Positions 1 through 64,000 of a DNA stretch of 64,000 bases are shown here, one piece after another. The DNA is taken from assembly GCA_938091745.1 (NCBI GenBank), contig CALLJK010000011.1, positions 1 through 64,000 of the forward strand, in the 5' to 3' direction. Every line of letters starts with the position of its first letter. Positions within the stretch are counted from its first letter, which is position 1. The notes beneath the pieces were generated by a model. It was not told the DNA's origin and searched no databases. It was given only the letters and a program-made list of their open reading frames with translations. The translations under genes were made by a program, and so were the position numbers. The stretch is from Candidatus Bipolaricaulota bacterium. Lineage in GTDB: Bacteria; Bipolaricaulota; Bipolaricaulia; RBG-16-55-9; DRXL01.

Positions 1-57
1 CATACCCTGGAGCAGTAACGGTACACTCTCCCAGATCAGTTGCAGTTTGTCTAGCAT
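1..57 (-). CDS. Amino-acid ABC transporter permease, N-terminal fragment cut by the left edge
   Basis: Only the first 19 codons are inside the window, read leftwards from an ATG at 55-57. The peptide begins MLDKLQLIWESVPLLLQG, which is the usual opening of HisM/GlnP-type permeases of polar amino-acid uptake systems, just before the first membrane helix. It lies 74 bp downstream of the solute-binding protein gene on the same strand, the standard order for such an operon. The assignment rests on a very short stretch, so it depends heavily on that context. Confidence 0.6.
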   Translation of the reverse strand, partial: MLDKLQLIWESVPLLLQGM

Positions 58-70
58 CTCGAGAGAGAAA

Positions 71-100
71 CGGGGGCGCGCCTACGAGGACGCACCCCCG
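71..100 (-). terminator. Intercistronic hairpin between binding protein and permease genes
   Basis: A 10-bp stem with one mismatch (71-80 against 91-100, G-rich arm then C-rich arm) with a 10-nt loop lies in the 74-bp gap. On the minus strand it is followed by a weak pyrimidine run. Because the next gene of the same operon follows, it is more likely a partial terminator or 3'-end stabiliser that keeps binding-protein mRNA in excess over permease mRNA than a full stop. Confidence 0.45.
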
Positions 101-131
101 TGCCCCTTTGCCAGGTCATGGTGTGATGAGG

Positions 132-1025
132 CTACGGCTTCTTGTAAGGCTCCCCAGCCATGCACGCTGCCAGGTTCTCGGCGTACGCTTCTGGCTGGTT
201 CTTGTCCAGCCAGCCCTTCAGATCGGCCCAGCACTGCGTGATCCGATCCAAGTTGACGTCCACGCCGAAGTACGCCTCGACTAAGTTGTTCCAGATGCTC
301 TTCTTCTTCATCTCCTTCATGCCGTCGTTGATCCGGGGCAAGAGCTTATGGGGATCGCCCTTGCGCACTAAGAAACCAAATTGCTCTTCGGTCATGATGA
401 TCCCTGCGATCTTGAGCACGCCTTTAGACGCCTTGACAGCGACTTTGGCGGCCGGCTCGTCCTCGACGACGGCATGGAGTTGCTTATTGATTAGATCTTG
501 CTCAGCTAACGGATAGGTCTCATAGAGCTTGAGCTCGACTTTGATCCCTTGATTGATAATATTATCTTCGACCCACTGGGCGCCGGTGGTGCCGCGCTGG
601 GCCCCAATCTTGTTGCCCGCTTTGAACGCTGTAATGATATTGAGCCCAGAATCGGTGCGGATGAGCACGGCTTGGTTGGACTCCCAGTAGGGATCAGAGA
701 AGTCTACGACCTGGGCGCGCTCTTTCGTAATAGTAAACCCTGACGCGCCGATGTCGCACTGCCCGGCCTGCACGGCTGGAATGATCGAATCAAACCCCAA
801 ATTCTGAATCTCGATCTTATAGGCTTTCAGGATCGCGATGATGCGCATCACGTCCAGATCGAACCCCACGAACTGCCCTTTGGCATCGGTCCACTCAAAC
901 GGCGGCCAGGAGATGTCCGAGCAGACCTTGAAGACTTGAGTCTGCGCCTGCGGGACAAGCCCTCCAACCCCTAACGCCAAGACCAACACGCCGACGACGA
1001 CGCTCCATCTGACGATCGCTCGCAT
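132..1025 (-). CDS. Amino-acid ABC transporter substrate-binding protein (family 3)
   Basis: A 297-residue secreted protein of the family 3 (polar amino acid, HisJ/GlnH-like) binding proteins. Residues 1-28 form a signal peptide with a long Val/Leu/Gly core ending near AQTQ. The mature part opens with VCSDISWPPFEWTDAKGQFV and GFDLDVMRII, the typical lobe-1 signature, followed by the D-x-G-x-S-G-F-T-I-T-x-E-R region. It should capture an amino acid outside the membrane and hand it to the permease fragment found downstream. The ATPase gene is not in the window. Substrate specificity cannot be read from sequence. Confidence 0.9.
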   Translation of the reverse strand: MRAIVRWSVVVGVLVLALGVGGLVPQAQTQVFKVCSDISWPPFEWTDAKGQFVGFDLDVMRIIAILKAYKIEIQNLGFDSIIPAVQAGQCDIGASGFTITKERAQVVDFSDPYWESNQAVLIRTDSGLNIITAFKAGNKIGAQRGTTGAQWVEDNIINQGIKVELKLYETYPLAEQDLINKQLHAVVEDEPAAKVAVKASKGVLKIAGIIMTEEQFGFLVRKGDPHKLLPRINDGMKEMKKKSIWNNLVEAYFGVDVNLDRITQCWADLKGWLDKNQPEAYAENLAACMAGEPYKKP

Positions 1026-1087
1026 AGTCTACGCCTCCTTTTCAAGGGTGATTATACCCTCGGAGGGTAGCTCTAGTCAACAGCACC

Positions 1088-1116
1088 TTGACGCTGCCCG
1101 CGCCCTTCGGTATGAT
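1088..1116 (+). promoter_or_regulatory. Sigma-70-type promoter for the HExxH protein gene
   Basis: TTGACG (1088-1093), a 17-bp spacer and TATGAT (1111-1116) lie 39 bp upstream of the start codon at 1155. A GAGGAGA Shine-Dalgarno stretch follows just before the ATG. Confidence 0.75.
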
Positions 1117-1154
1117 ACTCGCCACAACGATTCATTGAAGATAGAGGAGAGCGT

Positions 1155-1940
1155 ATGCGCAGATTCGTATTAGTACTCATCGTGCTGGGCAGCTTCGCCC
1201 TGCTGAGTGCTGCCCAAGAGCAGCTCCAGACTGGTACATGCGAGCAGATCTATACAGATTTTGGCGTGGCGATTGTCTCCGAGAGTACGCGCGATTTTGA
1301 CAGCGTCGAGTGCGCGACATTGTATGCGATCTTCAAGTCGCTGCCGGCTCATATCCGCTCAGCCGTGACGCTCATCAAGCGCCTCCCTCGCGATCCCGAT
1401 GCGGCCGGCCGCGCCTACGGCTCGACCATCGAACTCTACGACGGCTTAAACTGCGATACCGTCCCCAACTGCAAAGATTTTATGGTCGTCGTCTTTCACG
1501 AGATCGCCCACGTCGTGCACTTTCGCGTGTTTACGCCGCAACAAGTCCAAGCCTATCGGCAGCTCTATCGGCGCTCTGGATCTGATCCGGGCAATTTTAT
1601 CGGCCCATTATACCGCGGTCGTCGCTATGCGACGACCAACGAATACGAAGACTTTGCCGAGCTCTTCGCAGCATATACTGAAGACAGCAAGCGCGTCGTC
1701 ACCTTCGTGCGCGACCGCCTCTCCAAGAACGAGACGATCCTCTTTGAAAAATTACGCATTCTCTTCGATGTGCTGATGCGCCAGACCAACCCACCGTCAG
1801 TGTTAGTCTATCGCAGCGAAGTCTGGGACGGCGCTATGCCCGATGGGAACTTTCGCGGCGTCGTGCGCCGAGCATTGCTGCCCCGCGACGCGCAAGGGCT
1901 GCCTCGTATTCCCGATGAGCTCGACTGGGAAGACTTTTAG
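1155..1940 (+). CDS. Secreted HExxH metalloprotease-like protein
   Basis: A 261-residue protein with a hydrophobic signal peptide (about residues 1-20, ending near SAAQ). The zinc-protease motif HEIAH occurs in VVFHEIAHVVHF, and about 50 residues later comes YEDFAELFAAY, whose glutamate is well placed as the third zinc ligand (gluzincin-like spacing). This resembles the anthrax-lethal-factor-type/M34-like domain found in many small secreted bacterial proteins, but I cannot fix the family. It has its own promoter, a GAGGAG ribosome site and no operon partner. It ends 4 bp inside the convergent marC gene. Confidence 0.6.
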   Translation: MRRFVLVLIVLGSFALLSAAQEQLQTGTCEQIYTDFGVAIVSESTRDFDSVECATLYAIFKSLPAHIRSAVTLIKRLPRDPDAAGRAYGSTIELYDGLNCDTVPNCKDFMVVVFHEIAHVVHFRVFTPQQVQAYRQLYRRSGSDPGNFIGPLYRGRRYATTNEYEDFAELFAAYTEDSKRVVTFVRDRLSKNETILFEKLRILFDVLMRQTNPPSVLVYRSEVWDGAMPDGNFRGVVRRALLPRDAQGLPRIPDELDWEDF

Positions 1941-2515
1941 CTGAGATAGCTCATCACCCCCTTGCGCACAATCATCACCGCGATTGCTGCTAAGATCAAG
2001 CTAGCGATCTTGGAGAGCGTGCGCATCCCCGCTTCTCCTAAGACGCGGTTCACGGAGTCCGAAGCCCAGAAGATCAGCCCGGCAATCAAGATATTGGCGA
2101 TCGTTGCGAGCACCGTTGGGATCAAGCCGTACTCGTCAACAAGCAAGAGACTTGTCGTGAAGACTGCTGGGCCGGCAATGAGGGGGACACCTAAGGGCAC
2201 CGCGCCGAGCGTCTCGTGATCTTCAAAGAAGCGCTCGCGCTCACCCGCTAAGAGTCCACGTAGCGAGAGCAAAAACAGTAATGCCCCTCCTGCGATCATA
2301 AAATCAGCGACGGTGATCCCTAAGAGCGCGAAGATCCCCTTGCCTACGCCAAGAAATGCTAACGCGACGGCCGTGGCCGTCAGTAATGACTGCCAGATGA
2401 TCTTGCGCACGTAGGCGCGCTCTAGCCCTGCCGTTAAACTAATAAAGATCGGCAGCGTCCCGAGAGCGTCTACCGCGACAAAGAGCGGCACGAAACAGAG
2501 CCAGAAGTCGCGCAT
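1937..2515 (-). CDS. MarC-family integral membrane protein
   Basis: About 192 residues with roughly six hydrophobic helices, opening MRDFWLCFVPLFVAVDALGTLPIF, the usual MarC/UPF0056 start. GGALLFLLSLRGLL and PLGVPLIAGPAVFTT are also family-typical. The frame is open further upstream into msrBA, but the ATG at 2515 begins 8 bp after the msrBA stop and gives the correct family N-terminus. Despite the name (multiple antibiotic resistance), the transported substrate of MarC proteins is not established. It is probably co-transcribed with msrBA. Confidence 0.85.
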   Translation of the reverse strand: MRDFWLCFVPLFVAVDALGTLPIFISLTAGLERAYVRKIIWQSLLTATAVALAFLGVGKGIFALLGITVADFMIAGGALLFLLSLRGLLAGERERFFEDHETLGAVPLGVPLIAGPAVFTTSLLLVDEYGLIPTVLATIANILIAGLIFWASDSVNRVLGEAGMRTLSKIASLILAAIAVMIVRKGVMSYLS

Positions 2516-2523
2516 AGCTTCGT

Positions 2524-3474
2524 TCAAAACCCTAATATAGATTCCGGACGCAGCCAGTGACACGTGTAGCCGTTGGGGTGTTTTTGTAGATAGTCTTGGT
2601 GTTCTTCTTCAGCGCGCCAGAACGGGCCAGCTTTCTCGACTTGGGTCACAATCGGCGCGCCCCAGTTGCTGTATTTATTCAAACGCTCAATGAACTCCAG
2701 CGCGATCTGGCGTTGTTCTTCCGTATGATAGAAGATCGCCGAGCGATACGATTCCCCAATGTCGTTGCCCTGACGATTGGGGGTCGTCGGATCGTGCATG
2801 CGAAAGAAATAGCGTAACACTTGTTCAAACGGGAGTTTCTCGCTGTCGTAGATGACGCGCACGGCTTCGGCATGCCCGGGGTGATGGCGATACGTCGCGT
2901 TGGGGACTGTGCCACCAGTGTAGCCCACGTCGGTGTAGACGACGCCGGGGATCTTTCGCAAGATCTCTTGCATCCCCCAGAAGCATCCCCCAGCTAAGTA
3001 AATCACCTCGCGGTTTGGGACAAGCCCAGCTAAGATAAACGGCTCAAGATAGCGCGCATAGCCCTCAGCTTCCATCTGCGCGACGGGCACGAAGCGCAGC
3101 GCTGCTGAATTAATGCAGTAACGCTTATATGTCGGCGGCGGGCCGTCGTCGAAGACATGGCCCAAATGGGAATCGCCGTGCTTGGAGCGCACTTCAGTGC
3201 GCACCATCCCATATGAATAATCGGGCTTCTCGATGATATTTTCTGGCTCGATGGGTTTAGTAAAACTTGGCCAGCCCGTGCCCGAATCGAATTTGTCGAA
3301 CGACGAGAAGAGCGGCTCCCCGCTCACGACGTCTACATAGATGCCCGGCTCGTGATGGTCCCAATATTTATTCTGAAACGGCGGCTCAGTGCCGCAGTTG
3401 CAGACGACCTCAAATTGCTCAGGTGTGAGACGACGCTTCAGTTCCTCTATAGAGGGCTTCTTATACTGTGTCAT
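2524..3474 (-). CDS. msrBA: Bifunctional peptide methionine sulfoxide reductase MsrB-MsrA fusion
   Basis: A 316-residue fusion that reduces both diastereomers of methionine sulfoxide in oxidised proteins. The N-terminal MsrB domain (about 1-145) has [10 protein letters not shown] and the catalytic-cysteine region [11 protein letters not shown]. The zinc-binding cysteines seen in many MsrB proteins are absent ([12 protein letters not shown]). The C-terminal MsrA domain (about 155-316) has the catalytic GGCFWG motif. MsrB-first order is the less common one but is known. No signal peptide is seen, so it is cytoplasmic. An AGGAGG site precedes the ATG at 3474; marC follows directly. Confidence 0.95.
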
Positions 3475-3511
3475 ATGGGCCTCCTGTCGTTGGGTTTATT
3501 ATACTATAATG

Positions 3512-3539
3512 TTGCATGGGTGCCGACCATCGCTATAAT
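3512..3539 (+). promoter_or_regulatory. Promoter for the THI5/NMT1-type binding-protein gene
   Basis: TTGCAT (3512-3517), a 16-bp spacer and TATAAT (3534-3539). The transcript would begin a few bases before a near-perfect Shine-Dalgarno (GAGGTGAT, 3546-3553) and the GTG start at 3559. On the opposite strand the same short gap also carries a TATAAT-like sequence that may serve msrBA. Confidence 0.65.
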
Positions 3540-3558
3540 CTCCCTGAGGTGATCCAGT

Positions 3559-4533
3559 GTGCGATTCTTCGCGCTTGTTGTGCTTGTGGGCGTCTGGGGC
3601 TTTGCCTCCAGCTCGGCGCAGTCTCAGCTCATCGTAGTCTTGGACTGGCTTCCCAATCCCAATCATGTCCCGCTCTACGTCGCGCAAGAGATGGGATTTT
3701 TCTCGACCGAAGGGCTTTCCGTCTCGCTGCAAACGCCCACGGCGTTTGATCCCAGCGATCCGGCCAAGCTCGCTGCTGCCGGGCGCGCAGATATCGCGAT
3801 CACGACGCCGATCAATCTCATCGTCATTCGCTCCCAAGGCGTGCCGTTGACAGCCGTCGGCTCGCTCATTCAGAGACCTTTGGGAGGACTGTTAGCCCTG
3901 AAAGAGCGCGGCATTCGGACTCTAGCCGACTTCAAAGGGCGTAAGATTGGGTACTCTTTAGAGCCTGAAGAACCCGTTCTGTGGGCAGCGATGCTCGAGA
4001 CCGCCGGCCTCAAAGCCGGAGATTATCAGTTAATCAACGTAGGCTTCGACACGCTCCCGGCGCTCTTGACAGGGCAAGTCGACGCCATCGGCGCATTTCG
4101 CAACGTCGAGAAAATCTTAATAGAAGTCCAAGAGCGAAAAGAGACAGTTTTTTTTGCGTTTGAGGAGCACGGCATCCCTGATCATCCCCAGCTCGTCTTC
4201 ATCGCCAACGAGACCATAGCACAGCAGAAGTCAGAGTTACTCAAAAAATTCTTGCGAGCGGTCGCACGCGCGGTGGTGCTGACGCTCCGAGAGCCTGATC
4301 GCGCGTTCGCGCTCTTTCTTCAAGCGAATCCTGATCTGCGGCGCGAAGCTGATCTGAATAAAAAATTCTTCGACGCGACCCTGGCGTTCTTTGTCGGCGC
4401 ACCGTGCCATAATCACTTAGAGAAATGGGCCAAACTTCAGAATTTTCTCTTCGAGCGCGCACTGATCGAGCGCACGAGCGATCTCTCGAAACTCGTCACT
4501 GTGAGTCTTCTTCCCCCGGAGTGTGGCCAATGA
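3559..4533 (+). CDS. NMT1/THI5-like ABC transporter substrate-binding protein
   Basis: A 324-residue secreted binding protein (signal peptide about 1-20, ending SSSAQS). The mature start VVLDWLPNPNHVPLYVAQEMGFF is the hallmark of the NMT1/THI5 superfamily, and the D-W-x-P-N-x-x-H form is typical of ThiY proteins that bind thiamine-pyrimidine precursors. ITTPINLIVIRSQGVPLTAVGSL and FKGRKIGYS continue the fold. Translation starts at GTG 3559. The stop overlaps the ATG of the following nitrilase-family gene by 3 bp, suggesting that the imported compound and that enzyme belong together; a pyrimidine or amide/nitrile substrate is an inference. Permease and ATPase genes are absent here. Confidence 0.8.
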   Translation: MRFFALVVLVGVWGFASSSAQSQLIVVLDWLPNPNHVPLYVAQEMGFFSTEGLSVSLQTPTAFDPSDPAKLAAAGRADIAITTPINLIVIRSQGVPLTAVGSLIQRPLGGLLALKERGIRTLADFKGRKIGYSLEPEEPVLWAAMLETAGLKAGDYQLINVGFDTLPALLTGQVDAIGAFRNVEKILIEVQERKETVFFAFEEHGIPDHPQLVFIANETIAQQKSELLKKFLRAVARAVVLTLREPDRAFALFLQANPDLRREADLNKKFFDATLAFFVGAPCHNHLEKWAKLQNFLFERALIERTSDLSKLVTVSLLPPECGQ

Positions 4534-5345
4534 TTAAGATCGGGTTCTATCAGTTCTGTCCGACATTCGGTGACAAGCGCGCCAATCTGCATAAAATCGC
4601 CGAAGCGATGGGAAAAGTCGAAGTTGATCTTCTAGTGCTGCCGGAGCTGTGCACCACAGGGTATCTCTTCACCTCGCAAGACGAGGTGAACGAACTTGCC
4701 GAGCCGATCCCCGGACCAACGACGCTCTTTTTGGAGAACATAACGCGGCGCAAACACTGTTGGGTTGTGCTGGGCATGGCCGAGCGCGATGAGATCTCGA
4801 AAAAATGCTATAACTCCGCGGTGCTCATCGGCCCTGACGGGTATACAGCGACGTATCGCAAAGCGCATCTTTTCTTTGAAGAGAAGCTCTATTTTGCCCC
4901 TGGGGATACGCCGTTTCGGGTTTACGATCTGGGGATCGCAAAGATCGGGATGCTCGTCTGCTTCGATCACTTCTTCCCTGAAGCGACGCGGACACTCGCG
5001 CTTGCGGGGGCGCAAATTATCTGTCATCCGTCGAACTTGGTGCTGCCGGGGAAGGGGCAGCAGATCACGCGCGTGCGCGCCATGGAGAACCGAATCTTTT
5101 GGGTGCTCGCCAATCGCTACGGAGTAGAAGAGCGCGGGGGCAAGAAGCTCTTGTTCACCGGGGAGAGCCAGATCGTCGCGCCGAGCGGGGAGCTTCTCGC
5201 ACAGGCCCCACCAGATAGAGAAATGTTGCAGATCGTCGAGGTCAGCCCTGCCCAAGCCGACGACAAGAAAGTGACGGCGATGAACGATCTCTTCGCGGAT
5301 CGCCGCCCGGAGATGTATAATTTAATGAGATCACGTGACTCATAA
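4530..5345 (+). CDS. Carbon-nitrogen hydrolase (nitrilase superfamily)
   Basis: A 271-residue cytoplasmic enzyme with the Glu-Lys-Cys catalytic triad of the nitrilase/amidase superfamily visible as PELCTTGY (Glu), YRKAHLF (Lys) and MLVCFDHFFPE (Cys). The ATG at 4530 overlaps the stop of the binding-protein gene, so the two are translationally coupled; the open frame further upstream lies inside that gene. Substrate (amide, carbamoyl compound or nitrile) is unknown. Two more members of the superfamily occur in this window, at 34828-35619 and 46413-47138, each in a different context. Confidence 0.85.
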   Translation: MIKIGFYQFCPTFGDKRANLHKIAEAMGKVEVDLLVLPELCTTGYLFTSQDEVNELAEPIPGPTTLFLENITRRKHCWVVLGMAERDEISKKCYNSAVLIGPDGYTATYRKAHLFFEEKLYFAPGDTPFRVYDLGIAKIGMLVCFDHFFPEATRTLALAGAQIICHPSNLVLPGKGQQITRVRAMENRIFWVLANRYGVEERGGKKLLFTGESQIVAPSGELLAQAPPDREMLQIVEVSPAQADDKKVTAMNDLFADRRPEMYNLMRSRDS

Positions 5346-5377
5346 GATTGTCAGGACAGCATACGAGGAGAATGGCC

Positions 5378-5656
5378 ATGAAGCTCAGCAAGAAAGATCA
5401 AGCGTTTGCCCAGCGAGTTGTTGATCTTGCTTTCGAGTTCAATCGCTATGTGATAGACCATCCAGAGATCACGAAGAAGATCGGTGTGAAGGCTCGAATC
5501 TTTTTCGAGATCGAAAGGGATGAAGAGTTCAACGCGTGGAGCCATCGGTTTGCAGCAAGTCAAGCCGATGGAGATCAGCCTGTGGTATGGGTGAGGATTA
5601 AAAAGCTTCGCCCTATTCAGTCACGGATTGAGGAGTTGGAGCTGGTGAAGGCGTAA
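5378..5656 (+). CDS. Small protein, DUF5647-like
   Basis: A 92-residue acidic, soluble protein beginning MKLSKKDQAF and ending with the conserved-looking IKKLRPIQSRIEELEL. The pattern (EFNRYVIDHPE, DEEFNAWS, basic IKKLRPI near the end) matches my recollection of DUF5647 proteins, whose function is unknown. GAGGAG at 5365-5370 places the start at ATG 5378 rather than at the nearby 5372 ATG. It stops 9 bp before the DGQHR-domain gene and is probably the first gene of a three-gene cassette. Confidence 0.6.
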   Translation: MKLSKKDQAFAQRVVDLAFEFNRYVIDHPEITKKIGVKARIFFEIERDEEFNAWSHRFAASQADGDQPVVWVRIKKLRPIQSRIEELELVKA

Positions 5657-5665
5657 GAGGTGCTT

Positions 5666-7168
5666 ATGGTAGCCACACAAGTTCGCTTTCACAGCCCGTT
5701 TGAGCAAAAGATCTATAGCTTTCTAGAGAAATTCGCTGAGGCAGGACAGATCCAACTTCACGGTGGCGCGGACTTCTTTCTCTTCGGCCAACAGATCGAC
5801 GCGGCTTTTGACTACGAGCACTATCGCGTCTTGATCGAATGCAAGGAGAAAGACGCCCCGGTCATCTCGCTCCTAGAACCGATCAACAAGCTCTCGTCGG
5901 TCATCGCTGAAGCGCGGCGTGCTGAACCCTCCAGAACATATCTTGGCGTGATCGTCGTCAACTTCGAGTGGGCCCAGATCAAACCCGAAGACGTGCAGAA
6001 AGCTAACTCCCAGGGACTGAAGATCTGGACGGCTGAGCGCGTGCGCTTCTATGATAGACTGAGAGACGCGCTCAACCCCGAACTCGCTTTGCTCTCGCTC
6101 TTGAAAGACGAGTTCGGCATCACCCGCGACACCGGGAAGGTTATCTCTGTCCCCGCGATCAAGACGACGCGCTTCGGCAAGGATTTGCTTACTTTCGAGC
6201 TGGAAGCCTCAAAGCTCATGCCCTTGGCGTATGTCTTTCGTCTGACTGACCCGCACACTGAAGCCTATCAGCGCATGATAGACAAAGATCGGCTCATGGA
6301 GATCGCCGCAGAACTTTCCAAGGAGAAGCTCGAGGTGAACTTCCCCAATAATATCATTATCAGTTTTGAAGAGGGCGTGCGCTGGGAGCCGACCAACGGC
6401 AACATCGGGATCTTGCACATCCCCGAACGCTACGGGATCGCGTGGGTCATTGACGGTCAGCACAGACTCTATAGCTTCTGCAAGCTCGAAAACCGTGAGA
6501 TTGCTGAGAACTTTAAGCTCATCGTCACAGCATTTCAGAATCTCACCAAGGCTGAACAAGCAACAGTCTTCCGCACCGTCAATAACAAACAGAAGAAGAT
6601 CAACGCGAACTTGGTAGACTTCTTGCTGAGCAAGGAGATCGCTACCGATGACCCGCGCTCCATTGCTGCCCGGGTTATTATTCGCTTCCACGAAGAGAAG
6701 TTCTTTGACTATGATATCGATTGTGGGTTCAATGGCGGGCTGCTGAAACTGTCGAGTCTTTGTAGCGGGCTTGTACGGCACAGTTTAGTAGGGCGCTCCA
6801 AAGGGTTGATTCAAAAGACTCCTAAAGACGAGTCCACGCCCTATCACGTGCTCAAACAGTATCTCTTGGCAGTCAAAGAGATCTTCCCGACGAACTGGAA
6901 GAAAGAGAACTCGTTTGTGCAGAGCAACGTCGGGCTGAATATCTTCTTTGCGCTGCTGAAGAAGATCATCCGGCACATGGGGGTCACCAAAGAGCGCCTG
7001 GACGAATTACGTCAGCGCGACTTCGAAAAATATCTTGAGCCGTTGAAGCTCACGAAATTCACGGACGAGCTGAAGAAGTTCGCGGCGACGGAGTCAGGCC
7101 GCGCTGCGATCGTCAAGATGCTCTCTGGCAAGATCGAACAAAAATTTAAGGGCTTTGCGGAGTTGTAA
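5666..7168 (+). CDS. DGQHR-domain protein with nuclease-like N-terminal domain
   Basis: A 500-residue protein. Residues 1-150 resemble a PD-(D/E)xK nuclease fold, with D45/D49 followed by E58-C-K60 in VLIECKEK. The middle holds the diagnostic D263-G-Q-H-R267 motif of the DndB-related DGQHR domain, and the FRTVNNKQKKIN segment resembles the F-x-x-x-N-x-x-Q-x-x-x pattern of that family. DGQHR proteins occur with phosphorothioate DNA modification (dnd) and other mobile defence loci, but no other dnd gene is here. AAGAGG at 5655-5660 supports ATG 5666. The stop overlaps the ATG of the phosphatase gene (TAATG), so the two proteins are translationally coupled. Confidence 0.75.
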   Translation: MVATQVRFHSPFEQKIYSFLEKFAEAGQIQLHGGADFFLFGQQIDAAFDYEHYRVLIECKEKDAPVISLLEPINKLSSVIAEARRAEPSRTYLGVIVVNFEWAQIKPEDVQKANSQGLKIWTAERVRFYDRLRDALNPELALLSLLKDEFGITRDTGKVISVPAIKTTRFGKDLLTFELEASKLMPLAYVFRLTDPHTEAYQRMIDKDRLMEIAAELSKEKLEVNFPNNIIISFEEGVRWEPTNGNIGILHIPERYGIAWVIDGQHRLYSFCKLENREIAENFKLIVTAFQNLTKAEQATVFRTVNNKQKKINANLVDFLLSKEIATDDPRSIAARVIIRFHEEKFFDYDIDCGFNGGLLKLSSLCSGLVRHSLVGRSKGLIQKTPKDESTPYHVLKQYLLAVKEIFPTNWKKENSFVQSNVGLNIFFALLKKIIRHMGVTKERLDELRQRDFEKYLEPLKLTKFTDELKKFAATESGRAAIVKMLSGKIEQKFKGFAEL

Positions 7169-7938
7169 TGGACGAGCGGACGCTCCTTCAGAAATCATCA
7201 GATCTCTTTACTTCTCAAGGGCGGCTCATTGAGCTGGCTTCGCGGGGGCGCGCGGTCTTCGTCGGCGATACTCACGGTGACTATGAAGCGTCTCAGATTG
7301 TCGTCGAGCGCTATTTAAACTCTGAGACGATACTCGTCTTTTTGGGAGACTATGTCGACCGTGGGGCGCAATCTTTAGAGAACATTCTCTTTCTCTTAGA
7401 GCAGAAGCTGAAGAACCCGGAGAATATTTTTTTATTGCAGGGCAACCATGAGGGCTGGAAGTATACAGAATTCTCTCCAGCAGACTTTTGGTACGAACTC
7501 GACGAGGAACGCCGAAAAGATTTTGCCGAGACGCTTGCGCTCCTCCCCTTTGTTCTCTCGACGCCCAACGGTGTGCTCGCTACTCACGCGGGGCTGCCTG
7601 ATGTGCAGACTCTCAGTGAGATCAGTCAGATCGAATTTGGGGATGAGAACTGGCGTGCGATCACCTGGGGGGATTGGCAGGAAGTTCCGGGATATTATCT
7701 TGGGGACTGGGGGAGCCGCCCGCAGTATGGCGAAGCGTACTTTCGTGAGATCATGAGACGATTAGATAAAAAAATTCTGATTCGCGGCCATCAGCCCCAT
7801 GCGCCGCGCTATCTCTTCGGCAAACGGTGTCTGACGCTGTTTACCTCGTCGGCATATCCCGTCCCGCGCATGGTGGCCATCTTAGATTTAGCTGAGTCTA
7901 TACAGAAAGCCGATCAGCTCACGCTGGAGATGATCTGA
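7168..7938 (+). CDS. PPP-type metallophosphatase (serine/threonine phosphatase family)
   Basis: A 256-residue enzyme with all PPP signatures: GDTHG, GDYVDRG, GNHE, an ATHAGLP histidine and GHQPHAPR. These residues bind two metal ions and remove phosphate from proteins or small phosphoesters. It is coupled by a 1-bp stop/start overlap to the DGQHR-nuclease-like gene. This is odd company for a PPP phosphatase and suggests a role in controlling or resetting the cassette; that is inference. It converges with the acetyltransferase gene, overlapping it by 20 bp. Confidence 0.9.
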   Translation: MDERTLLQKSSDLFTSQGRLIELASRGRAVFVGDTHGDYEASQIVVERYLNSETILVFLGDYVDRGAQSLENILFLLEQKLKNPENIFLLQGNHEGWKYTEFSPADFWYELDEERRKDFAETLALLPFVLSTPNGVLATHAGLPDVQTLSEISQIEFGDENWRAITWGDWQEVPGYYLGDWGSRPQYGEAYFREIMRRLDKKILIRGHQPHAPRYLFGKRCLTLFTSSAYPVPRMVAILDLAESIQKADQLTLEMI

Positions 7939-8956
7939 GATATTCTAAGACCTTCTCCAGCTCCACCTGCCAGGTCGTCCACCGTTTATAGGGTCGAAAG
8001 CCCAGCTCGTAATTAATCTTGAGCATAGGTGCATTGGAGTTGGCGTTGCCCGTGCGCACGCGTTTGACTTGCGGACGGTCACGTAGTATTTTCTCGAGCA
8101 TTGCTGCCTTGAGCCACTTTCCCAGCCCACGCCCACGATATTCGGGGAAGACCCCGGTGTCCCCTTGATAGAGCGTCTCCGGCTCAAAAGCGCTCCAAAA
8201 GACTTCGGTGTAGCCTGCGAGATTTCTTGTCTTCTTTTCGCGCACGTACATCGTCCAGCGCTCGGTCTTCTGCTCAGCTAAAGATGCTTCGATCTGACGG
8301 AGCTGCTCTCTTGTCCACTTGAAGTCCTCAATCTCCAAGTTATCTCGTGGCGCGGTGTTCATCACCTCGCGCAATCTCACAATCGCATCGAGTTCCTCTT
8401 CGGGGTAGGGGCCTTCCCACAGCCCAAGTTCGAACTCGTCTTTGGGCGCGCGCTCCTGCCAGCGTCGCAACAGCTCTCTATCGAGCTCGGCAAGATTGAG
8501 CTGATTCGTGAGGTTGGCTTGTCCCGGCTGCGCCCCAAGACGCCTCATGAACGCCTCCCCGGCGGGGATCGCTGAGTCTGTCCCGGTCATGAGCAGCCGA
8601 CGCTTCTCTTGTTGCGCCACATCGGCGATCAGTCTGAGTAAGCGTTTGGCCCAGCCCTGGCGACGCCACTCCGGCAAGACAGCAATGTCGAAATTGAGCA
8701 AATGCTGGTTATCTTCAGTGCGCCAGAAGGTCGCTACACCCCGAGCGACGATCTTTTTATCGCACCAGACGACCCACCGCCGTCTCACCACAAACGGGGG
8801 CGTTGAGCGTAGCCCCCGAATCAGCTCCTCAAGCTCAGTAGGCGGGTCCTCGGGCCACATCTCGGCTTGAATCTGATTAACAAACGCATTATACGCTTCA
8901 AATTCTGCTTGGCTTGCCGTCTGCGGATCGAAAGGTTTGATCTGAAGCTGAGTCAT
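7919..8956 (-). CDS. Tandem GNAT acetyltransferase
   Basis: 345 residues with two GNAT folds. The first carries acetyl-CoA motif A as VLPEWRRQGWAKRLL (about residues 95-110). The second carries GVFPEYRGRGLGKWLKAAML (about 270-290), followed by the usual N-x-x-M-L-x-I-N-x-x-L-G-F ending. Two-domain GNATs of this size act on small molecules or, as in mycothiol synthase, keep only one active half. The acceptor substrate is unknown. It has no obvious operon partners. Confidence 0.85.
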   Translation of the reverse strand: MTQLQIKPFDPQTASQAEFEAYNAFVNQIQAEMWPEDPPTELEELIRGLRSTPPFVVRRRWVVWCDKKIVARGVATFWRTEDNQHLLNFDIAVLPEWRRQGWAKRLLRLIADVAQQEKRRLLMTGTDSAIPAGEAFMRRLGAQPGQANLTNQLNLAELDRELLRRWQERAPKDEFELGLWEGPYPEEELDAIVRLREVMNTAPRDNLEIEDFKWTREQLRQIEASLAEQKTERWTMYVREKKTRNLAGYTEVFWSAFEPETLYQGDTGVFPEYRGRGLGKWLKAAMLEKILRDRPQVKRVRTGNANSNAPMLKINYELGFRPYKRWTTWQVELEKVLEYLRSSPA

Positions 8957-9050
8957 AGCTGCTCCACTCTACTGAAACACCCTGAGCGTGTCAACCCTGC
9001 GCAACCGCAATTCTCACTATGATATTAGTCATGGCCAGCGCAGGGACTTT

Positions 9051-10457
9051 GTGGCACAATACAAGAGCATGGAAGGCCAAGATCTGGGAAAGCTCTTGCC
9101 CCTGTGGTCAGCGCTGCCTTTTGCATTGCTACTCCTTTCAATTGCGATCTTGCCCTTGACTGCTCCGCATTTTTGGGAGAAGAATCGCAATAAAGCCCTT
9201 GTCAGCGCTATCTTCGGCGTGCCCGTCGCGCTCTATTTAGCGACGTGGGTCAGCCCAGGGCTGGCGAGCTTTGCTCGGCATTGTCTCAATATTGGCGTCC
9301 CCGTTTGTGTCAACGGCGCGGGGGTCGAAGTCATCGTCAAGACGGCCCTAGAATATTTTTCGTTTATCTTATTGCTCTGGGCGTTGTTTACGATCTCCGG
9401 GGGCATTGTGATCCGCGGGAGCTTCGCAGGTACCCCAGAAGTCAATACGATCTTCTTGGGGATTGGCGCGATTTTGGCAAGCTTCATCGGCACGACCGGC
9501 GCGTCGATGTTGCTGATTCGCCCCCTACTGCGCGCTAACGCTGTCCGACAGCGTAAAGCCCATATCGTTATATTCTTTATCTTTCTCGTGAGCAACACCG
9601 GGGGGCTGCTCACTCCCTTGGGCGATCCTCCTCTCTTCTTGGGGTTTTTGAAGGGCGTGCCCTTCGAGTGGACTTTGAAGCTCTTTCCCCAGTGGCTCCT
9701 CGTCTGCGGGAGCTTATTAGTAATCTTCTATATCTGGGACTCGGTCGTCTTTCGCGCGGAGGACATTCGGCGCCCAGGAGATCTGGACGAGATGGTGCTC
9801 CCGCGCCAGCCCTTTCAGATCGTAGGGGCGAGAAATTTTCTCTTGCTCGGCGGGGTTGTGCTGACTATCTATCTGTTGGGGACATTCCATCTTGGGCATG
9901 GGGTGCACGAGTTAGTACTCGATAGTGCGATGATAGCGCTCGGGGCGCTGAGCTGGTGGCTCTCGGATAAGAGTTGGCGAGCCGAGAATCACTTCAGTTG
10001 GGGGCCGATCATTGAAGTCGCGGTCGTCTTCGCGGGGATCTTCGCCACGATGATCCCCGCACTCTTAATCTTAAATGCTCGTGGGCCGGAGCTGGGGCTG
10101 AGAGAGCCGTGGCAGTTCTTCTGGGCCACGGGCATGCTTTCGAGCTTCTTAGATAACGCCCCAACGTATCTCACGATGTCGGCGACGGCCGCGGGCTTGC
10201 AGGGCATCAGCGTGGAAGTGCCAAACTATCTGCGGCAGCTCATCCAGACCGGAGCTGGGTCGACGTTTTTGGCAGCGATTGCTTGTGGGGCTGTCTTCAT
10301 GGGCGCAAACACCTATATTGGCAACGGCCCCAATTTTATGGTAAAAGCTATAGCGGAGCGTGAGCACATACAGATGCCCAGCTTCTTCGGCTATATGGTC
10401 TACTCAGTGCTGATTCTCATACCGATCTTCGCCTTGGTGACGTGGATATTCTTCTAA
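9051..10457 (+). CDS. Sodium:proton antiporter / anion permease-type membrane protein (NhaD-like)
   Basis: About 468 residues with some 11-13 hydrophobic helices. Family-typical elements include SNTGGLLTPLGDPPLFLGFLKG and SSFLDNAPTYLTM, the paired half-helix motifs (G-D-P-P and D-N-A-P) of the ion-transporter superfamily that contains NhaD and CitMHS. In this subtype sodium/proton exchange is the usual annotation. The start is uncertain: GTG 9051 has an AGGG site at suitable spacing, ATG 9069 is the alternative, and the upstream extension to 8988 looks non-coding. It lies 9 bp upstream of the aminotransferase gene. Confidence 0.75.
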   Translation: MAQYKSMEGQDLGKLLPLWSALPFALLLLSIAILPLTAPHFWEKNRNKALVSAIFGVPVALYLATWVSPGLASFARHCLNIGVPVCVNGAGVEVIVKTALEYFSFILLLWALFTISGGIVIRGSFAGTPEVNTIFLGIGAILASFIGTTGASMLLIRPLLRANAVRQRKAHIVIFFIFLVSNTGGLLTPLGDPPLFLGFLKGVPFEWTLKLFPQWLLVCGSLLVIFYIWDSVVFRAEDIRRPGDLDEMVLPRQPFQIVGARNFLLLGGVVLTIYLLGTFHLGHGVHELVLDSAMIALGALSWWLSDKSWRAENHFSWGPIIEVAVVFAGIFATMIPALLILNARGPELGLREPWQFFWATGMLSSFLDNAPTYLTMSATAAGLQGISVEVPNYLRQLIQTGAGSTFLAAIACGAVFMGANTYIGNGPNFMVKAIAEREHIQMPSFFGYMVYSVLILIPIFALVTWIFF

Positions 10458-10466
10458 GGAGGCCCT

Positions 10467-11711
10467 ATGAAGACCCTGTGGTTAGATCGCTATGCCCAAC
10501 GCACGCAGAGAATGCAGAGCTCTGTGGTGCGCGAGTTGCTCAAGCTCACTGAGCAGCCGGACGTGATCTCGTTTGCGGGCGGCCTGCCCGCGCCCGACGT
10601 CTTTCCCGTCAAGGAGTTCCAAGAAGCCTGTCAAAGAGTCTTAGCAGAGCATGGCCCACAAGCGCTGCAGTACAGCACGACCGAGGGCTATCGGCCCTTG
10701 AGAGAGATGATCGCGCGGCACACGGCGCGCTACGGCATCGTGGTCAGCGCGGACAATATCTTGATCACCAGCGGCTCTCAGCAAGCGCTCGATTTGATTG
10801 GCAAGGTCTTCATCAACCCCGGAGATCGAGTCTTAGTCGAGAAGCCCACGTACTTGGGAGCGCTCCAAGCGTGGAACGCCTATCAGACGGAGTATGTCAC
10901 CGTTCCGTTGGATGAAGAGGGGCTGCAGACGGACAAGCTCGAAGAGGCTCTTCGGGTCGGCCCGAAGTTTCTCTACGTGCTGCCCAACTTTCATAACCCC
11001 GCCGGGGTCACCCTGTCGCTGGAGCGCCGCAAGAAACTGATCGAGCTCGCCGATCACTACGGCGTGCCCATCATTGAAGATGACCCCTATGGGCAGCTAC
11101 GCTACGAGGGCGATCATCTCCCGTCGCTCGTCGTGATAGATAACGAATTTCAGCGTCACAACGGCGCGCCCTACAGCGGGAATGTTATCTATCTGAGCAC
11201 GTTCTCCAAGACGCTGGCGCCGGGGCTGAGACTGGGGTGGATCATCGCCCCGGTTGAAGTGATCAAGAAGTTAGTCCAGGCCAAGCAGGGGTCGGACTTG
11301 CACACCAGCACCTTTACGCAGATGGTCGCCTATGAAGTCGCTCATGGGGGCTTTTTAGACAGACATGTGCGGTTCATAAGAGAAGTCTATCGCGAGCGGC
11401 GCGATGCTATGCTCAAGGCTCTGGAGCGCTACTTCCCCGAGGGCGTGCGCTGGACGCACCCCCAGGGCGGGCTCTTCTTGTGGGTGATCCTCCCAGAGCA
11501 CCTGGACGCTTCCGCAGTCCTCAAAGAAGCGATCAAGGAGAAGGTCGCGTTCGTGCCAGGGGTAGCATTCTATGCCGACGGCTCCGGGCAGAATACGATG
11601 CGCCTCAATTTCTCGTACATGACCCCCGATAAGATCGAAGAAGGGATACGGAGGCTCGCGCGCGTGCTGGAGCGGTTTGTCGCGCGGCCCGCGGTAGCGG
11701 CCACGCCTTAG
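10467..11711 (+). CDS. PLP-dependent aminotransferase, class I (LysN/2-aminoadipate type)
   Basis: 414 residues of fold-type I aminotransferase. [13 protein letters not shown] at the start, [33 protein letters not shown] and the Schiff-base lysine region [15 protein letters not shown] are typical of the MocR/LysN-like subgroup that uses 2-aminoadipate, kynurenine or branched and aromatic amino acids with 2-oxoglutarate. A strong AAGGAGG site precedes ATG 10467. It may be co-transcribed with the upstream transporter. The exact amino donor cannot be told. Confidence 0.9.
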
Positions 11712-12106
11712 CCGCGCCGCACCTCTCTCTTGATAAATTCTATGATCTCTTGGGTGGAGGTCCCCGGGCCGAAGAGTCCCTTCACCCCCATCTGCGCTAA
11801 GATGGGTTTGTCTTCGTCGGGGATGATCCCCCCGCCAAGCAATAAGACGTCGTCCATCCCATATTGCTTCATGAGTTCTGTGATCTTTCTGAAGATCGTC
11901 AGGTGCGCCCCGGAGAGGATGCTCACCCCGATGACGTCCACGTCCTCTTGCAGGGCGGCCTTGACGACTTGCTCTGGGGTGTTATGCAGCCCGGTGTAGA
12001 TCACTTCCATGCCGGCGTCGCGCAACGCCCGGGCGACAACTTTTACCCCGCGGTCGTGGCCGTCCAGCCCCGCCTTGGCCATCAAGACTCTGATCGGACG
12101 ATTCAT
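11708..12106 (-). CDS. Methylmalonyl-CoA mutase small subunit, cobalamin-binding domain
   Basis: 132 residues forming a stand-alone B12-binding domain: [13 protein letters not shown] contains the D-x-H-x-x-G cobalamin base-off motif, followed by V-S-I-L-S-G-A-H and L-L-G-G-G-I-I-P. It pairs with the catalytic subunit encoded just upstream (12190-13857) to interconvert methylmalonyl-CoA and succinyl-CoA. The two-gene split is common in archaea and many thermophilic bacteria. The ribosome-binding purine run (GGGGAGGGG) before ATG 12106 is supplied by the palindromic repeat in the gap. Confidence 0.95.
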
Positions 12107-12109
12107 AGG

Positions 12110-12184
12110 AACCCCTCCCCTTCATCCCCTCCCCGACACGGGGAGGGGAACTCCCCTTCCCTTTCAGGGAAGGGGGTGGGGGTT
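12110..12184. repeat. Palindromic CCCTC-type repeat between the two mutase genes
   Basis: A 75-bp element with three nested dyads: outer arms AACCCC / GGGGTT at the ends, an inner hairpin 12126-12135 / 12139-12148 (10 bp, 3-nt loop) and a second inner hairpin 12153-12162 / 12166-12175 (10 bp, 3-nt loop). It fills the gap between the mutase genes. Read on the minus strand, its last purine run acts as the Shine-Dalgarno of the small-subunit gene. It resembles the elements at 20672-20771 and 58968-59020 in architecture and position. Confidence 0.85.
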
Positions 12185-12189
12185 AGGTC

Positions 12190-13857
12190 TCACACGATCA
12201 CCGGCTCGCGATAGGCCCCGTGTACCTTCTTCAGCACCTCCATGATCTCCCCGACGCTCGCGTAGGCTTTGACAGCTTCTAGAATATAGGGCATGGTGTT
12301 CTCCCTGGTGCGAGCGGCTTCTTCGAGTCGCTCCAGGGCGCGCTTCACCGCGCGGGTGTCGCGCTCCGCCCGGACTCGCTTCAGCCGCTCGATCTGTCTG
12401 CGCTGGACTTCCGGATCGACCCGCAATATATTGACTTTCTCGTCCTGGGGCATGACGTATTTGTTCACCCCGACGATAATCTGTTCCCCAGACTCGACTT
12501 GCTTCTGATACTCATATGCTGCTTGGGCGATCTCCCTCTGGAAGAACCCGTTCTCGATCCCCGCGAAGACCCCCTCTAAGATCGAGCCGTGCCCCATCTC
12601 TTCTATCTTCTTAATATATTCTAACGCTTTGCGCTCGGTCTCGTTCGTGAGAGCCTCGACGAAGTAGCTGCCCGCGAGCGGGTCAATCGTGTCCGCGACA
12701 CCCGACTCATACGCGATAATTTGCTGGGTGCGCAGGGCGATCCTCACGGCTTCTTCGCTGGGCAGGGCCAGGGCTTCATCATAAGAATTCGTATGCAAGC
12801 TCTGGGTGCCTCCTAAGACCGCAGCTAATGCTTGGATCGTCACTCTGATAATATTATTAAGGGGCTGTTGTTCTGTCAGCGAGCACCCGGCTGTCTGGGT
12901 GTGAAAGCGGAGCTTCCAGCTCTCGGGGTTCTTGGCGCCGTAGCGCTCGCGCAGAGCTTTGGCCCAGATCCGTCGCGCTGCTCGGAACTTGGCGATCTCC
13001 TCAAAGAACGAATTGTGAGAGTTGAAGAAGAAGCTGAGCTGTGGGCCCAGTCTATCTATATCTATGCCGCGCTTGAGTGCCGCTTCGACATAAGCCATCC
13101 CATCAGCAAGCGTGAAGGCTAATTCTTGGATGGCTGTGGCGCCCGCCTCTCGAATGTGATACCCGGAGATGCTTATCAGATTGAAATTCGGCGTCTCTTT
13201 GATGCCGAACTCGAAGATGTCTACAATTAAGTCGACAGATGGGCGCGGGGGGATGACCCATTCTTTTTGGGCGATGAACTCCTTGAGCATATCGTTTTGG
13301 ATAGTGCCGCGGAGCTTCTCGCGTGGGACGCCCTGGGCATCTCCGATCGCGATGTACATCGCGTAGATGACTGGGGCGCTGGGGTTGATGGTGAAGCTTG
13401 TCGTAACTTTATCTAAGGGGATGCCGTCGAAGAGGATCTCGAAGTCGCGCAGGGTATCGACGGCGACGCCTTCGACGCCCACTTCCCCATCGGCTAAGGG
13501 GTGATCGCTATCTAAGCCCATGAGGGTGGGCATATCGAAGGCTGTAGAGAGGCCGGTCTGGCCCTCTCTCAGGAGATATTTGAATCGCTGATTGGTCTCT
13601 TCTGGGCCGCCGAAGCCCGCGAACTGTCTCATGGTCCAGAGCCGTCCGCGGTACATGGTGGGGTAGACGCCGCGGGTGTAGGGGTATTGGCCGGGGTAGC
13701 CCAGGTCGCGCTCGTAGTCGAAGTCTTTGAGGTCGTCTGGGGTATAGAGTCGTTTGATCTCCTCGTTGGAGACGGTGATGAATTTTTTCTTGCGTTCGGG
13801 GGCCTTCTGTAGGAATGGGTGGAGAGTCTCCCGTTCCCAGCGTTCTGTGGCGCTCAT
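12190..13857 (-). CDS. Methylmalonyl-CoA mutase large (catalytic) subunit
   Basis: About 555 residues of the TIM-barrel substrate-binding part of methylmalonyl-CoA mutase, without a fused B12 domain. Typical stretches are [41 protein letters not shown] and [24 protein letters not shown] at the right distance selects ATG 13857; the upstream ATG at 13890 abuts a TATAAT box and is unlikely to be used. The mutase would link propionate, odd-chain fatty acid or branched amino-acid breakdown to succinyl-CoA. The small subunit follows after a palindromic repeat. Confidence 0.95.
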
Positions 13858-13924
13858 GCGGACTTCCTCCTGCTGTACAGAGCTCGTCATTTATTATACA
13901 ATGGCTGCAAGCAGGAGGCTACTT

Positions 13925-15775
13925 ATGCGAAAATTGATACTCAAACTTGCGCTCGTGGGATGGTGCGGGTATGTGTTGGCCCAGGGGCCGGCAACCCCTA
14001 AGATCGTCTGTGCCTACCCATCTCCTGGGGGAGCTCTCCCCAGTGGATGTCACTCTGCCCAGATGGTCCAGCTTGGCACCCCCAGTAGCTCAATTAAATA
14101 TGTGTCTTCAGGAAAGCCGCGCACGCTCAACCCTATCGTCGCGGTCGACCGAGTCTCTCTCGAAATATCCCGGGCGCTCCACGCTGGGCTCTTAGAGGGA
14201 GCAGCCGAAAGCCCTGAGCCAGCAGGTGCTTCGAAATTTACCCAAAGCCCTAATCGCACAACAGTGACGTTTGTGCTGCGGCAGGGATTGCGCTTCTCGG
14301 ACGGGACGCCGGTCACGACCGAAGACGTGCGCTTCACGTTTGAGAATCTGATCTATCCCAGCGAGATTGCTACCCCGTGGCGTGACGCGGTGCGCTGTGC
14401 CGATGGCGCCCTGCCCACGGTCACAGTTGTAAGCTCTTTCGAGATTCGGTTTCTCTGCAAGACCCCTATGGGGCGATGGCAGCTGTGGCAGATCGGCTCT
14501 GTGCCCATCTTACCTAAGCAGAAACTCCAAAGATACGAGCGCGACCCCCGGGGGTTCAATAGCGCGTGGTCGCTGCAGACATCGCCAAGTCAGATCGCTG
14601 GGCTGGGGCCGTTTCGTCTTGAGGGGCTGAGCGAAGACAAGGTGACCTTCACACGAAACGATTATTATTGGAAGAGAGATATTCGAGGGACGGCTTTGCC
14701 CTATCTGAATTGGCTCACGGTGCTCGCATTATCGCCGGAGTTGGCCTTGCAAAGATTTCGCAACCGCGAGGTGCATTTTTTCTATCCGCGCCCGGCTGAT
14801 CTCCCTATCTTACAGTCGGACAAGATCTCCGGACGTCTCGTGCTCAACGACGATATTTCTAACGGGCAAGCCGCCTTCGGCGGGCAGTTTCTTGTGCTCA
14901 ATTGGGATGCTGCCAACTCAGCGTTGCGGGCGGTCTTTCGCGCGACGGAGTTCCGACGTGCTCTCAGCTACGCCATGCCGCGAGCTCAGCTTGTCCGAGA
15001 GCTCTTCTTGGGATTGGGGGTGGAGCTCTACGGCCCTATCAGTCCGGCATCGCCGTATTTTGTGGGTCGTCTGGGGCAAGATCCAAAGATTTTCGAGAGA
15101 TTTCGCGCTCTTCAAACGCCCTATGACCTCCAGAAGGCCGCCCAGCTTCTTGACAGTCTCGGACTGAGAGATACAAACGGCGACGGCGTGCGGGAAATCC
15201 CGCAAAACTTTCTCGGTCAGGGCAATCCCGCCGGGCGCTTGGAGTTCGAGCTCTTAGTCCCCACAATGAGTCTGTTGCCCTCGGAAGCTCTCGCACGGGT
15301 GCTCCTGCCTACGCTCACCAAGATCGGTATAAAGATTCGATTCACATCTGTTGGGGAGAATTTCATAGATCGGCTACTGAAGGGCCAATACGAAGTGGCC
15401 ATCGTTGGCTGGGACGGCGCAGGGCGCTTTACGGAGGGCTTGGGCGACTCCTTACCCGACGACTTAGTAACCCAACGCGCAATCTGGCACTGTTCGGGAA
15501 TGCTGCACTTCTTTCATCCCACGTGTGCCCAGCAGCCGACAGAGCTCGAGAAGCGTCTCGATGAGCTTGTGCAGCGAGCTGAGCGCGCTCCTACTATACA
15601 AGAGAGCAAGGTCTTTCAAGACGAAGCCCAATTGCTCATTGCTGAAACACTCCCCGTCATCCCCTTGGTGCACATGCACGCGCTGCTTGCGTATCGTGCG
15701 GATGTGCTGCGCAACCACGAGCGGCGCCCGACTCTGAAGCTCGACGTGCTCTTCTGCGCCCAAGGGCAATGTTAG
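13925..15775 (+). CDS. Peptide/nickel-type ABC transporter substrate-binding protein (family 5)
   Basis: A 616-residue secreted binding protein of the DppA/OppA/NikA family. The signal peptide (about 1-20) ends [30 protein letters not shown] and [27 protein letters not shown] are the classic family 5 signature. The mature N-terminus has an extra Pro/Gly/Ser-rich stretch before the conserved part. AGGAGG precedes ATG 13925; the open frame extending to 13754 runs through the divergent mutase gene and its promoter. No permease or ATPase genes are adjacent, so it may serve a transporter encoded elsewhere. The ligand is unknown. Confidence 0.85.
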
Positions 15776-15795
15776 CCCAGTGTGACGGAAAGCCC

Positions 15796-15824
15796 TTGAC
15801 AGCCCTTCCCGCCCTCCTTATAAT
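15796..15824 (+). promoter_or_regulatory. Consensus sigma-70 promoter of clpC
   Basis: TTGACA (15796-15801), a 17-bp spacer and TATAAT (15819-15824) match the bacterial consensus exactly. It lies inside the long open frame that extends clpC upstream and so shows that translation starts later, at ATG 15844, after GGAGG at 15834-15838. Confidence 0.9.
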
Positions 15825-15843
15825 CGTGGCGCTGGAGGTTCTT

Positions 15844-18285
15844 ATGCACGAAATGTACAATCTCTTCTCACGCGAGGCCCAACAAGCCATCGGCCTGGCC
15901 TACAAGGAAGCCGAAGCCTGGGGCCACGACTACGTCGGCACAGAACACTTGTTGCTCGCCTTCACCAAGATGCGCACCTCCGAAGTCTGTAAGTTCTTGG
16001 AGGCCAATAACCTCACGTATCAACGCGTAGCCCGCGAGATCGAACACAGCATCGGCCGCGGCCAAGCTCGCTTCCTCCCCGCCGAACTCCAACCCACCCC
16101 ACAGCTCAAACGCATCATCACCCTCTCGTATGAAGAGACCCGACGCTACGGCCATACCCTGATCGCCGCGGAAGATCTCTTGCTCGCAATCTTAGAAGAG
16201 GGCAACAACATCGCCGCGCAGATCCTCCAGCGAGCGGGGATTGACGTCGCCAAGGTCCGACGGTATCTCTCGCCGTTGCAAGCCAATCTTGTGGGCTCGC
16301 GCGCCAAACGCGACGACCGCAAATGGAAGACCTTCGAGTACGGGAGAAACTTGGTCGAAGAGGCGCGCGCCGGCCGGCTCGATCCCGTCATCGGCCGCGA
16401 CAAAGAGATCAATAGCATCATCCAGACGCTCTCCCGCAGAAAGAAGAACAACCCCGTCATCGTCGGCGAACCCGGCGTGGGGAAGACAGCTATTGTCGAG
16501 GGGCTGGCCCAGCGCATCGCCTCAGGAGACGTGCCCGCACCGCTCCTGGGCAAGGAGATCATAGAATTAGACATGGCGGCCATCGTCGCCGGCACGAAAT
16601 ATCGCGGGGAGTTCGAACAGAGACTCAAAGCGATCGTCAACGCCGTGATCGAATCTGGGAACGTCATTCTGTTCATTGACGAGCTGCACACGGTCGTGGG
16701 AGCTGGCGGGGCTGAGGGGGCTATTGACGCTTCGGCGATCTTGAAGCCCCCGCTCGCGTCAGGGCTGATTCAGTGCATTGGGACGGCGACCCTCGACGAG
16801 TACCGAAAATATATCGAAAAAGACGCGGCGCTGGAGCGACGATTCAAGAAGATCTTAGTCGAAGAGCCCTCTATCGAGGCGACCGTGAAGATCCTCAAGG
16901 GGCTGCGCCCGCGCTACGAAGCCCATCACCGAGTAAAAATTACGGACGGGGCGCTCTACGCGGCGGCGAAACTTTCTGATCGCTATATTACTGATCACTT
17001 CTTGCCCGATAAAGCTATAGACTTAATAGACGAAACAGCCGCGAAGAAGCGCTTAGAGACGAGCTCGTTCTCCCCGGAGATCCATGAGCTTGAGGAGCGC
17101 TTGCGCGAGATCGCGGAGCAGAAGAATGCTGCGATCAGCGAGCAGAACTATGAGCGAGCAGCCGAGCTGCGCGATGCTGAGCATCAGCTGCAGGAGCGCT
17201 TGCGCGCGCTGAAGATGGAGTTTCACGAATACGAGGCGGTCGTCACTGAAGACGATATCGCCCAGATGGTCTCGAGCTGGACGGGCGTGCCCGTGGGCCA
17301 CATGAAGATGGAGGAATCGAAACGCGTCCTGACCATGGAAGAAGAGATTCATAAGCGCTATATTGACCAGGACGAAGCCGTGAAAGCTATAGCCCGGGCG
17401 ATCCGTCGGGCTTATGCCGGGGTGAAGGACCCCAAGCGCCCGATCGGGAGCTTCTTGTTCCTGGGGCCCACAGGCGTGGGCAAGACCGAATTAGCCAAAG
17501 CGATAGCCGAGTTTCTCTTCGGCGACGAAGAGGCGATCATCAGAATCGATATGTCTGAGTATATGGAGCGGTTCTCGGTCTCGCGGCTGATCGGGGCGCC
17601 CCCGGGGTATGTGGGCTACGAAGAAGCTGGGGAACTGACGGAAGCTGTCCGCAGAAGACCCTACTCTGTGGTGCTCTTCGACGAGATCGAGAAGGCCCAT
17701 CGCGATGTCTTCAATATTCTCTTGCAAGTGATGGACGACGGGGCGCTGACAGATTCTCAGGGGCGTCGGGTGGACTTCAGAAATACGGTCTTAATCATGA
17801 CGAGCAACTTGGGGTCCAAGACGATCACCGATCGGGCGGTGCTGGGGTTTGGAGCTTCTGACGAGGTCGACTCCAAAGAGTCGTATATAGAGATGCGCAG
17901 CCGCGTCATGAGCGAGGTGAAGGAATTCTTCCGGCCGGAGTTTCTCAACCGTCTCGACGATATTATCGTCTTCCATCAGCACACCAGAGAGAATATCTAT
18001 AAGATAGCGGAGCTGAAGCTGCGCGAGCTTGCGGAGAGATTGCGCGAGCGGGAGATCTTCATCACCGTCACGGAGAGCGCCAAGGAGCTTGTGATTAAAG
18101 AGGGCTACGATCCCAAGTACGGGGCGCGGCCGTTAGTGAGAACGTTAGAGAGACTGATCGAGAACCCCATCTCTGATAAGATCTTAGAGGGCGAGTTTGT
18201 CAAGGGCGATTCTATTATTATCGACGCCAAAGACGGGCAGATCTACTTCTCGAAGAAAGAAGAGAAGACCCCGGAATTGGTTTGA
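15844..18285 (+). CDS. clpC: ATP-dependent Clp protease ATP-binding subunit ClpC
   Basis: An 813-residue HSP100 unfoldase that feeds proteins to ClpP. Two Clp_N repeats (about 1-145) are followed by AAA domain 1 with GEPGVGKT, a UVR motif in the middle region ([17 protein letters not shown]), AAA domain 2 with GPTGVGKT and the D2-small domain at the end. The UVR motif and the length identify ClpC rather than ClpA or ClpB. A consensus promoter lies 20 bp upstream. It begins an apparent clpC-radA-disA transcript (gaps of 3 bp and an overlap), an order known from Firmicutes, but without ctsR, mcsA or mcsB. Confidence 0.97.
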
Positions 18286-18288
18286 GAT

Positions 18289-19605
18289 ATGTATCGTTGC
18301 CGGGACTGCGGCTATGCCTCGCTCCAATGGTTCGGACGCTGCCCGCAGTGCGGCCGGTGGGATACGTTCACGGAGTTCTCTGAGAAGCGAGCGGGTGCTC
18401 AGACGATCTCGACCCCCCAAGCGCTCCCAGAGATCCCCCTCGAAGAGACGCAACGCTGCCCCACCCAGATCGCTGAATTTGATCGGGTCATCGGGGGTGG
18501 GCTGATCCCCGGCTCGGTGCTCTTAGTGGGCGGCGAGCCGGGCATCGGGAAGTCTACGCTCTTATTGCAAGTTGCCGCCCAGCTCGCCCAGCACGGCCCC
18601 GTGCTCTATATCTCCGGCGAAGAGTCCCCCGGACAGATCAAGCTGCGCGCCGAACGCTTAGCTATCAAAGAGACGAACAATCTCTTGATAGTTCACGAAC
18701 AGAATCTGTCGGCAATCCGAGACCACGTGCTCCAGACCAGAGCCTCGGCTGTTATTATAGACTCGATTCAGACGGTCTTCCCCGAAGGGGAGGGCGTCGG
18801 GCTGGGGACGACCTATCAAGTGGGCCAAGCGACGTTCGAGCTGAGTCAGTTAGCCAGAGCCCAGAAGATCCCAATATTTCTGATTGGGCACATCACGAAG
18901 TCTGGGGAGTTCGCTGGCCCAAAGGCGATTGAGCATCTCGTCGATATCGCTCTGTATATTGAAGGCGGGCGGGAGAGCGACGTGCGGATCGTCAGAGCTG
19001 TCAAGGATCGCTTCGGCTCGACCGAAGAGATTGGGGTCTTCCAGATGACCGAATCGGGCTTGGTCGAGATCGCCAACCCCTCGAAGTTCTTCACAGAACG
19101 GATAGGGCCGGTACCTCCAGGCTCAGTGATCGTTCCCACGTTAGAAGGGACACGCCCGATCTTAGTCGAGATCCAAGCGCTCGTGGCGTTCACGAGATCA
19201 AACTATCCCCAGAGACGGGCGACGGGCCTCGATCTCAATCGTGTGGCGCTGCTGTTAGCCGTGATCGAGAAGCACTTGGGAGCGCAGATCAGCGGGGAAG
19301 ATATCTATGTGAACGTTGCGGGCGGGCTGACCCTGCGCGAGACCGCGATAGATTTGGGCGTAGCGGCTGCCGTCGTGTCAAGCTTCAAAGAGAGGCCCAT
19401 AGACGGCCAGACAGTCGTTGTGGGGGAGCTGGGGCTCTCTGGTGAGGTGCGGCGCGTGAAGAAGCTGCGCGAGCGCTTAACCGAAGCTGCCAAGCTCGGC
19501 TACAAGCGGGCGGTCGTCCCCGCTGGGGAGAAGTTCGATATGATGGGGATGGAGATCTGCGCGGTCCGCACGATCCGCGAGGCGATGGAGGCGCTAGGAG
19601 TCTGA
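18289..19605 (+). CDS. radA: DNA repair protein RadA (Sms)
   Basis: 438 residues. It starts with a four-cysteine zinc finger (CRDCGY ... CPQCGRW), followed by a RecA-like ATPase with Walker A GGEPGIGKST and the RadA-specific motif here spelled KDRFG (usually KNRFG), then a Lon-like C-terminal domain (GGLTLRETAIDLGVAAAVVSS). RadA is a branch-migration helicase in recombination and repair. Its stop overlaps the ATG of disA, and RadA is known to interact with DisA in Bacillus, so coupling is functionally sensible. Confidence 0.97.
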   Translation: MYRCRDCGYASLQWFGRCPQCGRWDTFTEFSEKRAGAQTISTPQALPEIPLEETQRCPTQIAEFDRVIGGGLIPGSVLLVGGEPGIGKSTLLLQVAAQLAQHGPVLYISGEESPGQIKLRAERLAIKETNNLLIVHEQNLSAIRDHVLQTRASAVIIDSIQTVFPEGEGVGLGTTYQVGQATFELSQLARAQKIPIFLIGHITKSGEFAGPKAIEHLVDIALYIEGGRESDVRIVRAVKDRFGSTEEIGVFQMTESGLVEIANPSKFFTERIGPVPPGSVIVPTLEGTRPILVEIQALVAFTRSNYPQRRATGLDLNRVALLLAVIEKHLGAQISGEDIYVNVAGGLTLRETAIDLGVAAAVVSSFKERPIDGQTVVVGELGLSGEVRRVKKLRERLTEAAKLGYKRAVVPAGEKFDMMGMEICAVRTIREAMEALGV

Positions 19606-20669
19606 TGGGCGTGCGTGAGGAAGAGTTCTTGAAGGTTCTCGCGAAGGTTGCGCCGGGGACGCCCCTGCGCGAAGCGATCAATTCTATCGTGCAGATGCGC
19701 AACGGCGGGCTGATTGTTCTCTCAGACCTAGAGAAGGCGCGCGAGGTCGTGCACGCGGGGTTCTTTCTCGATACCGAGTTCACGCCGCAGCGCGTCGTGG
19801 AGCTCTCCAAGATGGACCGCGCGATTGTCATTGACGAAGACTTGAAGAGAATCTATTATGCGAACGCGTATCTGGTGCCTGATCCGTCTATTGAGTCTGA
19901 CGAGACCGGCACGAGACACTTGACCGCTGAAAAAGTTGCGAAGCAGCTCAACGTGGCGACGATCGCGATCTCTGCGGAGCGCATGGGCAGAGTCACGATC
20001 TACTATGGGCCGATTAAGTATGTCTTACAAGATATCTCGGTGCTGAGCGCGCGGGTCAATCAAGCCCTGCGCATCTTGGAGCAATACCGTGTCACGTATA
20101 ATGAGCTCTCGCACGAGCTGATGGCGCTCGAGCTGGAAGGGCGAGTTCTGCCCTATCATGTCGCCAATATCTTGCAGAATATTGTGCAGATCTTAGACAC
20201 CGAAGAAGAGATTCAGAGGCTCTTTGTGGAGCTTGGGGAGGAGCGCAAGCTCACGGAGCTCTTATTGGAGTGGCTCATGGTGGGGGTGAAGGAGCAGGCC
20301 GAGCTGATCGTGCGAGATTTCCAAGTCAACCGCAAATCCCCCAAGACGATTCTCGAGGAGATTCGTCGGCTGCCCCCTGAGGAGCTGCTCTCGACGGAGA
20401 AGATCTTAGAGATCTTGGGGTATGAGAGCAGCGAGGAGATGCTCGATCGGTTCTTGCCATCGCGGGGATATCGGGTGCTCAGCCAAATCCCAAGGCTGCC
20501 GATGGCGGTGATCGAAGATTTAGTGAACACATTCGGGTCGTTGCGGGCGATCCTGCGAGCGACCGAAAAAGACCTAATGGAAGTGAAGGGGATTGCTGAA
20601 GTGCGGGCGCGGGCGATCCGTGCGGGGCTGCGCCGGCTGAAGAACAGTTTGGGGATAAGGAGGATGTGA
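19605..20669 (+). CDS. disA: DisA-family diadenylate cyclase homologue with altered active-site motifs
   Basis: 354 residues with the DisA layout: N-terminal DAC domain, long helical linker and C-terminal helix-hairpin-helix DNA-binding part (LPMAVIEDLVNTFGSLRAIL, MEVKGIAEVRARAI). DisA normally makes c-di-AMP from two ATP and scans DNA. Here the catalytic D-G-A motif reads D71-R-A73, and the R-H-R motif in GTRHRTAER reads R104-H-L106 (GTRHLTAEK). Both changes fall in ATP-binding and catalytic positions, so enzymatic activity is doubtful. The DNA-scanning and RadA-partner roles could persist. The start overlaps the radA stop. Confidence 0.9.
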   Translation: MGVREEEFLKVLAKVAPGTPLREAINSIVQMRNGGLIVLSDLEKAREVVHAGFFLDTEFTPQRVVELSKMDRAIVIDEDLKRIYYANAYLVPDPSIESDETGTRHLTAEKVAKQLNVATIAISAERMGRVTIYYGPIKYVLQDISVLSARVNQALRILEQYRVTYNELSHELMALELEGRVLPYHVANILQNIVQILDTEEEIQRLFVELGEERKLTELLLEWLMVGVKEQAELIVRDFQVNRKSPKTILEEIRRLPPEELLSTEKILEILGYESSEEMLDRFLPSRGYRVLSQIPRLPMAVIEDLVNTFGSLRAILRATEKDLMEVKGIAEVRARAIRAGLRRLKNSLGIRRM

Positions 20670-20671
20670 GA

Positions 20672-20771
20672 GGCCCTCACCCCGCCTGACGCCAGACTTC
20701 GTCTGGACTGTTCGCCGTGCCGCCGGAGGCGGCACGATGTACGGTCCAGGCGAAGCCTGGGGGTGAGGGCC
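20672..20771. repeat. 100-bp palindromic element with 12-bp inverted ends
   Basis: Perfect 12-bp terminal inverted repeats (20672-20683 and 20760-20771; GGCCCTCACCCC) enclose three hairpins: CCAGAC/GTCTGG (20692-20706), an 8-bp GC hairpin (20717-20735) and CCAGGC/GCCTGG (20746-20760). The core 20692-20760 is shared with 31094-31164, including the words CTTCGT, GGACTG, TCGCC and GATGTACGGTCCAGGC. The element fills the disA-punA gap, and its right arm GTGAGGG lies at Shine-Dalgarno distance from the punA ATG. Confidence 0.9.
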
Positions 20772-20775
20772 ACCT

Positions 20776-21597
20776 ATGAGCGAGCTGAAAAAACTCAAAA
20801 GAGCCGCGCTCTTCGTACAGAAGCGCGCGAAGATTTCTCCCAAGATCGGCTTGGTGTTGGGGTCGGGGCTCTCGGACGCTTTGGGGAAGCTTGAGCGCGA
20901 GCAGCGCTTCTCATGGGCGAAGATTCCCAACTTCCCCCAGCCGACGGTCGTGGGGCACGCGGGGGAATGGGTTTTTGGGATTCTAGAGAAGAAATCTGTG
21001 CTGATCTCGCGCGGGCGGGTGCACTTCTACGAAGGGTACTCTATGAGCGAGATCGCCTTCCCCATCAGGGTGATGAAGCTCTTGGGCATAGAGAGAGTAA
21101 TTCTGACCAATGCAGCCGGAGCGATCAATACAGACCTGAAAGTTGGGGACCTTGTGCTCATTCGGGATCACATCAATACGATCCCAGATAATCCGTTGCG
21201 CGGGGAGAATATTGCTGAGCTTGGCCCGAGATTTCCCAATCTCTTAGACGCGTACAGTGCTCGCTTACGCGCGCTGGCCAAAGAAGCAGCTCGCGATGTG
21301 GGGCTGGAGCTGAGGGAAGGCGTTTATATCGCGACGCCAGGGCCGATGTACGAGACCCCCGCGGAGATCGAAGCGTATAAGAGACTGGGCGCGGACTTGG
21401 TTGGGATGAGCACCGTTCCGGAGGTGATCGCGGCGCGGCACTGCGGGCTGGAAGTCTTAGCAATTTCAGTAGTCACGAACATGGCTGCGGGGATCGGGGC
21501 AGATAAGCTCACGCACGAGGAAGTCCTCGAGATCACAAAGCGCCGCGAGCACGATTTGGCGAAGCTGCTTCGAGCGATAGTGGCTCGATTCAGCTAG
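20776..21597 (+). CDS. punA: Purine-nucleoside phosphorylase
   Basis: 273 residues of the trimeric PNP/MTAP family: phosphate-binding GLVLGSGLSDALG near the N-terminus, VVGHAGEW, GRVHFYEGYSM, LTNAAGAIN and GPMYETPAEI...LGADLVGMSTVPE. The enzyme splits purine nucleosides with phosphate to base plus ribose-1-phosphate for salvage. ATG 20776 directly follows the palindromic element, which appears to supply its ribosome-binding purine run. It may be transcribed with clpC-radA-disA or, if the element terminates transcription, from elsewhere. Confidence 0.95.
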   Translation: MSELKKLKRAALFVQKRAKISPKIGLVLGSGLSDALGKLEREQRFSWAKIPNFPQPTVVGHAGEWVFGILEKKSVLISRGRVHFYEGYSMSEIAFPIRVMKLLGIERVILTNAAGAINTDLKVGDLVLIRDHINTIPDNPLRGENIAELGPRFPNLLDAYSARLRALAKEAARDVGLELREGVYIATPGPMYETPAEIEAYKRLGADLVGMSTVPEVIAARHCGLEVLAISVVTNMAAGIGADKLTHEEVLEITKRREHDLAKLLRAIVARFS

Positions 21598-21644
21598 CTG
21601 ATCCCACCACTCTCGAAGCTGGCGGCCAGGCTATTATTTCAGAA

Positions 21645-21965
21645 TCAGTCTACCCGAACTCGTCCTGGGAAGGTTCTCTTCAAGGTTTCGAAGCCCTGTA
21701 AGTAATCTTCGAAGTCCATTGGAGACTCGATCCCGAACTCAGCTAACAGGTCCAAGACCTCACCAACAGAGAGAGAAAGCTTCTCAGCCACGTAGCCAAG
21801 GGAAACCTTGCCTTGGCGGTAGAATTTGAACATCTTCAGCATGAGACCGTAGTTTATCAGTTCCCGAACCAGTTCGGATTTCTCCTTCTGCTCCTCTTTG
21901 GCCAGTTCCTCTACCTGCTCCAGTTGCTTGGGGGCTAACCTGAGGCTGATCACCTTCGTTTTCAT
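21645..21965 (-). CDS. Ribbon-helix-helix / UPF0175-like antitoxin
   Basis: 106 residues. The N-terminus (VISLRLAPKQLEQVEELAKEE...SELVRELINYGL) looks like a ribbon-helix-helix DNA-binding domain, followed by a UPF0175-like helix-turn-helix (YRQGKVSLGYVAEKLSLSVGEVLDLL). It overlaps the end of the PIN-domain gene by 4 bp. It is the presumed antitoxin and autorepressor of that pair. Unlike most type II systems, the toxin gene comes first in the transcript. Confidence 0.75.
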   Translation of the reverse strand: MKTKVISLRLAPKQLEQVEELAKEEQKEKSELVRELINYGLMLKMFKFYRQGKVSLGYVAEKLSLSVGEVLDLLAEFGIESPMDFEDYLQGFETLKRTFPGRVRVD

Positions 21966-22459
21966 GCTTCACCTCCGAGGCGACGCTTAGCATCTGCGAG
22001 GATGCGTTCGCTGTAGCGGCCGATCATCTGCAGTTTTTCCAGTTTCTCCAGGGCGATTTTCCTCTCGATCCATGCGCTCTCATAGGCCTCTACCAAGAAG
22101 TGAAGGGTCGTGACAAAGCTGACGTTAAGCAGTTTCGCCACTTTCATGGCCAACCGGTCGTCAGTGGCCAGGGGCAATCCTTGGCGGTGGGCGAGTGCCA
22201 GCGCACTAATTTCTCCTTTGCCCAGCTTGAAGTCGGTACGCAACTTCTTTGTCAGGTTTTGATCTTGCTCCGTCAAGGCTTCTAGGGCGATCATCCTTGC
22301 TTCTGCCAAGGCTCGAATGAGTCGGCTGTCCAATGTTTCTTTGACGGTACACTCATCAAGCACTTCCTCTGTCACCAGGATTCGATGTCGCTCCGCCACC
22401 GATCGGAGAAGCTCGATCCTGGCTAGCAATATAAGAGTTGAGCTATCTGTTACATACAT
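21962..22459 (-). CDS. PIN-domain toxin (DUF3368-like ribonuclease)
   Basis: 165 residues. Acidic positions typical of PIN nucleases are visible: D5 in VTDSSTLILLARI, E in TEEVLDEC, GKGEISALALA, and the late TDD in LPLATDDRLAMKVAKLL. The C-terminal part (FLVEAYESAWIERKIALEKLEKLQMIGRY) fits DUF3368 proteins that pair with UPF0175 antitoxins. It would cleave RNA when freed from the antitoxin. It has an AT-rich upstream region with repeated ATACATGGT words suited to autoregulation. Confidence 0.75.
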   Translation of the reverse strand: MYVTDSSTLILLARIELLRSVAERHRILVTEEVLDECTVKETLDSRLIRALAEARMIALEALTEQDQNLTKKLRTDFKLGKGEISALALAHRQGLPLATDDRLAMKVAKLLNVSFVTTLHFLVEAYESAWIERKIALEKLEKLQMIGRYSERILADAKRRLGGEA

Positions 22460-22496
22460 GGTGTATACGATAGCTTACAAATGTAATATACATGGT
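22454..22496 (-). promoter_or_regulatory. Candidate operator with direct repeats at the PIN toxin start
   Basis: The nonamer ATACATGGT occurs at 22454-22462 and again at 22488-22496 (plus-strand reading), 34 bp apart, overlapping the toxin start codon and its AT-rich upstream region. Three helical turns of spacing would suit a dimeric RHH repressor. No protein-binding evidence is available. Confidence 0.4.
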
Positions 22497-22542
22497 TTCT
22501 GTCGCCCAGTCAAGGGCTGATTTTGGCAAAACACAGACTCTC

Positions 22543-25500
22543 TTATTTCTTCGGCAGCTTGGGCAGTGACCGGCTGGGGCGCTTGGTGAACTCCGGCTTG
22601 CTCGGCGGGTTCGACTCCAAGAGTTTTACGATCTCATGCACGGCACGCTCGAGCTGCGGGTCTTTCTCAGCGACATAGTCCTGCGGACGATACTCGACTT
22701 CAATATCGGGATTAGTCCCGTAGTTCTCGCCCTTCCAGCCCACGTCCTTGAACCAGAACGCAAACTCCGGCTGCGTGGTGATCCCACCGTCTACAAGAGA
22801 GTGTCGTGCCCAGATGCCGATCACCCCACCCCACGTGCGTTTCCCCACAAGCGGGCCGAGTTTTAACAGCTTAAAATTATGCGAGAAGATATCGCCGTCG
22901 GAGCCCGCGTATTCGTTCGTGAGCGCGACCATCGGGCCGCCGACAGAATCTGTCGGATAGGGCTGCGCCCCAAACCACCGGGTCTTCACATACGCGATTC
23001 TCCGCCGCGCCAGTTTTTCTAAGATAAGCTCCGAGACGTGCCCGCCGCCGTTGAACCGCACGTCTACGATCAGGCCCTCACGATCAATCTCCGAGAGAAA
23101 ATAGCGATGAAACTCGGAGTATCCTATCGGTCCCATATTCGGGATGTGCACATACCCTACACGACCGTTGGTCTTTTCATGTACGAATCTTCTGTTCTGC
23201 TCGACCCAATCGCGGTAGCGCGCTGGCGTCTCAGAAGCAAGCGTCTTCACCGAGACTGTTCTGGGATTCTCGCCCTTGGCGTCGCCGACGGTGAGAAGAA
23301 TCTCACAGTTGGCTTGATTGACTAATAGCTCATACGGCGACGTGTTCTCATCGACGCGGCGACCATTGATAGCTAAGATCGTGTCGCCCTCGCGCACGTT
23401 GACACCAGGCTGAGTGAAGGGGGACGACTTCGTCATATCCCAGGGATCACCGTGAACGATATGGGCGACCTTCCAGAGCTTGAGCTTTCTGTCAAAGATC
23501 AGATCAGCGCCGAGAAAGCCCATATCGTAGCGCGGCTCCGGACGATAATCCCCGCCGAATTCGTAAGCGTGCGACGTTCCCAGCTCGCCCTGCATCTCCC
23601 ACATCAAGTCTGAAAACTCGGCGCGCGTCGAAATTCTGTCAATCAGCGGGAAGTAGCGTTCGTAGACGGCGTGCCAGTCCACGTCAGCCATATCTTCGGT
23701 CCAGAAGTGATCGCGCTGGAGTCTCCAAGCTTCGCGGAACATCTGGCGCCACTCCGCCGGCGGATCGACTGAGACTCTTATTCTGTTAAGATCGATCCAG
23801 CCGCTCTTCTTGCCTGGCGGCTCGGCCGCTAATTTTTCGTCGGGCTTCTCGCCGGCCTTGAGAACTCTTAATTTATTTCCCGCACGATAGGCTAAAGTCT
23901 TGCGGTCGTCGGAGAGCTTGAAATTCGTGATCCCGCTGATGAGCGTCTCGGCTTTCAGATTTTCAAAGTCATAGACCTCGAGCGTGGCTTTCGCCGGAGG
24001 CTCGGTCAGCTGGAACCAGTTCATAGTTAAGCTGCCTTCGATGGGCAGCGACGTGTAGAGCACTTTTCCCTTCATCGCCGCGATCTGCTGATAGCGCCCG
24101 TCGGGCACGGGAAACGCCAAGATGCGCTCTTCGATATCATCAAAGTCGATCTCGAGCTTCTCTTCGGCTTTTTCGGGTTTCTGCTCTTTCTCGTCGGGCT
24201 TCTGGTTCTTCTCTTCCGGGGCCTTGGGCACGGGCACGAACGGGTTCGGAAGATCTCTCTTCAGTGTGACCAGATAAGGCCGCACGCCGCGCGGGAACCC
24301 CAAGTCAAAGTGCAAGTTATCATAGACGGGATCGAACTCCCGGTACGAGAGAAAGTAGAGATACTTTCCGTCGGGATCGAACGTTGGTGAGACATCTTGC
24401 AAGACCGGGCGCGTCACGAGGAAGAGTTCTCCGGTCTCGACTTTACAGATTTTGATCGCTGACGTGTGCAGACTCAAAGCGCAGCTATAGGCGATCCAGC
24501 GCCCGTCGGGCGACCAATCAAACCCAGCGATGGGCGCATAGGGGCTTCTATCGAGCACGCGGGCTTGCTTTGTTTTCAGATCAATGAGAATCAGCTCGTT
24601 GCGATGATTAGTGAGCACGACGTGATCGCTCTTTGGGGAAGCTTTCAGCTCGATGGCGCGTCCGAACTCGATCCCTGTCAATCTTTCTGGTGGCGTCAGC
24701 CCGTCAGCGTAAAATATTTCTAAAATCTCTTCGCCCTCGGCGTCGCACACAGAGACGAGTCGCGTGCTGTCATGGAGCCAGCGAGCTAAGCGATGGCGCA
24801 CGCCGTCGGGCTCGCCGTGCTGCACCGTTGGCCCTTCCCAGTTGCCCATTGTGAAGACTTTCCCCCGTGTCGTCACCGCCAACAGATGGCCCTTGGAATG
24901 GAGCGCATAGTCTTCTAAATATTTCGCTGACTCGACGAATTTTCTGTAGCGTTGCGTTCGCGGGCTATGATACTCGACCGCGATCTTCCAATTTTGGTCT
25001 TTAGACGGATCATAGACGTAGAGATCAGCTCCAGCGTGATAGACGATGCGTCTTCCGTCGGTGTGCGGGTGCCGCACATAGAAGTCTTCGTGATCGGTAT
25101 GACGCTTGATCTCTTGTCCCGACGGGGTGCACGAGTAGAGATTGCCGATGCCCTCGTGGTCTGACAAGAAGAAGATTCTCTCGCCGATCCACATGGGGCG
25201 GGATAAGTTCCCCTGCACTTGAAGCAATCTTCTCCAGTTGCCCTTTCCGTCAGGGTCGATCCAGATATCCCCGGCTGTTCCGCCGCGATAGCGTTTCCAA
25301 CGTGCTGGGTCAATCGCGTTTCGTCCGATGACGCGCCCGCCCGTGGGGCCAAACGAGATACTGAGAGCTGGCCCTGTGGGCAGCAGCTCTGGTGTGCCGC
25401 CCTGGGGCGAGAGCGCGTAGAGCAAATAAATATTCAAGAACGGCTGCGCGGCGTTGCTCGCGAAGATAATTTTGTTGTCGGGACTCCAGCTGACAACGAG

Positions 25501-25767
25501 AGAGTTGCTGCCCAAGAACGTGAGGCGTTTGGGCTGGCCGCCCTCGGCGGGCATGAGATAGACTTCGGTGTGGCCTTCGTCGCGGCCGCTGAACGCGATG
25601 AATTTCCCATCGGGCGAGAGCGCGGGAAAGCTGGCCATGCCCAGTCCCGACGTCAAGCGTCGGGCGACGCCGCCGTGGGCAGAGACCGTCCAGAGATCAT
25701 CTTCACTGACGAAGACAACAGTGTCACCGGCGATAGTGGGGTAGCGATAGTAGCCGGCAGTTGACAT
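22543..25767 (-). CDS. Tricorn protease homologue (S41-type core with beta-propellers and PDZ)
   Basis: 1074 residues. N-terminal WD/TolB-like beta-propeller blades (repeated S-W-S-P-D-N and S-P-D-G-K patterns, about 1-500), a charged Glu/Lys/Pro-rich linker (about 510-545), a helical C1 region with GTSHAYEFGG (candidate catalytic His), a PDZ domain (REGDTILAINGRRVD) and a C-terminal S41-like domain with the nucleophile region EYAGSDGDIFSHNF. Tricorn degrades peptides downstream of proteasomes or Clp proteases. No signal peptide is seen, so it is probably cytoplasmic. AAAGGAGG precedes ATG 25767. The length matches archaeal and bacterial tricorn proteins. Confidence 0.95.
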   Translation of the reverse strand: MSTAGYYRYPTIAGDTVVFVSEDDLWTVSAHGGVARRLTSGLGMASFPALSPDGKFIAFSGRDEGHTEVYLMPAEGGQPKRLTFLGSNSLVVSWSPDNKIIFASNAAQPFLNIYLLYALSPQGGTPELLPTGPALSISFGPTGGRVIGRNAIDPARWKRYRGGTAGDIWIDPDGKGNWRRLLQVQGNLSRPMWIGERIFFLSDHEGIGNLYSCTPSGQEIKRHTDHEDFYVRHPHTDGRRIVYHAGADLYVYDPSKDQNWKIAVEYHSPRTQRYRKFVESAKYLEDYALHSKGHLLAVTTRGKVFTMGNWEGPTVQHGEPDGVRHRLARWLHDSTRLVSVCDAEGEEILEIFYADGLTPPERLTGIEFGRAIELKASPKSDHVVLTNHRNELILIDLKTKQARVLDRSPYAPIAGFDWSPDGRWIAYSCALSLHTSAIKICKVETGELFLVTRPVLQDVSPTFDPDGKYLYFLSYREFDPVYDNLHFDLGFPRGVRPYLVTLKRDLPNPFVPVPKAPEEKNQKPDEKEQKPEKAEEKLEIDFDDIEERILAFPVPDGRYQQIAAMKGKVLYTSLPIEGSLTMNWFQLTEPPAKATLEVYDFENLKAETLISGITNFKLSDDRKTLAYRAGNKLRVLKAGEKPDEKLAAEPPGKKSGWIDLNRIRVSVDPPAEWRQMFREAWRLQRDHFWTEDMADVDWHAVYERYFPLIDRISTRAEFSDLMWEMQGELGTSHAYEFGGDYRPEPRYDMGFLGADLIFDRKLKLWKVAHIVHGDPWDMTKSSPFTQPGVNVREGDTILAINGRRVDENTSPYELLVNQANCEILLTVGDAKGENPRTVSVKTLASETPARYRDWVEQNRRFVHEKTNGRVGYVHIPNMGPIGYSEFHRYFLSEIDREGLIVDVRFNGGGHVSELILEKLARRRIAYVKTRWFGAQPYPTDSVGGPMVALTNEYAGSDGDIFSHNFKLLKLGPLVGKRTWGGVIGIWARHSLVDGGITTQPEFAFWFKDVGWKGENYGTNPDIEVEYRPQDYVAEKDPQLERAVHEIVKLLESNPPSKPEFTKRPSRSLPKLPKK

Positions 25768-25808
25768 GAAGAAGCCTCCTTTGGCGAACCTTCAGAAATA
25801 TTAGCTTC

Positions 25809-25837
25809 AGTATAGGGGATGAAGGGGTAGAGGGCAA
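25809..25837 (-). promoter_or_regulatory. Promoter of the tricorn protease gene
   Basis: On the minus strand TTGCCC (25837-25832), a 17-bp spacer and TATACT (25814-25809) lie 41 bp upstream of the start codon. Confidence 0.65.
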
Positions 25838-25849
25838 GGGAGAAGAAAC

Positions 25850-26062
25850 TTAGCGCATAACCGGCACAGGGAAGCCATTGGCAATGCTGAAGAGCAGCCA
25901 GTCTTCGAGAGCTTCTTCTAAGTTGCGGCGGCACTCTTCGAGCGTCTTGCCGGTGGTCCAGACCCCATGGCATGGGGGTATCTCGCCATAATATGGCTCT
26001 TCGTCGTCTATGATTTTGTAGCGGGCGCGTTCCATCGCGGCGCGGATGTATTCAGTCAACAT
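25850..26062 (-). CDS. Orphan HicB-family antitoxin-like protein
   Basis: About 70 residues of the HicB fold: MLTEYIRAAMERARYKII, then GEIPPCHGVWTTGKTLEECRRNLEEALEDWLL. AGGAG before the ATG at 26062 decides the start. It overlaps the end of the SIR2-like gene by 7 bp, so it is co-translated with it, and no HicA toxin follows. It is clearly similar to the HicB at 53031-53282, which does have a HicA partner. It may be a leftover of a hicAB pair or a partner of the SIR2-like protein. Confidence 0.75.
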   Translation of the reverse strand: MLTEYIRAAMERARYKIIDDEEPYYGEIPPCHGVWTTGKTLEECRRNLEEALEDWLLFSIANGFPVPVMR

Positions 26063-27180
26063 AGGGTCTCCTCGTTGCACAGCTTGTTGACCATTGCTTC
26101 GACAGCATCAGGGCGTATATAGTCATCTTTGATAATAGTTCCCTGAGGGAAAGCGTCTCTGTATCTTCTCAGAAGACTGTCTTTGCCCTGTACGTCGTTA
26201 TTCACAATGTAGACGGTCTTTGTTTGTCCTGTGCACGCAGTTTGGAGTAAAAGCTTGGTAGTCAAGTCAGTATCTGGCAAGGAGTAGCCAACGACGTAGA
26301 TCTCTTCAGCTTCTTTAAGATACGCCCGCGCTTTGCTCCACAAGGCGCGGAGAGTCTGATTTGAGTAAAAGTGAGATTTCTCGGCGACAGGTGGGATTAT
26401 GAGATGATGTTTGTCTAAAGATAAACGAGCTACTTCAGAAGTTAAGAGTTCGGCATTTAAAGAGGTCATGTCTGTTAGGGGAAAACCAGAATCAACTGGT
26501 TTATAATAAATTTGTTCCCCTGCGAAATCCGAGCTACCTGAGTAAAACCAGTTAAGTGAGCCATGTAACTTGACTAAATGAAAGGAATCTTGTATAGGAG
26601 GATGCCCCGTGCCAGCTTCGCGATGTGAGAGTGGAGCTAGAGGCAGTCTATAAAGATTAAAAGCATCTACGCGTTGGAGATCTATTTTTTGAATCCCAAA
26701 AGGCGTAATAATTTTAGATTCTGCTGATATTTCGTATTTCCAACAAATTCGCTCCAGCAAAGTGTCATAATTGAAGCTTATCACTCCTAACCTAGTTTGA
26801 TGTAACCATTGTACAAGTTGCTTTGCCCATTTTTTCTCAGAGGTGGGATTAAATGCCTCCATCATAGCTTTAACCTCAGCCGCTATTATATATTTGGCAA
26901 GCCAGTGAGTAACTCTTAAGTAAAGCCCTCTTTCCTTAGCTGCTTCCCATGGCTCTTTCCAAGGCTGATCTTGCGCTAAATATGTCAGCAGCAACTCTGG
27001 GTCGTTTAAGAGATGCTGGTATTTGGGATCTTCTAAGTCTTTAAGCTCTGGGTCATTTTTAATCTGCTGCTTGAGCGCATCAGCCAGCTCGCGCACCACC
27101 GGCATCTTCTCCGAGATGGCCTTCGAGAAGCCCGAACCGAGAATCAGCAAGCGCTTCTTATCGTTCTTAGCTTCGGTCAT
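26056..27180 (-). CDS. SIR2-like domain protein (putative NAD-consuming defence effector)
   Basis: 374 residues. The N-terminus LLILGSGFSKAISEKMPVV is the NAD-binding start of SIR2_2-like proteins. Later come VISFNYDTLLERICW (F-N-Y-D motif), KLHGSLNWFYSG (H-G-S motif) and VVGYSLPDTDLTTKLLL. Proteins of this type (ThsA/DSR-like SIR2 domains) hydrolyse NAD in abortive-infection defence. No zinc-ribbon deacetylase module is present. Base composition is visibly AT-richer than the flanking genes, suggesting recent acquisition. The HicB-like gene overlaps its 3' end. The promoter places the transcript start about 2 nt before the ATG. Confidence 0.8.
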   Translation of the reverse strand: MTEAKNDKKRLLILGSGFSKAISEKMPVVRELADALKQQIKNDPELKDLEDPKYQHLLNDPELLLTYLAQDQPWKEPWEAAKERGLYLRVTHWLAKYIIAAEVKAMMEAFNPTSEKKWAKQLVQWLHQTRLGVISFNYDTLLERICWKYEISAESKIITPFGIQKIDLQRVDAFNLYRLPLAPLSHREAGTGHPPIQDSFHLVKLHGSLNWFYSGSSDFAGEQIYYKPVDSGFPLTDMTSLNAELLTSEVARLSLDKHHLIIPPVAEKSHFYSNQTLRALWSKARAYLKEAEEIYVVGYSLPDTDLTTKLLLQTACTGQTKTVYIVNNDVQGKDSLLRRYRDAFPQGTIIKDDYIRPDAVEAMVNKLCNEETLC

Positions 27181-27188
27181 CAGCGTTT

Positions 27189-27217
27189 AGTCTAACCCTA
27201 AACTGCAACCGTCGCAA
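27189..27217 (-). promoter_or_regulatory. Promoter of the SIR2-like gene, leaderless type
   Basis: Minus strand TTGCGA (27217-27212), a 17-bp spacer and TAGACT (27194-27189). Only 8 bp separate the -10 box from the ATG at 27180, so the mRNA would have almost no leader. Confidence 0.55.
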
Positions 27218-27227
27218 GGACGTCTCA

Positions 27228-27256
27228 TTGACATAGCTCTTATCCCTCAGTATTAT
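27228..27256 (+). promoter_or_regulatory. Promoter of the Phd/RelE-type toxin-antitoxin pair
   Basis: TTGACA (27228-27233), a 17-bp spacer and TATTAT (27251-27256), about 33 bp upstream of the antitoxin start and divergent from the SIR2-like gene promoter. Confidence 0.8.
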
Positions 27257-27288
27257 GACATGAGCACTCTTACGCTTAAAGGAGAACA

Positions 27289-27555
27289 ATGATGGCTCAT
27301 AAAATAATCGCTATCTCCCAGGCGCGCAAACAACTTCTAGCCCTCGCCGATGAAACCAAGGAGACCTTCGAGCGGTTCATCGTCACCCGTAAGGGTAAGC
27401 CAGAAATCGTCATCTTGAGCTATGAAGATTACGAGAGCCTCATGGAGACACTTGAGATCTATCAAACTCCTGGGTTAGTCGCAGAGCTAGAAGAGCGTGC
27501 CCGCGACCGAGGCAAAGTCAAACCCCTCACTCATGCCCAAGTCTGGAGGCGCTAG
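27289..27555 (+). CDS. Phd/YefM-family antitoxin
   Basis: About 88 residues: IIAISQARKQLLALADETKETFERFIVTRKGKPEIVILSYEDYESL is the Phd/YefM DNA-binding fold, followed by a charged toxin-binding tail. Two adjacent ATGs (27289, 27292) follow GGAG; the second has better spacing. The gene overlaps the toxin gene by about 23 bp. It is expected to neutralise the RelE-like toxin and repress its own promoter. Confidence 0.85.
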   Translation: MMAHKIIAISQARKQLLALADETKETFERFIVTRKGKPEIVILSYEDYESLMETLEIYQTPGLVAELEERARDRGKVKPLTHAQVWRR

Positions 27556-27835
27556 GCACCTTTGGGAAGTTGAGTACCATCCCAAGGCTGCTCGGGAAAT
27601 TCGGGCACTGCATGGGTCAATTCGTGAGCGTATCCGCCAAGCTATCGAGCAATTGCAAGAAGACCCTTGGCACGGCAAGGCTTTAGTAGGAAGGCTTGCA
27701 GGTTTGCGCTCCAGACGTGTTGGAGACTATCGCGTTGTTTACCTAATTGAAGAGGAGCACCATAAGCTCTTTATCGTGCACGTGGGGCCACGCAGTGGAG
27801 CTTATCCCAAAGCGCAGCGTCGGCGAAGTTCCTAA
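27533..27835 (+). CDS. RelE/ParE-family toxin
   Basis: About 100 residues: WEVEYHPKAAREIRALHGSIRERIRQAIEQLQEDPWHGKALVGRLAGLRSRRVGDYRVVYLIEEEHHKLFIVHVG follows the RelE pattern closely, including the basic L-R-S-R-R-V-G-D-Y-R-V-V-Y strand. ATG 27533 lies inside the antitoxin gene, the usual overlap. It is probably a ribosome-dependent mRNA interferase. Confidence 0.85.
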   Translation: MPKSGGARHLWEVEYHPKAAREIRALHGSIRERIRQAIEQLQEDPWHGKALVGRLAGLRSRRVGDYRVVYLIEEEHHKLFIVHVGPRSGAYPKAQRRRSS

Positions 27836-27837
27836 GT

Positions 27838-29079
27838 TTATGGCCTCATTACCAACCACGCTGTACTAATCGCAATCGTGGCTATCGTCAGAGGCAGCCC
27901 GACCTTCAGATATGCCCAAAAGCTTATATGCACCCCGCGCTGCGCCGCGATCTCGAGAACTATTAAATTCGCGGCCGACCCAATGATCGTCAAGTTGCCC
28001 GCGAGCGTCGAGGCCATCGCCAGCACAAGCCAACTCTCGGAGCCCGCTCCGGCTCGCATCAAGATCGGTGCTAGTAACAGCACCGCCGGAACGTTGCTGA
28101 CAAGATTGCTCACGACCACCGTCAGCACGATGAGCGCAAGTAGCCCCACAAACCCCGACGCACCCAGCCCTGACCCGGTCAGCTCAACGACTCTGTCAAA
28201 CCAGCTTGTCGCTTCTAACCCACGCATGACAATAAACAGCCCGGCAAAGAGCAACAAGAGCGTCCAGTCGACGTGCTGCAAGGCACGTCTTGGACGATTG
28301 CTCGCCAGCACTAAGAGCAACGCCGCACAGCTGATCGCGGCCCACTGGGGCGAGATCCCCGCAACGAGCAACCCCAAGAAGAGCACAAGCGTCCCCAAGC
28401 TGACAGTTAAGAGCCCGCGCTGCACCGCTAATTCGTGATACTCCGGCAGATCGGGCGTCTCCGGCAGCACCCCTGCAAGAGATCTTCGGAAGAGCACCAG
28501 CATCCCAAAGTAAATAATAATCAAACTGAGCAGCGCTGCCGGCCCTACAGCTATGAAGAACTCGACGAAGCTCAGCCCACTGCGCAGCCCTATCAGCATA
28601 TTCTGCGGGTTCCCAATGAGCGTGGCCATGCTGCCCGCGTTGGCCGCGAGCACCAAACCCAACAGATATGGCACCGGATCGAGCTTCAAGCGCTGCACGA
28701 GCCTTACCAAAACCGGCGTGAACATCAAGCAGATCGTGTCGTTCATAAACAAGGGCGAGAGCAGCCCACTCGATGCGATCACTAATCCCAGCAGCCCGCG
28801 CGGCGTGCGCGCACGCTTGAGGATCCAAAGCTCCAACAGCTCAAAGAAGCCCGCGATCTCTAAATGCGCGACCAAGATCATCATCCCCAACAGAAAGACG
28901 ATCGTGTCAAGATCAATGGCGTTATAGGCTTCTTGCGGGGAGAGCACCCCAAAGAGCGCTGTGGCGACGGCCCCAATCAGTGCTCCGGCGGCACGACTGA
29001 TGTGCACCCTCGGAATCTTCTGAATCGCGATGATCGCGTAGGTGACGAGAAAGATCGCTAAAGCGACAAGATCGACCAT
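27838..29079 (-). CDS. SLC13/ArsB-type anion transporter
   Basis: About 413 residues with some ten or more membrane helices. SSGLLSPLFMNDTICLMFTPV and GNPQNMLIGLRSGLSF are the paired hairpin motifs of the ion-transporter superfamily (ArsB/CitT/NhaD); NLVSNVPAVLLLAPI is the second-half counterpart. The substrate (arsenite, citrate-like or other anions) cannot be told. A GTG at 29100 would extend it, but a promoter -10 at 29094-29089 favours ATG 29079. It diverges from the DinB-like gene, with the two -35 boxes almost touching. Confidence 0.8.
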   Translation of the reverse strand: MVDLVALAIFLVTYAIIAIQKIPRVHISRAAGALIGAVATALFGVLSPQEAYNAIDLDTIVFLLGMMILVAHLEIAGFFELLELWILKRARTPRGLLGLVIASSGLLSPLFMNDTICLMFTPVLVRLVQRLKLDPVPYLLGLVLAANAGSMATLIGNPQNMLIGLRSGLSFVEFFIAVGPAALLSLIIIYFGMLVLFRRSLAGVLPETPDLPEYHELAVQRGLLTVSLGTLVLFLGLLVAGISPQWAAISCAALLLVLASNRPRRALQHVDWTLLLLFAGLFIVMRGLEATSWFDRVVELTGSGLGASGFVGLLALIVLTVVVSNLVSNVPAVLLLAPILMRAGAGSESWLVLAMASTLAGNLTIIGSAANLIVLEIAAQRGVHISFWAYLKVGLPLTIATIAISTAWLVMRP

Positions 29080-29088
29080 AGAGAGAAG

Positions 29089-29116
29089 TGTAGATAACAC
29101 TCTGGGCTGCTGTCAA
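29089..29116 (-). promoter_or_regulatory. Promoter of the anion transporter gene
   Basis: Minus strand TTGACA (29116-29111), a 16-bp spacer and TCTACA (29094-29089), ending 9 bp before the ATG at 29079. The -35 box is back to back with the plus-strand -35 at 29118-29123. Confidence 0.5.
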
Positions 29117-29117
29117 A

Positions 29118-29146
29118 TTGACGATCTCATTGCTCTAGCGTATAGT
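29118..29146 (+). promoter_or_regulatory. Promoter of the DinB-like gene
   Basis: TTGACG (29118-29123), a 17-bp spacer and TATAGT (29141-29146), followed by GGAGG at 29161-29165 and ATG 29174. This rules out the longer reading frame that starts at 29042. Confidence 0.75.
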
Positions 29147-29173
29147 GAAGTAGCCGTTAGGGAGGCTGAGACC

Positions 29174-29611
29174 ATGGACTTGCGCGAGGTGGAGATCAAG
29201 CGCATCGAGAAGATTTCGGAGCTGCTCCTCAAAGCAGCACGCGCCGTACCAAGCGAGAAGCAGCACTGGAAGCCCATGCCCACTGGGAAATCCGCGCACG
29301 AGATTCTCGCTCATCTGGGGATGGCGAATTACTTCTTCGCAGCCCTGTTGCAGGGGACGGCGCCCGCGCAGATGAGCGAGCCTAAAACCTACGACGAAGC
29401 GATCAAGCTCTTTGAGCGATCCAAAGCCGAGCTGATTCAAACGATTCGTTCCGTTGACCCAGCGCGATTCAATGAGAAGCGCACCATGCCCTGGGGCGAA
29501 GAGCGTTCGATGAAAGACTTGATCACTAGTCCTATGCCCCATATGGCTTATCACTGGGGGCAGGTTGCGTACTTGCAGACGCTGTGGGGCGACCAAGAGA
29601 ATCGCTTTTAA
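29174..29611 (+). CDS. DinB-family (four-helix bundle) protein
   Basis: 145 residues. AHEILAHLGMANYFFAALLQG supplies one metal-ligand histidine, and PMPHMAYHWGQVAYLQTLWG the H-x-x-x-H pair of the DinB/YfiT fold. Such proteins are putative metal-dependent thiol-transferases or are of unknown role. GGAGG and a promoter fix the start. A second DinB-like protein occurs at 53696-54181. Confidence 0.8.
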   Translation: MDLREVEIKRIEKISELLLKAARAVPSEKQHWKPMPTGKSAHEILAHLGMANYFFAALLQGTAPAQMSEPKTYDEAIKLFERSKAELIQTIRSVDPARFNEKRTMPWGEERSMKDLITSPMPHMAYHWGQVAYLQTLWGDQENRF

Positions 29612-29612
29612 A

Positions 29613-29975
29613 TTATTTTAATGGGATAGCAGGCAGGCGCTTGAGCGTCCGCGTGGCCGGGTCAATGGTAATGCCCACTGATTCAAGAGCAGTCACGCCT
29701 AGGATGGGTTCGGCATCATCGGGGCCGAAGATCACCCGCCCGGCAGTGATCTCCCCCATAAACTCGATTTGCACGAGCCCAAACTCGTACTCGTGCAGTG
29801 AGCCATCAGTGAGCTCGTAGGCCATCTTCCCCACGGGCTGAACACCGATCTTGCGCAGCTCGGCTGCAGGAGCCAGTGAGTCTGTAGCCCCAGTGTCGAC
29901 GAGAAAGTCAGCTTGGTAGCTACCCCCGCCGGGGCCAAGGGCCCTCAATGTCACGGTCACGTGCGTCAGTCCCAT
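29613..29975 (-). CDS. Retropepsin-like aspartic protease domain protein
   Basis: 120 residues, a single domain with the catalytic D-T-G-A in ADFLVDTGATDSLAP and the later ILGVTALESVGITIDPATRTL that matches the I-L-G motif of clan AA proteases. A homodimer would form the active site. No signal peptide is present. Such small stand-alone domains are widespread in cyanobacteria and thermophiles with unknown targets. It converges with the DinB-like gene (1-bp gap). Confidence 0.8.
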   Translation of the reverse strand: MGLTHVTVTLRALGPGGGSYQADFLVDTGATDSLAPAAELRKIGVQPVGKMAYELTDGSLHEYEFGLVQIEFMGEITAGRVIFGPDDAEPILGVTALESVGITIDPATRTLKRLPAIPLK

Positions 29976-30017
29976 AGCAGAAAGAGTGTACTATCTTGGG
30001 AAGGGCTACGCAAGGGC

Positions 30018-30046
30018 TTGACTCCCTTACACAAAGACCATACGAT
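30018..30046 (+). promoter_or_regulatory. Promoter of the threonine synthase gene, leaderless type
   Basis: TTGACT (30018-30023), a 17-bp spacer and TACGAT (30041-30046). The ATG at 30054 is 7 bp past the -10 box, so transcription should start at the start codon itself. No Shine-Dalgarno is present. Confidence 0.7.
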
Positions 30047-30053
30047 AAACGTG

Positions 30054-31205
30054 ATGAACTTTCGCTGCTTTGACTGTCATCAAGAGTTTCCTGCGACGAC
30101 GCGCCAGTGGTGCTGTGCTTGCGGCGGCGCCTTTGAAATTTCAGAGAGGCCGCGCTTTGATCGAGATAAGATTGATACAAAAGTCTCGACGCTCTGGCGC
30201 TATCGTGCTATGCTCCCCGCTTTCAAGGCAGAAAATATCGTCTCGCTGGGCGAAGGCTGGACGCCGCTCATTCAGGCGCGCGCATATGGACTTGAATTCT
30301 TGGCGAAGCTCGAATTTCTCGCACCCACGGGGTCGTTCAAAGATCGCGGCACGACCGTGCTCGTGAGCTTCTTGAAAGAGTTGGGCGTGACAGAAGTCGT
30401 CGAGGACTCTTCGGGCAACGCTGCGGCCAGTCTTTCAGCGTACTGCGCGCGGGCAGGGATTCACTGCAAGATCTTCGTGCCGGCGGGCGCTTCCCCAGCG
30501 AAGCTCACGCAGATTCGCGCCTACGGCGCAGAGCTCATTCCCATCGAGGGTCCGCGCGAGAACGCTTCTCGCGCAGCGCAGCGCGCGGCGCAAAGTTCGT
30601 ACTATGCGAGCCATGCCTACAGCCCGCTGATCTTAGAGGGAACAAAAACTCTCGCTTATGAAGTGTGGGAGCAGCTTGGCAGGCGTGCCCCAGACGCGAT
30701 GCTCTTCCCCACCGGGCACGGAACGTTGCTTTTAGGAGCATATTATGGCTTTCGCGATCTTTTAGAAGCTCAGCTCATAGACAAAATGCCCGCGCTGCAT
30801 GCTGTGCAAGCTGAAGCCTGCGCCCCGCTGTACAAAATCTATACAGAAAATCTCACGGAGTTGCCTGATATCCCTCAGGGCGAGACAATCGCCGAGGGGA
30901 TTCGCATTCGTCGTCCTGTTCGGTGGAAAGCGATTCTGCGGGCTGTACGCGAGACGGGCGGCAGCGTCGTCACCGTGAGCGAGCGAGAGATTCTTATTGC
31001 ACAGCGCGAGCTGGCGCGGCAGGGGCTCTACGTTGAGCCGACCTCAGCAGTAGCTGTGGCAGGGCTACATGCTGCGCGTGGGCTTCACCTTCGCCAGACT
31101 TCGTGTGGACTGCTCGCCTTCGCCGGCTCCGCCGGCGAAGATGTACGGTCCAGGCAAAGCCTGGTCATCCCCCTGACGGGGAGCGGGCTGAAAGCGCCGT
31201 TTTAG
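30054..31205 (+). CDS. thrC: Threonine synthase, with a palindromic repeat inserted near the C-terminus
   Basis: 383 residues. An N-terminal zinc-ribbon-like start (CFDCHQEF ... CCACGG) precedes the PLP domain, with GEGWTPLIQA, the Schiff-base lysine in PTGSFKDRGTTV and SSGNAAASLSAYCARAG. It converts O-phosphohomoserine to threonine. Near the end the family-typical VIPLTGSGLKAPF is preceded by about 25 residues encoded by a palindromic element (31094-31164) kept in frame. The promoter sits directly against ATG 30054, so the longer upstream frame is excluded and the mRNA appears leaderless. Confidence 0.92.
   Translation: MNFRCFDCHQEFPATTRQWCCACGGAFEISERPRFDRDKIDTKVSTLWRYRAMLPAFKAENIVSLGEGWTPLIQARAYGLEFLAKLEFLAPTGSFKDRGTTVLVSFLKELGVTEVVEDSSGNAAASLSAYCARAGIHCKIFVPAGASPAKLTQIRAYGAELIPIEGPRENASRAAQRAAQSSYYASHAYSPLILEGTKTLAYEVWEQLGRRAPDAMLFPTGHGTLLLGAYYGFRDLLEAQLIDKMPALHAVQAEACAPLYKIYTENLTELPDIPQGETIAEGIRIRRPVRWKAILRAVRETGGSVVTVSEREILIAQRELARQGLYVEPTSAVAVAGLHAARGLHLRQTSCGLLAFAGSAGEDVRSRQSLVIPLTGSGLKAPF
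31094..31164. repeat. Palindromic element inside thrC, second copy of the 20692-20760 core
   Basis: Three consecutive hairpins: 31094-31108 (CCAGAC arm, one mismatch), a perfect 10-bp stem 31118-31127 / 31131-31140 and CCAGGC/GCCTGG at 31150-31164. It shares order, arm sequences and the GATGTACGGTCCAGGC connector with the copy at 20692-20760. The middle hairpin differs in sequence yet keeps full pairing, which points to selection on structure. It is read through in frame as part of threonine synthase. The 12-bp terminal repeats of the other copy are not present. Confidence 0.85.
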
Positions 31206-31233
31206 CGAATTTTTCTGGGTTTTTTCGAGGGTC

Positions 31234-31262
31234 TTGACTTTTTGGGGGAGTTGTGCTAGAAT
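31234..31262 (+). promoter_or_regulatory. Promoter of the riboswitch-controlled exopolysaccharide operon
   Basis: TTGACT (31234-31239), a 17-bp spacer and TAGAAT (31257-31262). Transcription would start near 31269, leaving a leader of about 220 nt that contains the c-di-GMP-I aptamer. Confidence 0.85.
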
Positions 31263-31292
31263 CACTTATAACCGAAAAACCTAGAGATGGGT

Positions 31293-31380
31293 CATCTCTG
31301 AAAAATGGCAAACCCATCGTGAGGTGGGGGCGCAAAGCTTCGGGTCTCTTGTAGTGTAGACGGCCGAGCTGCCAGAGATG
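31293..31380 (+). ncRNA. c-di-GMP-I (GEMM-I) riboswitch aptamer
   Basis: The aptamer follows the GEMM-I consensus closely. P1 is a perfect 8-bp stem (CATCTCTG 31293-31300 with CAGAGATG 31373-31380). It is followed by an A-rich joint, GGCAAACC, a 6-bp hairpin capped by the GNRA loop GTGA (CCCATC-GTGA-GGTGGG), GCGCAAAGC, a second arm with GGTCT...AGAC, and the closing GAGCTGCC. These are the ligand-binding and tetraloop/receptor features of the class. It lies between a strong promoter and genes for a processive glycosyltransferase and a deacetylase-like protein. Confidence 0.93.
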
Positions 31381-31383
31381 GAA

Positions 31384-31456
31384 GCTTAGGTTGTATGAGG
31401 CTATTAAGGGACTATTATTTCTTTTGGTCTCCATATAAGTCCTCAGTAACTTAAGC
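31384..31456 (+). promoter_or_regulatory. Candidate riboswitch expression platform
   Basis: 31384-31400 pairs with 31441-31456 (16 pairs, three G-U wobbles, one bulge), followed by ATTTATTTTG, so it could act as a weak terminator. An alternative exists: AACCTA (31278-31283) upstream of the aptamer can pair with TAGGTT (31387-31392) only when P1 is formed. AGAGATG (31283-31289) can instead trap the 5' strand of P1. Ligand binding would then break the terminator, making an ON switch. This switching scheme is inference. Confidence 0.45.
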
Positions 31457-31486
31457 ATTTATTTTGTAGAAGAGGAGGCGCTTGAG

Positions 31487-31813
31487 ATGCGCGGCACTGC
31501 CATGCCCGCTCCACAAGGGAGCTCCATCCCAAACGCCCATATATATTATGAAGCTTGTGAAGCCAAAAGTCAAGGGGAGCCCAGCGCTCGCGGGGCCGAA
31601 GAGCTGATCCAAGAGAACCAGCGCCTGCAAACCCTGCTCAGTGCTGTTGAGCACGAGCTGGCCCGACAGCGTGAGGCTCACGCTGCCCTCTGCCAGAAGC
31701 TCGAGCAGAAGAACCAGCAGCTGCAGCAGCAAATTTCTGCTATCGAGTCCGAGATCGCCAAACTCCAAAAAGAGAGCAAAGCCCTTCGTGCTGCTCTAGA
31801 AAAGCAGCATTAG
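31487..31813 (+). CDS. Coiled-coil reading frame, first part of a TAG-interrupted glycosyltransferase gene
   Basis: 108 codons from ATG 31487 (AGGAGG at 31472-31477). About residues 37-108 form a long heptad-patterned, Gln/Glu-rich coiled coil (ENQRLQTLLSAVEHELARQR, QKNQQLQQQISAIESEIAKL). It ends at TAG 31811-31813, but the same frame continues without another stop as the glycosyltransferase, which has no ATG, GTG or TTG of its own before its conserved core. So this is either a separate small protein or the N-terminal part of one interrupted polypeptide. First gene after the c-di-GMP riboswitch. Confidence 0.75.
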   Translation: MRGTAMPAPQGSSIPNAHIYYEACEAKSQGEPSARGAEELIQENQRLQTLLSAVEHELARQREAHAALCQKLEQKNQQLQQQISAIESEIAKLQKESKALRAALEKQH

Positions 31814-32902
31814 AGCAATCATTTCACGTTTGACTGGCAGGAAACCCATCTTCAAGCCCCAACAAAACTCAAGTGCGTCGCGATCATCCCCGCTCATAAC
31901 GAAGACCGCACCATCGCGCCGTGCATCGAGTCGCTCGCTCAGCAAACCTATCCCTTAGAGAAGATCATCGTGGTCAACGACGGCTCAACTGATTGGACAG
32001 AATTGGTCGTCAATCACTTACGCCAGAAATACCCTCACATCGAGTGCCTTACCAAGAGAGCAGACGGCTCGCTGCGCGCCGGCGCGATCAACTATGCCTT
32101 GAAGCATCTCTCTGAAAGCGAGTGCGATCTCGTGTTGATCGCCGACGCCGATGCCGTCTTCGCCCTGACGGTTGTCGAAGAAGCAGTCAAGCAGTTTGAG
32201 CGCGATACGGACGAAGAGATTGGGGGTATCTGTTCAGCTGTGGAGCTTGTGGGGCAGGGGCTGCTCCATCGTTTGCAGAAACTCGAGTACGGAGGCTTTA
32301 ACGCAGATCGTGTAGCGACCTGGCGCAATATTATGATCATTCATGGGCTGTGTGGGGTCTATCGGTTGAAAGCATTGCGCCAGGTGCGGGGCTACACCGT
32401 GGGCCATCTCATCGAAGACTATGATTTGACAGTTAAGCTCAAGAAAGCTGGATGGAAAACAGTTTTCAATCCCAAGATGCACGTGCAGACGCACAGCGTC
32501 CCAACGCTGCGCGATCTGGTGCGTCAGCGCCTGCGCTGGTATCGCGGGGGCGTGCAAGTTCTTTTAGATCATGGGGTCAATCGCTTCACCGCTCTTGATG
32601 CGTTCAATCACATTCATTTCCTAGCGCTCTTGGTGGTTATCGGGCTGATTGTCGGATTCTGGGTGCAGGCCTCCGGGGGCCGGTGGACTCCCCATCTGTG
32701 GTGGCATCCAATCCCCGTGATGGTCTTCTTTGTGGGCTGGCTCGGGAGCTTAGTGCAACTCAAGTGGGTCAAAGGCCTAGATTGGAAAGATGTGCTCCTG
32801 AGATTGGCCATTCTCCCTGAGCTGCTCTATTACACACTGCTTTCTGGCGTGCGTATATGGGCGTACTTCTTAGAGTTCGTCTCGGCAAAGAAAAGATGGT
32901 AG
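31814..32902 (+). CDS. Processive family 2 glycosyltransferase (PgaC/cellulose-synthase-like), no usual start codon
   Basis: 362 codons following an in-frame TAG. Counting from 31814: CVAIIPAHNE and VVNDGSTD (D56), D111-A-D113, the acceptor motif IED (200-202) and QRLRW (238-242) make the D, DxD, D, QxxRW set of processive beta-glycosyltransferases. After it come about three membrane helices (FLALLVVIGLIVGFW, VMVFFVGWLGSL, LLYYTLLSGVRIWAYF). Conserved sequence begins about 20 codons after the TAG, yet the first possible start is GTG 31970, beyond the UDP-binding strand. Product is probably a hexosamine or hexose polymer, inferred from the neighbouring deacetylase-like gene. Confidence 0.85.
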   Translation, partial: SNHFTFDWQETHLQAPTKLKCVAIIPAHNEDRTIAPCIESLAQQTYPLEKIIVVNDGSTDWTELVVNHLRQKYPHIECLTKRADGSLRAGAINYALKHLSESECDLVLIADADAVFALTVVEEAVKQFERDTDEEIGGICSAVELVGQGLLHRLQKLEYGGFNADRVATWRNIMIIHGLCGVYRLKALRQVRGYTVGHLIEDYDLTVKLKKAGWKTVFNPKMHVQTHSVPTLRDLVRQRLRWYRGGVQVLLDHGVNRFTALDAFNHIHFLALLVVIGLIVGFWVQASGGRWTPHLWWHPIPVMVFFVGWLGSLVQLKWVKGLDWKDVLLRLAILPELLYYTLLSGVRIWAYFLEFVSAKKRW

Positions 32903-32923
32903 AGCAAGAAGGAGGGTTCGAAG

Positions 32924-33103
32924 ATGTACTGCAACGTTCCAGCACTAGGGCTTGGGCAAGTCGGCGCTTTAGCAGCCATTGGGATCGGAGGGCTCTGGCT
33001 GCACGATAGCTTGCTCACGTTGTTGGCTATCTCAGCGTTCTTGGGAGCCCACTATCTGTATAGCTTATGGAAGGGCTCCAAAGAGCTTGGAGAGGAGGAG
33101 TAA
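32924..33103 (+). CDS. Small membrane protein, possible PgaD/IcaD-like synthase partner
   Basis: A 59-residue protein between the glycosyltransferase and the deacetylase-like gene, with a strong site (GAAGGAGGG) before ATG 32924 and a stop 2 bp before the next ATG. It has two hydrophobic segments (about residues 7-24 and 30-47), a short linker and a charged tail ending KELGEEE. Size, topology and position match the small subunits PgaD/IcaD that accompany PgaC/IcaA, but no sequence motif proves this. Confidence 0.65.
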   Translation: MYCNVPALGLGQVGALAAIGIGGLWLHDSLLTLLAISAFLGAHYLYSLWKGSKELGEEE

Positions 33104-33105
33104 CG

Positions 33106-34011
33106 ATGAGAGTAGTAAAAGCAGTCTTTCTCTTGCTTGGGGTATGGCTACTCTGTATCTCGAGTTCCATCTCTGTTCCTCATGGGCGTTGGTGTGGGCA
33201 TGTGCTAGCTCAGGGAGTTGATTCAGCATGGTATGGTCCCCCGGTCTTGACCACCGATCAGCTTATAGCCGGCTTCGATGAGCCAGGGTATCACTGGAGC
33301 AAGGATTGTCGACTCGTCGCGGCGATCTCGTTGCACTTTGGCGATTACGAAAAAGTCTTCACCGAGGCCTTTCCCATCTTACAAAGCTACCGGACGCCGG
33401 CAACCGCGTGGATTGTGACGGGTCGGATCGGGCAGCCAGGCTATATGACTCTCGATCAGATCAAAGAGCTAGCTAAACACACTTGGGAGATCGGCTCGCA
33501 TAGTGTGACACACCGACCTCTGATAGAGACCAAGAGCACTTACGGTACAGCACCAGGTCTCAACCCTAGTGAGATCCGGGCAGAGCTGGAAAATTCCAAG
33601 ATTATCCTAGAGCGCCAGGGATTCTCTGTGTCGGGATTTCTCAGCCCCTTTGGGCTCTATGATGATCTCGTGTTGAGCGAGATCCAGCGAGCATATAAAT
33701 ACCATCGGTCGCATGTGTTTAGTGTCATCAACTCACTGCCCCTGGCCGATCATGGCCCTCACAGCCGCTGGGAGCTCGCCTACTTCCAAGTGAAACAAGA
33801 CACGCCGCCGCTCGATGTGATTATTGAAATTGATCGGGTGAATCGTCGTGGGGGCTGGCTCATCCTCGATTTTCACGACATGGGCGATGATGATCCTTCG
33901 ATCTCGTATCCTCCGGAGGCATTAGAGAAGATCATACGTTTCATGCGAGCTGAGCTGAAGCTCTGTACCCTTGGGGAACTTCAGCAAGGGAGATGTCAAC
34001 CGCGCCGGTGA
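33106..34011 (+). CDS. Secreted polysaccharide deacetylase-like (NodB fold) protein
   Basis: 301 residues. Signal peptide about 1-36, ending VLAQG. The NodB-type core shows AISLHFGDYEKVF (where T-F-D-D-G is usual, leaving only D80), TAWIVTGRIGQPGYMTLDQIKELAKHTWEIGSHSVTHRPL (metal ligands H132 and H136) and GFLSPFGLYDD. Loss of the first Asp of the D-D pair could mean altered or absent catalysis. AGGAGG before ATG 33106 sets the start. In pga/ica operons the equivalent enzyme partly deacetylates the polymer for export and adhesion. Confidence 0.8.
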   Translation: MRVVKAVFLLLGVWLLCISSSISVPHGRWCGHVLAQGVDSAWYGPPVLTTDQLIAGFDEPGYHWSKDCRLVAAISLHFGDYEKVFTEAFPILQSYRTPATAWIVTGRIGQPGYMTLDQIKELAKHTWEIGSHSVTHRPLIETKSTYGTAPGLNPSEIRAELENSKIILERQGFSVSGFLSPFGLYDDLVLSEIQRAYKYHRSHVFSVINSLPLADHGPHSRWELAYFQVKQDTPPLDVIIEIDRVNRRGGWLILDFHDMGDDDPSISYPPEALEKIIRFMRAELKLCTLGELQQGRCQPRR

Positions 34012-34027
34012 TCCCAGCACTTTGAGT

Positions 34028-34056
34028 TTGCCCGCGCCTGTGAAAAGTGTCATAAT
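34028..34056 (+). promoter_or_regulatory. Promoter of the creatininase-family gene, leaderless type
   Basis: TTGCCC (34028-34033), a 17-bp spacer and CATAAT (34051-34056); the ATG at 34063 is 6 bp past the -10 box. No Shine-Dalgarno is seen. Confidence 0.5.
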
Positions 34057-34062
34057 CAGAAT

Positions 34063-34827
34063 ATGCTCGAACGCATCTCGTGGTGGCAGGCGCGGCAGCT
34101 CTTTCAGGACGCAAAAGTCGCGCTCATCCCGGTGGGCAGCACGGAGCAGCACGGCCCACACTTGTCCTTGGGCACGGATTTTCTCACCGCACAAGCGTTG
34201 GCGCAAGCCGTCGCCCAAGACTTAAATATTATCTGCACGCCGGTGATCCCCGTGGGGGTCTCTGAGCATCATCGGCAGTTCTGGGGAACGCTCTGGGTTT
34301 CGCCCGAAACATTTCGACGCTATATGAAAGAGATCGCACAAAGTCTCGCATCGCACGGGGTGCGGCGGATCGTCTTTGTCAACGGGCACGGCGGCAACAA
34401 TGCTTCTTTACAGGAGATCTGTCGCGAGCTTCGGGCAGAAAATATCTTCGCCATAGTGTGGGCATGGTGGCTCGACCCTGAAGTGCAGAAATTAACAGAC
34501 GAGCTCTTTCGCAGCCGGGGCACGCACGCCGGCGCCATCGAGACTTCTATTGTCTTAGCGCTTGACCCGAGCTTGGTTGATTACAGTCAGATAGACGCAG
34601 CAGCGCATGGTGCTTCGGAAATCTATGCGACGACCAGAGAAGGAGCGCAGCTCCCTCTGGATACGATTGACTTTTCTCGGTCTGGGGCGACGCTCGACCC
34701 ACGTGAAGCTTCCCAAGAAGCCGGACAAAAGATCTTTCAGAGAGCGTGCGAGCGATTGAAAGCTCTCGTGCAATGGCTGGAGCAGGTTCCTGAGGGTGAG
34801 CTGATCGTCAAGCCGCACCTGCCGTAA
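34063..34827 (+). CDS. Creatininase-family amidohydrolase
   Basis: 254 residues. The zinc-binding motifs of the creatininase/MftE/ArfB family are present: PVGSTEQHGPHLSLGTDFLTA, GVSEHHRQF and FVNGHGGNNASL, then SRGTHAGAIETS. Family members hydrolyse cyclic amides such as creatinine or formamido-pyrimidines in flavin and deazaflavin biosynthesis, or trim peptides. The specific substrate is not evident. It abuts the convergent C-N hydrolase gene. Confidence 0.88.
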   Translation: MLERISWWQARQLFQDAKVALIPVGSTEQHGPHLSLGTDFLTAQALAQAVAQDLNIICTPVIPVGVSEHHRQFWGTLWVSPETFRRYMKEIAQSLASHGVRRIVFVNGHGGNNASLQEICRELRAENIFAIVWAWWLDPEVQKLTDELFRSRGTHAGAIETSIVLALDPSLVDYSQIDAAAHGASEIYATTREGAQLPLDTIDFSRSGATLDPREASQEAGQKIFQRACERLKALVQWLEQVPEGELIVKPHLP

Positions 34828-35619
34828 TTAAGGCTTTTTACGGACAACCCGGTCGCCCTCGATCTTCTCGATAGAAGCGCTGTCAGTGAGATAGGGCCAG
34901 CGCTTGCGGGCTTCAGCAATCTGCGTGAGATCGAGCTCGACAGTGTAGACACCTTCGGCGTCATCAGCTTCAAAGAGTACGTCCCCACGGGGAGAGACGA
35001 CCATCGAGTGCCCGCTCACGGGACGGTCATCGGGGTAAAAAGACTTTGTGTTGTTCGCAAATACCACGAAGATCGTGTTCTCTGCCGCGCGGGCGCACAA
35101 GAGCGAGCGCCACAACCCAATGCGATTCTCTGGAATATTTGACGGGTTGAAGAGAATCTGAATATCCCGCTGCGCTAGCGAACGAATGAGCTCGGGATAG
35201 AAGAGATCGACACAGATTGCTATCCCAAAGCGCGCTGTTTCTGTGATGAAGATGGGCAAGCGCTCCCCAGGGCGCAAAAACCCGCGCTCACCTACGGCAT
35301 TCGACGGGAAGATCTTTTCAGTATATCCCAACACAGCGCCGTCAGGGCCGATGACGTGCCCACGAGCTATTTTATAATCTTTATGCGCGACGATGAGACT
35401 TCCCGTGAGCAGCATGTAATGTCCCTTCTGAGCGTAGCGTCCCAGAAGCGCGAGCACCTCTGCAAGCTCTGCTTCGCTAAATATAACGACGCCGGCCCAG
35501 TTCTCTGGCAGACAGACAATCTCGACATCGCGAATATTTCCCAACAATCGTATGACGGTCTGAAAATTTCTCTCTTTATCGAGCCGGTCGCGTGCTGGCT
35601 GCACCAGAGCAATCTTCAT
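34828..35619 (-). CDS. Carbon-nitrogen hydrolase (nitrilase superfamily)
   Basis: About 263 residues with the Glu-Lys-Cys triad in VCLPENWAG (Glu), YTEKIFPSN (Lys) and IAICVDLFYPELIR (Cys). ATG 35619 is chosen over the GTG at 35628 because it gives the usual MKIALVQPA start. It follows yggS by 5 bp in a pepA-yggS-hydrolase operon. The substrate is unknown; the neighbours suggest nitrogen or amino-acid recycling. Confidence 0.85.
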   Translation of the reverse strand: MKIALVQPARDRLDKERNFQTVIRLLGNIRDVEIVCLPENWAGVVIFSEAELAEVLALLGRYAQKGHYMLLTGSLIVAHKDYKIARGHVIGPDGAVLGYTEKIFPSNAVGERGFLRPGERLPIFITETARFGIAICVDLFYPELIRSLAQRDIQILFNPSNIPENRIGLWRSLLCARAAENTIFVVFANNTKSFYPDDRPVSGHSMVVSPRGDVLFEADDAEGVYTVELDLTQIAEARKRWPYLTDSASIEKIEGDRVVRKKP

Positions 35620-35624
35620 AGTAT

Positions 35625-36284
35625 TCACTCTTCAAGGCGCTCCCCGAAGATCTTCGTGCCGATGCGCACGATGTTCGCGCCCTCTTCTAAAGCGATCGTA
35701 TACGTATTGCTCATGCCCATCGAGAGATATTTCATCTCGACGTTGGGAATATTGAGAGCTTTCAGTCTGTCAAAGAGTCTTTTTGTCTCTTGGAAGTAGG
35801 GCCTGGCGTCTTCGGGGTTGCCAAAGCGCGGGCCCATCGTCATCAGCCCTAAGACTTTCAGATGGGGAAACTGCGAGACCTCACGAATGAGCGCCTCGGC
35901 ATCTTCGGGGAAGACCCCGGACTTCTGCGGCTCGCGCCCACTGTTGATTTCTATTAAAACGGGCATAACTCTCTTGAGCCGCGCGCAGTGCTTCTCCAGC
36001 TCTGCGGCGAGTTTGACGGAGTCGAGTGTCTCGATCATATCAAAGATCTCCACGGCTTTTTTCGCTTTGTTTCTCTGTAAATGCCCAATCATGTGCCACT
36101 GGGCGCGCCGCCCGATCACTGAAAAAGCCCTCTCAGCTTCCTGCACGTAGTTCTCTCCGATGATCTGCACCCCAGCTTCGATGGCTTCTAAGATCTCTTG
36201 TGGGGTACGGCCTTTCGCTGCAGCGACCAAGAGTACTCCTGGTGGTAGCTCTGCTAAGAGCTTCTGCACGTTCTCTCGAATCAT
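35625..36284 (-). CDS. YggS-family PLP-binding protein (PLP homeostasis)
   Basis: 219 residues of the alanine-racemase-like TIM barrel: LLVAAAKGRTPQEILEAIEAGVQIIGENYVQEA carries the PLP-lysine in V-A-A-A-K and the G-E-N-Y-V-Q-E motif. WHMIGHLQRNKAKKAVEIFDMIETLDS and IEINSGREPQKSGV are equally typical. It buffers pyridoxal phosphate. ATG 36284 overlaps the pepA stop by 4 bp. Confidence 0.93.
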   Translation of the reverse strand: MIRENVQKLLAELPPGVLLVAAAKGRTPQEILEAIEAGVQIIGENYVQEAERAFSVIGRRAQWHMIGHLQRNKAKKAVEIFDMIETLDSVKLAAELEKHCARLKRVMPVLIEINSGREPQKSGVFPEDAEALIREVSQFPHLKVLGLMTMGPRFGNPEDARPYFQETKRLFDRLKALNIPNVEMKYLSMGMSNTYTIALEEGANIVRIGTKIFGERLEE

Positions 36285-37771
36285 TTCCAATCTTGTAACA
36301 GCTGCGTCAGCAAGCGCACGCCATACCCCGTCGCGCCCTGTTTAGCATAATAGAGCCGGCTCTCGACGTCGTAGGCGACCCCAGCAATATCGAGATGCGC
36401 CCACGGATAGTTGACAAACTCTCTTAAAAAGATCGCGCCCACAGCTGCTCCAGCTTGCGGGCCCTTGTTCGCGCTGTTCTTGATATCAGCAATTTCGCTC
36501 TTGATGATCTCTTTGTACTCGTCATACATGGGCAAGGGCCAGACGCGCTCCCCCGTCTGCTGCGCCGCTTTTTGAATCTTCTGAGCGAGCGTCTCGTCAT
36601 TGGAGAAAAGCCCCGCGGCTTCCTTCCCTAGGGCTATGGTGCACGCGCCGGTGAGCGTCGCCAAATCTATGACGGCTTGGGGATTGTAGCGCTGCGCGTA
36701 GACGAGCGCGTCGGCGAGCACCAATCTCCCTTCAGCGTCGGTGTTGGTCACCTCGACGGTCTTGCCGTTCGAGATTCTAATGACATCACCGGGCTTGAGG
36801 GCTTTGCCTGAAGGGAGATTCTCTGCTGCTGCAATTAGCCCGACAGCAGAGATAGGGAGCTTCAACAGCGCGATAGCGCGCATTGCCCCCAAGACGGCTG
36901 CCGCGCCGCTCATATCGTATTTCATTGCTTCTAAGCCCTCGCGGGGCTTGATCGAAATCCCCCCGCTATCGAACGTGATGCCCTTGCCTACCAGCACGAT
37001 GGGCTTAGAATCTTTTGTGAGATTGTACTCTAACACGATGAGCCTAGGCGGCTCATCACTGCCCTTGCCGACAGCGAGAATCCCGCCCATGCCCAATTGC
37101 TCTAAAGCTTTTTCGTCGAAGACCTCGCAGTGCAGGCCCAGCTCTTGGGCTAAGTTTTGAGCGCGGCGCGCCAACTCTTGTGGGGGCAAGCTCTGCCCCG
37201 GCTCGTTCGCCAGGTCGCGCGCAAAGCACACAGATTCGGCAATGATCTGCCCGCGCTGCGCGCCCACCTTAAGCTGCTCCAATTTCTCTGCGTTGTGCTC
37301 CACAAGCCGAAGGCGCTCAAGCTTGCTCGGCTCTTCGGGCTTTTTAAATTTTTCAAAGCGATATAGGCCCAGCAGTGTCCCCTCAACCGTCGCTTGCGCG
37401 GCTGTTTGGGGATCAAGCCCGCCGATGCCCGCCCCGTGTGCGATGGTCGTCAATTCTGACAAAGCTTTAGCAGCACGAACTGCCGCGGCGCTCACTTCTC
37501 GGACGACGTCGGCCGAAAATTTTTCTGCGGGGCCAAGGCCGACTAATAAAACGCGCTTCGCTCCGATCTTGCCATGCGTGCGCAGCCAAAAAATTTCGCC
37601 CTTCTTGCACGAGAAATCGCCGTCGGAGAGTATCTCCGAGAGCGCGCCGTCGAGCGCTCTGTCCACAGCGCCGGCGGCCCCGCCAGGACGCTGCACCCCT
37701 TGAAAGATCCCCAGACAGATCGCATCTGTCTGAACCTTCGTGATGTCTCCGTGCTCGACCGTGATATGCAT
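36281..37771 (-). CDS. pepA: Leucyl aminopeptidase (M17)
   Basis: About 496 residues. The two-zinc active site is clear: VGKGITFDSGGISIKP (Lys and Asp ligands), MKYDMSGAAAVLGAM and VTNTDAEGRLVLADAL (the N-T-D-A-E-G-R-L signature). It removes N-terminal amino acids from cytoplasmic peptides, perhaps products of Clp and tricorn. ATG 37771 has the better spacing to AAGGGG; codons at 37780 and 37783 are alternatives. First gene of the pepA-yggS-hydrolase operon. Confidence 0.95.
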   Translation of the reverse strand: MHITVEHGDITKVQTDAICLGIFQGVQRPGGAAGAVDRALDGALSEILSDGDFSCKKGEIFWLRTHGKIGAKRVLLVGLGPAEKFSADVVREVSAAAVRAAKALSELTTIAHGAGIGGLDPQTAAQATVEGTLLGLYRFEKFKKPEEPSKLERLRLVEHNAEKLEQLKVGAQRGQIIAESVCFARDLANEPGQSLPPQELARRAQNLAQELGLHCEVFDEKALEQLGMGGILAVGKGSDEPPRLIVLEYNLTKDSKPIVLVGKGITFDSGGISIKPREGLEAMKYDMSGAAAVLGAMRAIALLKLPISAVGLIAAAENLPSGKALKPGDVIRISNGKTVEVTNTDAEGRLVLADALVYAQRYNPQAVIDLATLTGACTIALGKEAAGLFSNDETLAQKIQKAAQQTGERVWPLPMYDEYKEIIKSEIADIKNSANKGPQAGAAVGAIFLREFVNYPWAHLDIAGVAYDVESRLYYAKQGATGYGVRLLTQLLQDWK

Positions 37772-37851
37772 GATCTGCATCACCCCTTGAACTTCTAGCT
37801 CATGATCAGTTTAGCTAAGCCGACGCAGCGTAACAACTCGTGAAGGCGACA

Positions 37852-37863
37852 TGATACATATCA
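37852..37863 (+). promoter_or_regulatory. FNR/CRP-like palindrome upstream of the sulfhydrogenase operon
   Basis: TGAT-acat-ATCA matches the half-sites and 4-bp spacing of the FNR/CRP operator core. A TAGAAT -10 box at 37911-37916 puts the palindrome centre at about -65, a usual activator position. A short dyad CACTG/CAGTG (37924-37937) and TCTGCT/AGCAGA (37947-37959) lie in the leader before GGAG and ATG 37976. Confidence 0.45.
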
Positions 37864-37975
37864 CGTAAAGGGCTGGCTTGCGTCATTGCGCACCTAAGGG
37901 ATTCTTTGGGTAGAATATACGTGCACTGCTCACAGTGACATTAGGATCTGCTGAGCAGAGAATGGAGATCTTCAT

Positions 37976-39115
37976 ATGATTGGTGAACAAGTTCTCATTG
38001 AGCGTCAAGACATCCAAAAGCTTCTGGATGTGCTTCACCAGAAGGGGTATGAAACGGTCGGACCTACCATCCGTGAGGGTGCTATCGTCTACGATCAGAT
38101 CGCTTCTGTAGAAGAGCTGCCCATAGGCTGGACAGACGAACAAGACGGGGGGACATATCGCCTCAAGAGGCGGAACGATCAAGCGCTGTTTGGCTACGTC
38201 GTCGGGCCGTACTCCTGGAAAAAGTTCTTGCATCCGCCGGTCTTATCACTCTGGAAGGCGAAGAAGAGCGGCAAGAGCCTCGAGATCATCCCTAACAGCG
38301 ACGAGATCCCTCAGTATGCGTTCATCGGGGTTCGGTCGTGCGAACTGCACGCAATTTTTATTCAAGATCGCGTCTTCACCAACGGGAAATTCACAGACCC
38401 ACACTACCAAGCTCGCCGTCAGAAGATTTTTATCATCGCAGTGAACTGTGTGCAAGCTGGGGGCACGTGCTTCTGCGTCTCGATGAAGACCGGCCCCAAA
38501 GCGACCGTTGGATTTGATCTCGCGCTCACTGAGATCATAGATGGCCAGAGACACTATTTTGTCGTTGAGGTCGGGACGGAGAAGGGCGCAGAGATCTTAC
38601 AAAAGGTGCCGACGAAGCCCGCTCAGCCCAGTGATAAGAAGAGCGCTGATGAGCGGGTCGCCCAGGCGGCTCAACGCATGGGGCGTCAGCTCGATACAAC
38701 GGATATCAAAGAGTTGCTCTATCGCAACTTAGAGCATCCGCGCTGGGATGAAGTCGCCACGCGCTGTCTCACCTGTGCCAACTGCACGATGGTCTGCCCC
38801 ACATGCTTCTGCACGACTGTCGAAGACGTGACAGATCTGATAGGTGCGGAAGCCGAGCGTGTGCGCAGGTGGGACTCGTGCTTTACTCTAGACTTTTCGT
38901 ATGTGCATGGTGGGAGCGTACGGGCTTCCGTGAAATCACGCTACCGCCAATGGCTGACCCATAAACTCGCAAGCTGGATCGACCAATTTGGCACCTCGGG
39001 ATGTGTCGGTTGCGGACGGTGTATCACCTGGTGCCCCGTGGGTATTGATATCACCGAAGAGGTCCGCGCCATTCGTCAGAGCGAGTCAGCACAACTCAGT
39101 GAAAGGAGAGGATAA
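37976..39115 (+). CDS. hydB: Group 3b [NiFe]-hydrogenase (sulfhydrogenase) beta subunit, iron-sulfur protein
   Basis: 379 residues. Three quarters form the beta-subunit-specific domain ([36 protein letters not shown]), followed by two ferredoxin-like [4Fe-4S] motifs, [14 protein letters not shown] and [18 protein letters not shown]. It carries electrons between the small subunit and the gamma-subunit flavin. First gene of a five-gene operon encoding a cytoplasmic NADP(H)-linked hydrogenase that may also reduce sulfur, as in Pyrococcus. GGAG at 37964-37967 supports ATG 37976. Confidence 0.95.
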
Positions 39116-39117
39116 TT

Positions 39118-39579
39118 GTGGCTACGCTGGAGCGCTTGTTGTCGGAGCATCCGTTCTTCAAGGATTTGGATCCGCGCTACATCCAGCTCATTGCTGGATG
39201 TGCTCAGGAGGTCACGTTCAAGGCCGGAGAGTTCATCTTTCGTGAAGGGGATCCGGCCTCACGGTTTTGGGTGATCCGTAACGGCAGGATCTCGCTGGAG
39301 GTCTTTGCCCCAGGGCGTGGACCGATCATGATCGAGACTCTAGGTGAGGGCGACGTGATGGGCTGGTCCTGGATGGTGCCCCCCTATCGCAAGCAGTACG
39401 ACGCGCGAGCCCTGGAGCTCACGCGGGCATTGGAGTTTGACGCCATGTGCATTCGCGGCAAGTGTGACGAAGAACCAAAGCTTGGTTACGAACTCTTCAA
39501 GCGCTTCTCGCAGATCATCGGGCAGCGCTTGCAGGCCACTCGTCTCCGATTGATTGATCTCTATGGTAGTCACGCTTAA
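39118..39579 (+). CDS. Cyclic-nucleotide-binding domain protein of the hydrogenase operon, no HTH
   Basis: 153 residues, GTG start 2 bp after hydB. The cNMP-binding jelly roll is clear: [55 protein letters not shown] and [17 protein letters not shown]. No helix-turn-helix follows; the C-terminus is a short helix ([19 protein letters not shown]). Such proteins accompany group 3b hydrogenases in several bacteria and could regulate or assemble the enzyme directly rather than bind DNA. The ligand is unknown. It overlaps hydG by 17 bp. Confidence 0.85.
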
Positions 39580-40432
39580 GCCTCAGCAGATACCAGTAGC
39601 GGTCTCAACGGACCCCATGGTGCCCGTGCCGTATCGGCTGCTACGAGTGCGGCGCGAGACATCGGATACATTTACATTCGAGTTCGGATCTGTCGATGGC
39701 AGTCGGTTCCCCTTCGCGCCAGGACAGTTCAATATGCTCTATCTCTTTGGCGTGGGGGAAGTGCCGATCTCCATCAGTGGGGACCCAGAACGTCCTGAAA
39801 TTTTGGTACATACAGTGCGCGCGGTGGGAACCGTCACCACCCCGTTCTGCAAGCTGAAGCCTGGAGATATCATCGGGGTACGCGGTCCCTTCGGGAGTAG
39901 TTGGCCCGTCGTAGAAGCTGCAGGCAATGATGTCGTCATCGTTGCTGGTGGGGTGGGACTGGCGCCGCTGCGCCCCGCGATCTATCACATTTTGAACCAT
40001 CGTGGGGAGTACGGTCGCGTCGCGGTGCTCTATGGCGCGCGCTCACCCGGAGATATGCTCTATAAAAAAGAGCTGGCTGAGTGGCGCGGACGATTCGACG
40101 TGCAAGTCGAGGTCACTGTAGACGCGGCCAAACCTGACGAATGGCAAGGCAACGTCGGAGTCGTCACGACGCTTATCCCTAGGGCCCATTTCGATCCGCA
40201 TCACGTCACAGCGCTCGTCTGTGGGCCGGAGATCATGATGCGCTTCACGATCCTAGAGCTCCAGAAGCGCGGCCTGCGCGACGATCAGATCTATATTTCC
40301 ATGGAACGCAATATGAAGTGCGCTATCGGCTTTTGTGGGCACTGTCAGTATGGGCCCAACTTCGTCTGTAAGGACGGCCCGGTCTTTCGGTTCGATAGAG
40401 TGAAGGAGATCTTCGGAAAGCGAGAGATCTGA
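39563..40432 (+). CDS. hydG: Group 3b [NiFe]-hydrogenase gamma subunit, FAD/NAD(P)-binding
   Basis: 289 residues resembling ferredoxin-NADP reductase/PyrK. FAD-binding [30 protein letters not shown](P)-binding [20 protein letters not shown] and a C-terminal [2Fe-2S] cysteine motif ([23 protein letters not shown]). It exchanges electrons with NAD(P)H. ATG 39563 is preferred over the TTG at 39554. Small overlap with the cNMP-binding gene, 1-bp gap to hydD. Confidence 0.95.
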
Positions 40433-40433
40433 T

Positions 40434-41216
40434 ATGCCCAAAGTGAAAAAGCCCAAGGTCGCGGTGTGGAAGTTCGCCTCGTGCGACGGGTGTCAGCTCA
40501 GCCTCTTAGACTGCGAAGATGAGCTGCTTGCCGTCGCAGGAGCTATCGAGATCGCCAACTTCCCTGAAGCGTCGCGTGCTGTGATGAAAGGCCCGTATGA
40601 TATCTCGCTCGTTGAAGGCTCGATCACAACCCCGCACGACGCTGAGCGCATTCAAGAAGTGCGGCGTATCTCTAAATTCTTAATTACTATAGGGGCGTGC
40701 GCGACGGCTGGGGGCATACAAGCTCTGCGCAACTTCAAGGACGTCAAAGAATTTATCTCTATCGTCTATGCTAAACCTGCGTATATCAGCACGTTAGAGA
40801 AATCGACCCCCATTGCTGAGCACGTCAAAGTAGACTTTGAGCTACGCGGCTGCCCGATCAACAAATATCAGTTGCTCGAGGTAGTCAATGCGTTTTTAAA
40901 CGGGCGCAAGCCTAATATCCCGTCGTACAGTGTCTGTGTGGAGTGTAAGCGCCGTGGGACGGTCTGCGTGATGACGGCCTACGGCACGCCGTGCTTAGGG
41001 CCGGTCACGCAAGCGGGCTGCGGCGCGATCTGTCCCGCGTATCATCGTGGATGTTACGGGTGCTTCGGCCCGAAAGAGACGCCTAATACAACGTCGCTGA
41101 GCACGTGGTGGCGCAGGCTCGGCGTCACAAATCAAAACTTAGTCCGAGCGTTCCGCGGGTTCAACGCCTACGCCGAGCCGTTCCGAAAGGAGAGCGAGGC
41201 TTATGAGCAAAAGTAG
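40434..41216 (+). CDS. hydD: Group 3b [NiFe]-hydrogenase small (delta) subunit
   Basis: 260 residues. The proximal cluster motif [17 protein letters not shown] near the N-terminus, then [28 protein letters not shown] and further cysteines ([36 protein letters not shown]) provide ligands for three [4Fe-4S] clusters. It relays electrons from the Ni-Fe site to the beta and gamma subunits. No Tat signal is present, so the enzyme is cytoplasmic. It overlaps hydA by 14 bp. Confidence 0.96.
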
Positions 41217-42498
41217 CAAGACTATTCGAGTCGATTATCTCACGCGCGTTGAAGGCGAGGGTGCGCTCTACGTCAAGATTCAGAACAACAAAGTCACAGA
41301 CTTAAAGTTCAAGATCTTTGAGCCGCCACGCTTCTTTGAAGCGTTCTTGCGCGGACGCACCTTCACCGAAGCGCCGGATATCACAGCGCGCATCTGCGGA
41401 ATCTGTCCTATCGCGTATCAGATGAGCAGCTGTCACGCGATGGAGGACGCCTGCGGCGTCACAGTCGACGGACAGCTTCGTGCGCTCCGAAGGCTGATCT
41501 ATTGTGGCGAATGGATCGAAAGTCACGTGTTACACGTGGCGATGTTGCATGCCCCAGATTTTCTGGGCTACGAGAGCGCCATCCACATGGCCAAGGACCA
41601 TCCCGATCTCGTGCAACAAGCCCTCAAACTGAAAAAGATCGGGAACGATCTTGTCACGTTCTTGGGGGGACGAGAGATCCACCCCATCAACGTGCGGGTC
41701 GGGGGCTTCTATAAAGTCCCAACGAAGAGCGAGCTTCGGGGCTTAGTGCCCAATCTGCAATGGGCGCGTGATGCTGCTTACGAACTGGTGCGCTGGACGG
41801 GCACGCTGGAGTTCCCGGATTTCGAGCAAGACTATGAATTTGTTGCGCTGCGGCATCCCGATGAGTATCCGTTCAACGAGGGGCGACTCGTCTCTAACAA
41901 GGGCTTAGATATCGCGATCCGCGAGTACGAGGAGCACTTTGTTGAAGAACACGTCGAGCACTCCAACGCCCTACACTCCGTGATCAAAGGGCGGGGGAAC
42001 TATTTTGTCGGGCCGCTGGCAAGATATAATATCAATTTCGACAAGCTCCCGCGCTCGGTGCAAAAAGCCGCCAAAGAAGCGGGCTTAGGGCCGGTCTGTA
42101 CAAACCCGTTCAAGAGCATCATCGTCCGCGCTGTCGAGACGCTCTATGCGTGCGAAGAAGCGCTGAGAATTATCAACGAGTACGAGATGCCTGAGAAACC
42201 TTACGTTGAGGTGCACCCACGGGCTGGAGTCGGCTGCGGCTGCACCGAAGCCCCGCGGGGGATTCTCTATCATCGTTATCGCATTGACGATCAGGGCGTG
42301 ATCTTGGATGCCAAGATCGTCCCACCCACATCACAAAATCAGAAGACTATAGAGAGCGACCTGTGGCACTTTGTTCCTAAGAATATCAATCTCTCCAAAG
42401 AGCAGTTAACATGGAAGTGCGAGCAGGCGATTCGCAATTACGACCCGTGCATCTCTTGTGCTACGCACTTTCTGAAAGTCGAGATCGAGCGTGAGTGA
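41203..42498 (+). CDS. hydA: Group 3b [NiFe]-hydrogenase large (alpha) subunit
   Basis: 431 residues. The N-terminal L1 motif [21 protein letters not shown] and C-terminal L2 motif [18 protein letters not shown] give the four nickel-iron ligands. Only nine residues follow the final His, so maturation would remove a very short peptide. One of the two maturation proteases in the window (55449-55913 or 61632-62105) is the likely processing enzyme. H2 oxidation or evolution coupled to NADP(H) is expected. Confidence 0.96.
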
Positions 42499-42600
42499 AG
42501 CACAGCACTTTGATACATATCAACTCCAAAACTGATCTTCATCAGCGCCTTTTGGGGATATGGGGCTAGAGTAAGGGTGTTCCCGAAAGGAGGGAGGACT

Positions 42601-42912
42601 ATGGCGACGACGCGCCGATGGAGCGAGGAAGAGATCTTAGATCAAGCGGCGTGCGTGATGACAGAGTGCGGCGAGCGGGCGACGCAGTGCTTTGTCTTGC
42701 AGATTGTGCTCGATGAGTTGATCGAGAGTGTAGGGCCGTGGAAGCTCGCGCATTTTATCGCGACGAGCAAGAACCAAGCCGCTGCGACGGCACTGGGGAA
42801 GTATCTAGAGCGATACTGGCCGGACTACGCGCACAAGGTGATGGAGATGCTCGAAGCCACTTCGTGGCAGAAGGGCGAGGAAGAGCTGGAGCGCGAGTTT
42901 GGCGATGACTGA
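42601..42912 (+). CDS. Uncharacterised helical protein downstream of hydA
   Basis: 103 residues after a strong AAAGGAGGGAGG site. It is mostly helical and Glu/Ala-rich, with CVMTECGERATQCFVLQIVLDELIESVGPW near the start; three cysteines lie within 18 residues. No family is recognised. It is 102 bp downstream of hydA with only a weak hairpin (CTGAT-CTTC-ATCAG near 42522-42535) between, so it may share the hydrogenase transcript. The frame is open back to 42577, but the ribosome site fixes ATG 42601. Confidence 0.6.
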   Translation: MATTRRWSEEEILDQAACVMTECGERATQCFVLQIVLDELIESVGPWKLAHFIATSKNQAAATALGKYLERYWPDYAHKVMEMLEATSWQKGEEELEREFGDD

Positions 42913-43095
42913 CGAGTCTTACGCTGCTCATGGCTGCATACATAGCTATTGCTCTTGAGCTGCTCAGTGTGTTGTTGCTTCGCGCCTTCGCAGTCCTGCT
43001 TGCTGCTGTTCCTGCTAGAGAAGGGGGATAAGGCGTTATGAATATCGAACAAGAACTAAAAGCTGATCCGATGGCTAGTAAACTATCAGCAGGCT
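42913..43095 (+). other. Gap after the hydrogenase operon with two doubtful small frames
   Basis: This stretch holds a 33-codon frame at 42930-43031 predicting a hydrophobic peptide (AIALELLSVLLLRAFAVLLA) without a ribosome site, and a 19-codon frame at 43038-43097 preceded by a purine run. Neither can be supported as a gene from sequence alone. Confidence 0.3.
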
Positions 43096-43126
43096 AGCAC
43101 TTAGACGATTACTGAGTGCTCTTCTT
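43096..43126 (+). terminator. Rho-independent-type terminator after the sulfhydrogenase region
   Basis: A 9-bp stem (AGCACTTAG 43096-43104 with CTGAGTGCT 43112-43120, one G-U pair) and a 7-nt loop are followed by CTTCTT. It would end the plus-strand transcript before the convergent retropepsin-like gene. Confidence 0.55.
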
Positions 43127-43150
43127 AATGACTAGGAGGCGTCTCGGGGC

Positions 43151-43534
43151 TTAAGCATCATGTATTTCCGTAGTTTGCCGAGGCCCATCTAGGACAATCC
43201 GCAAGTGATTGAGCACATCACGCCCTAGCAGTACATTGGTTCGCAGCGATAGTGTCACCTCAAGCTGTGTAAATTTTTTGTTTCCAATTGTTAGGTCAAC
43301 GAGATACGTGGGGCGTGTAGAAGCTTGACCGTTATAACCGCGTACAATCACCACGCTGAAGGGCTTGAGCCTCCATTGATCTACCAGCGAGCTTGAGATG
43401 ACGGTCATCGCTGCACCTGAATCCACCTTAGCTCGATAGCGTAGGAAGCTCATAGTTGAGAAAGAAGGCTTGATCTCCAGATCTACATAAGGCGCGGGGG
43501 GTTGCTCAGACACCTCGTAGGGGAATGCCTTCAT
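43151..43534 (-). CDS. Retropepsin-like aspartic protease domain protein
   Basis: 127 residues, with catalytic D-S-G-A in YRAKVDSGAAMTVISSSLVDQW and the late LLGRDVLNHLRIVLDGPRQTTEI, the second family motif. It is a single-domain clan AA protease of the type that acts as a homodimer. It is encoded 3 bp after the DUF5678-like gene, a pairing seen repeatedly in prokaryotes although the function of the pair is unknown. Confidence 0.8.
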   Translation of the reverse strand: MKAFPYEVSEQPPAPYVDLEIKPSFSTMSFLRYRAKVDSGAAMTVISSSLVDQWRLKPFSVVIVRGYNGQASTRPTYLVDLTIGNKKFTQLEVTLSLRTNVLLGRDVLNHLRIVLDGPRQTTEIHDA

Positions 43535-43537
43535 AGC

Positions 43538-43825
43538 TTAAGGGGTATCAATACCAGGGATGTCGACAGTTCTGTGAGGATGCTTAGGAAGCACTTGCTC
43601 GAAATAGACTATCTCTTCGGGCCAATGGGCATATACCCGCTGGATCAGGGCAGATTTGTCTCTGTCGCTGTCTAGCACCTGACCATCTTTGATTGCTACC
43701 CAATAGCCTACATGGGTTTTACGTAGCTGGGGCCATAAGGCCTCGTAAGCTGCGACCTCTCGTTCAAAAGACTCCTCATGCCCTGTCTTAGGGGTGCCAG
43801 AAAACATCTTAATAGCTTCCGACAT
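43538..43825 (-). CDS. DUF5678-like protein
   Basis: 95 residues. FEREVAAYEALWPQLRKTHVGYWVAIKDGQVLDSDRDKSALIQRVYAHWP matches the W-V-A-x-x-x-G-x-V-x-x-x-x-D pattern of DUF5678 proteins, which typically precede a retropepsin-like gene, as here. It may be the substrate or regulator of that protease. The family name is from memory of the pattern. Confidence 0.65.
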   Translation of the reverse strand: MSEAIKMFSGTPKTGHEESFEREVAAYEALWPQLRKTHVGYWVAIKDGQVLDSDRDKSALIQRVYAHWPEEIVYFEQVLPKHPHRTVDIPGIDTP

Positions 43826-43916
43826 AGCTCATCACTCTTGCTTAAGTTTAGTCTACAACTCTGCATAAAGCAAGTTGCTCGCTATCGCTCTGTCTGTGCG
43901 CTACAATATGAGCACC

Positions 43917-44942
43917 ATGAAGGCGATGGTGCTCAAGAAGCTCACACGACTCGAAGAGAACCCAGCTCCCTTAGAGCTGGAGACGCTCCCCAATCCTGTC
44001 CCTACAGAGCGCGAGATTCTCATAAAAATCTCGGCGTGCGGCGTCTGTCACACGGAACTCGACGAAATCGAAGGGCGCACTCCACCGTCGCAGTTCCCCA
44101 TCGTCTTAGGGCATCAAGTCGTCGGGCGCGTCGTCGAACTTGGGCCAAGCTCGCGAGCGTTTAAAGTTGGCGACCGCGTCGGCGTCGCGTGGATCTTCTC
44201 GGCGTGTGGACAGTGTGAGTTCTGCTTGCGCGGTGAAGAGAATCTCTGCTATGACTTCAAGGCGACCGGGCGCGACGCCCACGGCGGCTACGCTGAGTAC
44301 ATGACCGTCTCTGAAGAGTTCGCGTATCCCATCCCGGAAATTTTTTCTGACGTCGAGGCTGCGCCGCTGCTGTGCGCTGGGGCGATTGGGTATCGCTCGC
44401 TGAGACTAACAAATCTCAAAGACGGGCAGAACTTGGGGCTGACGGGCTTTGGCGCTTCGGGGCATTTAGTCTTACAGATGGCGCGCTATCTCTATCCCAA
44501 CACGAAGATCTTCGTCTTCGCCCGCAGCGAGACAGAACGAGCTTTTGCGAGAGAGCTTGGCGCGATCTGGGCTGGCGACATCGGCGAAGAGTCTCCTGAA
44601 AAACTCGACGCGATCATCGACACGACCCCTGTCTGGCGTCCCATCGTCGAGTCGTTAAAGAACCTCGAGCGCGGCGGACGATTAGTCATTAACGCGATCC
44701 GCAAAGAAGATACAGATAAGAATGTGTTAACACAGCTTGACTACGCGGCGCATCTGTGGCTGGAGAAAGAGATCAAGAGCGTGGCCAACGTCACCCGACG
44801 CGATGTGCGCGAGTTCTTAGAAATAGCAGCCCGGATTCCCATCAAGCCCGAAGTGCAAGTCTATAGGCTCGAAGAGGCGAACCACGCGCTGCTCGATCTG
44901 AAAGCGCGCAAGATTCGCGGGGCCAAGGTCTTGAAGATATAG
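43917..44942 (+). CDS. Zinc-dependent alcohol dehydrogenase family protein
   Basis: About 341 residues of the medium-chain dehydrogenase family. Catalytic-zinc motif CGVCHTELDEIEG, GHQVVGRVVELG, the four-cysteine structural zinc loop (CGQCEFCLRGEENLC) and Rossmann LGLTGFGASGHLVLQMA are present. A TACAAT box at 43902-43907 abuts an ATG at 43908, so ATG 43917 (MKAMVLKKL) is the probable start. Alcohol or aldehyde substrate unknown. Confidence 0.9.
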   Translation: MKAMVLKKLTRLEENPAPLELETLPNPVPTEREILIKISACGVCHTELDEIEGRTPPSQFPIVLGHQVVGRVVELGPSSRAFKVGDRVGVAWIFSACGQCEFCLRGEENLCYDFKATGRDAHGGYAEYMTVSEEFAYPIPEIFSDVEAAPLLCAGAIGYRSLRLTNLKDGQNLGLTGFGASGHLVLQMARYLYPNTKIFVFARSETERAFARELGAIWAGDIGEESPEKLDAIIDTTPVWRPIVESLKNLERGGRLVINAIRKEDTDKNVLTQLDYAAHLWLEKEIKSVANVTRRDVREFLEIAARIPIKPEVQVYRLEEANHALLDLKARKIRGAKVLKI

Positions 44943-44950
44943 AGTCTCAC

Positions 44951-44979
44951 TTGAATATCTGAGTAGTGAGCACTAGACT
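44951..44979 (+). promoter_or_regulatory. Promoter of a toxin-antitoxin pair
   Basis: TTGAAT (44951-44956), a 17-bp spacer and TAGACT (44974-44979), followed by CAGGAG and ATG 44997. Confidence 0.6.
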
Positions 44980-44996
44980 CTATACAGGAGATCAAC

Positions 44997-45215
44997 ATGG
45001 CTAGTAAAGTCTCTGAGATGACGGCAACCGAGCTCAAAGAGATGATCGAGACAATCGTTGAGCAGAAGCTCTTGGAGTTGCTCGGCGATCCTGATGAAGG
45101 ACTGTCTCTGAGAAAGTCTCTTCTCGATCGGCTCCGGCGTCAAAAGCGTGCCGTGGCGAAGGGCGCGCGCGGGGTTCCCCTTGAGGAAGTAATGCGTAAG
45201 CTTGGCTTGGAGTAG
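44997..45215 (+). CDS. Putative antitoxin of a RelE-type pair
   Basis: 72 residues. TATELKEMIETIVEQKLLELLGDPDEGLSLR is helical and charged, as in RelB-like partners that precede RelE/ParE toxins in thermophiles and cyanobacteria. It lacks an obvious DNA-binding N-terminus. It stops 5 bp before the toxin gene and has its own promoter. Confidence 0.65.
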   Translation: MASKVSEMTATELKEMIETIVEQKLLELLGDPDEGLSLRKSLLDRLRRQKRAVAKGARGVPLEEVMRKLGLE

Positions 45216-45220
45216 TTTTT

Positions 45221-45484
45221 GTGTATCGTGTCCGTATTCTCGATTCAGCAATCCGTGAACTGTCTCGGTTAGATATCTCCATAAGCCGTCGTATCATGGA
45301 TCGCGTTCATTGGTTGGCAGCCAACATAGACAAGATCAAGCCTGAGGCGCTGGCAAGGGAGTTGAAGGGGCTTTATAAGCTGCGTGTGGGCGATTATCGA
45401 GTCGTCTATGAGGTACTCCACGAAGAGCAAACTATAGTGATTCATGCGATTGGACATCATCGGGAGATCTATCGGAAGCGATGA
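45221..45484 (+). CDS. RelE/ParE-family toxin
   Basis: 87 residues from GTG 45221. YRVRILDSAIRELSRLDISISRRIMDRVHWLA, followed by ALARELKGLYKLRVGDYRVVYEVLHEEQTIVIHAIGHHREIY, is a full RelE fold with the basic K-L-R-V-G-D-Y-R-V-V-Y strand and a C-terminal His/Arg/Tyr cluster. Its stop overlaps the ATG of the radical SAM gene, an unusual fusion of a toxin pair to a metabolic operon. Confidence 0.85.
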   Translation: MYRVRILDSAIRELSRLDISISRRIMDRVHWLAANIDKIKPEALARELKGLYKLRVGDYRVVYEVLHEEQTIVIHAIGHHREIYRKR

Positions 45485-46413
45485 TTACCCAAAGAGCTAT
45501 CTATCCCAGCTATCTGGCGCTCTACGAGCGTGGGGAGCTACGCCGTCGCGTCGAAGAAGCGCGCAGACGCTTAGAAGCGTGCACGCTCTGCCCGCGCGTC
45601 TGTCGTGCGAACAGGCTCCAAAACGAGATCGGGCAATGCAATGTCAGTCGCTGGGCGTTAGTCAGTTCATTTGGCCCACACTTTGGCGAAGAGAGGGTCC
45701 TGCGCGGCTGGCACGGCTCTGGGACGGTCTTCTTTGCCGGATGCAATCTGCGCTGTCAGTACTGCCAAAACTACGAGATCAGCCAACTCTTAGATGGCGC
45801 GGCCGTCAGCCCAGGGCGCCTCGCTAAGATCTTCCTCGAAGTGCAAGAGATGGGCTGTCACAATCTCAATCTCGTCACGCCCACGCACGTCATCGCTCAG
45901 ATTTTGGAAGCGTTAGAGCTTGCGATCCCACAGGGCTTTCGGCTCCCCATCGTCTATAACACGTCTGGGTATGATTCTGTCGCAGCGCTTAAGCTTCTCG
46001 ACGGCATTGTAGATATCTATATGCCCGATCTTAAGTACAGCGACTCGCAGATCGCCCAGAGATATTCGGGGATCGAGCACTACTGGGAGGTCGCAAGGGC
46101 TGCTTTTCGAGAGATGCACCGCCAAGTGGGCGATCTCATCGTAGAGAACGGGCTAGCGGTGCGCGGGCTGCTCATCCGACACTTGGTCTTGCCAAACGGC
46201 TTAGCAGGCTCAAGAGAAGTCTTAAAGTTTATCGCGGAAGAGCTGTCGCGCGACTCATGGGTCAACATCATGGCGCAGTATCATCCGACGTACAAAGCGT
46301 TCAAGTACCCAGAGTTATCGAGACGAATCACCTCGAAAGAGTACTGGGAAGTTGTCGAATATGCGCGCTCGTTGGGATTGCATCGCGGGATTCCGCTGGA
46401 ATATTCGGATTAA
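45481..46413 (+). CDS. Radical SAM protein (PflA-like activating-enzyme family)
   Basis: 310 residues. The radical SAM motif occurs in AGCNLRCQYCQNYEIS (C-x3-C-x2-C), preceded by an extra cysteine region LEACTLCPRVCRANRL...GQCNVS typical of the stand-alone PflA-like subgroup. YMPDLKYSDSQIAQRYSGIEHY and LPNGLAGSREVL...NIMAQYHPTYKA follow. It generates 5'-deoxyadenosyl radicals; the target is unknown. ATG 45481 overlaps the toxin stop by 4 bp, and its own stop overlaps the next gene start (TAATG). Confidence 0.88.
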   Translation: MITQRAIYPSYLALYERGELRRRVEEARRRLEACTLCPRVCRANRLQNEIGQCNVSRWALVSSFGPHFGEERVLRGWHGSGTVFFAGCNLRCQYCQNYEISQLLDGAAVSPGRLAKIFLEVQEMGCHNLNLVTPTHVIAQILEALELAIPQGFRLPIVYNTSGYDSVAALKLLDGIVDIYMPDLKYSDSQIAQRYSGIEHYWEVARAAFREMHRQVGDLIVENGLAVRGLLIRHLVLPNGLAGSREVLKFIAEELSRDSWVNIMAQYHPTYKAFKYPELSRRITSKEYWEVVEYARSLGLHRGIPLEYSD

Positions 46414-47138
46414 TGAATCTTATGCGCCTCTGCCTCATCCCGTTGAAGACCACGCCCAGAGATGTGACCGCGAATCTTGCGGAGCTTGAGAGACGCTTAC
46501 GCGAAGTCTCGCGGTATCGTCCTGATCTTGTCTGTCTCCCTGAATGTGCCCTCACGGGGTATCTCTACGAGGACGCGGACGTCCAGAGATTCGCTGAGCC
46601 GATCCCTGGCCCGACAACAGAGCGCATGGGCGCGCTGGCGCGAGAGTATAAAATATTTCTGTGCTTTGGGCTGCTTGAAGTCTCAGATAAAAATTTCTTT
46701 AATTCGGCTGTCTTGCTGGATCGTCACGGGAAAATTCTCTTGCACCATCGCAAGATCTGCGAGTATCCGCCCTTCACTACCGGCACAACTGTGCAGAGCA
46801 TAGAGACAGAGTTAGGGCGTCTGTCGGTGCTCATCTGTGGGGATCTCTTCGACGAAGACGCGACGAATCAGCTAGATCGCTCAGTAGATCTTCTGCTCGT
46901 CCCGATGGCGCGCGGTTTTGACGGGCGCTCACCCGACACAGAGAGATGGCTACGCGAGGAGCGCCAGGTCTATCTCGATGGCGTGAAGGCCGTTGGCATC
47001 ACAACGGCCATTGTGAATGCGCTGGAAGTCGCAGGAGAAGACCCAAGCTTTGGTGGCGCGCTGATCGTAGATAAGGATGGGCGCGTGCTTGCGGAGTCCC
47101 CGCACGGCACGGATGAAGCTTTAGTGTATGAGGTGTGA
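46413..47138 (+). CDS. Carbon-nitrogen hydrolase (nitrilase superfamily)
   Basis: 241 residues. Triad residues in VCLPECALTGYL (Glu), LHHRKICEYPPF (Lys) and VLICGDLFDEDA (Cys). ATG 46413 overlaps the radical SAM stop by one base, indicating coupling; the longer frame upstream lies within that gene. The third C-N hydrolase of the window. Substrate unknown; the radical SAM partner hints at processing of a modified compound. Confidence 0.85.
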   Translation: MNLMRLCLIPLKTTPRDVTANLAELERRLREVSRYRPDLVCLPECALTGYLYEDADVQRFAEPIPGPTTERMGALAREYKIFLCFGLLEVSDKNFFNSAVLLDRHGKILLHHRKICEYPPFTTGTTVQSIETELGRLSVLICGDLFDEDATNQLDRSVDLLLVPMARGFDGRSPDTERWLREERQVYLDGVKAVGITTAIVNALEVAGEDPSFGGALIVDKDGRVLAESPHGTDEALVYEV

Positions 47139-47141
47139 GCA

Positions 47142-47178
47142 TTGATTCATACACATACATTGGGTATAGTATACACAT
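47142..47178 (+). promoter_or_regulatory. Promoter and probable operator of vapBC
   Basis: TTGATT (47142-47147), a 17-bp spacer and TATAGT (47165-47170). The word ATACACAT occurs as a direct repeat at 47149-47156 and 47171-47178, and GTATA/TATAC forms a dyad over the -10 box, a suitable autorepression site for VapB. Confidence 0.7.
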
Positions 47179-47194
47179 CAGCAGGAGGATGATG

Positions 47195-47392
47195 ATGCGC
47201 ACGAATATTGTCATTGATGACAAGCTGATGCGGGAAGCGATGCGCGTGACGGGCTTACCTACAAAGCGGGCCGTAGTGGAAGAGGCACTGCGCCTCCTGA
47301 TTCAGGTGAAATCCCAGAAAGGGATTCGTCGCCTGCGTGGCAAGGTGCAGTGGGAAGGTAATCTGAATGAGCTGCGCACCGGGCGCATGTAA
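47195..47392 (+). CDS. vapB: VapB-family antitoxin
   Basis: About 65 residues: MRTNIVIDDKLMREAMRVTGLPTKRAVVEEALRLLI is the DUF2191-type ribbon-helix-helix domain of VapB, followed by a short tail that wraps the toxin. AGGAGG at 47183-47188 favours the third of three consecutive ATGs (47195). It is followed after 8 bp by vapC. Confidence 0.9.
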   Translation: MRTNIVIDDKLMREAMRVTGLPTKRAVVEEALRLLIQVKSQKGIRRLRGKVQWEGNLNELRTGRM

Positions 47393-47400
47393 GAGCCCTT

Positions 47401-47796
47401 ATGGTCATCGTGGATACGACGGTGTGGATAGATTATTTTCGTGGTACGCAAACGCCTCAGACAGTTTGGCTCGATAGCGAGCTGGAACGCCAACGACTGG
47501 GGATTACTGATCTTATTCTCTGCGAAGTGCTCCAAGGCATTCAAGATGATCGGCAGTTTTCTAGGGCACGTCACGAGCTGCTGAAGCTAGAAGTCTGTAC
47601 GATGGGGGGGACCGAGCTTGCTCTTGCTGCCGCTCAGAATTATCGCGCTCTTCGCGCTCGAGGGTATACAGTGCGTCGCACCATTGATTGTCTGATCGCG
47701 ACGTTTTGTCTCCTTCACGATCATGTATTGCTTCATAACGACCGTGACTTTGAGCCGTTTGAGCGCGTGTTGGGGTTGCGCGTGCTCCATCCCTAA
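47401..47796 (+). CDS. vapC: VapC-family PIN ribonuclease toxin
   Basis: 131 residues. PIN-domain acidic residues are visible: D5 in VIVDTTVWIDYFRG, E in LILCEVLQG, D in RRTIDCLIATFC and the HNDRDF motif. It cleaves tRNA or rRNA when VapB is lost. It ends 11 bp before the methyltransferase gene, possibly sharing a transcript. Confidence 0.92.
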   Translation: MVIVDTTVWIDYFRGTQTPQTVWLDSELERQRLGITDLILCEVLQGIQDDRQFSRARHELLKLEVCTMGGTELALAAAQNYRALRARGYTVRRTIDCLIATFCLLHDHVLLHNDRDFEPFERVLGLRVLHP

Positions 47797-47807
47797 AGGG
47801 TGATCGT

Positions 47808-48548
47808 ATGGAGTGGTGGCAGAGCTTCTTCGACGAGACGACGGGGCAGATCATGTTCGACGAAGAAGCCTGGCAGCGGGCAGAGCAGAGCTGCGATGCG
47901 TTAGTCTCGCTGTTGGGGCTTCAGCCGGGCGCGAAGATTTTAGATTTGGCCTGCGGGCCGGGGCGCTTTGCTATTCCCCTAGCTAAGCGCGGCTTCCGCG
48001 TCGTGGGCTTGGATATCTGTGACGTCTATCTTGAACAAGCGCGCGTTAAAGCCCAAGAACAAGGACTTCAGATCGAATTTATTCACGGCGACATGCGCTC
48101 AATTCCCTTTGAGCGCGAGTTCGACGCTGTTATTAATCTCTTCACAAGCTTCGGGTACTTCGAGAGAGAAGAAGACCATCTGCAAGTGCTCAAAGAAGTG
48201 CACAAGAGCTTGAAGCCTGGCGGGCGCTTCTTGTTAGAGCTCCAAAACCGTGACTGGCTCATCAAGCACCTTCAAGCGCGCGATTGGGTGGAGCGCCCAG
48301 GCTTCCTTGTTCTGGATGAGCGCAAGTTCAACTTCGCGCGCAATCGCATTGAGTCCCGCTGGATCGTGCTCAAGGGCGCAGAGCGCAAAGAATATACGCT
48401 CTCTTTGCGCGTGTTCACGCTTGCAGAGCTTTTAGAATTATTTGCCCAGGCAGGGCTGAAGGTGCTAGGCTATTATGGCGGTCTGCGTGGTGAGCCGTGG
48501 AGTTTAGAGGCCAATCGCTTAGCTCTTCTGGCAGAGCGAGCTTCTTAA
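47808..48548 (+). CDS. Class I SAM-dependent methyltransferase
   Basis: 246 residues. SAM-binding motif I ILDLACGPGRFAIPLAKRGFRVVGLDIC, motif II region FIHGDMRSIPFEREFDAVINLFTSFGYF and post-motif LKPGGRFLLELQNRDW. It belongs to the methyltransf_25/11-like group acting on small molecules. Acceptor not evident. Confidence 0.88.
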   Translation: MEWWQSFFDETTGQIMFDEEAWQRAEQSCDALVSLLGLQPGAKILDLACGPGRFAIPLAKRGFRVVGLDICDVYLEQARVKAQEQGLQIEFIHGDMRSIPFEREFDAVINLFTSFGYFEREEDHLQVLKEVHKSLKPGGRFLLELQNRDWLIKHLQARDWVERPGFLVLDERKFNFARNRIESRWIVLKGAERKEYTLSLRVFTLAELLELFAQAGLKVLGYYGGLRGEPWSLEANRLALLAERAS

Positions 48549-48574
48549 ACTTAAACAGCAAAGGGGGTGACACT

Positions 48575-48829
48575 ATGGAGGAGAAGCCCATCGGCAAGGT
48601 GACGCATTTTTTCGGGCGGATCAGCGTGGCTGTGCTCGATCTGACAGAGCCTCTCAAGGTCGGCGAGACGATTCATATCAAAGGGCATACGACAGATTTA
48701 ACTCAGAAAGTCGAGTCCATGCAGGTCGAGCACAAAGATATTCAAGAGGCCAAGCCTGGAGACCAAGTCGCGATCAAAGTCACAGGGCGCGTGCACGAGT
48801 ACGACGTCGTCTATAAAGTTATCTCCTAG
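48575..48829 (+). CDS. EF-Tu domain 2-like small protein
   Basis: 84 residues. IGKVTHFFGRISVAVLDLTEPLKVGETIHIKGHTTDLTQKVESMQVEHKDIQEAKPGDQVAIKV is a stand-alone beta barrel resembling domain 2 of translation GTPases, without any GTPase domain. Such translation-elongation-factor-like proteins are found in archaea and thermophilic bacteria with unknown role. AAGGGGGTGA precedes ATG 48575. Confidence 0.8.
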   Translation: MEEKPIGKVTHFFGRISVAVLDLTEPLKVGETIHIKGHTTDLTQKVESMQVEHKDIQEAKPGDQVAIKVTGRVHEYDVVYKVIS

Positions 48830-48851
48830 TGTGAGAAACTGAGAGGGGGCT

Positions 48852-49370
48852 ATGGACTTTTTTACAGTCCTTCGGGAACGTCACTCAGTTCGCTCTTTTG
48901 CTGAGCGATCCGTTGAACCGGAGAAACTTCGAGCGATTCTAGAAGCAGCCAATCGTGCGCCGTCGGCGGGAAATTTGCAAGCGTATGAGATCTACGTCGT
49001 GACGCGCCCAGCGACGCTGAAGGCGCTCAGGCGCGCGGCGTTCGACCAGAAGTTCGTCGCCCAGGCTCCAGTGGTACTTGTCTTTTGCGCGCATCCGGCG
49101 CGCTCGGCGAGTTCTTATGACGAGCGCGGCGCGACTCTCTACTCTGTCCAAGACGCGACGATCGCGTGCGCGTACGCGCAGCTCGCTGCCACAGCGTTGG
49201 GCTTGGGGAGCGTCTGGGTGGGGGCATTTGACGAAGACGCTGTTCGCAGAGCCCTGAGCATAGGGAATGAGCTCGTTCCGGTCGCGCTGTTACCTATCGG
49301 GTACGCTGCTGAAAGCCCTGAGATTACGTCGCGCCGAGCGCTAGAAGGCTTAGTGCGCCATATTGCTTGA
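48852..49370 (+). CDS. Nitroreductase-family flavoprotein
   Basis: 172 residues. FTVLRERHSVRSFAERSVEPEKLRAILEAANRAPSAGNLQAYEIYVV is the FMN-binding N-terminus, and TALGLGSVWVGAFDEDAVRRAL the conserved middle. It uses NAD(P)H to reduce nitro compounds, quinones or flavins. It lies 22 bp after the EF-Tu-like gene and 2 bp before the acetyltransferase gene, so probably in an operon. Confidence 0.9.
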   Translation: MDFFTVLRERHSVRSFAERSVEPEKLRAILEAANRAPSAGNLQAYEIYVVTRPATLKALRRAAFDQKFVAQAPVVLVFCAHPARSASSYDERGATLYSVQDATIACAYAQLAATALGLGSVWVGAFDEDAVRRALSIGNELVPVALLPIGYAAESPEITSRRALEGLVRHIA

Positions 49371-49372
49371 GT

Positions 49373-49927
49373 ATGGAGAAAGAAGTGAGTGGGTGCCTAC
49401 GGCCGTTGGATCTGCGTCGGGACTTTGAGGGTTTAAGCAAATTAATTGAGACCGCCTTTGCTGAAGACTTCCAGCGAGTGGGCGTGCAGTTTCAAGAAGA
49501 ACTCAAAGCCATCCGGCGGCTCGTGCCCTGGGTCTTGCTGCTAGGGCGGTTCAGCAGATTTTTCCGTGAACTGATAGGCGGCTACGTGTGGGAAGACCAA
49601 GGCCAGATCGTGGGCTCAGTGATGGTGCAACCCCAGGGCTTGGAGCGACGCAAGTGGTACATCGGTGCTGTCGCGACGCATCCTGAGTATCGCAGGAAAG
49701 GGATCGCGCGACGGCTGATGGAAGCTGCGATTGAGCACATTCGCAAGCGGGGCGGGGAGCTGGCCCTGCTCTTTGTGCGTGCTGACAATGTTCCAGCTTA
49801 TCAGCTCTATCTCGGTTTGGGCTTCGTGCACTTCGACAGCACTACGCAGCTTCGGCTCGACGGCGTGCCTGATGTGGAATTCAAGCAAGCTAAAGGCTTA
49901 TATACTTCGGCCGATGGGACTGGGTGA
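49373..49927 (+). CDS. GNAT acetyltransferase, N-terminal half of a probably split two-domain gene
   Basis: 184 residues. Acetyl-CoA motif A in IGAVATHPEYRRKGIARRLMEAAIEHI and motif B in ADNVPAYQLYLGLGFVHF. The product ends abruptly in YTSADGTG, while the overlapping next frame continues as LRPMGLGEWRARYELA, the usual linker into a second GNAT-like domain in two-domain homologues. The pair therefore looks like one gene broken by a frame change near 49890-49927. Confidence 0.8.
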   Translation: MEKEVSGCLRPLDLRRDFEGLSKLIETAFAEDFQRVGVQFQEELKAIRRLVPWVLLLGRFSRFFRELIGGYVWEDQGQIVGSVMVQPQGLERRKWYIGAVATHPEYRRKGIARRLMEAAIEHIRKRGGELALLFVRADNVPAYQLYLGLGFVHFDSTTQLRLDGVPDVEFKQAKGLYTSADGTG

Positions 49928-50354
49928 GTGGCGGGCACGCTATGAGCTGGCAAAGGAAGTTATACTTCCTGAAGTGCAGGCGTTTAATCCCCTGAGCGAG
50001 CGGGAGTTTCGCATATCGCTATGGATGCGCGCCTTGAGCCCTTTCTTTAATCTTCTGCAAGGGGTAAGAGACCATCAGTGGGCAGTCGAGCATGGGGGAA
50101 GGGTTGTCGGTGTGCTGACCTTGTGGGCCGTACGCTATGACTCGCTGCATCAGCTCAGGATTATGGTCCATCCTCAGCATGAGGCCATTGCTGAGGCCTT
50201 GCTAATGAAGGGACTGAGCCTTCTGCAGGGCTATATGGGGCGTGGGATATTGGCGGCTGTGCCCAGCTCTCGCATGGAGCTTCGAAAGCTTTTAATGCGG
50301 TATGGTTTTGTCGAGGTCAGCACGTTTCACCAGATGGGGCTTAAGCTCAAATGA
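49914..50354 (+). CDS. GNAT-like C-terminal domain, second half of the split gene
   Basis: 146 residues from ATG 49914 (overlaps the previous stop by 14 bp; no good ribosome site). RARYELAKEVILPEVQAFNPLSEREFRI and VGVLTLWAVRYDSLHQLRIMVHPQHE...LLMKGLSLL resemble the second domain of tandem GNAT proteins. Without motif A of its own it may be non-catalytic. It could be made by a frameshift, by reinitiation at 49914, or be a product of sequence error. Confidence 0.6.
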   Translation: MGLGEWRARYELAKEVILPEVQAFNPLSEREFRISLWMRALSPFFNLLQGVRDHQWAVEHGGRVVGVLTLWAVRYDSLHQLRIMVHPQHEAIAEALLMKGLSLLQGYMGRGILAAVPSSRMELRKLLMRYGFVEVSTFHQMGLKLK

Positions 50355-50377
50355 AAGGAGCAATGGAGCAAGGCAAG

Positions 50378-50452
50378 ATGAGATACTGCCTGCAGTGTGG
50401 TCATCTTTTAGCACTTAAAGAGATCGCGGGGCGCGAGAGACAAAGGGCATAA
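50378..50452 (+). pseudogene. Remnant of a Nudix hydrolase N-terminus
   Basis: 24 codons: MRYCLQCGHLLALKEIAGRERQ is the zinc-ribbon start of NADH-pyrophosphatase-like Nudix hydrolases (CxxCG, then E-x-x-G-R-E-R), but the frame stops after RA and the Nudix box does not follow. A purine-rich ribosome site is retained upstream. Only this short piece is recognisable. Confidence 0.5.
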
Positions 50453-50661
50453 AAGTGAGCTGCTATGGCTGCCAAGGTTTGGTACGTCTGGAACGCTGCG
50501 CTTTTACGAGAGTGCGGCTTTAGCATTAAGAAAGTGGGCAGAGCGAGTTTGGAACTGAAGCCGGGCGCCGCTGGCGGGAGATCTTAAGAGACAAGCGGAC
50601 GCCACAGGAGAGAAAGTCGGCCATCTTACGGGATTGGAAGCTTCAAGGAGGGCTCCAGAAG
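50453..50661 (+). other. Region without a supported gene
   Basis: Between the Nudix remnant and the next acetyltransferase lies about 210 bp with only a 40-codon frame (50465-50587, starting MAAKVWYVWNAALL) of no recognisable family. It is most likely decayed coding sequence. A strong AAGGAGGG site near its end belongs to the next gene. Confidence 0.4.
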
Positions 50662-51177
50662 ATGCAAGCCTTAAAGGTCATCATCCGTGAAGCAACAAAG
50701 ACGGATTTTCCGATGATCCGCGAGCTTGCTCTCGCTTCAATTATTCACCGTCAAAGTGTTTCCCCAATCCGGGATCGCACCAGGGCTGAGGCTAACATGC
50801 GAGATTACTACACCAAATTGGCTGATCAAGGTTTGGCCTACTTCTCTCCAGACTTTGAACCAGCGGCCTTCATTGCACTCGCTGAAGAGGGCACTCGCTT
50901 GCAGCCTGAACCCGTAGGCTACATCTTGATGATGACTAACGCCGAAGATGACCTCACCAGGGAGCAGCAGGCTTATATTCTTGACATCGCTGTAAAGCCG
51001 GAATACCACAGAAAAGGGATCGGCACCAGACTCATGCAGAGAGCTGAAGAATATGCGAAGAGCAAAGGGTTGAGCTATATCGGGTTAACTGTAGCTACAG
51101 GGAATAAGGCAGCCCTAAGTCTTTACAAAAATCTTGGCTACATAGAAGAATGGAGACGCTTAGCGAAGAAGTTATGA
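50662..51177 (+). CDS. GNAT-family N-acetyltransferase
   Basis: 171 residues. IIREATKTDFPMIRELA opens a standard GNAT fold; motif A is ILDIAVKPEYHRKGIGTRLMQRAEEYAKSKG, and motif B is TGNKAALSLYKNLGYIEE. The acceptor is unknown. ATG 50662 follows AAGGAGGG. The stop overlaps the start of the epimerase gene by 4 bp. Confidence 0.88.
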   Translation: MQALKVIIREATKTDFPMIRELALASIIHRQSVSPIRDRTRAEANMRDYYTKLADQGLAYFSPDFEPAAFIALAEEGTRLQPEPVGYILMMTNAEDDLTREQQAYILDIAVKPEYHRKGIGTRLMQRAEEYAKSKGLSYIGLTVATGNKAALSLYKNLGYIEEWRRLAKKL

Positions 51178-52166
51178 AAGTTTTAGTCATCGGCGGCACA
51201 GGTTTTGTGAGCTACTTTGTCGTGGAAGAGTTGCTTTCCCGCGATCATGAGGTGATCATCTTCCATCGAGGAGAGCGTGAAGCAGAACACTCTCACACAG
51301 TGAGGCATCTCCACGGCGACCGCAAAGAGCTTTTGCGTTACAAGGAGCTGCTGCTCGATGAGAACCTCGATGCCGTCGTCGACGCCAGCCCTATAAACGA
51401 TAAGGACTCCCAACAAGTGATAGAGATCTTTCGTGGAGCTATCAAAGCCTCGGTGCATATCAGTAGCGTGGACGTCTATCGCGCTTGGGGAGCCCTTCAA
51501 GACGGAAGGGGCAGCGATCCCATTCCGCTTTCAGAAGATGCTCCCCTACGCGAGCTGCTCTATCTCTACCGTGGGAAGCTGCCGGGCTTTGAGGACCACG
51601 AGAAGATCTTGATGGAGCGAGCCGTGATGCAAGCTTGCCGCGAAGGCGAGTTTCCCGCGACCATCTTGAGATTGCCGATGGTCTACGGCCCCCGCGATCC
51701 GCAAGCGCGTGAATGGCCCTTTATTAAGGGGATTCTCGATGGACGAAAGCGGATGCCCATGGGCGGGGGCAGCTGCTGGCTCTGCCAGCGGGCTTATGTT
51801 GAGGACGTCGCCCAGGCCGTCGCCCTGGCCTTAGAGAGTGAGCAAGCCGTCGGAGAGATCTTCAATGTCGGCGAGGATCGGGTGTTGACGCTGAAGCAGT
51901 GGGCCAAGGCCGTCGCGGCGGCAATAGAAGCAAAGTTGGAGATCGTGATCGTGCCCGATGAGCGGCTCCCGCCGCATTTGGGGTTTTATAAAACCCATCA
52001 GCAGCACATTGTGGGCGACACGAGCAAGATTCGGCGGATGCTGGGCTATCGAGAGAGTTATGCGCTGGAGGAACGTCTGCGCCGCTCGGTAGAATGGCAC
52101 GTGCAGAACCCGCTGCAAGAGTATCGCTGGGATGTCTTCGATTACCAAGCAGAAGATCGGGCTTGA
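51174..52166 (+). CDS. NAD-dependent epimerase/dehydratase (extended SDR family)
   Basis: 330 residues. Rossmann start MKVLVIGGTGFVSYFVVEELLSRDHEVIIFHRGE, then VHISSVDVYRAWG and RLPMVYGPRDPQ. The catalytic Y-x-x-x-K reads Y-R-A-W-G, so the lysine is missing, as in several SDR subgroups including RNA-binding CSP41-like proteins. FNVGEDRVLTLKQWAKAVAAA is typical of this subgroup. Reaction not predictable. Coupled by overlap to the preceding GNAT gene. Confidence 0.82.
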   Translation: MKVLVIGGTGFVSYFVVEELLSRDHEVIIFHRGEREAEHSHTVRHLHGDRKELLRYKELLLDENLDAVVDASPINDKDSQQVIEIFRGAIKASVHISSVDVYRAWGALQDGRGSDPIPLSEDAPLRELLYLYRGKLPGFEDHEKILMERAVMQACREGEFPATILRLPMVYGPRDPQAREWPFIKGILDGRKRMPMGGGSCWLCQRAYVEDVAQAVALALESEQAVGEIFNVGEDRVLTLKQWAKAVAAAIEAKLEIVIVPDERLPPHLGFYKTHQQHIVGDTSKIRRMLGYRESYALEERLRRSVEWHVQNPLQEYRWDVFDYQAEDRA

Positions 52167-52303
52167 ACGCTCCACTGAAAGCGCGTTAAAGTGTATTATG
52201 CCCAAGTGGACAGAGCAGGAGCTTAAGGCCTTGCAGCCCAGGCGCATGGCCCAAGATGCAGCGCGGCGGGCGACGCTGCGTTTCAGTTGGCAGAGTGATC
52301 GAT

Positions 52304-52903
52304 ATGTCCGAGGAGGGAAGCCAAGACTTGCTCCAGCAGGCGGGCATCACTGAGGGCCAAGCTGTACTAGACATAGGCTTCGGCAGTATAGAAGAGCTCT
52401 TAGCCATCAGCGCTTTGGTGGGCAAGAAAGGCTCTGTTATCGGCTTGGAGAAAAATTTAGAACCAGCAAGACAAGCTCTGACTAGCGTCAAAGAAGCGCT
52501 TACGAAGATCTCTGTATTGGAAGGCTCAGCTGAGCAGATCCCTCTTCCCGATGAGTCCGTTGATCTTGTGCTTTGCAAGAGCGTTCTTCACGAGATCCGA
52601 GATCTCAACAGAGCCATTGGCGAGATGGTCCGCGTGCTCGTACCCCATGGGGCTTTGGTTATCATTGATTTTCAGCTCATCCCCAGAGCGCATTTTTTCT
52701 TCTATAGGATCGTTGCTACACTATCTCAGCGCAGGCTATGTCAGGATCGCCATCCCGGCTTCAGTTGCGAGGAGATAGAGAAGCTTCTGAGCTCTTATCA
52801 TCTCGAGGTGAGCTATCGAGAGCTTGACACGATCGGGAGGTTGGGCTGGCTGGAGGTTCCGCTCTTCTTAGCAAGAGCAACAAAGAAGCGAGGCAAACCA
52901 TGA
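52304..52903 (+). CDS. Class I SAM-dependent methyltransferase
   Basis: About 199 residues. SAM motif I is slightly degenerate (VLDIGFGSIEELLAISALVGKKGSVIGLEKN), followed by VLEGSAEQIPLPDESVDLVLCKSVLHEI and VPHGALVIIDFQ. No good ribosome site precedes ATG 52304, and a 52-codon frame (52198-52353) with plausible coding content overlaps it in another frame, so the true N-terminus may have been lost or frameshifted. The stop overlaps the start of the next fragment by 4 bp. Confidence 0.75.
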   Translation: MSEEGSQDLLQQAGITEGQAVLDIGFGSIEELLAISALVGKKGSVIGLEKNLEPARQALTSVKEALTKISVLEGSAEQIPLPDESVDLVLCKSVLHEIRDLNRAIGEMVRVLVPHGALVIIDFQLIPRAHFFFYRIVATLSQRRLCQDRHPGFSCEEIEKLLSSYHLEVSYRELDTIGRLGWLEVPLFLARATKKRGKP

Positions 52904-52940
52904 ACGAGATCGGGGCTTTTTACGATAAGAACGCGCAATA
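52900..52940 (+). repeat. 41-bp direct repeat, left copy
   Basis: Identical to 53533-53573. It contains a start codon and the first 13 codons of a methyltransferase-like frame. Together the copies bracket the hicBA toxin-antitoxin pair. Confidence 0.95.
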
Positions 52941-53001
52941 TGAGTGGGAGCGGCTGGAGCAGACTTGGCAAGAGCTAAGGAATCGAAGTATACTTACTTA
53001 G
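52900..53001 (+). pseudogene. Truncated methyltransferase start
   Basis: 33 codons beginning MNEIGAFYDKNAQYEWERLEQ, the usual N-terminus of small SAM methyltransferases, then a TAG. The body of the enzyme is missing. Its first 41 bp are repeated exactly at 53533-53573, on the far side of the hicBA pair, suggesting that the gene was split or partly duplicated when the toxin pair arrived. Confidence 0.6.
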
Positions 53002-53030
53002 CACTAAGCGGTGAAGGGTGGTGCTCAGCA

Positions 53031-53282
53031 ATGCTGACAGAGTACATCGAGCGCGCGATGAGCAAGGCGAAATATAAGAAGCTCGAAGATGGCACTTACT
53101 GTGGCACGATCCGCCCCTGCGTTGGAGTCATAGCCTTCGGATCGACGTTGGACGAGTGCCAGGAGGAGCTACGCAGTTCGTTGGAGGATTGGCTCATGGC
53201 AAAACTCCGTCATGGGCAACCCATCCCTGTCATTGATGGCATTGACCTGAACGTACAAGTCCCCGTCTCAGCTCGTGGCTAG
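53031..53282 (+). CDS. hicB: HicB-family antitoxin
   Basis: 83 residues: MLTEYIERAMSKAKYKKLEDGTYCGTIRPCVGVIAFGSTLDECQEELRSSLEDWLMAKL is the RNase-H-like HicB fold, with a short tail. The similarity to the orphan HicB at 25850-26062 is obvious (shared MLTEYI start and E-D-W-L). It overlaps hicA by 8 bp. It should inactivate HicA and regulate the locus. Confidence 0.88.
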   Translation: MLTEYIERAMSKAKYKKLEDGTYCGTIRPCVGVIAFGSTLDECQEELRSSLEDWLMAKLRHGQPIPVIDGIDLNVQVPVSARG

Positions 53283-53505
53283 GTGGGCTCCTTGCAAGAG
53301 ACGCGATTTCATCCGTAAGCTACGCCGCTTAGGCTTTGAACCCCCACGACCAGGTCGCCGCCACTTTTATATGATCTATCAAGACTGTATGATGGTCATC
53401 CCTAACAATGAAGAGTTCTCCGTTCCTCAGCTGAAGGAACTTTTGCGGCAACTGGAAAAGATTTTAGGCCGCAAGCTCTCTCTGGCAGAGTGGCAAAGGC
53501 TGTGA
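53275..53505 (+). CDS. hicA: HicA-family mRNA interferase toxin
   Basis: 76 residues from GTG 53275. RRDFIRKLRRLGFEPPRPGRRHFYMIYQDCMMVIPNNEEFSVPQLKELLRQ is the small dsRBD-like HicA fold, with the catalytic-type histidine in G-R-R-H-F. Antitoxin-first gene order, the reverse of the classical hicAB. It degrades mRNA when free. Confidence 0.88.
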   Translation: MARWAPCKRRDFIRKLRRLGFEPPRPGRRHFYMIYQDCMMVIPNNEEFSVPQLKELLRQLEKILGRKLSLAEWQRL

Positions 53506-53532
53506 CGGAGGATCGCTGAAAGAGAGCGACTC

Positions 53533-53573
53533 ATGAACGAGATCGGGGCTTTTTACGATAAGAACGCGCAATA
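53533..53573 (+). repeat. 41-bp direct repeat, right copy
   Basis: Identical to 52900-52940. Here the reading frame continues only a short way (YALRSLQKLSGAS...) before stopping, so this copy is also non-functional. Confidence 0.95.
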
Positions 53574-53630
53574 CGCTCTTCGATCTCTCCAAAAGCTGTC
53601 TGGAGCTAGCTATAAACTAAGCCGAGACCC

Positions 53631-53660
53631 TTGCATTTTGGGTGCAGCAGAGCCTATACT
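53631..53660 (+). promoter_or_regulatory. Promoter of the second DinB-like gene
   Basis: TTGCAT (53631-53636), an 18-bp spacer and TATACT (53655-53660). The short leader contains GGGCC-AAAAGC-GGCCC, a small hairpin, before AAGGGGGT and ATG 53696. Confidence 0.6.
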
Positions 53661-53695
53661 CTACGTGGGCCAAAAGCGGCCCAAGGGGGTCTGAT

Positions 53696-54181
53696 ATGCC
53701 TAAGAAGCAGAATCCGCAGACGGAGTGGCTCCTTAAGGCGATGGAGCTGGCTTTTCAGAAGAAGAAAGGGCTGTGGGCGCACTCGATGCTCGACGCGTTA
53801 GAGGGGCTGACAGCGGAGCAGGCGGCGTGGAAACCTAGGAAGAAGGGCGCGCATTCGATCTGGGAGATCGTACACCATGCTACGTACTGGAAGGACTTCT
53901 TAGTGCAGCGGCTCGAGGGTAGCACGGCCAAGTTCTCCGACGAAGAGAGCTGGACTGTGTCGGAAACCGGCGAAGAAGCGTGGGCCAAGGCAATCGCGCG
54001 CCTCAAGCGCACACATAATAAGCTTATGAGGCGCTTACAGGAGGGGAAGCTCGATCTCGATAAGCCCTTCCCCGGCGAGAAGATGCCCACGGGCGAAGCA
54101 CTCCTTGGCACGCTGGCTCATGATCTCTATCACACGGGGCAGATCGCGCTCTTGCGGCAAATGCAGGGAATCGAACTCTAA
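53696..54181 (+). CDS. DinB-family (four-helix bundle) protein
   Basis: 161 residues. HSIWEIVHHATYWKDFLVQRL and GTLAHDLYHTGQIALLRQM contain the histidines of the DinB metal site (H near residue 60, H-x-x-x-H at the end). TAEQAAWKPRKKGAHSIWE is a usual family stretch. Biochemical role unknown. ATG 53696 is fixed by the upstream ribosome site. Confidence 0.85.
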   Translation: MPKKQNPQTEWLLKAMELAFQKKKGLWAHSMLDALEGLTAEQAAWKPRKKGAHSIWEIVHHATYWKDFLVQRLEGSTAKFSDEESWTVSETGEEAWAKAIARLKRTHNKLMRRLQEGKLDLDKPFPGEKMPTGEALLGTLAHDLYHTGQIALLRQMQGIEL

Positions 54182-54197
54182 CTGAGAGGTGATCTCT

Positions 54198-55097
54198 GTG
54201 TTCAAACGGCTTGCAGTGTTAGTGTGTGGGATACTTGTCCTTGCGGCTGTCCCGCAGACAATATCCGCAACGGACGGAGAGATCAAATTTGTTGGGATTG
54301 CTGAGTCTTTTCATCAGCTGATCGGCGGCAGCTGGTGGCTCGTGCGCGTCGAGAGAGTTATCTCTGGCCCGCAGCCGTGCGCGCAAGAGCTGAGAGTCGT
54401 GACGTGGACGTCTGCAGCACCGCCCATTGAATGGGGCTACGTCGACCCTGAGATCAAGCCCAACGACAGAGTCCAAGTCTACGGGCGCTACGTCACCGAT
54501 GGGGAGTCTGGCTGTTTTGTGACTCTGGAATGGTCTGCTGCCCAAAGCCCTTCGCTCTACTTCATCAGAGTGCCGTTGGAGGTCGTCGCTGCGCAGATAA
54601 CTATCTCTCCGGCTGCACCGACGACGGCTGATGAAGTCACTCTGACTGTGGCCGTGACGTTCTCGAAAGAGTTCAGCAACGAGTGCTTCGCTGCGGCGCA
54701 GCTCTCGAACGTCAAACTCGAGGGCAACAGATTCGTCGTCACGGCGTGGGAGATCTGGCCAGGGATAGCGTGCTTTTTAGTCTATCGGCCGACACGAACT
54801 GGCCAGCGCACCTACGCGCTCGGCAGGCTCGCAGCTGGAACGTATACCGTCGAGCTGCAGGACTTTTGGGGGATAGTTCAAAGCTATACTTTCACTGTCG
54901 CGCAAGCAGGGCAGGTGTCCCTCGAGCGAGCTTTGGACGAGAACGGCAACGGCAGAATTGACGATCCTGAGATCATTAGAGCTATTAACTTTTGGATTCG
55001 CCAAGAGCCTGTGCCGGGGACTGGTGGACAAGTGATCACTGACGCTGCGATCATTCAGCTTTTGGATCTCTGGATCAAGGGTGAGCCGATTCGCTAA
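54198..55097 (+). CDS. Secreted protein with C-terminal dockerin-like EF-hand
   Basis: 299 residues from GTG 54198 (AGAGGTGAT just upstream). Signal peptide about 1-24 (VLVCGILVLAAV). Two beta-rich domains fill the middle, the second (about 130-235) perhaps immunoglobulin-like. The end has a calcium-loop motif DENGNGRIDDPEII and a second helix ITDAAIIQLLDLWI, like a type I dockerin or EF-hand pair. Function unknown; possibly cell-surface or matrix attached. Confidence 0.65.
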   Translation: MFKRLAVLVCGILVLAAVPQTISATDGEIKFVGIAESFHQLIGGSWWLVRVERVISGPQPCAQELRVVTWTSAAPPIEWGYVDPEIKPNDRVQVYGRYVTDGESGCFVTLEWSAAQSPSLYFIRVPLEVVAAQITISPAAPTTADEVTLTVAVTFSKEFSNECFAAAQLSNVKLEGNRFVVTAWEIWPGIACFLVYRPTRTGQRTYALGRLAAGTYTVELQDFWGIVQSYTFTVAQAGQVSLERALDENGNGRIDDPEIIRAINFWIRQEPVPGTGGQVITDAAIIQLLDLWIKGEPIR

Positions 55098-55452
55098 GCG
55101 ACGCGGCGTCTATATTCTCGTAATCGAAGCCCACGGTCAGGCAGAAGTTGGGCGTTTGGGCTGGCACAGCTTCGACGGAATCTATCTGTATGTGGGCTCG
55201 GCACTTGGCCCTGGGGGCTTTAAGCGAGTCGAGCGCCACCGTGCTGTTGCCGAGGGGCGCAATAAGACGAAGCGCTGGCACATTGACTATCTCTTAGCGC
55301 TGGGGCAGCTCAAGGGCGCTCTGCTCTTTGAGACGAGTGATAAAACAATGGAATGCGCTCTGGCAGAGCAGCTTGCGCGCTTTGCTCAACCGACTATAGC
55401 TGGCTTCGGTACAAGTGACTGTCGCTGCCGAACGCATCTCTTTCGTCTATGA
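55081..55452 (+). CDS. GIY-YIG-related DUF123 protein
   Basis: 123 residues. RRGVYILVIEAHG, GIYLYVGSALGPGG and KTKRWHIDYLLALG are the conserved blocks of DUF123, a GIY-YIG-like domain often fused to endonuclease III. TAIL region GFGTSDCRCRTHLF holds the family's C-x-C and H. Start GTG 55081 overlaps the preceding gene. It is coupled by 4 bp to the hydrogenase maturation protease gene. Confidence 0.85.
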   Translation: MSRFAKRRGVYILVIEAHGQAEVGRLGWHSFDGIYLYVGSALGPGGFKRVERHRAVAEGRNKTKRWHIDYLLALGQLKGALLFETSDKTMECALAEQLARFAQPTIAGFGTSDCRCRTHLFRL

Positions 55453-55913
55453 AGGTGCTCATCATCGGTATTGGCAATCTCTATCGTCGCGACGACGCTG
55501 TGGGGCTGATCGTCGCCCGCGCGCTGCGCCAAAAGAATCTCGATAATATTGAAGTTCGAGAACTGAGCGGCGAGGGGAGTGCTCTTATTGAAGCGTGGCA
55601 GGGTGCAGAGCGCGTGATCGTAATCGACGCTGTGCAATCAGGGGCTAGTCCGGGGACGATCTTTCGCTTTGAGGCGCATCAGCAGCCAATCCCAACGGAA
55701 TTTTTTCGCTATTCAACCCATAATTTGGGTCTGGCTGAAGCGATTGAGCTGGCACGGACGCTGGGACAACTTCCCAAAGAGCTGATCGTCTACGGTATCG
55801 AGGGCCGGGATTTTACTGTGGGCGAGGGGCTTTCACTGGAGGTTGCGCGGGCAGCGCAAGAAGTTACTCAACGGATTGGCAAAGAGCTGAGGGGGCGCTC
55901 CCACTTCCAGTAG
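55449..55913 (+). CDS. [NiFe]-hydrogenase maturation protease
   Basis: 154 residues of the HybD/HycI family: LIIGIGNLYRRDDAVGLIVARAL carries the first nickel-recognition Asp/Glu region, VIVIDAVQSGASPGTIF the second Asp, and STHNLGLAEAIELA the histidine. It trims the C-terminus of a hydrogenase large subunit after nickel insertion. A second one lies at 61632-62105, matching the two large subunits in the window. Confidence 0.92.
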   Translation: MKVLIIGIGNLYRRDDAVGLIVARALRQKNLDNIEVRELSGEGSALIEAWQGAERVIVIDAVQSGASPGTIFRFEAHQQPIPTEFFRYSTHNLGLAEAIELARTLGQLPKELIVYGIEGRDFTVGEGLSLEVARAAQEVTQRIGKELRGRSHFQ

Positions 55914-56233
55914 ACGAAGAGGCGGAGCACCAAAGGCCAAATCCCCACTATGCCGAAAAATACCGCCAATATAAGAGAATGAGCTGCGTTCCATACCCCC
56001 CATACTAAAACAATCGTTATTAGTGGGCTTAGAACAGCTGCAAGATTGCCCATGCCGAAATTCACGGGGTAAGTTAGGTAGAACATTTGGTAGATCACTT
56101 CTTTTTCGCGCTCCGCATAGCATATTCGATGATACTTTTTAGGAATGAGACCCCATAAAGCACTTACCATTAAATCATCAAGGTATTCAATGTCGTTACC
56201 GCAGCGATCACAGGCTATAGCAGCTTGCTTCAT
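55868..56233 (-). CDS. Membrane protein with an N-terminal zinc-binding-like motif
   Basis: About 121 residues. IACDRCGNDIEYL and HRICYAERE give a C-x-x-C plus H/C pattern, followed by two or three hydrophobic segments (AAVLSPLITIVLVWGVW, LILAVFFGIVGIWPLVL). No family recognised. The promoter 10 bp upstream fixes ATG 56233. The 3' end overlaps the maturation protease gene by 46 bp in convergent orientation, which could allow antisense interference. Confidence 0.6.
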   Translation of the reverse strand: MKQAAIACDRCGNDIEYLDDLMVSALWGLIPKKYHRICYAEREKEVIYQMFYLTYPVNFGMGNLAAVLSPLITIVLVWGVWNAAHSLILAVFFGIVGIWPLVLRLFVYWKWERPLSSLPIR

Positions 56234-56242
56234 AGTGTTTGG

Positions 56243-56272
56243 ATTATATCTTTCTTGGGATCGAAGTGTCAA
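56243..56272 (-). promoter_or_regulatory. Promoter of the zinc-motif membrane protein, leaderless type
   Basis: Minus strand TTGACA (56272-56267), an 18-bp spacer and TATAAT (56248-56243). The ATG at 56233 begins 9 bp downstream of the -10 box. Confidence 0.75.
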
Positions 56273-56342
56273 CTTGATCAGAGCTAACCTCCAGCCTGAC
56301 GCAGATCATTGCATCGCGCTTTGAAAAAGAGTACCCTAAATA

Positions 56343-56359
56343 AGGACTAAAAAAGTCCT
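56343..56359 (+). promoter_or_regulatory. Rrf2/IscR-type operator
   Basis: AGGACT-AAAAA-AGTCCT is a perfect 6-bp inverted repeat with a 5-bp spacer. Its core GACT-N5-AGTC matches the IscR type 1 site pattern. It lies 8 bp upstream of the Rrf2-family gene, ideally placed for autoregulation and control of feoBA. Confidence 0.65.
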
Positions 56360-56367
56360 CGATAGCT

Positions 56368-56778
56368 ATGTTTCTCACACGACGGAGTGACTACGGCCTG
56401 CAAGCAGTCTTCGCGCTCGCTCAGAGTTCGGGATTTATCTCAGCCAAACAGATCGCCCAAGAGCATAACTTGCCCGTCGCGTTTGTCAAGAAGCTACTGC
56501 AGCAGCTCTGCCGCGCGGGCTTGGTGAAAGCCAGCGTGGGCAAGCAGGGCGGCTACGCGCTCGCTCGCGCTCCCGACAAGATCTCGATTCGCGAACTGCT
56601 TGAGGCGCTCGAAGGTGATCTGGTGCCGGTCTCGTGTCTGGTCCCCGATCATGAATGTGACTTGGCTGACGAGTGCACAGTGCGGCGCATCTGGGCGCAG
56701 ATAGATCAAAAGATTCAGGAAACGTTGGAGTCCATCTCCCTGAAAGATCTCTTAGCACTGGATGCTGAAGTGGGCTGA
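56368..56778 (+). CDS. Rrf2-family transcriptional regulator with Fe-S cysteine triad
   Basis: 136 residues. The winged helix (LTRRSDYGLQAVFALAQ, ISAKQIAQEHNLPVAFVKKLLQQLCRAGLVKASVGKQGGYALA) is followed by C90-x6-C97-x5-C103, the cluster-binding triad of IscR, NsrR and RsrR-like proteins. It should sense iron, Fe-S status or NO. It lies 11 bp before feoB and behind its own operator-like palindrome, so regulation of ferrous-iron uptake is the natural reading. Confidence 0.9.
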   Translation: MFLTRRSDYGLQAVFALAQSSGFISAKQIAQEHNLPVAFVKKLLQQLCRAGLVKASVGKQGGYALARAPDKISIRELLEALEGDLVPVSCLVPDHECDLADECTVRRIWAQIDQKIQETLESISLKDLLALDAEVG

Positions 56779-56789
56779 TCGATGAGCTT

Positions 56790-58580
56790 ATGGCGAACTG
56801 TCACGGCCCAGGACAGACGACGACCCAAGAGACAGCGACGAGCACGATCGTACTCGTCGGTGCACCCAATGTGGGAAAAAGCTTGCTCTTCCATCGCTTG
56901 ACGGGAACCTATGTCACGGTCTCGAACTACCCTGGCACGACGGTCGAGATCACGCAGGGGAGGCTAGACCTCTTCCCTGGCTCCACTCTCGCTTTGCTCG
57001 ACACCCCAGGGCTGCGCTCGCTGTTGCCAATTACTGAAGAAGAACAAATCACAAAAGATATTCTGGTGCGCGACAACGTCGCCGTGATCGTTCATGTCGC
57101 TGACGCTAAAGATTTGGAACGCTCGCTCGCGCTGACGCTTCAGTTGATGGAGCTTGGCCCGCCGGTCGTGCTCGTCCTCAACATGATCGACGAAGCCCAA
57201 AAAGCAGGGCTAGAGATAGACCGTCGCGCTCTCGAAGAGAAGCTGAAAATCCCTGTGGTGCTGACGAGCGCTCTGGAGAACCGGGGCATTGCCGAGCTGA
57301 GGGAAGCTATCGCGCAAGCCCTGCAAAACGCTGAAAACCCCCGGCGTACGCGTGACTTTTCACTCGACGAGATTGTCGAAGCGCATCGGCGCACCCGTGC
57401 CATCGCTTCTGCAGTGCTGCGTCGAACCCAAGCGCGTACACTATCGCTCAGCGAGCGCGTGAGCCAGCTTACGGTTCATCCCGTCATGGGTGGGCTGCTG
57501 CTTGTGCTCGTGCTGTGGGGACTCTATGAATTTGTAGGCGTCTTCGGGGCGCAGATCGCCGTTGGCTTTCTCGAGAACACCCTCTTTGGAGAGTATATCA
57601 ATCCATGGGTGACGCAGCTCGTTCAGAGGCTGCTGCCCTGGGCTTTTTTGCAAGATCTGCTCATCGGCGAGTACGGGGTCATCACGCTGGGACTGCGTTA
57701 TGCAATTGCGATTATTTTGCCCATCGTGACGACGTTCTTTTTCGCGTTTGCGCTCATCGAGGACTCTGGGTATCTGCCTAGACTTGCGATGCTCATTGAC
57801 AGACTCTTCAAAGTAATTGGGCTGAGCGGGCGCGCTGTGATCCCCATCGTGTTGGGCTTTGGCTGCGACACGATGGCGACGTTAGTAACGAGAACACTGG
57901 AGACGCGCCGCGAAAAGCTGATCGCGACGTTTCTCTTAGCGTTAGCTATCCCGTGCTCGGCGCAGCTTGGCGTGATTTTAGGGTTACTTGCGGGGCATTC
58001 GCTAGCTGTGGGGATTTGGGCTGGAGTTATTGCGCTGAATTTCTTAGTGATCGGGTATTTGACAGCGAAGCTCTTGCCAGGGGAGCGCTCGCTCTTCTAC
58101 ATTGAGATTCCCCCGTTGCGCTGGCCTTTGCTCAGTAACTTGCTGGTGAAGACCTACACGCGCGTCCATTGGTATCTCAAAGAGATATTGCCGTTCTTTC
58201 TAGTCGCGAGCGTCGCGATCTGGCTTGGGCAGATCACCGGTATTTTCGGGATACTCGTAAACGCGCTTGCTGTGATCGTCCAAACGATTGGATTGCCGAG
58301 AGAGGCTGCTGTGGCGTTTCTGTTCGGGTTCTTCCGGCGCGACTATGGCGCTGCTGGGCTGTATGATCTGCACAACGCCGGCGCGCTGAGCGGCGTCTCT
58401 CTAGTTGTCGCAGCGGTGACACTGACGCTCTTTGTGCCGTGTGTTGCGCAGTTTATGATAACAGCAAAAGAGCGAGGCTGGAAGGCAGCCATCGCCATGG
58501 CTGCGTTTATCTTCCCATATGCGTTCTTTGTCGGCTGGGTTGTGAATCTCGTCTTGACGACGCTTGGGGTGCGGCTATGA
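56790..58580 (+). CDS. feoB: Ferrous iron transporter FeoB
   Basis: 596 residues, short for FeoB. The N-terminal G domain has GAPNVGKSLLFHRLTG (G1), NYPGTT (G2) and DTPGL (G3), followed by helical spacer and about nine membrane helices containing the paired Gate motifs GFGCDTMATLVTRTLETRREK...IPCSAQLGV and FFRRDYGAAGLYDL. It imports Fe(II), needed for the many Fe-S and Ni-Fe enzymes here. The stop overlaps the feoA start by 4 bp. Confidence 0.95.
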   Translation: MANCHGPGQTTTQETATSTIVLVGAPNVGKSLLFHRLTGTYVTVSNYPGTTVEITQGRLDLFPGSTLALLDTPGLRSLLPITEEEQITKDILVRDNVAVIVHVADAKDLERSLALTLQLMELGPPVVLVLNMIDEAQKAGLEIDRRALEEKLKIPVVLTSALENRGIAELREAIAQALQNAENPRRTRDFSLDEIVEAHRRTRAIASAVLRRTQARTLSLSERVSQLTVHPVMGGLLLVLVLWGLYEFVGVFGAQIAVGFLENTLFGEYINPWVTQLVQRLLPWAFLQDLLIGEYGVITLGLRYAIAIILPIVTTFFFAFALIEDSGYLPRLAMLIDRLFKVIGLSGRAVIPIVLGFGCDTMATLVTRTLETRREKLIATFLLALAIPCSAQLGVILGLLAGHSLAVGIWAGVIALNFLVIGYLTAKLLPGERSLFYIEIPPLRWPLLSNLLVKTYTRVHWYLKEILPFFLVASVAIWLGQITGIFGILVNALAVIVQTIGLPREAAVAFLFGFFRRDYGAAGLYDLHNAGALSGVSLVVAAVTLTLFVPCVAQFMITAKERGWKAAIAMAAFIFPYAFFVGWVVNLVLTTLGVRL

Positions 58581-59017
58581 AGTGCGCGCTCTGTGGCTTT
58601 GAGTTCTCCGAATCTGAGGCGAAGCGTCCGTGCGCGAGCTGTCCTCTAGGGGCAAAGTGCGATCTTGTTTGCTGCCCCAATTGTGGCTATCAGGCTCCGA
58701 GGGAACCCCGATGGTTGAGCCGTTGGCGTCATCGTCATAACGCTTATGACGGGACGCTAGCAGCCTTGCGGCCGGGGATAGAGACAGAGATTATCGCCGT
58801 GCGTCCGCGCGATAAGAGAACGCTGCACAAACTGACAGCGTTGGGGCTGCTGCCTGGGGTGCGCGTGCGCCTCTTGCGCAGATTCCCATGCTATCTGATA
58901 GAATTGGGGCACACGCAGATCGCGCTGGATAGAGAGCTTGCATCGGCAATTGTTGTGCGAACTCACACCCTCACCCCTAGCCCCTCTCCCCTCAGAGGGA
59001 GAGGGGAAAAGGAGTGA
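58577..59017 (+). CDS. feoA: FeoA-domain protein with N-terminal zinc-ribbon-like region
   Basis: 146 residues. The N-terminus is cysteine-rich (CALCGF, CASCPLGAKCDLVCCPNCGY), then the FeoA SH3-like domain (about 65-130: LRPGIETEIIAVRPRDKRTLHKLTALGLLPGVRVRLLRRFPCYLIELGHTQIALDRELA). The last 17 residues (TLTPSPSPLRGRGEKE) are encoded by the palindromic repeat at 58968-59020 and look acquired rather than functional. The cysteine-rich N-terminus resembles small FeoC-like or zinc-ribbon proteins fused to FeoA. Confidence 0.88.
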   Translation: MKCALCGFEFSESEAKRPCASCPLGAKCDLVCCPNCGYQAPREPRWLSRWRHRHNAYDGTLAALRPGIETEIIAVRPRDKRTLHKLTALGLLPGVRVRLLRRFPCYLIELGHTQIALDRELASAIVVRTHTLTPSPSPLRGRGEKE

Positions 59018-59020
59018 GGG
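58968..59020. repeat. Palindromic CCCTC-type repeat overlapping the end of feoA
   Basis: Outer arms CCCTCAC (58968-58974) and GTGAGGG (59014-59020) enclose a 10-bp hairpin (58981-58990 with 58997-59006, 6-nt loop). The left part encodes the feoA C-terminus, whose TGA lies in the right arm. The right-arm run GAGGGG serves as ribosome site for the next gene at 59027. Same class as the elements at 12110 and 20672. Confidence 0.85.
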
Positions 59021-59026
59021 GATACC

Positions 59027-59791
59027 ATGAAAAGTGTCTATCACTTACACTTGACAGACGAGCAGATTGAGGGAGCGAAGATCGCGCTGCTGCCCGGCGA
59101 TCCCGCCCGCGTGGAGAAGATCGCGAAGACAGCACCGTTGGAGCGTGCGAGATTTCTCGCTTCTAAACGGGAATACACGACTTGGCTCAGCTATATCGAA
59201 AAAACGCCGGTGCTCACGACCTCAACGGGGATCGGCGGGCCGTCGACTTCGATTGCTGTCGAAGAGTTGGCGCAGCTTGGCGTGAGAATTTTCATTCGCG
59301 TTGGGACGACGGGCGCGATCCAGCCCCATATCAATATCGGCGACGTGGTCATCACGACGGGAGCCGTGCGCCTCGACGGCGCTTCGACGCACTATGCGCC
59401 CATTGAGTATCCGGCAGTCGCTGATTACGAGATCGTCCGTGCGCTCATCCACGCAGCGCAGAATCTGAAAATCCCCTATCATGTTGGGATCACGTGCTCA
59501 TCGGACACGTTCTATCCTGGGCAAGAGCGCTACGACACGTTCAGTGGGTACGTGCCCAGACATTTGCGAGGGTCGCTCGAAGAATGGCGGCGACTCAACG
59601 TCTTGAACTACGAGATGGAGGCAGCGACGCTCTTTGTGATGTGCAGCGCGTTGGGGCTGCGAGCGGGCTGTGTCGCGGGGGTAGCGGCGCAGCGCACACG
59701 GAGCGAGTCTGTCGCCCTCGATCAGCTGCAGATGAGCGAAGAGAATGCTATAAAAGTCGCAACGAAGGCTGTGGAGATACTTATAGATTGA
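59027..59791 (+). CDS. udp: Uridine phosphorylase (NP-I nucleoside phosphorylase family)
   Basis: 254 residues. VYHLHLTDEQIEGAKIALLPGDPARVEKIAK, TSTGIGGPSTSIAVEELAQLGVRIFIRVGTTGAIQ and LNYEMEAATLFVMCSALGLRAG are diagnostic of hexameric uridine phosphorylases. Cleaves uridine to uracil and ribose-1-phosphate. It is the second nucleoside phosphorylase in the window and, like punA, begins directly after a palindromic repeat. Confidence 0.93.
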   Translation: MKSVYHLHLTDEQIEGAKIALLPGDPARVEKIAKTAPLERARFLASKREYTTWLSYIEKTPVLTTSTGIGGPSTSIAVEELAQLGVRIFIRVGTTGAIQPHINIGDVVITTGAVRLDGASTHYAPIEYPAVADYEIVRALIHAAQNLKIPYHVGITCSSDTFYPGQERYDTFSGYVPRHLRGSLEEWRRLNVLNYEMEAATLFVMCSALGLRAGCVAGVAAQRTRSESVALDQLQMSEENAIKVATKAVEILID

Positions 59792-59806
59792 TAGATACGC
59801 AAGTCT

Positions 59807-60106
59807 TCAAGGGCAAGTTGCTTGTGCTAAAAATCTCCAAGCTGCGCTCAGGATCGCAATGGTAACCACTGCTAAGCTGATAAAGCTCATCGGCCAAGGA
59901 GGTTGTTGCTTAACATATTGCAGCCAAATGTTGGGGACAATAACCAAAAATGCTGCCACGCTAATCAAAATCAAGACGATCGTCCAACGGTGGGCCTTGC
60001 CCCACACGTCTTGCTGGATGGCTTCAAAAATGTTAAGCCCTAGCGCTACTATTGCTATAAAAAGAGCCAATCCTGAAAGAGCTAGCTGTATCGGCGTCTG
60101 ACGCAT
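59807..60106 (-). CDS. Uncharacterised three-helix membrane protein
   Basis: 99 residues with three hydrophobic segments (LALSGLALFIAIVALGLNIF, TIVLILISVAAFLVIVPNIW, FISLAVVTIAILSAAW) and short polar linkers; VWGKAHRW in the loop. No family recognised. AAAGGAG precedes ATG 60106, and a good promoter lies upstream. It converges with udp. Confidence 0.65.
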   Translation of the reverse strand: MRQTPIQLALSGLALFIAIVALGLNIFEAIQQDVWGKAHRWTIVLILISVAAFLVIVPNIWLQYVKQQPPWPMSFISLAVVTIAILSAAWRFLAQATCP

Positions 60107-60136
60107 CTTCGATACTCCTTTCTTCAGCTAAATAAT

Positions 60137-60165
60137 AAGATATCATTAAGTAATTCCTATGTCAA
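60137..60165 (-). promoter_or_regulatory. Promoter of the three-helix membrane protein
   Basis: Minus strand TTGACA (60165-60160), a 17-bp spacer and TATCTT (60142-60137). The -35 box overlaps the last codons of the upstream HypB-like gene. Confidence 0.7.
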
Positions 60166-60890
60166 GACCTGGATCGCGGGATAATCGTTAGGGCAACCTC
60201 GCGCAACCGCCGCGCAAACTCCGTCTGCAAAAATCTTTCCGGATCGCCCAGGGCGTCTTCCAAGCCCTCGTCGAAAGGGAGTTCCTCACCCAAGCGCATA
60301 TCAAAAGCAGAGCGCGCTCTGTCGCTTGGTCTTCTCATGTTCTCGATGATCCCAAGTATGGGGATGTTCAGCTCGCTCAAGAGCGCAATAAGTTTGCTCA
60401 CTGTCTCATAGGCAATGCGCGACGGTGTTGTCACCACGAGAAAGCTTGGGTTCTTTAAAAGCCGAATCGCGTCGAGCGTCGTGTCGCCCAGCCCCGGCGG
60501 CATGTCTACTATGAGAAAATCTAACTCTCCCCAACGCGTGATCGCCAGAAGCTCTATCAAAGCGTTCGTCAGATCGGACCCGCGCAACGGCGCCGGGTTC
60601 TTCCCCGTGTAGTAGACAATAGACATAAACTCGATCCCGTGCACCGTCGGCGGAACAATCCCACGCTCTTCTGTCGGCTGAATCCCTTCAGAGAGTCCCA
60701 GAATGACGTGTGTCGATGGGCCGTAAAAGTCTAAATCTAAAAGCCCAACTCTATAGCCCATCTCTGCGAGCACAAGTGCCAGCCCCGTGGCGACCGTGCT
60801 CTTGCCCACCCCGCCCTTGCCCGCCGCAACAGCTATAATTTTTTTTATAGGCTTCAGTCTCTCTGAGATAATCGCAATGCGCGGGTCCAT
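60162..60890 (-). CDS. Mrp/MinD-family ATPase, candidate ATPase-type HypB
   Basis: 242 residues. The deviant Walker A AAGKGGVGKSTVATGLA and LLDLDFYGPSTHVILGL are typical of Mrp/NBP35 proteins, as is FLIVDMPPGLGDTTLDAI. However, there is not a single cysteine in the whole protein, so it cannot hold the C-x-x-C-bridged cluster of Fe-S scaffold Mrp proteins. It starts 1 bp after hypA. In Thermococcus an Mrp/MinD-type ATPase replaces the GTPase HypB and works with HypA to insert nickel; the same role is proposed here. Confidence 0.8.
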   Translation of the reverse strand: MDPRIAIISERLKPIKKIIAVAAGKGGVGKSTVATGLALVLAEMGYRVGLLDLDFYGPSTHVILGLSEGIQPTEERGIVPPTVHGIEFMSIVYYTGKNPAPLRGSDLTNALIELLAITRWGELDFLIVDMPPGLGDTTLDAIRLLKNPSFLVVTTPSRIAYETVSKLIALLSELNIPILGIIENMRRPSDRARSAFDMRLGEELPFDEGLEDALGDPERFLQTEFARRLREVALTIIPRSRS

Positions 60891-60891
60891 C

Positions 60892-61299
60892 TCACTCCTC
60901 CCCCTTCAAGGCAGCTAACCAGACCCCGCGCCCCGCGATGACCTCAAAATCCGGACTATGACAGCGCGGACAGCGCATATACGTATGTGCGATCTCCGGG
61001 ATGAAGTGAATCGCCTCAGTGATCTCTGAACTCAGATTTTCCGTCTCGAAAGCCCATTCGAAGTGACACACGCGACAGCGAAACTGCGCGCGCTCAGTCT
61101 CAAAGACGACCTTCGCTCCTCGCACGAGAGGGTCTTCTTGACCGAGAATGTGCTCGAGAGCAAACGCGAAGATCTCGCGCTCGATCTGCTGCAGTTCGCC
61201 GAGCTTTACCGTGATTTCAGTGACGCGACGGAGGTTCTGCTCGTGCGCTGCTCTCTTCGCCGTCGCTATGACGGCTTCGGCCAGTGCCCACTCATGCAT
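60892..61299 (-). CDS. hypA: Hydrogenase nickel-insertion protein HypA
   Basis: 135 residues. MHEWALAEAVI begins with the M-H-E nickel-binding residues; the zinc domain has CRVC and, after a long insert, CPRCHSPDFEVIAGRGVWLA. HypA delivers nickel to hydrogenase large subunits. The region between the zinc pairs (EWAFETENLSSEITEAIHFIPEIAHTYM) is longer than in E. coli, as in archaeal HypA. It is followed immediately by the Mrp-like ATPase gene. Confidence 0.93.
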   Translation of the reverse strand: MHEWALAEAVIATAKRAAHEQNLRRVTEITVKLGELQQIEREIFAFALEHILGQEDPLVRGAKVVFETERAQFRCRVCHFEWAFETENLSSEITEAIHFIPEIAHTYMRCPRCHSPDFEVIAGRGVWLAALKGEE

Positions 61300-61319
61300 A
61301 GCTCACTGAGTATAGCAGA

Positions 61320-61349
61320 TTGACAAAACACTGACGACTCCCGTAAGAT
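61320..61349 (+). promoter_or_regulatory. Promoter of the Lrp ligand-domain gene
   Basis: TTGACA (61320-61325), an 18-bp spacer and TAAGAT (61344-61349), followed by GGAGGTGG and GTG 61369. Divergent from hypA, whose start is about 20 bp away. Confidence 0.7.
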
Positions 61350-61368
61350 TTTCTTGGAGGTGGTAGCT

Positions 61369-61611
61369 GTGCTCCAAGCGTACGTGCTCCTGAAGTTCCA
61401 TAAAGACCCTAAACAGGCCTTGCCCATTCAAGAGATCCTCAAGGAACTGAAGATGATCCAAGGGGTGAAAGAGGCTCATGCGCTCTTTGGAGACATAGAC
61501 GGCATTGCGGTCGTCGAGGCACAAACCCCTAAGCTCTTGACAGCGATTGTGCAGCAGATGAGCAGTGTCCCAGGTATCGAGCGCACGGATACACGGATTG
61601 TCGTACCCTAG
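61369..61611 (+). CDS. Stand-alone Lrp/AsnC ligand-binding (RAM) domain protein
   Basis: 80 residues: LQAYVLLKFHKDPKQALPIQEILKELKMIQGVKEAHALFGDIDGIAVVEAQTPKLLTAIVQQMSSVPGIERTDTRIVV is the complete RAM domain, with no DNA-binding half. Such proteins bind amino acids and may modulate Lrp regulators or enzymes. GGAGGTGG places the start at GTG 61369 rather than TTG 61354. Confidence 0.88.
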   Translation: MLQAYVLLKFHKDPKQALPIQEILKELKMIQGVKEAHALFGDIDGIAVVEAQTPKLLTAIVQQMSSVPGIERTDTRIVVP

Positions 61612-61631
61612 AGAGTTCTCAATTCACAGTC

Positions 61632-62105
61632 CTAAGTTCGAGAGCTTGGAGCAAGCCAGTGGGTGATTTGTTCCTCGACTCGCTGGACGATTTTGCGGAA
61701 GGCGTGCGCAACCGCGGGGCTGAGCTTTCCCCCGATAGTGTTAGGGTCCTCGACTTCTATCGCGAAGATCTTGATCTCTTTGGGGAAATCTAGATGCAAT
61801 CGCTGCGCGGTGGCGATCAACTCTGGCAAGCCTGCGTAGTGTGGGGATGGGGCGAGCACGACGCTCAGATCAGTGGGGCTTAACTCGGAGATCGTCCCCG
61901 GCGGGTTTTTCCCCGTTTTCACAGCGTCAATGATAATTGCTCGCTCGTACCCGATAAAGAGATCGAGCAGAGCCATGCCCGACAGAGCGCTCTCGACGAC
62001 GTCGGCCTTGTCTTTAAGACGCTCTTTGAGCGCGCGCGCCGCGAGAACCCCGACGGCATCGTCACTCAGTAGTTCATTGCCCAGGCCAAGAACAAGCGTC
62101 TTCAC
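61632..62105 (-). CDS. [NiFe]-hydrogenase maturation protease
   Basis: 157 residues from a GTG. LVLGLGNELLSDDAVGVLAARAL, RAIIIDAVKTGKNPPGTI and SPHYAGLPELIA carry the Asp/Glu, Asp and His of the HybD/HycI family. It starts 9 bp after bfr. The neighbouring large subunit (62683-64000) has a long C-terminal tail after its final cysteine motif and is the likely substrate. Confidence 0.92.
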   Translation of the reverse strand: MKTLVLGLGNELLSDDAVGVLAARALKERLKDKADVVESALSGMALLDLFIGYERAIIIDAVKTGKNPPGTISELSPTDLSVVLAPSPHYAGLPELIATAQRLHLDFPKEIKIFAIEVEDPNTIGGKLSPAVAHAFRKIVQRVEEQITHWLAPSSRT

Positions 62106-62114
62106 AGGGCTTTT

Positions 62115-62591
62115 TCACTTGTGGGATTTCATTTGCTCCGTCAGATAATTCTCAATCCCAATCTGTTTGATCTGGTCGAGCTGCGCTTCGAGCCAGTCGA
62201 CGTGATCTTCTTCGTCGGCTAAGATAGACTCCAAGAGCGCTCGCGTCCCATTGTCCTCAACTTCAACAGCGAGCTGAATGCCCTCGTTGTACGCCTCTAC
62301 GGCCATATATTCGGCCTCTACGTCGCTCTCCAACTGCGCCTTCACGTCCGGACCGATCTTGATCTCGTTGAGCTTGCTCACGATGGGAATCCCCTCAAGG
62401 AAGATAATGCGCTCGATCAGTTTCTCGGCGTGCTTCATCTCGGTGATCGCCCGTTTTTCAATAGCGTCATGAAGTCGTTCGTAGCCCCAGTTGGCGCACA
62501 TCTCCGAGTGCACCATATACTGATTGATTGCGGTCAACTCGTCCGCGAGCAGCGCGTTTAAGCGCTCGATAACTTTCTTGTTCCCTTTCAT
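62115..62591 (-). CDS. bfr: Bacterioferritin
   Basis: 158 residues. Ferroxidase ligands are visible in LLADELTAINQYMVHSEMC, RAITEMKHAEKLIERIIFLEG (E-x-x-H) and LADEEDHVDWLEAQLDQI (E-x-x-H). M-x-x-x near residue 52 fits the haem-ligand methionine. It stores iron in a 24-mer shell, consistent with the iron import and Fe-S enzymes nearby. Operon partner: maturation protease. Confidence 0.95.
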   Translation of the reverse strand: MKGNKKVIERLNALLADELTAINQYMVHSEMCANWGYERLHDAIEKRAITEMKHAEKLIERIIFLEGIPIVSKLNEIKIGPDVKAQLESDVEAEYMAVEAYNEGIQLAVEVEDNGTRALLESILADEEDHVDWLEAQLDQIKQIGIENYLTEQMKSHK

Positions 62592-62620
62592 GGTTCCTCC
62601 ATAGGCTTTCTGATGAGGCC

Positions 62621-62649
62621 ATTATAAAGCAAGCCTCCATCTGTAGCAA
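62621..62649 (-). promoter_or_regulatory. Promoter of bfr, inside the upstream terminator
   Basis: Minus strand TTGCTA (62649-62644), a 17-bp spacer and TATAAT (62626-62621). The spacer and -35 lie in the loop and one arm of the terminator hairpin at 62629-62669. Confidence 0.65.
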
Positions 62650-62669
62650 CTGTGCACGTGGAGGCTTGC
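62629..62669 (-). terminator. Terminator of the second hydrogenase operon
   Basis: A perfect 11-bp inverted repeat (GCAAGCCTCCA 62629-62639 and TGGAGGCTTGC 62659-62669), loop 19 nt, followed on the minus strand by TTTAT. It lies 13 bp after the large-subunit stop. Confidence 0.7.
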
Positions 62670-62682
62670 AATCTTGGAAACT

Positions 62683-64000
62683 TCAATCGCGTCGGATCTC
62701 ACGCACGAGATTTCTGCAGCTATCGTAGACTCGCACGATCAAGGGCATCTGCCCTGGCAGGGCGTGCGTGGCGCAGCCATGGCAGGGATCGTAGGCTCTG
62801 AAGGCCATCTCCACGAGATTGAGAATCCCATCGTCGATCTTACCGCCTTTGATGACGCCGCGGGCAGCTTTATCTACAGACATCGCGATCCGCGCCGCGT
62901 TGTTTTGAGTAGCGACGATGAGATTCGCTTTGGTGATCACGCCTTTCTCGTCGGTCTGATAATGATGGAAGAGCGTCCCTCTGGGGGCTTCGACAACGCC
63001 GATGCCCTCTTTCGGGGTCGCCGTAGGAATTGTACGTATATTGGGGCTGGTGATCTCTGGATCGTTCGCAAGCTCTTGCATTCGTTCAGCAGCGTAGAGC
63101 AATTCGATCAACCGTGCCCAGTGATTGGCGAGCGTGTGATGGACGGGCTTTCCGCCCAGGGTCTTATAGAATTCTTTATACGCCTCTTGGGCTTTGGGTG
63201 TGGCCATGCCCTCAGCAGCGTTGAGTCTCGCCAACGGTGCAACTGCGTAGACACCGCTCTCTGGCCCGTCGACGAAGCCCTTCCAGCCTACATCTTTCAA
63301 GTAACAGAATTTAATATAGCTCCATGGCTCGACGTGCTCGGCGACGTGCTTGAGATAGTCTTGCGCTTTGAATTTTAGAAATTCTTTGCCATTGGGGTCG
63401 ACGACGCGCAGCTGCCCGTCATAGAAATTGACTCGGTTCTGATCGTCCACCAGGCCCATATAGTATGTCTTGTGGGTGTAGGTCTCGGACGTGATCGTCT
63501 CGACGTACTGTTTATTCTTTAGCACGACGTCTTGGAAGATCTGCAAGCTGAACAGTCCGAACTTCACGGCGCGCTCCGCGCCGGCGATGAACTTCTCTTG
63601 GTCTTCTTTTGTGAGCGCTTTGGAGATGCCGCCGGGCAGCCCAAACACAGGGTGAATCACTTTCCCGCCCGCAAGCGAGATCAAATCTCTAAGCTGCTTG
63701 CGCACCGCGATCACTTCCCGGCCGATCTCCAGCCCGACTTTGCTGAGCACCCCTAAGATATTGCGCTGGGCTTTGGGAGCCGTCGGGCCGACGACAAAAT
63801 CCGGCCCGCCTAGAAAGAAGAAGTGCAGCGCATGGTCTTCGACGAAGAACGTACTGTAGACGAGCTCTCTGATCTTCTTCGCTGCTGAGGGTGGCTCGAC
63901 TTTATAGAGATCGTCGAGAGCTTTGGTAGACGCCATGTGATGGGCCGTAGGGCAGACCCCGCAGATTCTTGAAGTGATTTGGGGCATGTCTTCTGCTGGG
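62683..64000 (-). CDS. Group 3 [NiFe]-hydrogenase large subunit (F420-non-reducing/Mvh-like), cut by the right edge
   Basis: At least 438 codons; the frame is open past the right edge (PAED before MPQITSRICGVCP), so the N-terminus is missing. The L1 motif RICGVCPTAHHMASTKALDD and L2 motif DPCHGCATHALPG supply the Ni-Fe ligands. GDLE-like internal segments and the tail PLIVRVYDSCRNLVREIRRD fit group 3c (MvhA-like) enzymes that work with heterodisulfide-reductase-type complexes, or group 3d relatives. It is clearly different from HydA at 41203-42498. Small subunit genes should lie to the right. Confidence 0.93.
   Translation of the reverse strand, partial: PAEDMPQITSRICGVCPTAHHMASTKALDDLYKVEPPSAAKKIRELVYSTFFVEDHALHFFFLGGPDFVVGPTAPKAQRNILGVLSKVGLEIGREVIAVRKQLRDLISLAGGKVIHPVFGLPGGISKALTKEDQEKFIAGAERAVKFGLFSLQIFQDVVLKNKQYVETITSETYTHKTYYMGLVDDQNRVNFYDGQLRVVDPNGKEFLKFKAQDYLKHVAEHVEPWSYIKFCYLKDVGWKGFVDGPESGVYAVAPLARLNAAEGMATPKAQEAYKEFYKTLGGKPVHHTLANHWARLIELLYAAERMQELANDPEITSPNIRTIPTATPKEGIGVVEAPRGTLFHHYQTDEKGVITKANLIVATQNNAARIAMSVDKAARGVIKGGKIDDGILNLVEMAFRAYDPCHGCATHALPGQMPLIVRVYDSCRNLVREIRRD

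Follow-up and report, generated by a model that had tools for sequence, protein, structure and literature searches.

Palindromic repeats in bacterial genomes

In-frame palindromes within conserved genes are known mainly from Rickettsia and its relatives (PMC10969869). A second source describes the Rickettsia palindromic elements (RPEs) as 100-150 bp long and as lying within open reading frames (ORFs) whose frame they do not destroy, and RPE-4, RPE-6 and RPE-7 are reported there to replace one another at orthologous sites (PMC3767692). The frequency of RPEs in ORFs is given as unusually high, and a similar process elsewhere is considered conceivable (PMC10969869). REP and BIME sequences are small palindromes in many-copy mosaics associated with RAYT (Y1) transposases (PMC3733652, PMC2817692), REPs being 20-40 bp long and extragenic (PMC3733652). 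MITEs such as ERIC/RU-1, NEMIS and RUP are short non-autonomous inverted repeats that are sometimes fused to genes in frame (PMC10969869, PMC2759123).

The element considered here was found in a window, i.e., the whole stretch of 64,000 nucleotides that was analysed (C11:1-64000), of a Candidatus Bipolaricaulota genome (G000; 1.74 Mb, 91.5% complete). The closest named relatives of this genome are Candidatus Bipolaricaulota metagenome genomes, and all the genomes used are drafts, metagenome-assembled wherever the record titles were seen. An insert within the thrC gene of the window is very probably one copy of a clade-specific, non-autonomous and mobile palindromic repeat. This repeat forms a hairpin of ~70 nt that is poor in stops and whose arms are exchangeable. 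No paper in the open-licence part of PMC, the only literature covered, contained ‘Bipolaricaulota’ and ‘palindromic’ together, which is weak evidence of absence.

Like RPEs and their Wolbachia counterparts, the element is a multi-copy palindromic repeat with a stable hairpin, found between genes as well as in ORFs with the frame kept. As with RPEs, its hosts include conserved genes and different elements occupy one site in different species. It differs from RPEs in its host, which is Bipolaricaulota rather than Rickettsia or Wolbachia, and in its length of ~70 nt instead of 100-150. Further differences are the exchangeable arms, the nesting in other palindromes, the use of all three frames, a consensus free of stops in six frames, and the formation of an RNase P arm. 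Because of its length, its host and the lack of a shown sequence link, it is not filed as an RPE; it behaves like one but has not been shown to be one, in the absence of a sequence comparison with RPEs.

With REP and BIME sequences the element shares small palindromes, mosaic combination and many copies. Unlike REP/RAYT systems, it is ~70 nt long, it lies in coding sequence at 9 of 32 places, and Y1_Tnp (PF01797) is absent from G000 (91.5% complete), whereas the same search was positive in 5 of 14 control genomes. The traits shared with MITEs are short non-autonomous inverted repeats, in-frame gene fusion and, in copies with two A-type arms, inverted repeats at the termini. No target-site duplication was visible by eye at disA-PNP, argS, gatB, thrC or recG, but the loops are too diverged for the element boundaries to be placed. 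In contrast to MITEs, no parent transposon was found (PF01797 search only), and a large share of the copies (9/32) lies inside conserved genes.

The two copies in the window

The host gene thrC (30051-31205, + strand) encodes 384 amino acids from 30051. Its best match to the NCBIfam models for threonine synthase has an E value of 5.8e-86 and falls below the curated cut-offs of those models, and Foldseek matches the ThrC fold to the threonine synthases 2zsj and 1uin. Directly 3' of thrC the window carries a c-di-GMP-I-GGC riboswitch (RF03167, 65.8 bits; 31298-31377, + strand), and sequence similar to this riboswitch region is also present 3' of thrC in G005 and G008.

A sequence-only reading had proposed related elements at 31094-31164 within thrC and at 20692-20760 between genes. 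Both are present at these positions and fold far better than shuffled sequences. In thrC, the A-core-A element recognised by the covariance model R1 (31094-31164, + strand; 80.3 bits, E 7.3e-18 genome-wide) has a central hairpin of 10 bp with the loop TCC (31118-31140, + strand; from sequence and fold), and its RNA fold has a z score of -5.9 against dinucleotide shuffles (0/200 shuffles as good). The proposed extent is correct for the A-core-A part but not for the start, as the insert is composite. A B-type arm half (CATGCTGCGCGTGGGCTTCACCTTCGC; 31068-31093, + strand) comes first, which matches with few differences the GCACGCTGCGCGTGGGCTTCATCTTCGCC arm seen in L074, L076, L078, L080 and L081. 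The whole insert, as delimited by arm comparison with other copies and loop comparison with relatives, spans 31068-31164 (+ strand), i.e., ThrC residues ~340-371.

The intergenic copy lies between disA and the purine nucleoside phosphorylase (PNP) gene. Its A-core-A element (20692-20760, + strand; 101.2 bits) has a central hairpin of 9 bp with the loop GGA (20716-20736, + strand; from sequence and fold) and an RNA fold with a z score of -8.4 (0/200 dinucleotide shuffles as good). Together with an outer palindromic shell, GGCCCTCACCCC...GGGGTGAGGGCC (20672-20683 and 20760-20771), the copy occupies 20672-20771 (+ strand). The central hairpins of the two copies, CTTCGCCGGC-TCC-GCCGGCGAAG in thrC and CGTGCCGCC-GGA-GGCGGCACG here, differ in sequence yet each pairs perfectly, just as had been claimed. 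An unfiltered run of the covariance model found only these two strong places in the window, the next match having 14.7 bits (E 0.18). The disA-PNP element is present in G000 only; disA and the PNP gene almost adjoin in G002, G005, G007 and G009, are separated by a short gap in G006, and the upstream gene is a different one in G008.

The thrC insert adds residues in frame before the C-terminal TGSGLK, as the sequence-only reading held, but its estimate of about 25 added residues needs revision: the insert encodes ~32 residues versus ~10-15 in the loop of relatives without it, a net gain of ~17-22. ThrC orthologues were compared in nine family genomes (G004 has no orthologue), and the insert was absent from the relatives, in keeping with the length comparison suggested earlier. 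The loop holds the R1 element in G000, other, CTCTCCC-type palindromes in G001 and G003, and ten residues with a small palindrome still inside in G005; it is short, with no evident palindrome, in G002 and G006-G009. An AlphaFold2 model (30-sequence alignment, mean pLDDT 90.6) places residues 348-366 (pLDDT <50) between a predicted helix (339-349) and a predicted strand (371-374), and hence bears out a low-confidence loop where a surface loop had been suspected, although surface exposure was not computed. The element would have replaced or enlarged the loop that joins the helix to the last conserved strand, ahead of PLTGSGLK. The insert would be translated as an extra flexible loop; both translation and tolerance are inferred.

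Modular build, pairing and lack of stops

The copies have a modular build, with a central hairpin of variable sequence and exchangeable flanking arms. Arms are of type A (CCAGACTTCGTCTGGACTGT.. / ..ACGGTCCAGGCGAAGCCTGG), type B (GCACGCTGCGCGTGGGCTTCAT..) or a third type (the CAAGCTTCGCTTG arm), and the outer shell GGCCCTCACCCC...GGGGTGAGGGCC often encloses the element. The length is 70 nt in 38 of 66 copies, with a range of 62-87, and ~100 nt is reached only with the outer shell. Terminal inverted repeats are present in A-A copies, and A-B copies lack arm-to-arm pairing as judged by eye. The three-hairpin form described earlier remains possible, since each arm can form a hairpin of its own, but the minimum-energy fold is one long hairpin.

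Pairing was assessed in 66 places (63 distinct sequences, best strand), which are mostly top-scoring places of the genus and not a random sample, in an alignment that is fitted to model R1 and so biased towards pairing. Of the 565 core-pair cells, 556 (98.4%) hold a standard pair, as against 86.3% on average and 90.8% at most in a control in which the 3' halves were redistributed among the copies. Three core positions are changed on both sides in many of the copies (TA/GC 34/25; GC/AT 52/9; CG/GC 38/21). The arms showed no excess of pairing in this comparison (1204/1304, 92.3%, versus a control mean of 93.1%), hence the evidence from covariation is limited to the core. The earlier inference of selection on structure stands in so far as core pairing is kept through compensatory change; it does not extend to selection on the RNA, as a palindrome mechanism at the DNA level could suffice.

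The copies are also poor in stops. Among the 66, 28 are open in all six frames versus 4.3% of dinucleotide shuffles, and the consensus has zero stop triplets on both strands. Taken together, the protein copies use all three reading frames, with peptides of the types PDFVWTV.., Q(T/A)S(S/P)G.. and RLRLD...

Copy number and distribution

Model R1 was built from eight sequences, including the thrC and intergenic copies. It gave at least 55 matches in G000 at E<=1 on both strands, corresponding to at least 30 places, and at least 21 at E<=0.001. R1 scored only 150 of the 340 first-look candidates for this count, so further copies may exist. A blastn search of G000 with a 141-base query around the thrC copy gave 30 matches at E<=0.001, and two places found by blastn only (GatB and C4:6536) bring the total to about 32 (at least 32). 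The genome-wide count that the sequence-only reading had called for confirms numerous copies. Its author had allowed that the idea would fall if relatives carried the same residues without a repeat, or if just two copies were similar by chance; neither is the case.

The 32 places comprise nine in frame in proteins, one in RNase P RNA, 14 within 100 nt of tRNA or SRP genes and eight other intergenic ones. Neighbouring ORFs were scanned for five of these eight, and two different genes flank the copy in all five; the possibility of a copy breaking a gene was rejected for these five on that ground. At the L118 intergenic copy, a named family was found on one flank only, and the window copy, L074 169718 and L117 are intergenic by gene or ORF layout only.

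The element is present in six of six genus genomes, at different sites and with E values down to 1.6e-23. A phylum-wide scan with the model (100 genomes, Bipolaricaulota only, E<=1e-6, stricter filters) detected it in ten, namely the six genus members, three of the four other family members and one genome outside the family, which is of the same order and has a single match (8.8e-9). Viral contigs contained no match to an exact 22-base pattern taken from the arm.

In-frame copies in protein genes

Nine proteins of G000 carry a copy in frame: ThrC, GatB, ArgRS, 20S proteasome beta, an HdrA2-like protein, an SbcD-related phosphoesterase, RecG, a CCG protein (cysteine-rich-domain protein) and a carbonic-anhydrase-like protein. 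NCBIfam matches support eight of the nine hosts, and the carbonic-anhydrase-like protein has a sub-threshold Pfam match only. The copies in the CCG protein (CM E 0.038) and the carbonic-anhydrase-like protein (CM E 0.0073) are weak calls. With eight proteins besides ThrC, two of them the weaker calls, the parallel to RPEs drawn from the thrC copy alone holds in behaviour. The proteasome beta copy is N-terminal, just ahead of the start of the family match (residue 46), and is likely to lie in a propeptide; the RecG copy sits in a linker. In-gene copies were recognised by the open frame running through them, and detection therefore favours in-frame copies.

The gene-by-gene comparison with relatives excludes four of the nine (proteasome beta, HdrA2, the CCG protein and the carbonic-anhydrase-like protein). 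The GatB insert is found in G000 only; the gene is shorter in all eight relatives that have gatB, with a small palindrome at this place in G002. Likewise, the ArgRS insert (~28 aa) is this element in G000 only. G004 carries another palindrome at the same place, and the other six aligned genomes are short or moderately longer there. In G005, G003 and G009, RecG has an older palindrome of the shell type (ALTPSPSP.. or similar), and in G000 the element is nested inside such an older shell.

The phosphoesterase loop (HGD..IGHEHP; L244-L249, L251, L253) was located by pattern in eight genomes, G008 and G009 being missed. It is different and longer in each of G000-G005 and G007, with in-frame inserts; six of the seven long loops are plainly palindromic, that of G002 is partly so, and the loop is short in the outgroup genus (G006). 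An unoccupied site ending in the terminal letters of the element had been expected here, an idea that was dropped because some kind of palindrome is present at this site in almost every genus member.

A second palindrome family (CCCTCACCCC / CCTCTCCC..GGGAGAGG), with peptides like ALTPSPSP..ERERG, is also found in frame (L148, L152, L197, L199 and L200, in ThrC and RecG) and hosts the first family.

In the relatives, ten places with long open frames were picked from 45 examined, and all ten have a match to a conserved Pfam family. The matches are to TGT, class I tRNA ligase, LipB-type, Asn synthase, MutL, HypF, PseudoU synthase, ABC (two places) and metallophosphatase.

RNase P RNA and tRNA spacers

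Cyanobacterial rnpB carries repeat insertions in a peripheral arm. In the RNase P RNA considered here, the element likewise occupies a peripheral arm; unlike the cyanobacterial repeats, it makes up the whole P3 arm as a long hairpin family-wide, and the same kind of element is also found in protein genes. RF00010 matches nine of ten family genomes. P3 is this element in eight of the nine (G000-G005, G007 and G009; 78-137 nt including arm variants), and a 23-nt hairpin in the outgroup-genus G006. The arm follows the P2 strand GGGCCG and precedes the conserved AGGAAAGTCC; it was assigned as P3 from P1/P2 complementarity in the sequence, as the Rfam alignment begins inside the element. In P12, G003 and G005 carry members of this element family, and G000, G007 and G009 carry other palindrome types. 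RNase P RNA is a candidate case of a selfish element turned structural part of an essential RNA. The open-licence PMC literature gave nothing relevant on RNase P with palindromic inserts, which is weak evidence of absence.

At the rnpB P12 loci (L230, L231, L233, L234, L236), several palindrome families occur, depending on the species. A molybdenum cofactor riboswitch lies ~170 nt from an element copy, and a fluoride riboswitch just 3' of rnpB (L075:2271-2442 and L077:983-1050).

The element also fills tRNA-tRNA and tRNA-SRP spacers, some of them exactly (L070, L071, L122, L125, L129 and others). The tRNA-Asp/tRNA-Phe spacer is occupied in G000 and G005 in opposite orientations. Similarly, the tRNA-Ser/SRP spacer is occupied in G000, G002 and G003, with the orientation in G000 and G003 opposite to that in G002. 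A typical genome has ~45 tRNA genes. If this number is assumed (the genes were not counted), tRNA neighbourhoods amount to ~0.5% of the genome, and 14 of 32 places is therefore a strong excess.

Spread of the element and alternative explanations

Many copies, presence or absence at orthologous sites, kept frames, stop-poor sequence and core pairing through double changes have all been shown, as have arm swapping, nesting in other palindromes and opposite orientations in one spacer between species. On the best explanation, the element moves about the genomes of a single Bipolaricaulota family and persists wherever a short hairpin is harmless, i.e., in tRNA spacers, intergenic gaps, protein loops, a likely propeptide and the peripheral arms of RNase P RNA. 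Harmful insertions would be removed by purifying selection, which is an inference. Movement has not been seen and is inferred from orthologous sites that are occupied in some genomes and unoccupied in others; it may depend on an enzyme acting in trans or on hairpin-guided template switching. A different in-frame palindrome in another phylum, with close relatives unoccupied or differently occupied, makes such spread testable, and with it the gain of new loops and arms by proteins and a ribozyme.

Alternatively, the element could in the first place be an RNA hairpin with a function, such as the processing or stabilisation of tRNA or mRNA, that selection maintains, with the in-gene copies as mere spill-over. 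This appears unlikely overall, though it would account for the 14 of 32 places that have a tRNA or SRP gene no more than 100 nt away, some of which fill the spacer exactly, for relatives occupying the same spacers (tRNA-Asp/tRNA-Phe and tRNA-Ser/SRP) and for P3 in eight of nine genomes. However, no Rfam family covers the element, its orientation varies between species within the same spacer, and copies lie in unrelated protein loops in all three reading frames; mere tolerance near tRNAs may suffice. For the tRNA-spacer copies, a processing role is a live alternative.

For the in-gene copies, the kept frames and stop-poor sequences, neither of which is needed for bypass or splicing, leave hardly any room for inserts that are bypassed or removed instead of translated, in the manner of introns or of the byp elements of mitochondria, which are bypassed. 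The very stable hairpins inside highly conserved genes such as those of ArgRS and GatB would suit such a process, but the inserts are situated in loops that vary in length and can accommodate additional residues. That the loop peptides are adaptive additions selected for protein function is highly improbable as well. The ThrC and phosphoesterase loops have each been occupied repeatedly, as adaptation might predict, yet the occupants differ in sequence, family and frame among close relatives and the loops of the outgroup genus are short, a sign that whatever fills the loop is tolerated. An assembly or binning artefact or chance similarity might be raised, given draft genomes and named relatives with MAG in their record titles. 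It can practically be dismissed, with the element at different sites in six of six genus genomes (E to 1.6e-23) and orthologous sites that differ coherently.

Under the preferred reading of a mobile palindromic repeat, nesting, arm exchange and flipping together suggest copying or recombination that depends on hairpins. The ends of the element often fall on host sequence resembling CTGG, a mere hint of microhomology with no test against chance. A broader and still tentative possibility is a transposase-free ecology of palindromes, in which modules would insert preferentially into existing hairpins, swap arms and cores, flip in place and replace one another at permissive sites by replication template switching. 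Protein loops would be continually renewed in this way, as would tRNA spacers and the arms of RNase P RNA, and the P3 of this essential ribozyme would have been rebuilt from selfish DNA family-wide.

In the MutL gene of G004 (L213:1272-3050), two elements stand in tandem, and that of G005 (L146:776-2662) holds one, apparently in the same linker by sequence.

Follow-up and report, generated by a model that had tools for sequence, protein, structure and literature searches.

A probable class I c-di-GMP riboswitch ahead of a putative surface-polysaccharide operon from Candidatus Bipolaricaulota

Class I (GEMM-I) c-di-GMP riboswitches contact their ligand at positions 20, 47 and 92, as defined in PMC4744006, and a G20A change leads to cGAMP binding (PMC7288161). 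In C. difficile, riboswitches of this class, for example Cdi-1-3 before flgB, are OFF switches (PMC6200980). The CE4 motifs and their roles are defined in PMC5855634, and SwsB illustrates that a NodB protein devoid of the catalytic base can have another activity (PMC12444981). A literature search on riboswitches in Acetothermia found no paper, and, as far as titles tell, there is no obvious one on EPS operons with c-di-GMP riboswitches.

The window considered here is the whole stretch of DNA that was analysed, 64,000 nucleotides from a Candidatus Bipolaricaulota bacterium. It very probably contains a cis-acting class I c-di-GMP riboswitch, located in the 5' leader of an operon for a surface polysaccharide, with genes for a coiled-coil-GT2 protein, a small membrane protein and an exported NodB-like protein. 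The features of the locus are the following:

31234 to 31262, + strand: sigma-70-type promoter, TTGACT-N17-TAGAAT, with TG before the -10 (10 of 12 consensus matches).
31283 to 31299, + strand: P0, a 7-bp hairpin, AGAGATG-GGT-CATCTCT (from folding).
31293 to 31380, + strand: c-di-GMP-I aptamer with an 8-bp P1 and G20/A47/C92 (from covariance models).
31374 to 31464, + strand: putative expression platform, a hairpin between the aptamer and the Shine-Dalgarno site (from folding, z -2.84).
31472 to 31537, + strand: conserved start-codon element of 66 nt, made of the Shine-Dalgarno sequence GAGGAGG, the AUG and the first 17 codons (MRGTAMPAPQGSSIPNA), with a predicted three-way-junction fold.
31487 to 31810, + strand: N-terminal part (start peptide and coiled coil) of the coiled-coil-GT2 protein (from frame comparison).
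31811 to 31813, + strand: in-frame TAG between coiled coil and GT2; GAG in the sister species G051, open in the sister species G053 and G050.
31814 to 32902, + strand: GT2 synthase domain with C-terminal hydrophobic segments (from Pfam; motifs DGSTD, DADA, EDYD and QRLRW).
32924 to 33103, + strand: small membrane protein of 59 aa, conserved in sister species.
33106 to 34011, + strand: exported NodB-like (PF01522) protein with HFGDY as motif 1 (from Pfam).

The preliminary description of this DNA had claimed a full GEMM-I aptamer behind a near-consensus promoter, and had proposed an Infernal run with the Rfam c-di-GMP-I model. That run gave a match above gathering: RF03167 is found at 31298-31377 (+) with 65.8 bits (E 2.5e-13; gathering cut-off 59) and RF01051 at 31297-31376 with 65.4 bits (gathering 35). 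This is the sole Rfam match above gathering in the 64-kb window, and the RF03167 cut-off was reached in none of 14 control genomes. All the motifs quoted in the description are in the sequence, which contains GGCAAACC, the GUGA loop, GCGCAAAGC and GAGCTGCC, enclosed by the P1 formed between CATCTCTG (31293-31300) and CAGAGATG (31373-31380). The promoter also proved to be as announced, and TTGAC...TGCTATAAT-like promoters occur in the leaders of G053, G050, G055, G056 and other relatives.

That genes for a polysaccharide machinery follow on the same strand was correctly seen, but the coding start at 31487, the coiled coil and the in-frame TAG had been missed. The coding part begins after GAGGAGG with the start peptide, and the coiled-coil segment, 108 codons in all, lies 5' of GT2 in the same frame. 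The assignment of a family 2 glycosyltransferase is upheld by Pfam and by the motifs of processive enzymes (D, D(x)D, (E)D, QxxRW), present as DGSTD, DADA, EDYD and QRLRW and invariant in four species. The "pga/ica type" was not sustained: the GT2 scores 110.2 bits against the PgaC/IcaA poly-GlcNAc synthase model TIGR03937, whose equivalog cut-off is 422.3, so that a true PgaC/IcaA was rejected, and the NodB-like protein reaches 31 bits with the IcaB model (cut-off 248).

The stop codon raises an alternative, namely that the window operon is a recent pseudogene, its synthase lost when GAG became TAG in the linker that joins the coiled coil to GT2. Indeed, coiled coil and GT2 form one open frame of 470-487 aa in the three sister species (G053, G050, G051), the matching place in G051 is GAG, and no ATG, GTG or TTG lies between the TAG and the first GT2 strand. 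However, the GT2 half is under purifying selection with no sign of relaxation (dN/dS of 0.078 against G053), and the stop may instead reflect an error in base calling or in the assembly of a metagenome bin, or be bypassed by readthrough or by a start of a non-standard kind. We regard the pseudogene as a substantial possibility, though the less probable side of the question. Since the GT2 half is so strongly constrained, the lesion, if real, is recent; because the TAG breaks the synthase frame, the window genome may have no working operon.

The small membrane protein gene is where the preliminary description had placed it. Its "deacetylase" of NodB type was half right. The protein is of NodB type, with a PF01522 score of 50.5 bits against a cut-off of 23.1, but when its motif 1 is aligned to the TFDD of 6dq3 and 3vus, HFGDY stands for TFDDG, and all four species have a Gly for the first Asp, the general base. 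The Asp-His-His metal triad is present, the GD of HFGDY and an HxxxH (HSVTH) being invariant in the four species. Because the general base is missing though the metal triad is kept, "deacetylase" should be read as the name of a fold only. An AlphaFold model of this protein (mean pLDDT 39.6) was discarded.

The start-codon element occurs once in each of eight genomes of a single family (the window genome, G000, with G049, G050, G051, G053, G054, G055 and G056). A threonine-synthase gene adjoins it in G000, G049, G050, G051, G053 and G055 and was not found in the upstream stretches examined for G056 and G054; gene order thus identifies the site as the same in six of the eight. In genus 1, the window and the sister species G053 and G051 have the promoter, the aptamer, the start element and the coiled-coil-GT2 operon. 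This fits the earlier claim of a polysaccharide-synthase operon with an aptamer in its leader, and the comparison of related leaders that had been suggested also revealed an exception, G050, which has the operon and the start element without the aptamer. G049 has no aptamer either; it keeps the start element, followed by a DUF2334 protein. In the aptamer's place (L059 2130-2215, reverse strand), G049 has an unrelated short sequence, with hairpins possible and no Rfam family at gathering.

The three genomes of genus 3 have the aptamer followed by a deacetylase-like DUF2334 protein, and in the two with enough sequence, G056 and G054, a different GT2 comes next (28% identity over 252 residues in G056). 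The two arrangements, coiled-coil-GT2 and DUF2334, share the same first codons, fused in frame. In total, six family loci including the window keep the aptamer ahead of a polysaccharide operon; the aptamer with its canonical contacts, a conserved promoter and position and a conserved operon are what the sequences show. Since the second genus has the same leader with DUF2334 and a different GT2, the link between leader and polysaccharide genes has outlived a replacement of the enzymes, and this is the best evidence from sequence that the control matters.

The region 31472-31537 is 83-100% identical across the eight genomes, and the leader just 5' and the codons just 3' of it have strongly diverged. 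Because the adjoining leader is not conserved, a recent transfer of the element is unlikely. Compared with G053, codons 1-17 contain one synonymous change (dS 0.08, where the rest of the gene has 0.8-1.0; binomial P about 0.002), and compared with G051 none. Folded alone, both genus types are predicted to adopt the same three-way junction, with the AUG within a GAUG/CAUC stem, and one pair of the third helix changes from C-G to G-C between them. The structure is plausible; the folds are not far below those of shuffled sequences (z -0.95 and -1.53) and the covariation amounts to one event. The element resembles no known Rfam family, the best matches being those expected by chance, and in the wider phylum it scores strongly in family f1 only, with seven weak matches (E 0.003-0.08).

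We tentatively propose that these 66 nt are a new family-specific cis-regulatory RNA closing over the AUG, which together with promoter and aptamer would make up a control cassette with the first 17 codons as part of it, arriving polysaccharide machinery being fused in frame behind it. A conservation at the level of the protein, as a targeting peptide (MRGTAMPA...IPNA), would explain why the peptide stays in frame in two unrelated proteins. It is a rather unlikely explanation in view of the nearly frozen synonymous sites, and of four hairpin residues that differ between the genera with the stem pairs kept, one of them through a double change. By folding over the AUG, the start-codon element probably determines how well the first gene is translated, whether an aptamer is present or not.

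In the riboswitch reading, the single GGDEF enzyme would make c-di-GMP and the single HD-GYP enzyme found would degrade it. The ligand would bind the nascent leader and stabilise P1, and the leader would then shift between two folds, changing the amount of operon mRNA or protein. Binding, switching and its direction, and the extracellular nature of the polymer are what we infer. P0 takes up the 5' strand of P1, so that the two helices are mutually exclusive, and the 3' strand of P1 is predicted to be able to pair with the U-rich 3' side of the putative platform hairpin. Two states of the window leader are predicted: one with P0 and a long hairpin, in which the P1 3' strand pairs with the U-rich 31457-31464, and one with P1 and a shorter hairpin, behind which AUUUAUUUUGU resembles the end of a terminator. 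Forming P1 has a computed cost of 1.9 kcal/mol. Such a two-state leader would be an OFF switch, like the class I riboswitches of C. difficile (PMC6200980). A comparable P0-like pairing of 5-6 bp was seen by eye in the G053 and G051 leaders. The sequence and details of the platform are not conserved in relatives, the U-rich end after the hairpin shows no conservation in G053 and G051, and no conserved intrinsic terminator was found in the family leaders compared. In thermodynamic folding of three sister species, forcing P1 brought little and inconsistent change in access to the Shine-Dalgarno and start sites; a conserved ON or OFF switch deduced from such folds was dropped because of this inconsistency. 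The chances that c-di-GMP turns the operon ON or OFF are about even.

The leader RNA could be intact and its regulation vestigial, promoter and start-codon element mainly running the operon while the aptamer is being lost. The aptamer is absent from two of five genus-level loci (G050 and G049), where promoter and start element are retained, and no expression platform is conserved. As G050, with the same operon, and G049 lack the aptamer, its control is dispensable. Yet the window, two of its sister species and three species of another genus share a well-kept aptamer core amid an otherwise heavily diverged leader, and vestigial regulation is improbable. For the riboswitch speak the covariance-model matches, the canonical contacts, the six loci, the link kept across gene replacement, the presence of enzymes for the ligand and the dN/dS of the GT2; against it are the G050 operon and G049 locus, the lack of a conserved switch in the predicted folds, the variable U-rich stretch and the TAG that interrupts the window synthase.

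The preliminary description had also called the combination unusual. As regards the aptamer, this did not hold in a sample of 100 Bipolaricaulota genomes: 94 have c-di-GMP-I aptamers (491 in total, median 5, maximum 16) and 97 have GGDEF proteins. The aptamer is ubiquitous and expected in this phylum, where, in samples inspected by eye, many copies lie directly 5' of genes for exported proteins, among them peptidases of subtilisin type and small proteins with signal peptides. Among the phylum loci sampled, a polysaccharide operon follows the aptamer in the window's family only. The window genome has three c-di-GMP-I aptamers, one GGDEF protein, whose GGDEF and GHxxGD motifs are intact, and one HD-GYP protein in which HDIGK and GYP are present; no EAL or PilZ match was found in this genome. 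An "RNA-only output" of c-di-GMP is a possibility and is put no higher because the genome is 91.5% complete and the search covered GGDEF, HD-GYP, EAL and PilZ proteins.

The other two aptamers of the genome lie in near-identical leaders (G000:C13:24329-24403, L007 6330-6404; G000:C2:7846-7920, L008 7846-7920), as if a leader had been duplicated; that on C13 precedes an M1 peptidase gene and that on C2 an ABC-transporter gene. In both, a short Cys-containing ORF (MRKAICAACEVSCPF...) has its ATG within the 3' strand of P1; this ORF resembles a truncated FNR/CRP N-terminus and has no Pfam match. An ATG inside the aptamer or at its 3' end is seen in several relatives (L017 1567, L030 1567, L172 84, L178 131), the ORFs beginning MAGLPK or MAAGLPK, and the start codon may join the ligand-bound fold. 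Also on C2, L008 11662-13761 (-) is a frame resembling the beta subunit of 2-oxoacid:ferredoxin oxidoreductase with, by eye, an apparent intein (CVLPGSLIHTN...VEDVHSYVSECATLHN|C).

The ligand-contact bases G20, A47 and C92 are canonical in the window aptamer, in five family-level relatives and in the other two aptamers of the genome, and A20, the signature of cGAMP riboswitches (GEMM-Ib), is absent, the base there being G20. Since the contacts are canonical, this signature is absent and GGDEF and HD-GYP proteins are present, c-di-GMP is the expected ligand. A c-di-GMP-I-GGC variant or a GEMM-Ib with another ligand (e.g. cGAMP), suggested by RF03167 being the top-scoring family and by an A at position 20 in 6 of 57 distinct cores of phylum aptamers, is very improbable: RF03167 outscores RF01051 by just 0.4 bits, the RNA has the canonical GCAAAGC instead of the RF03167 consensus GCGAAGC and a G at position 20, and the genome's single GGDEF protein retains, in GHxxGD, the Asp that is generally absent from Hypr enzymes. 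We take "GGC" to denote these model bases (G at position 47), and the A at this position ruled out the variant-ligand reading of the top match. The cores with A20, the cGAMP-type signature, were found by pattern and include those of L039, L169, L200 and other Bipolaricaulota loci.

A surface polysaccharide would thus be under RNA-level control by c-di-GMP in a phylum where class I riboswitches are nearly universal. With no PilZ or EAL found, the circuit looks small and possibly mainly read by RNA. A leader that is kept while its cargo is exchanged constitutes a natural experiment, suggesting that selection held the control region and not the enzymes, and the two natural losses, in G050 and G049, allow a direct test of what the aptamer contributes. 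The aptamer itself is ordinary for the phylum; the conserved start-codon element and the exchanged cargo are the parts worth specialist attention.

Compared with the known c-di-GMP-I riboswitch (RF01051 / RF03167), the window has the same full aptamer, with tetraloop, P1-P3 and G20/A47/C92, and no aptamer difference was noted; here, however, the aptamer precedes a leader that is long and little conserved, together with a structured start-codon element of its own standing. The C. difficile riboswitches share the aptamer class and a place ahead of operons of envelope or surface genes, whereas in the window a polysaccharide synthase operon lies downstream and no conserved intrinsic terminator was found. 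With pgaABCD and icaADBC the window operon has in common a GT2 synthase, a NodB-fold protein and a small membrane protein. It departs from them in GT2 and NodB scores far below the PgaC/IcaA and IcaB cut-offs, in the coiled-coil fusion, in its order synthase-membrane-NodB and in the missing CE4 general base. SwsB-like proteins (PMC12444981) have the NodB fold with the motif-1 general base replaced and the motif-3 Arg missing, as in the window protein, but the latter has Gly and not Asn, is exported and is encoded beside a polysaccharide synthase, while SwsB belongs to spore cortex synthesis.
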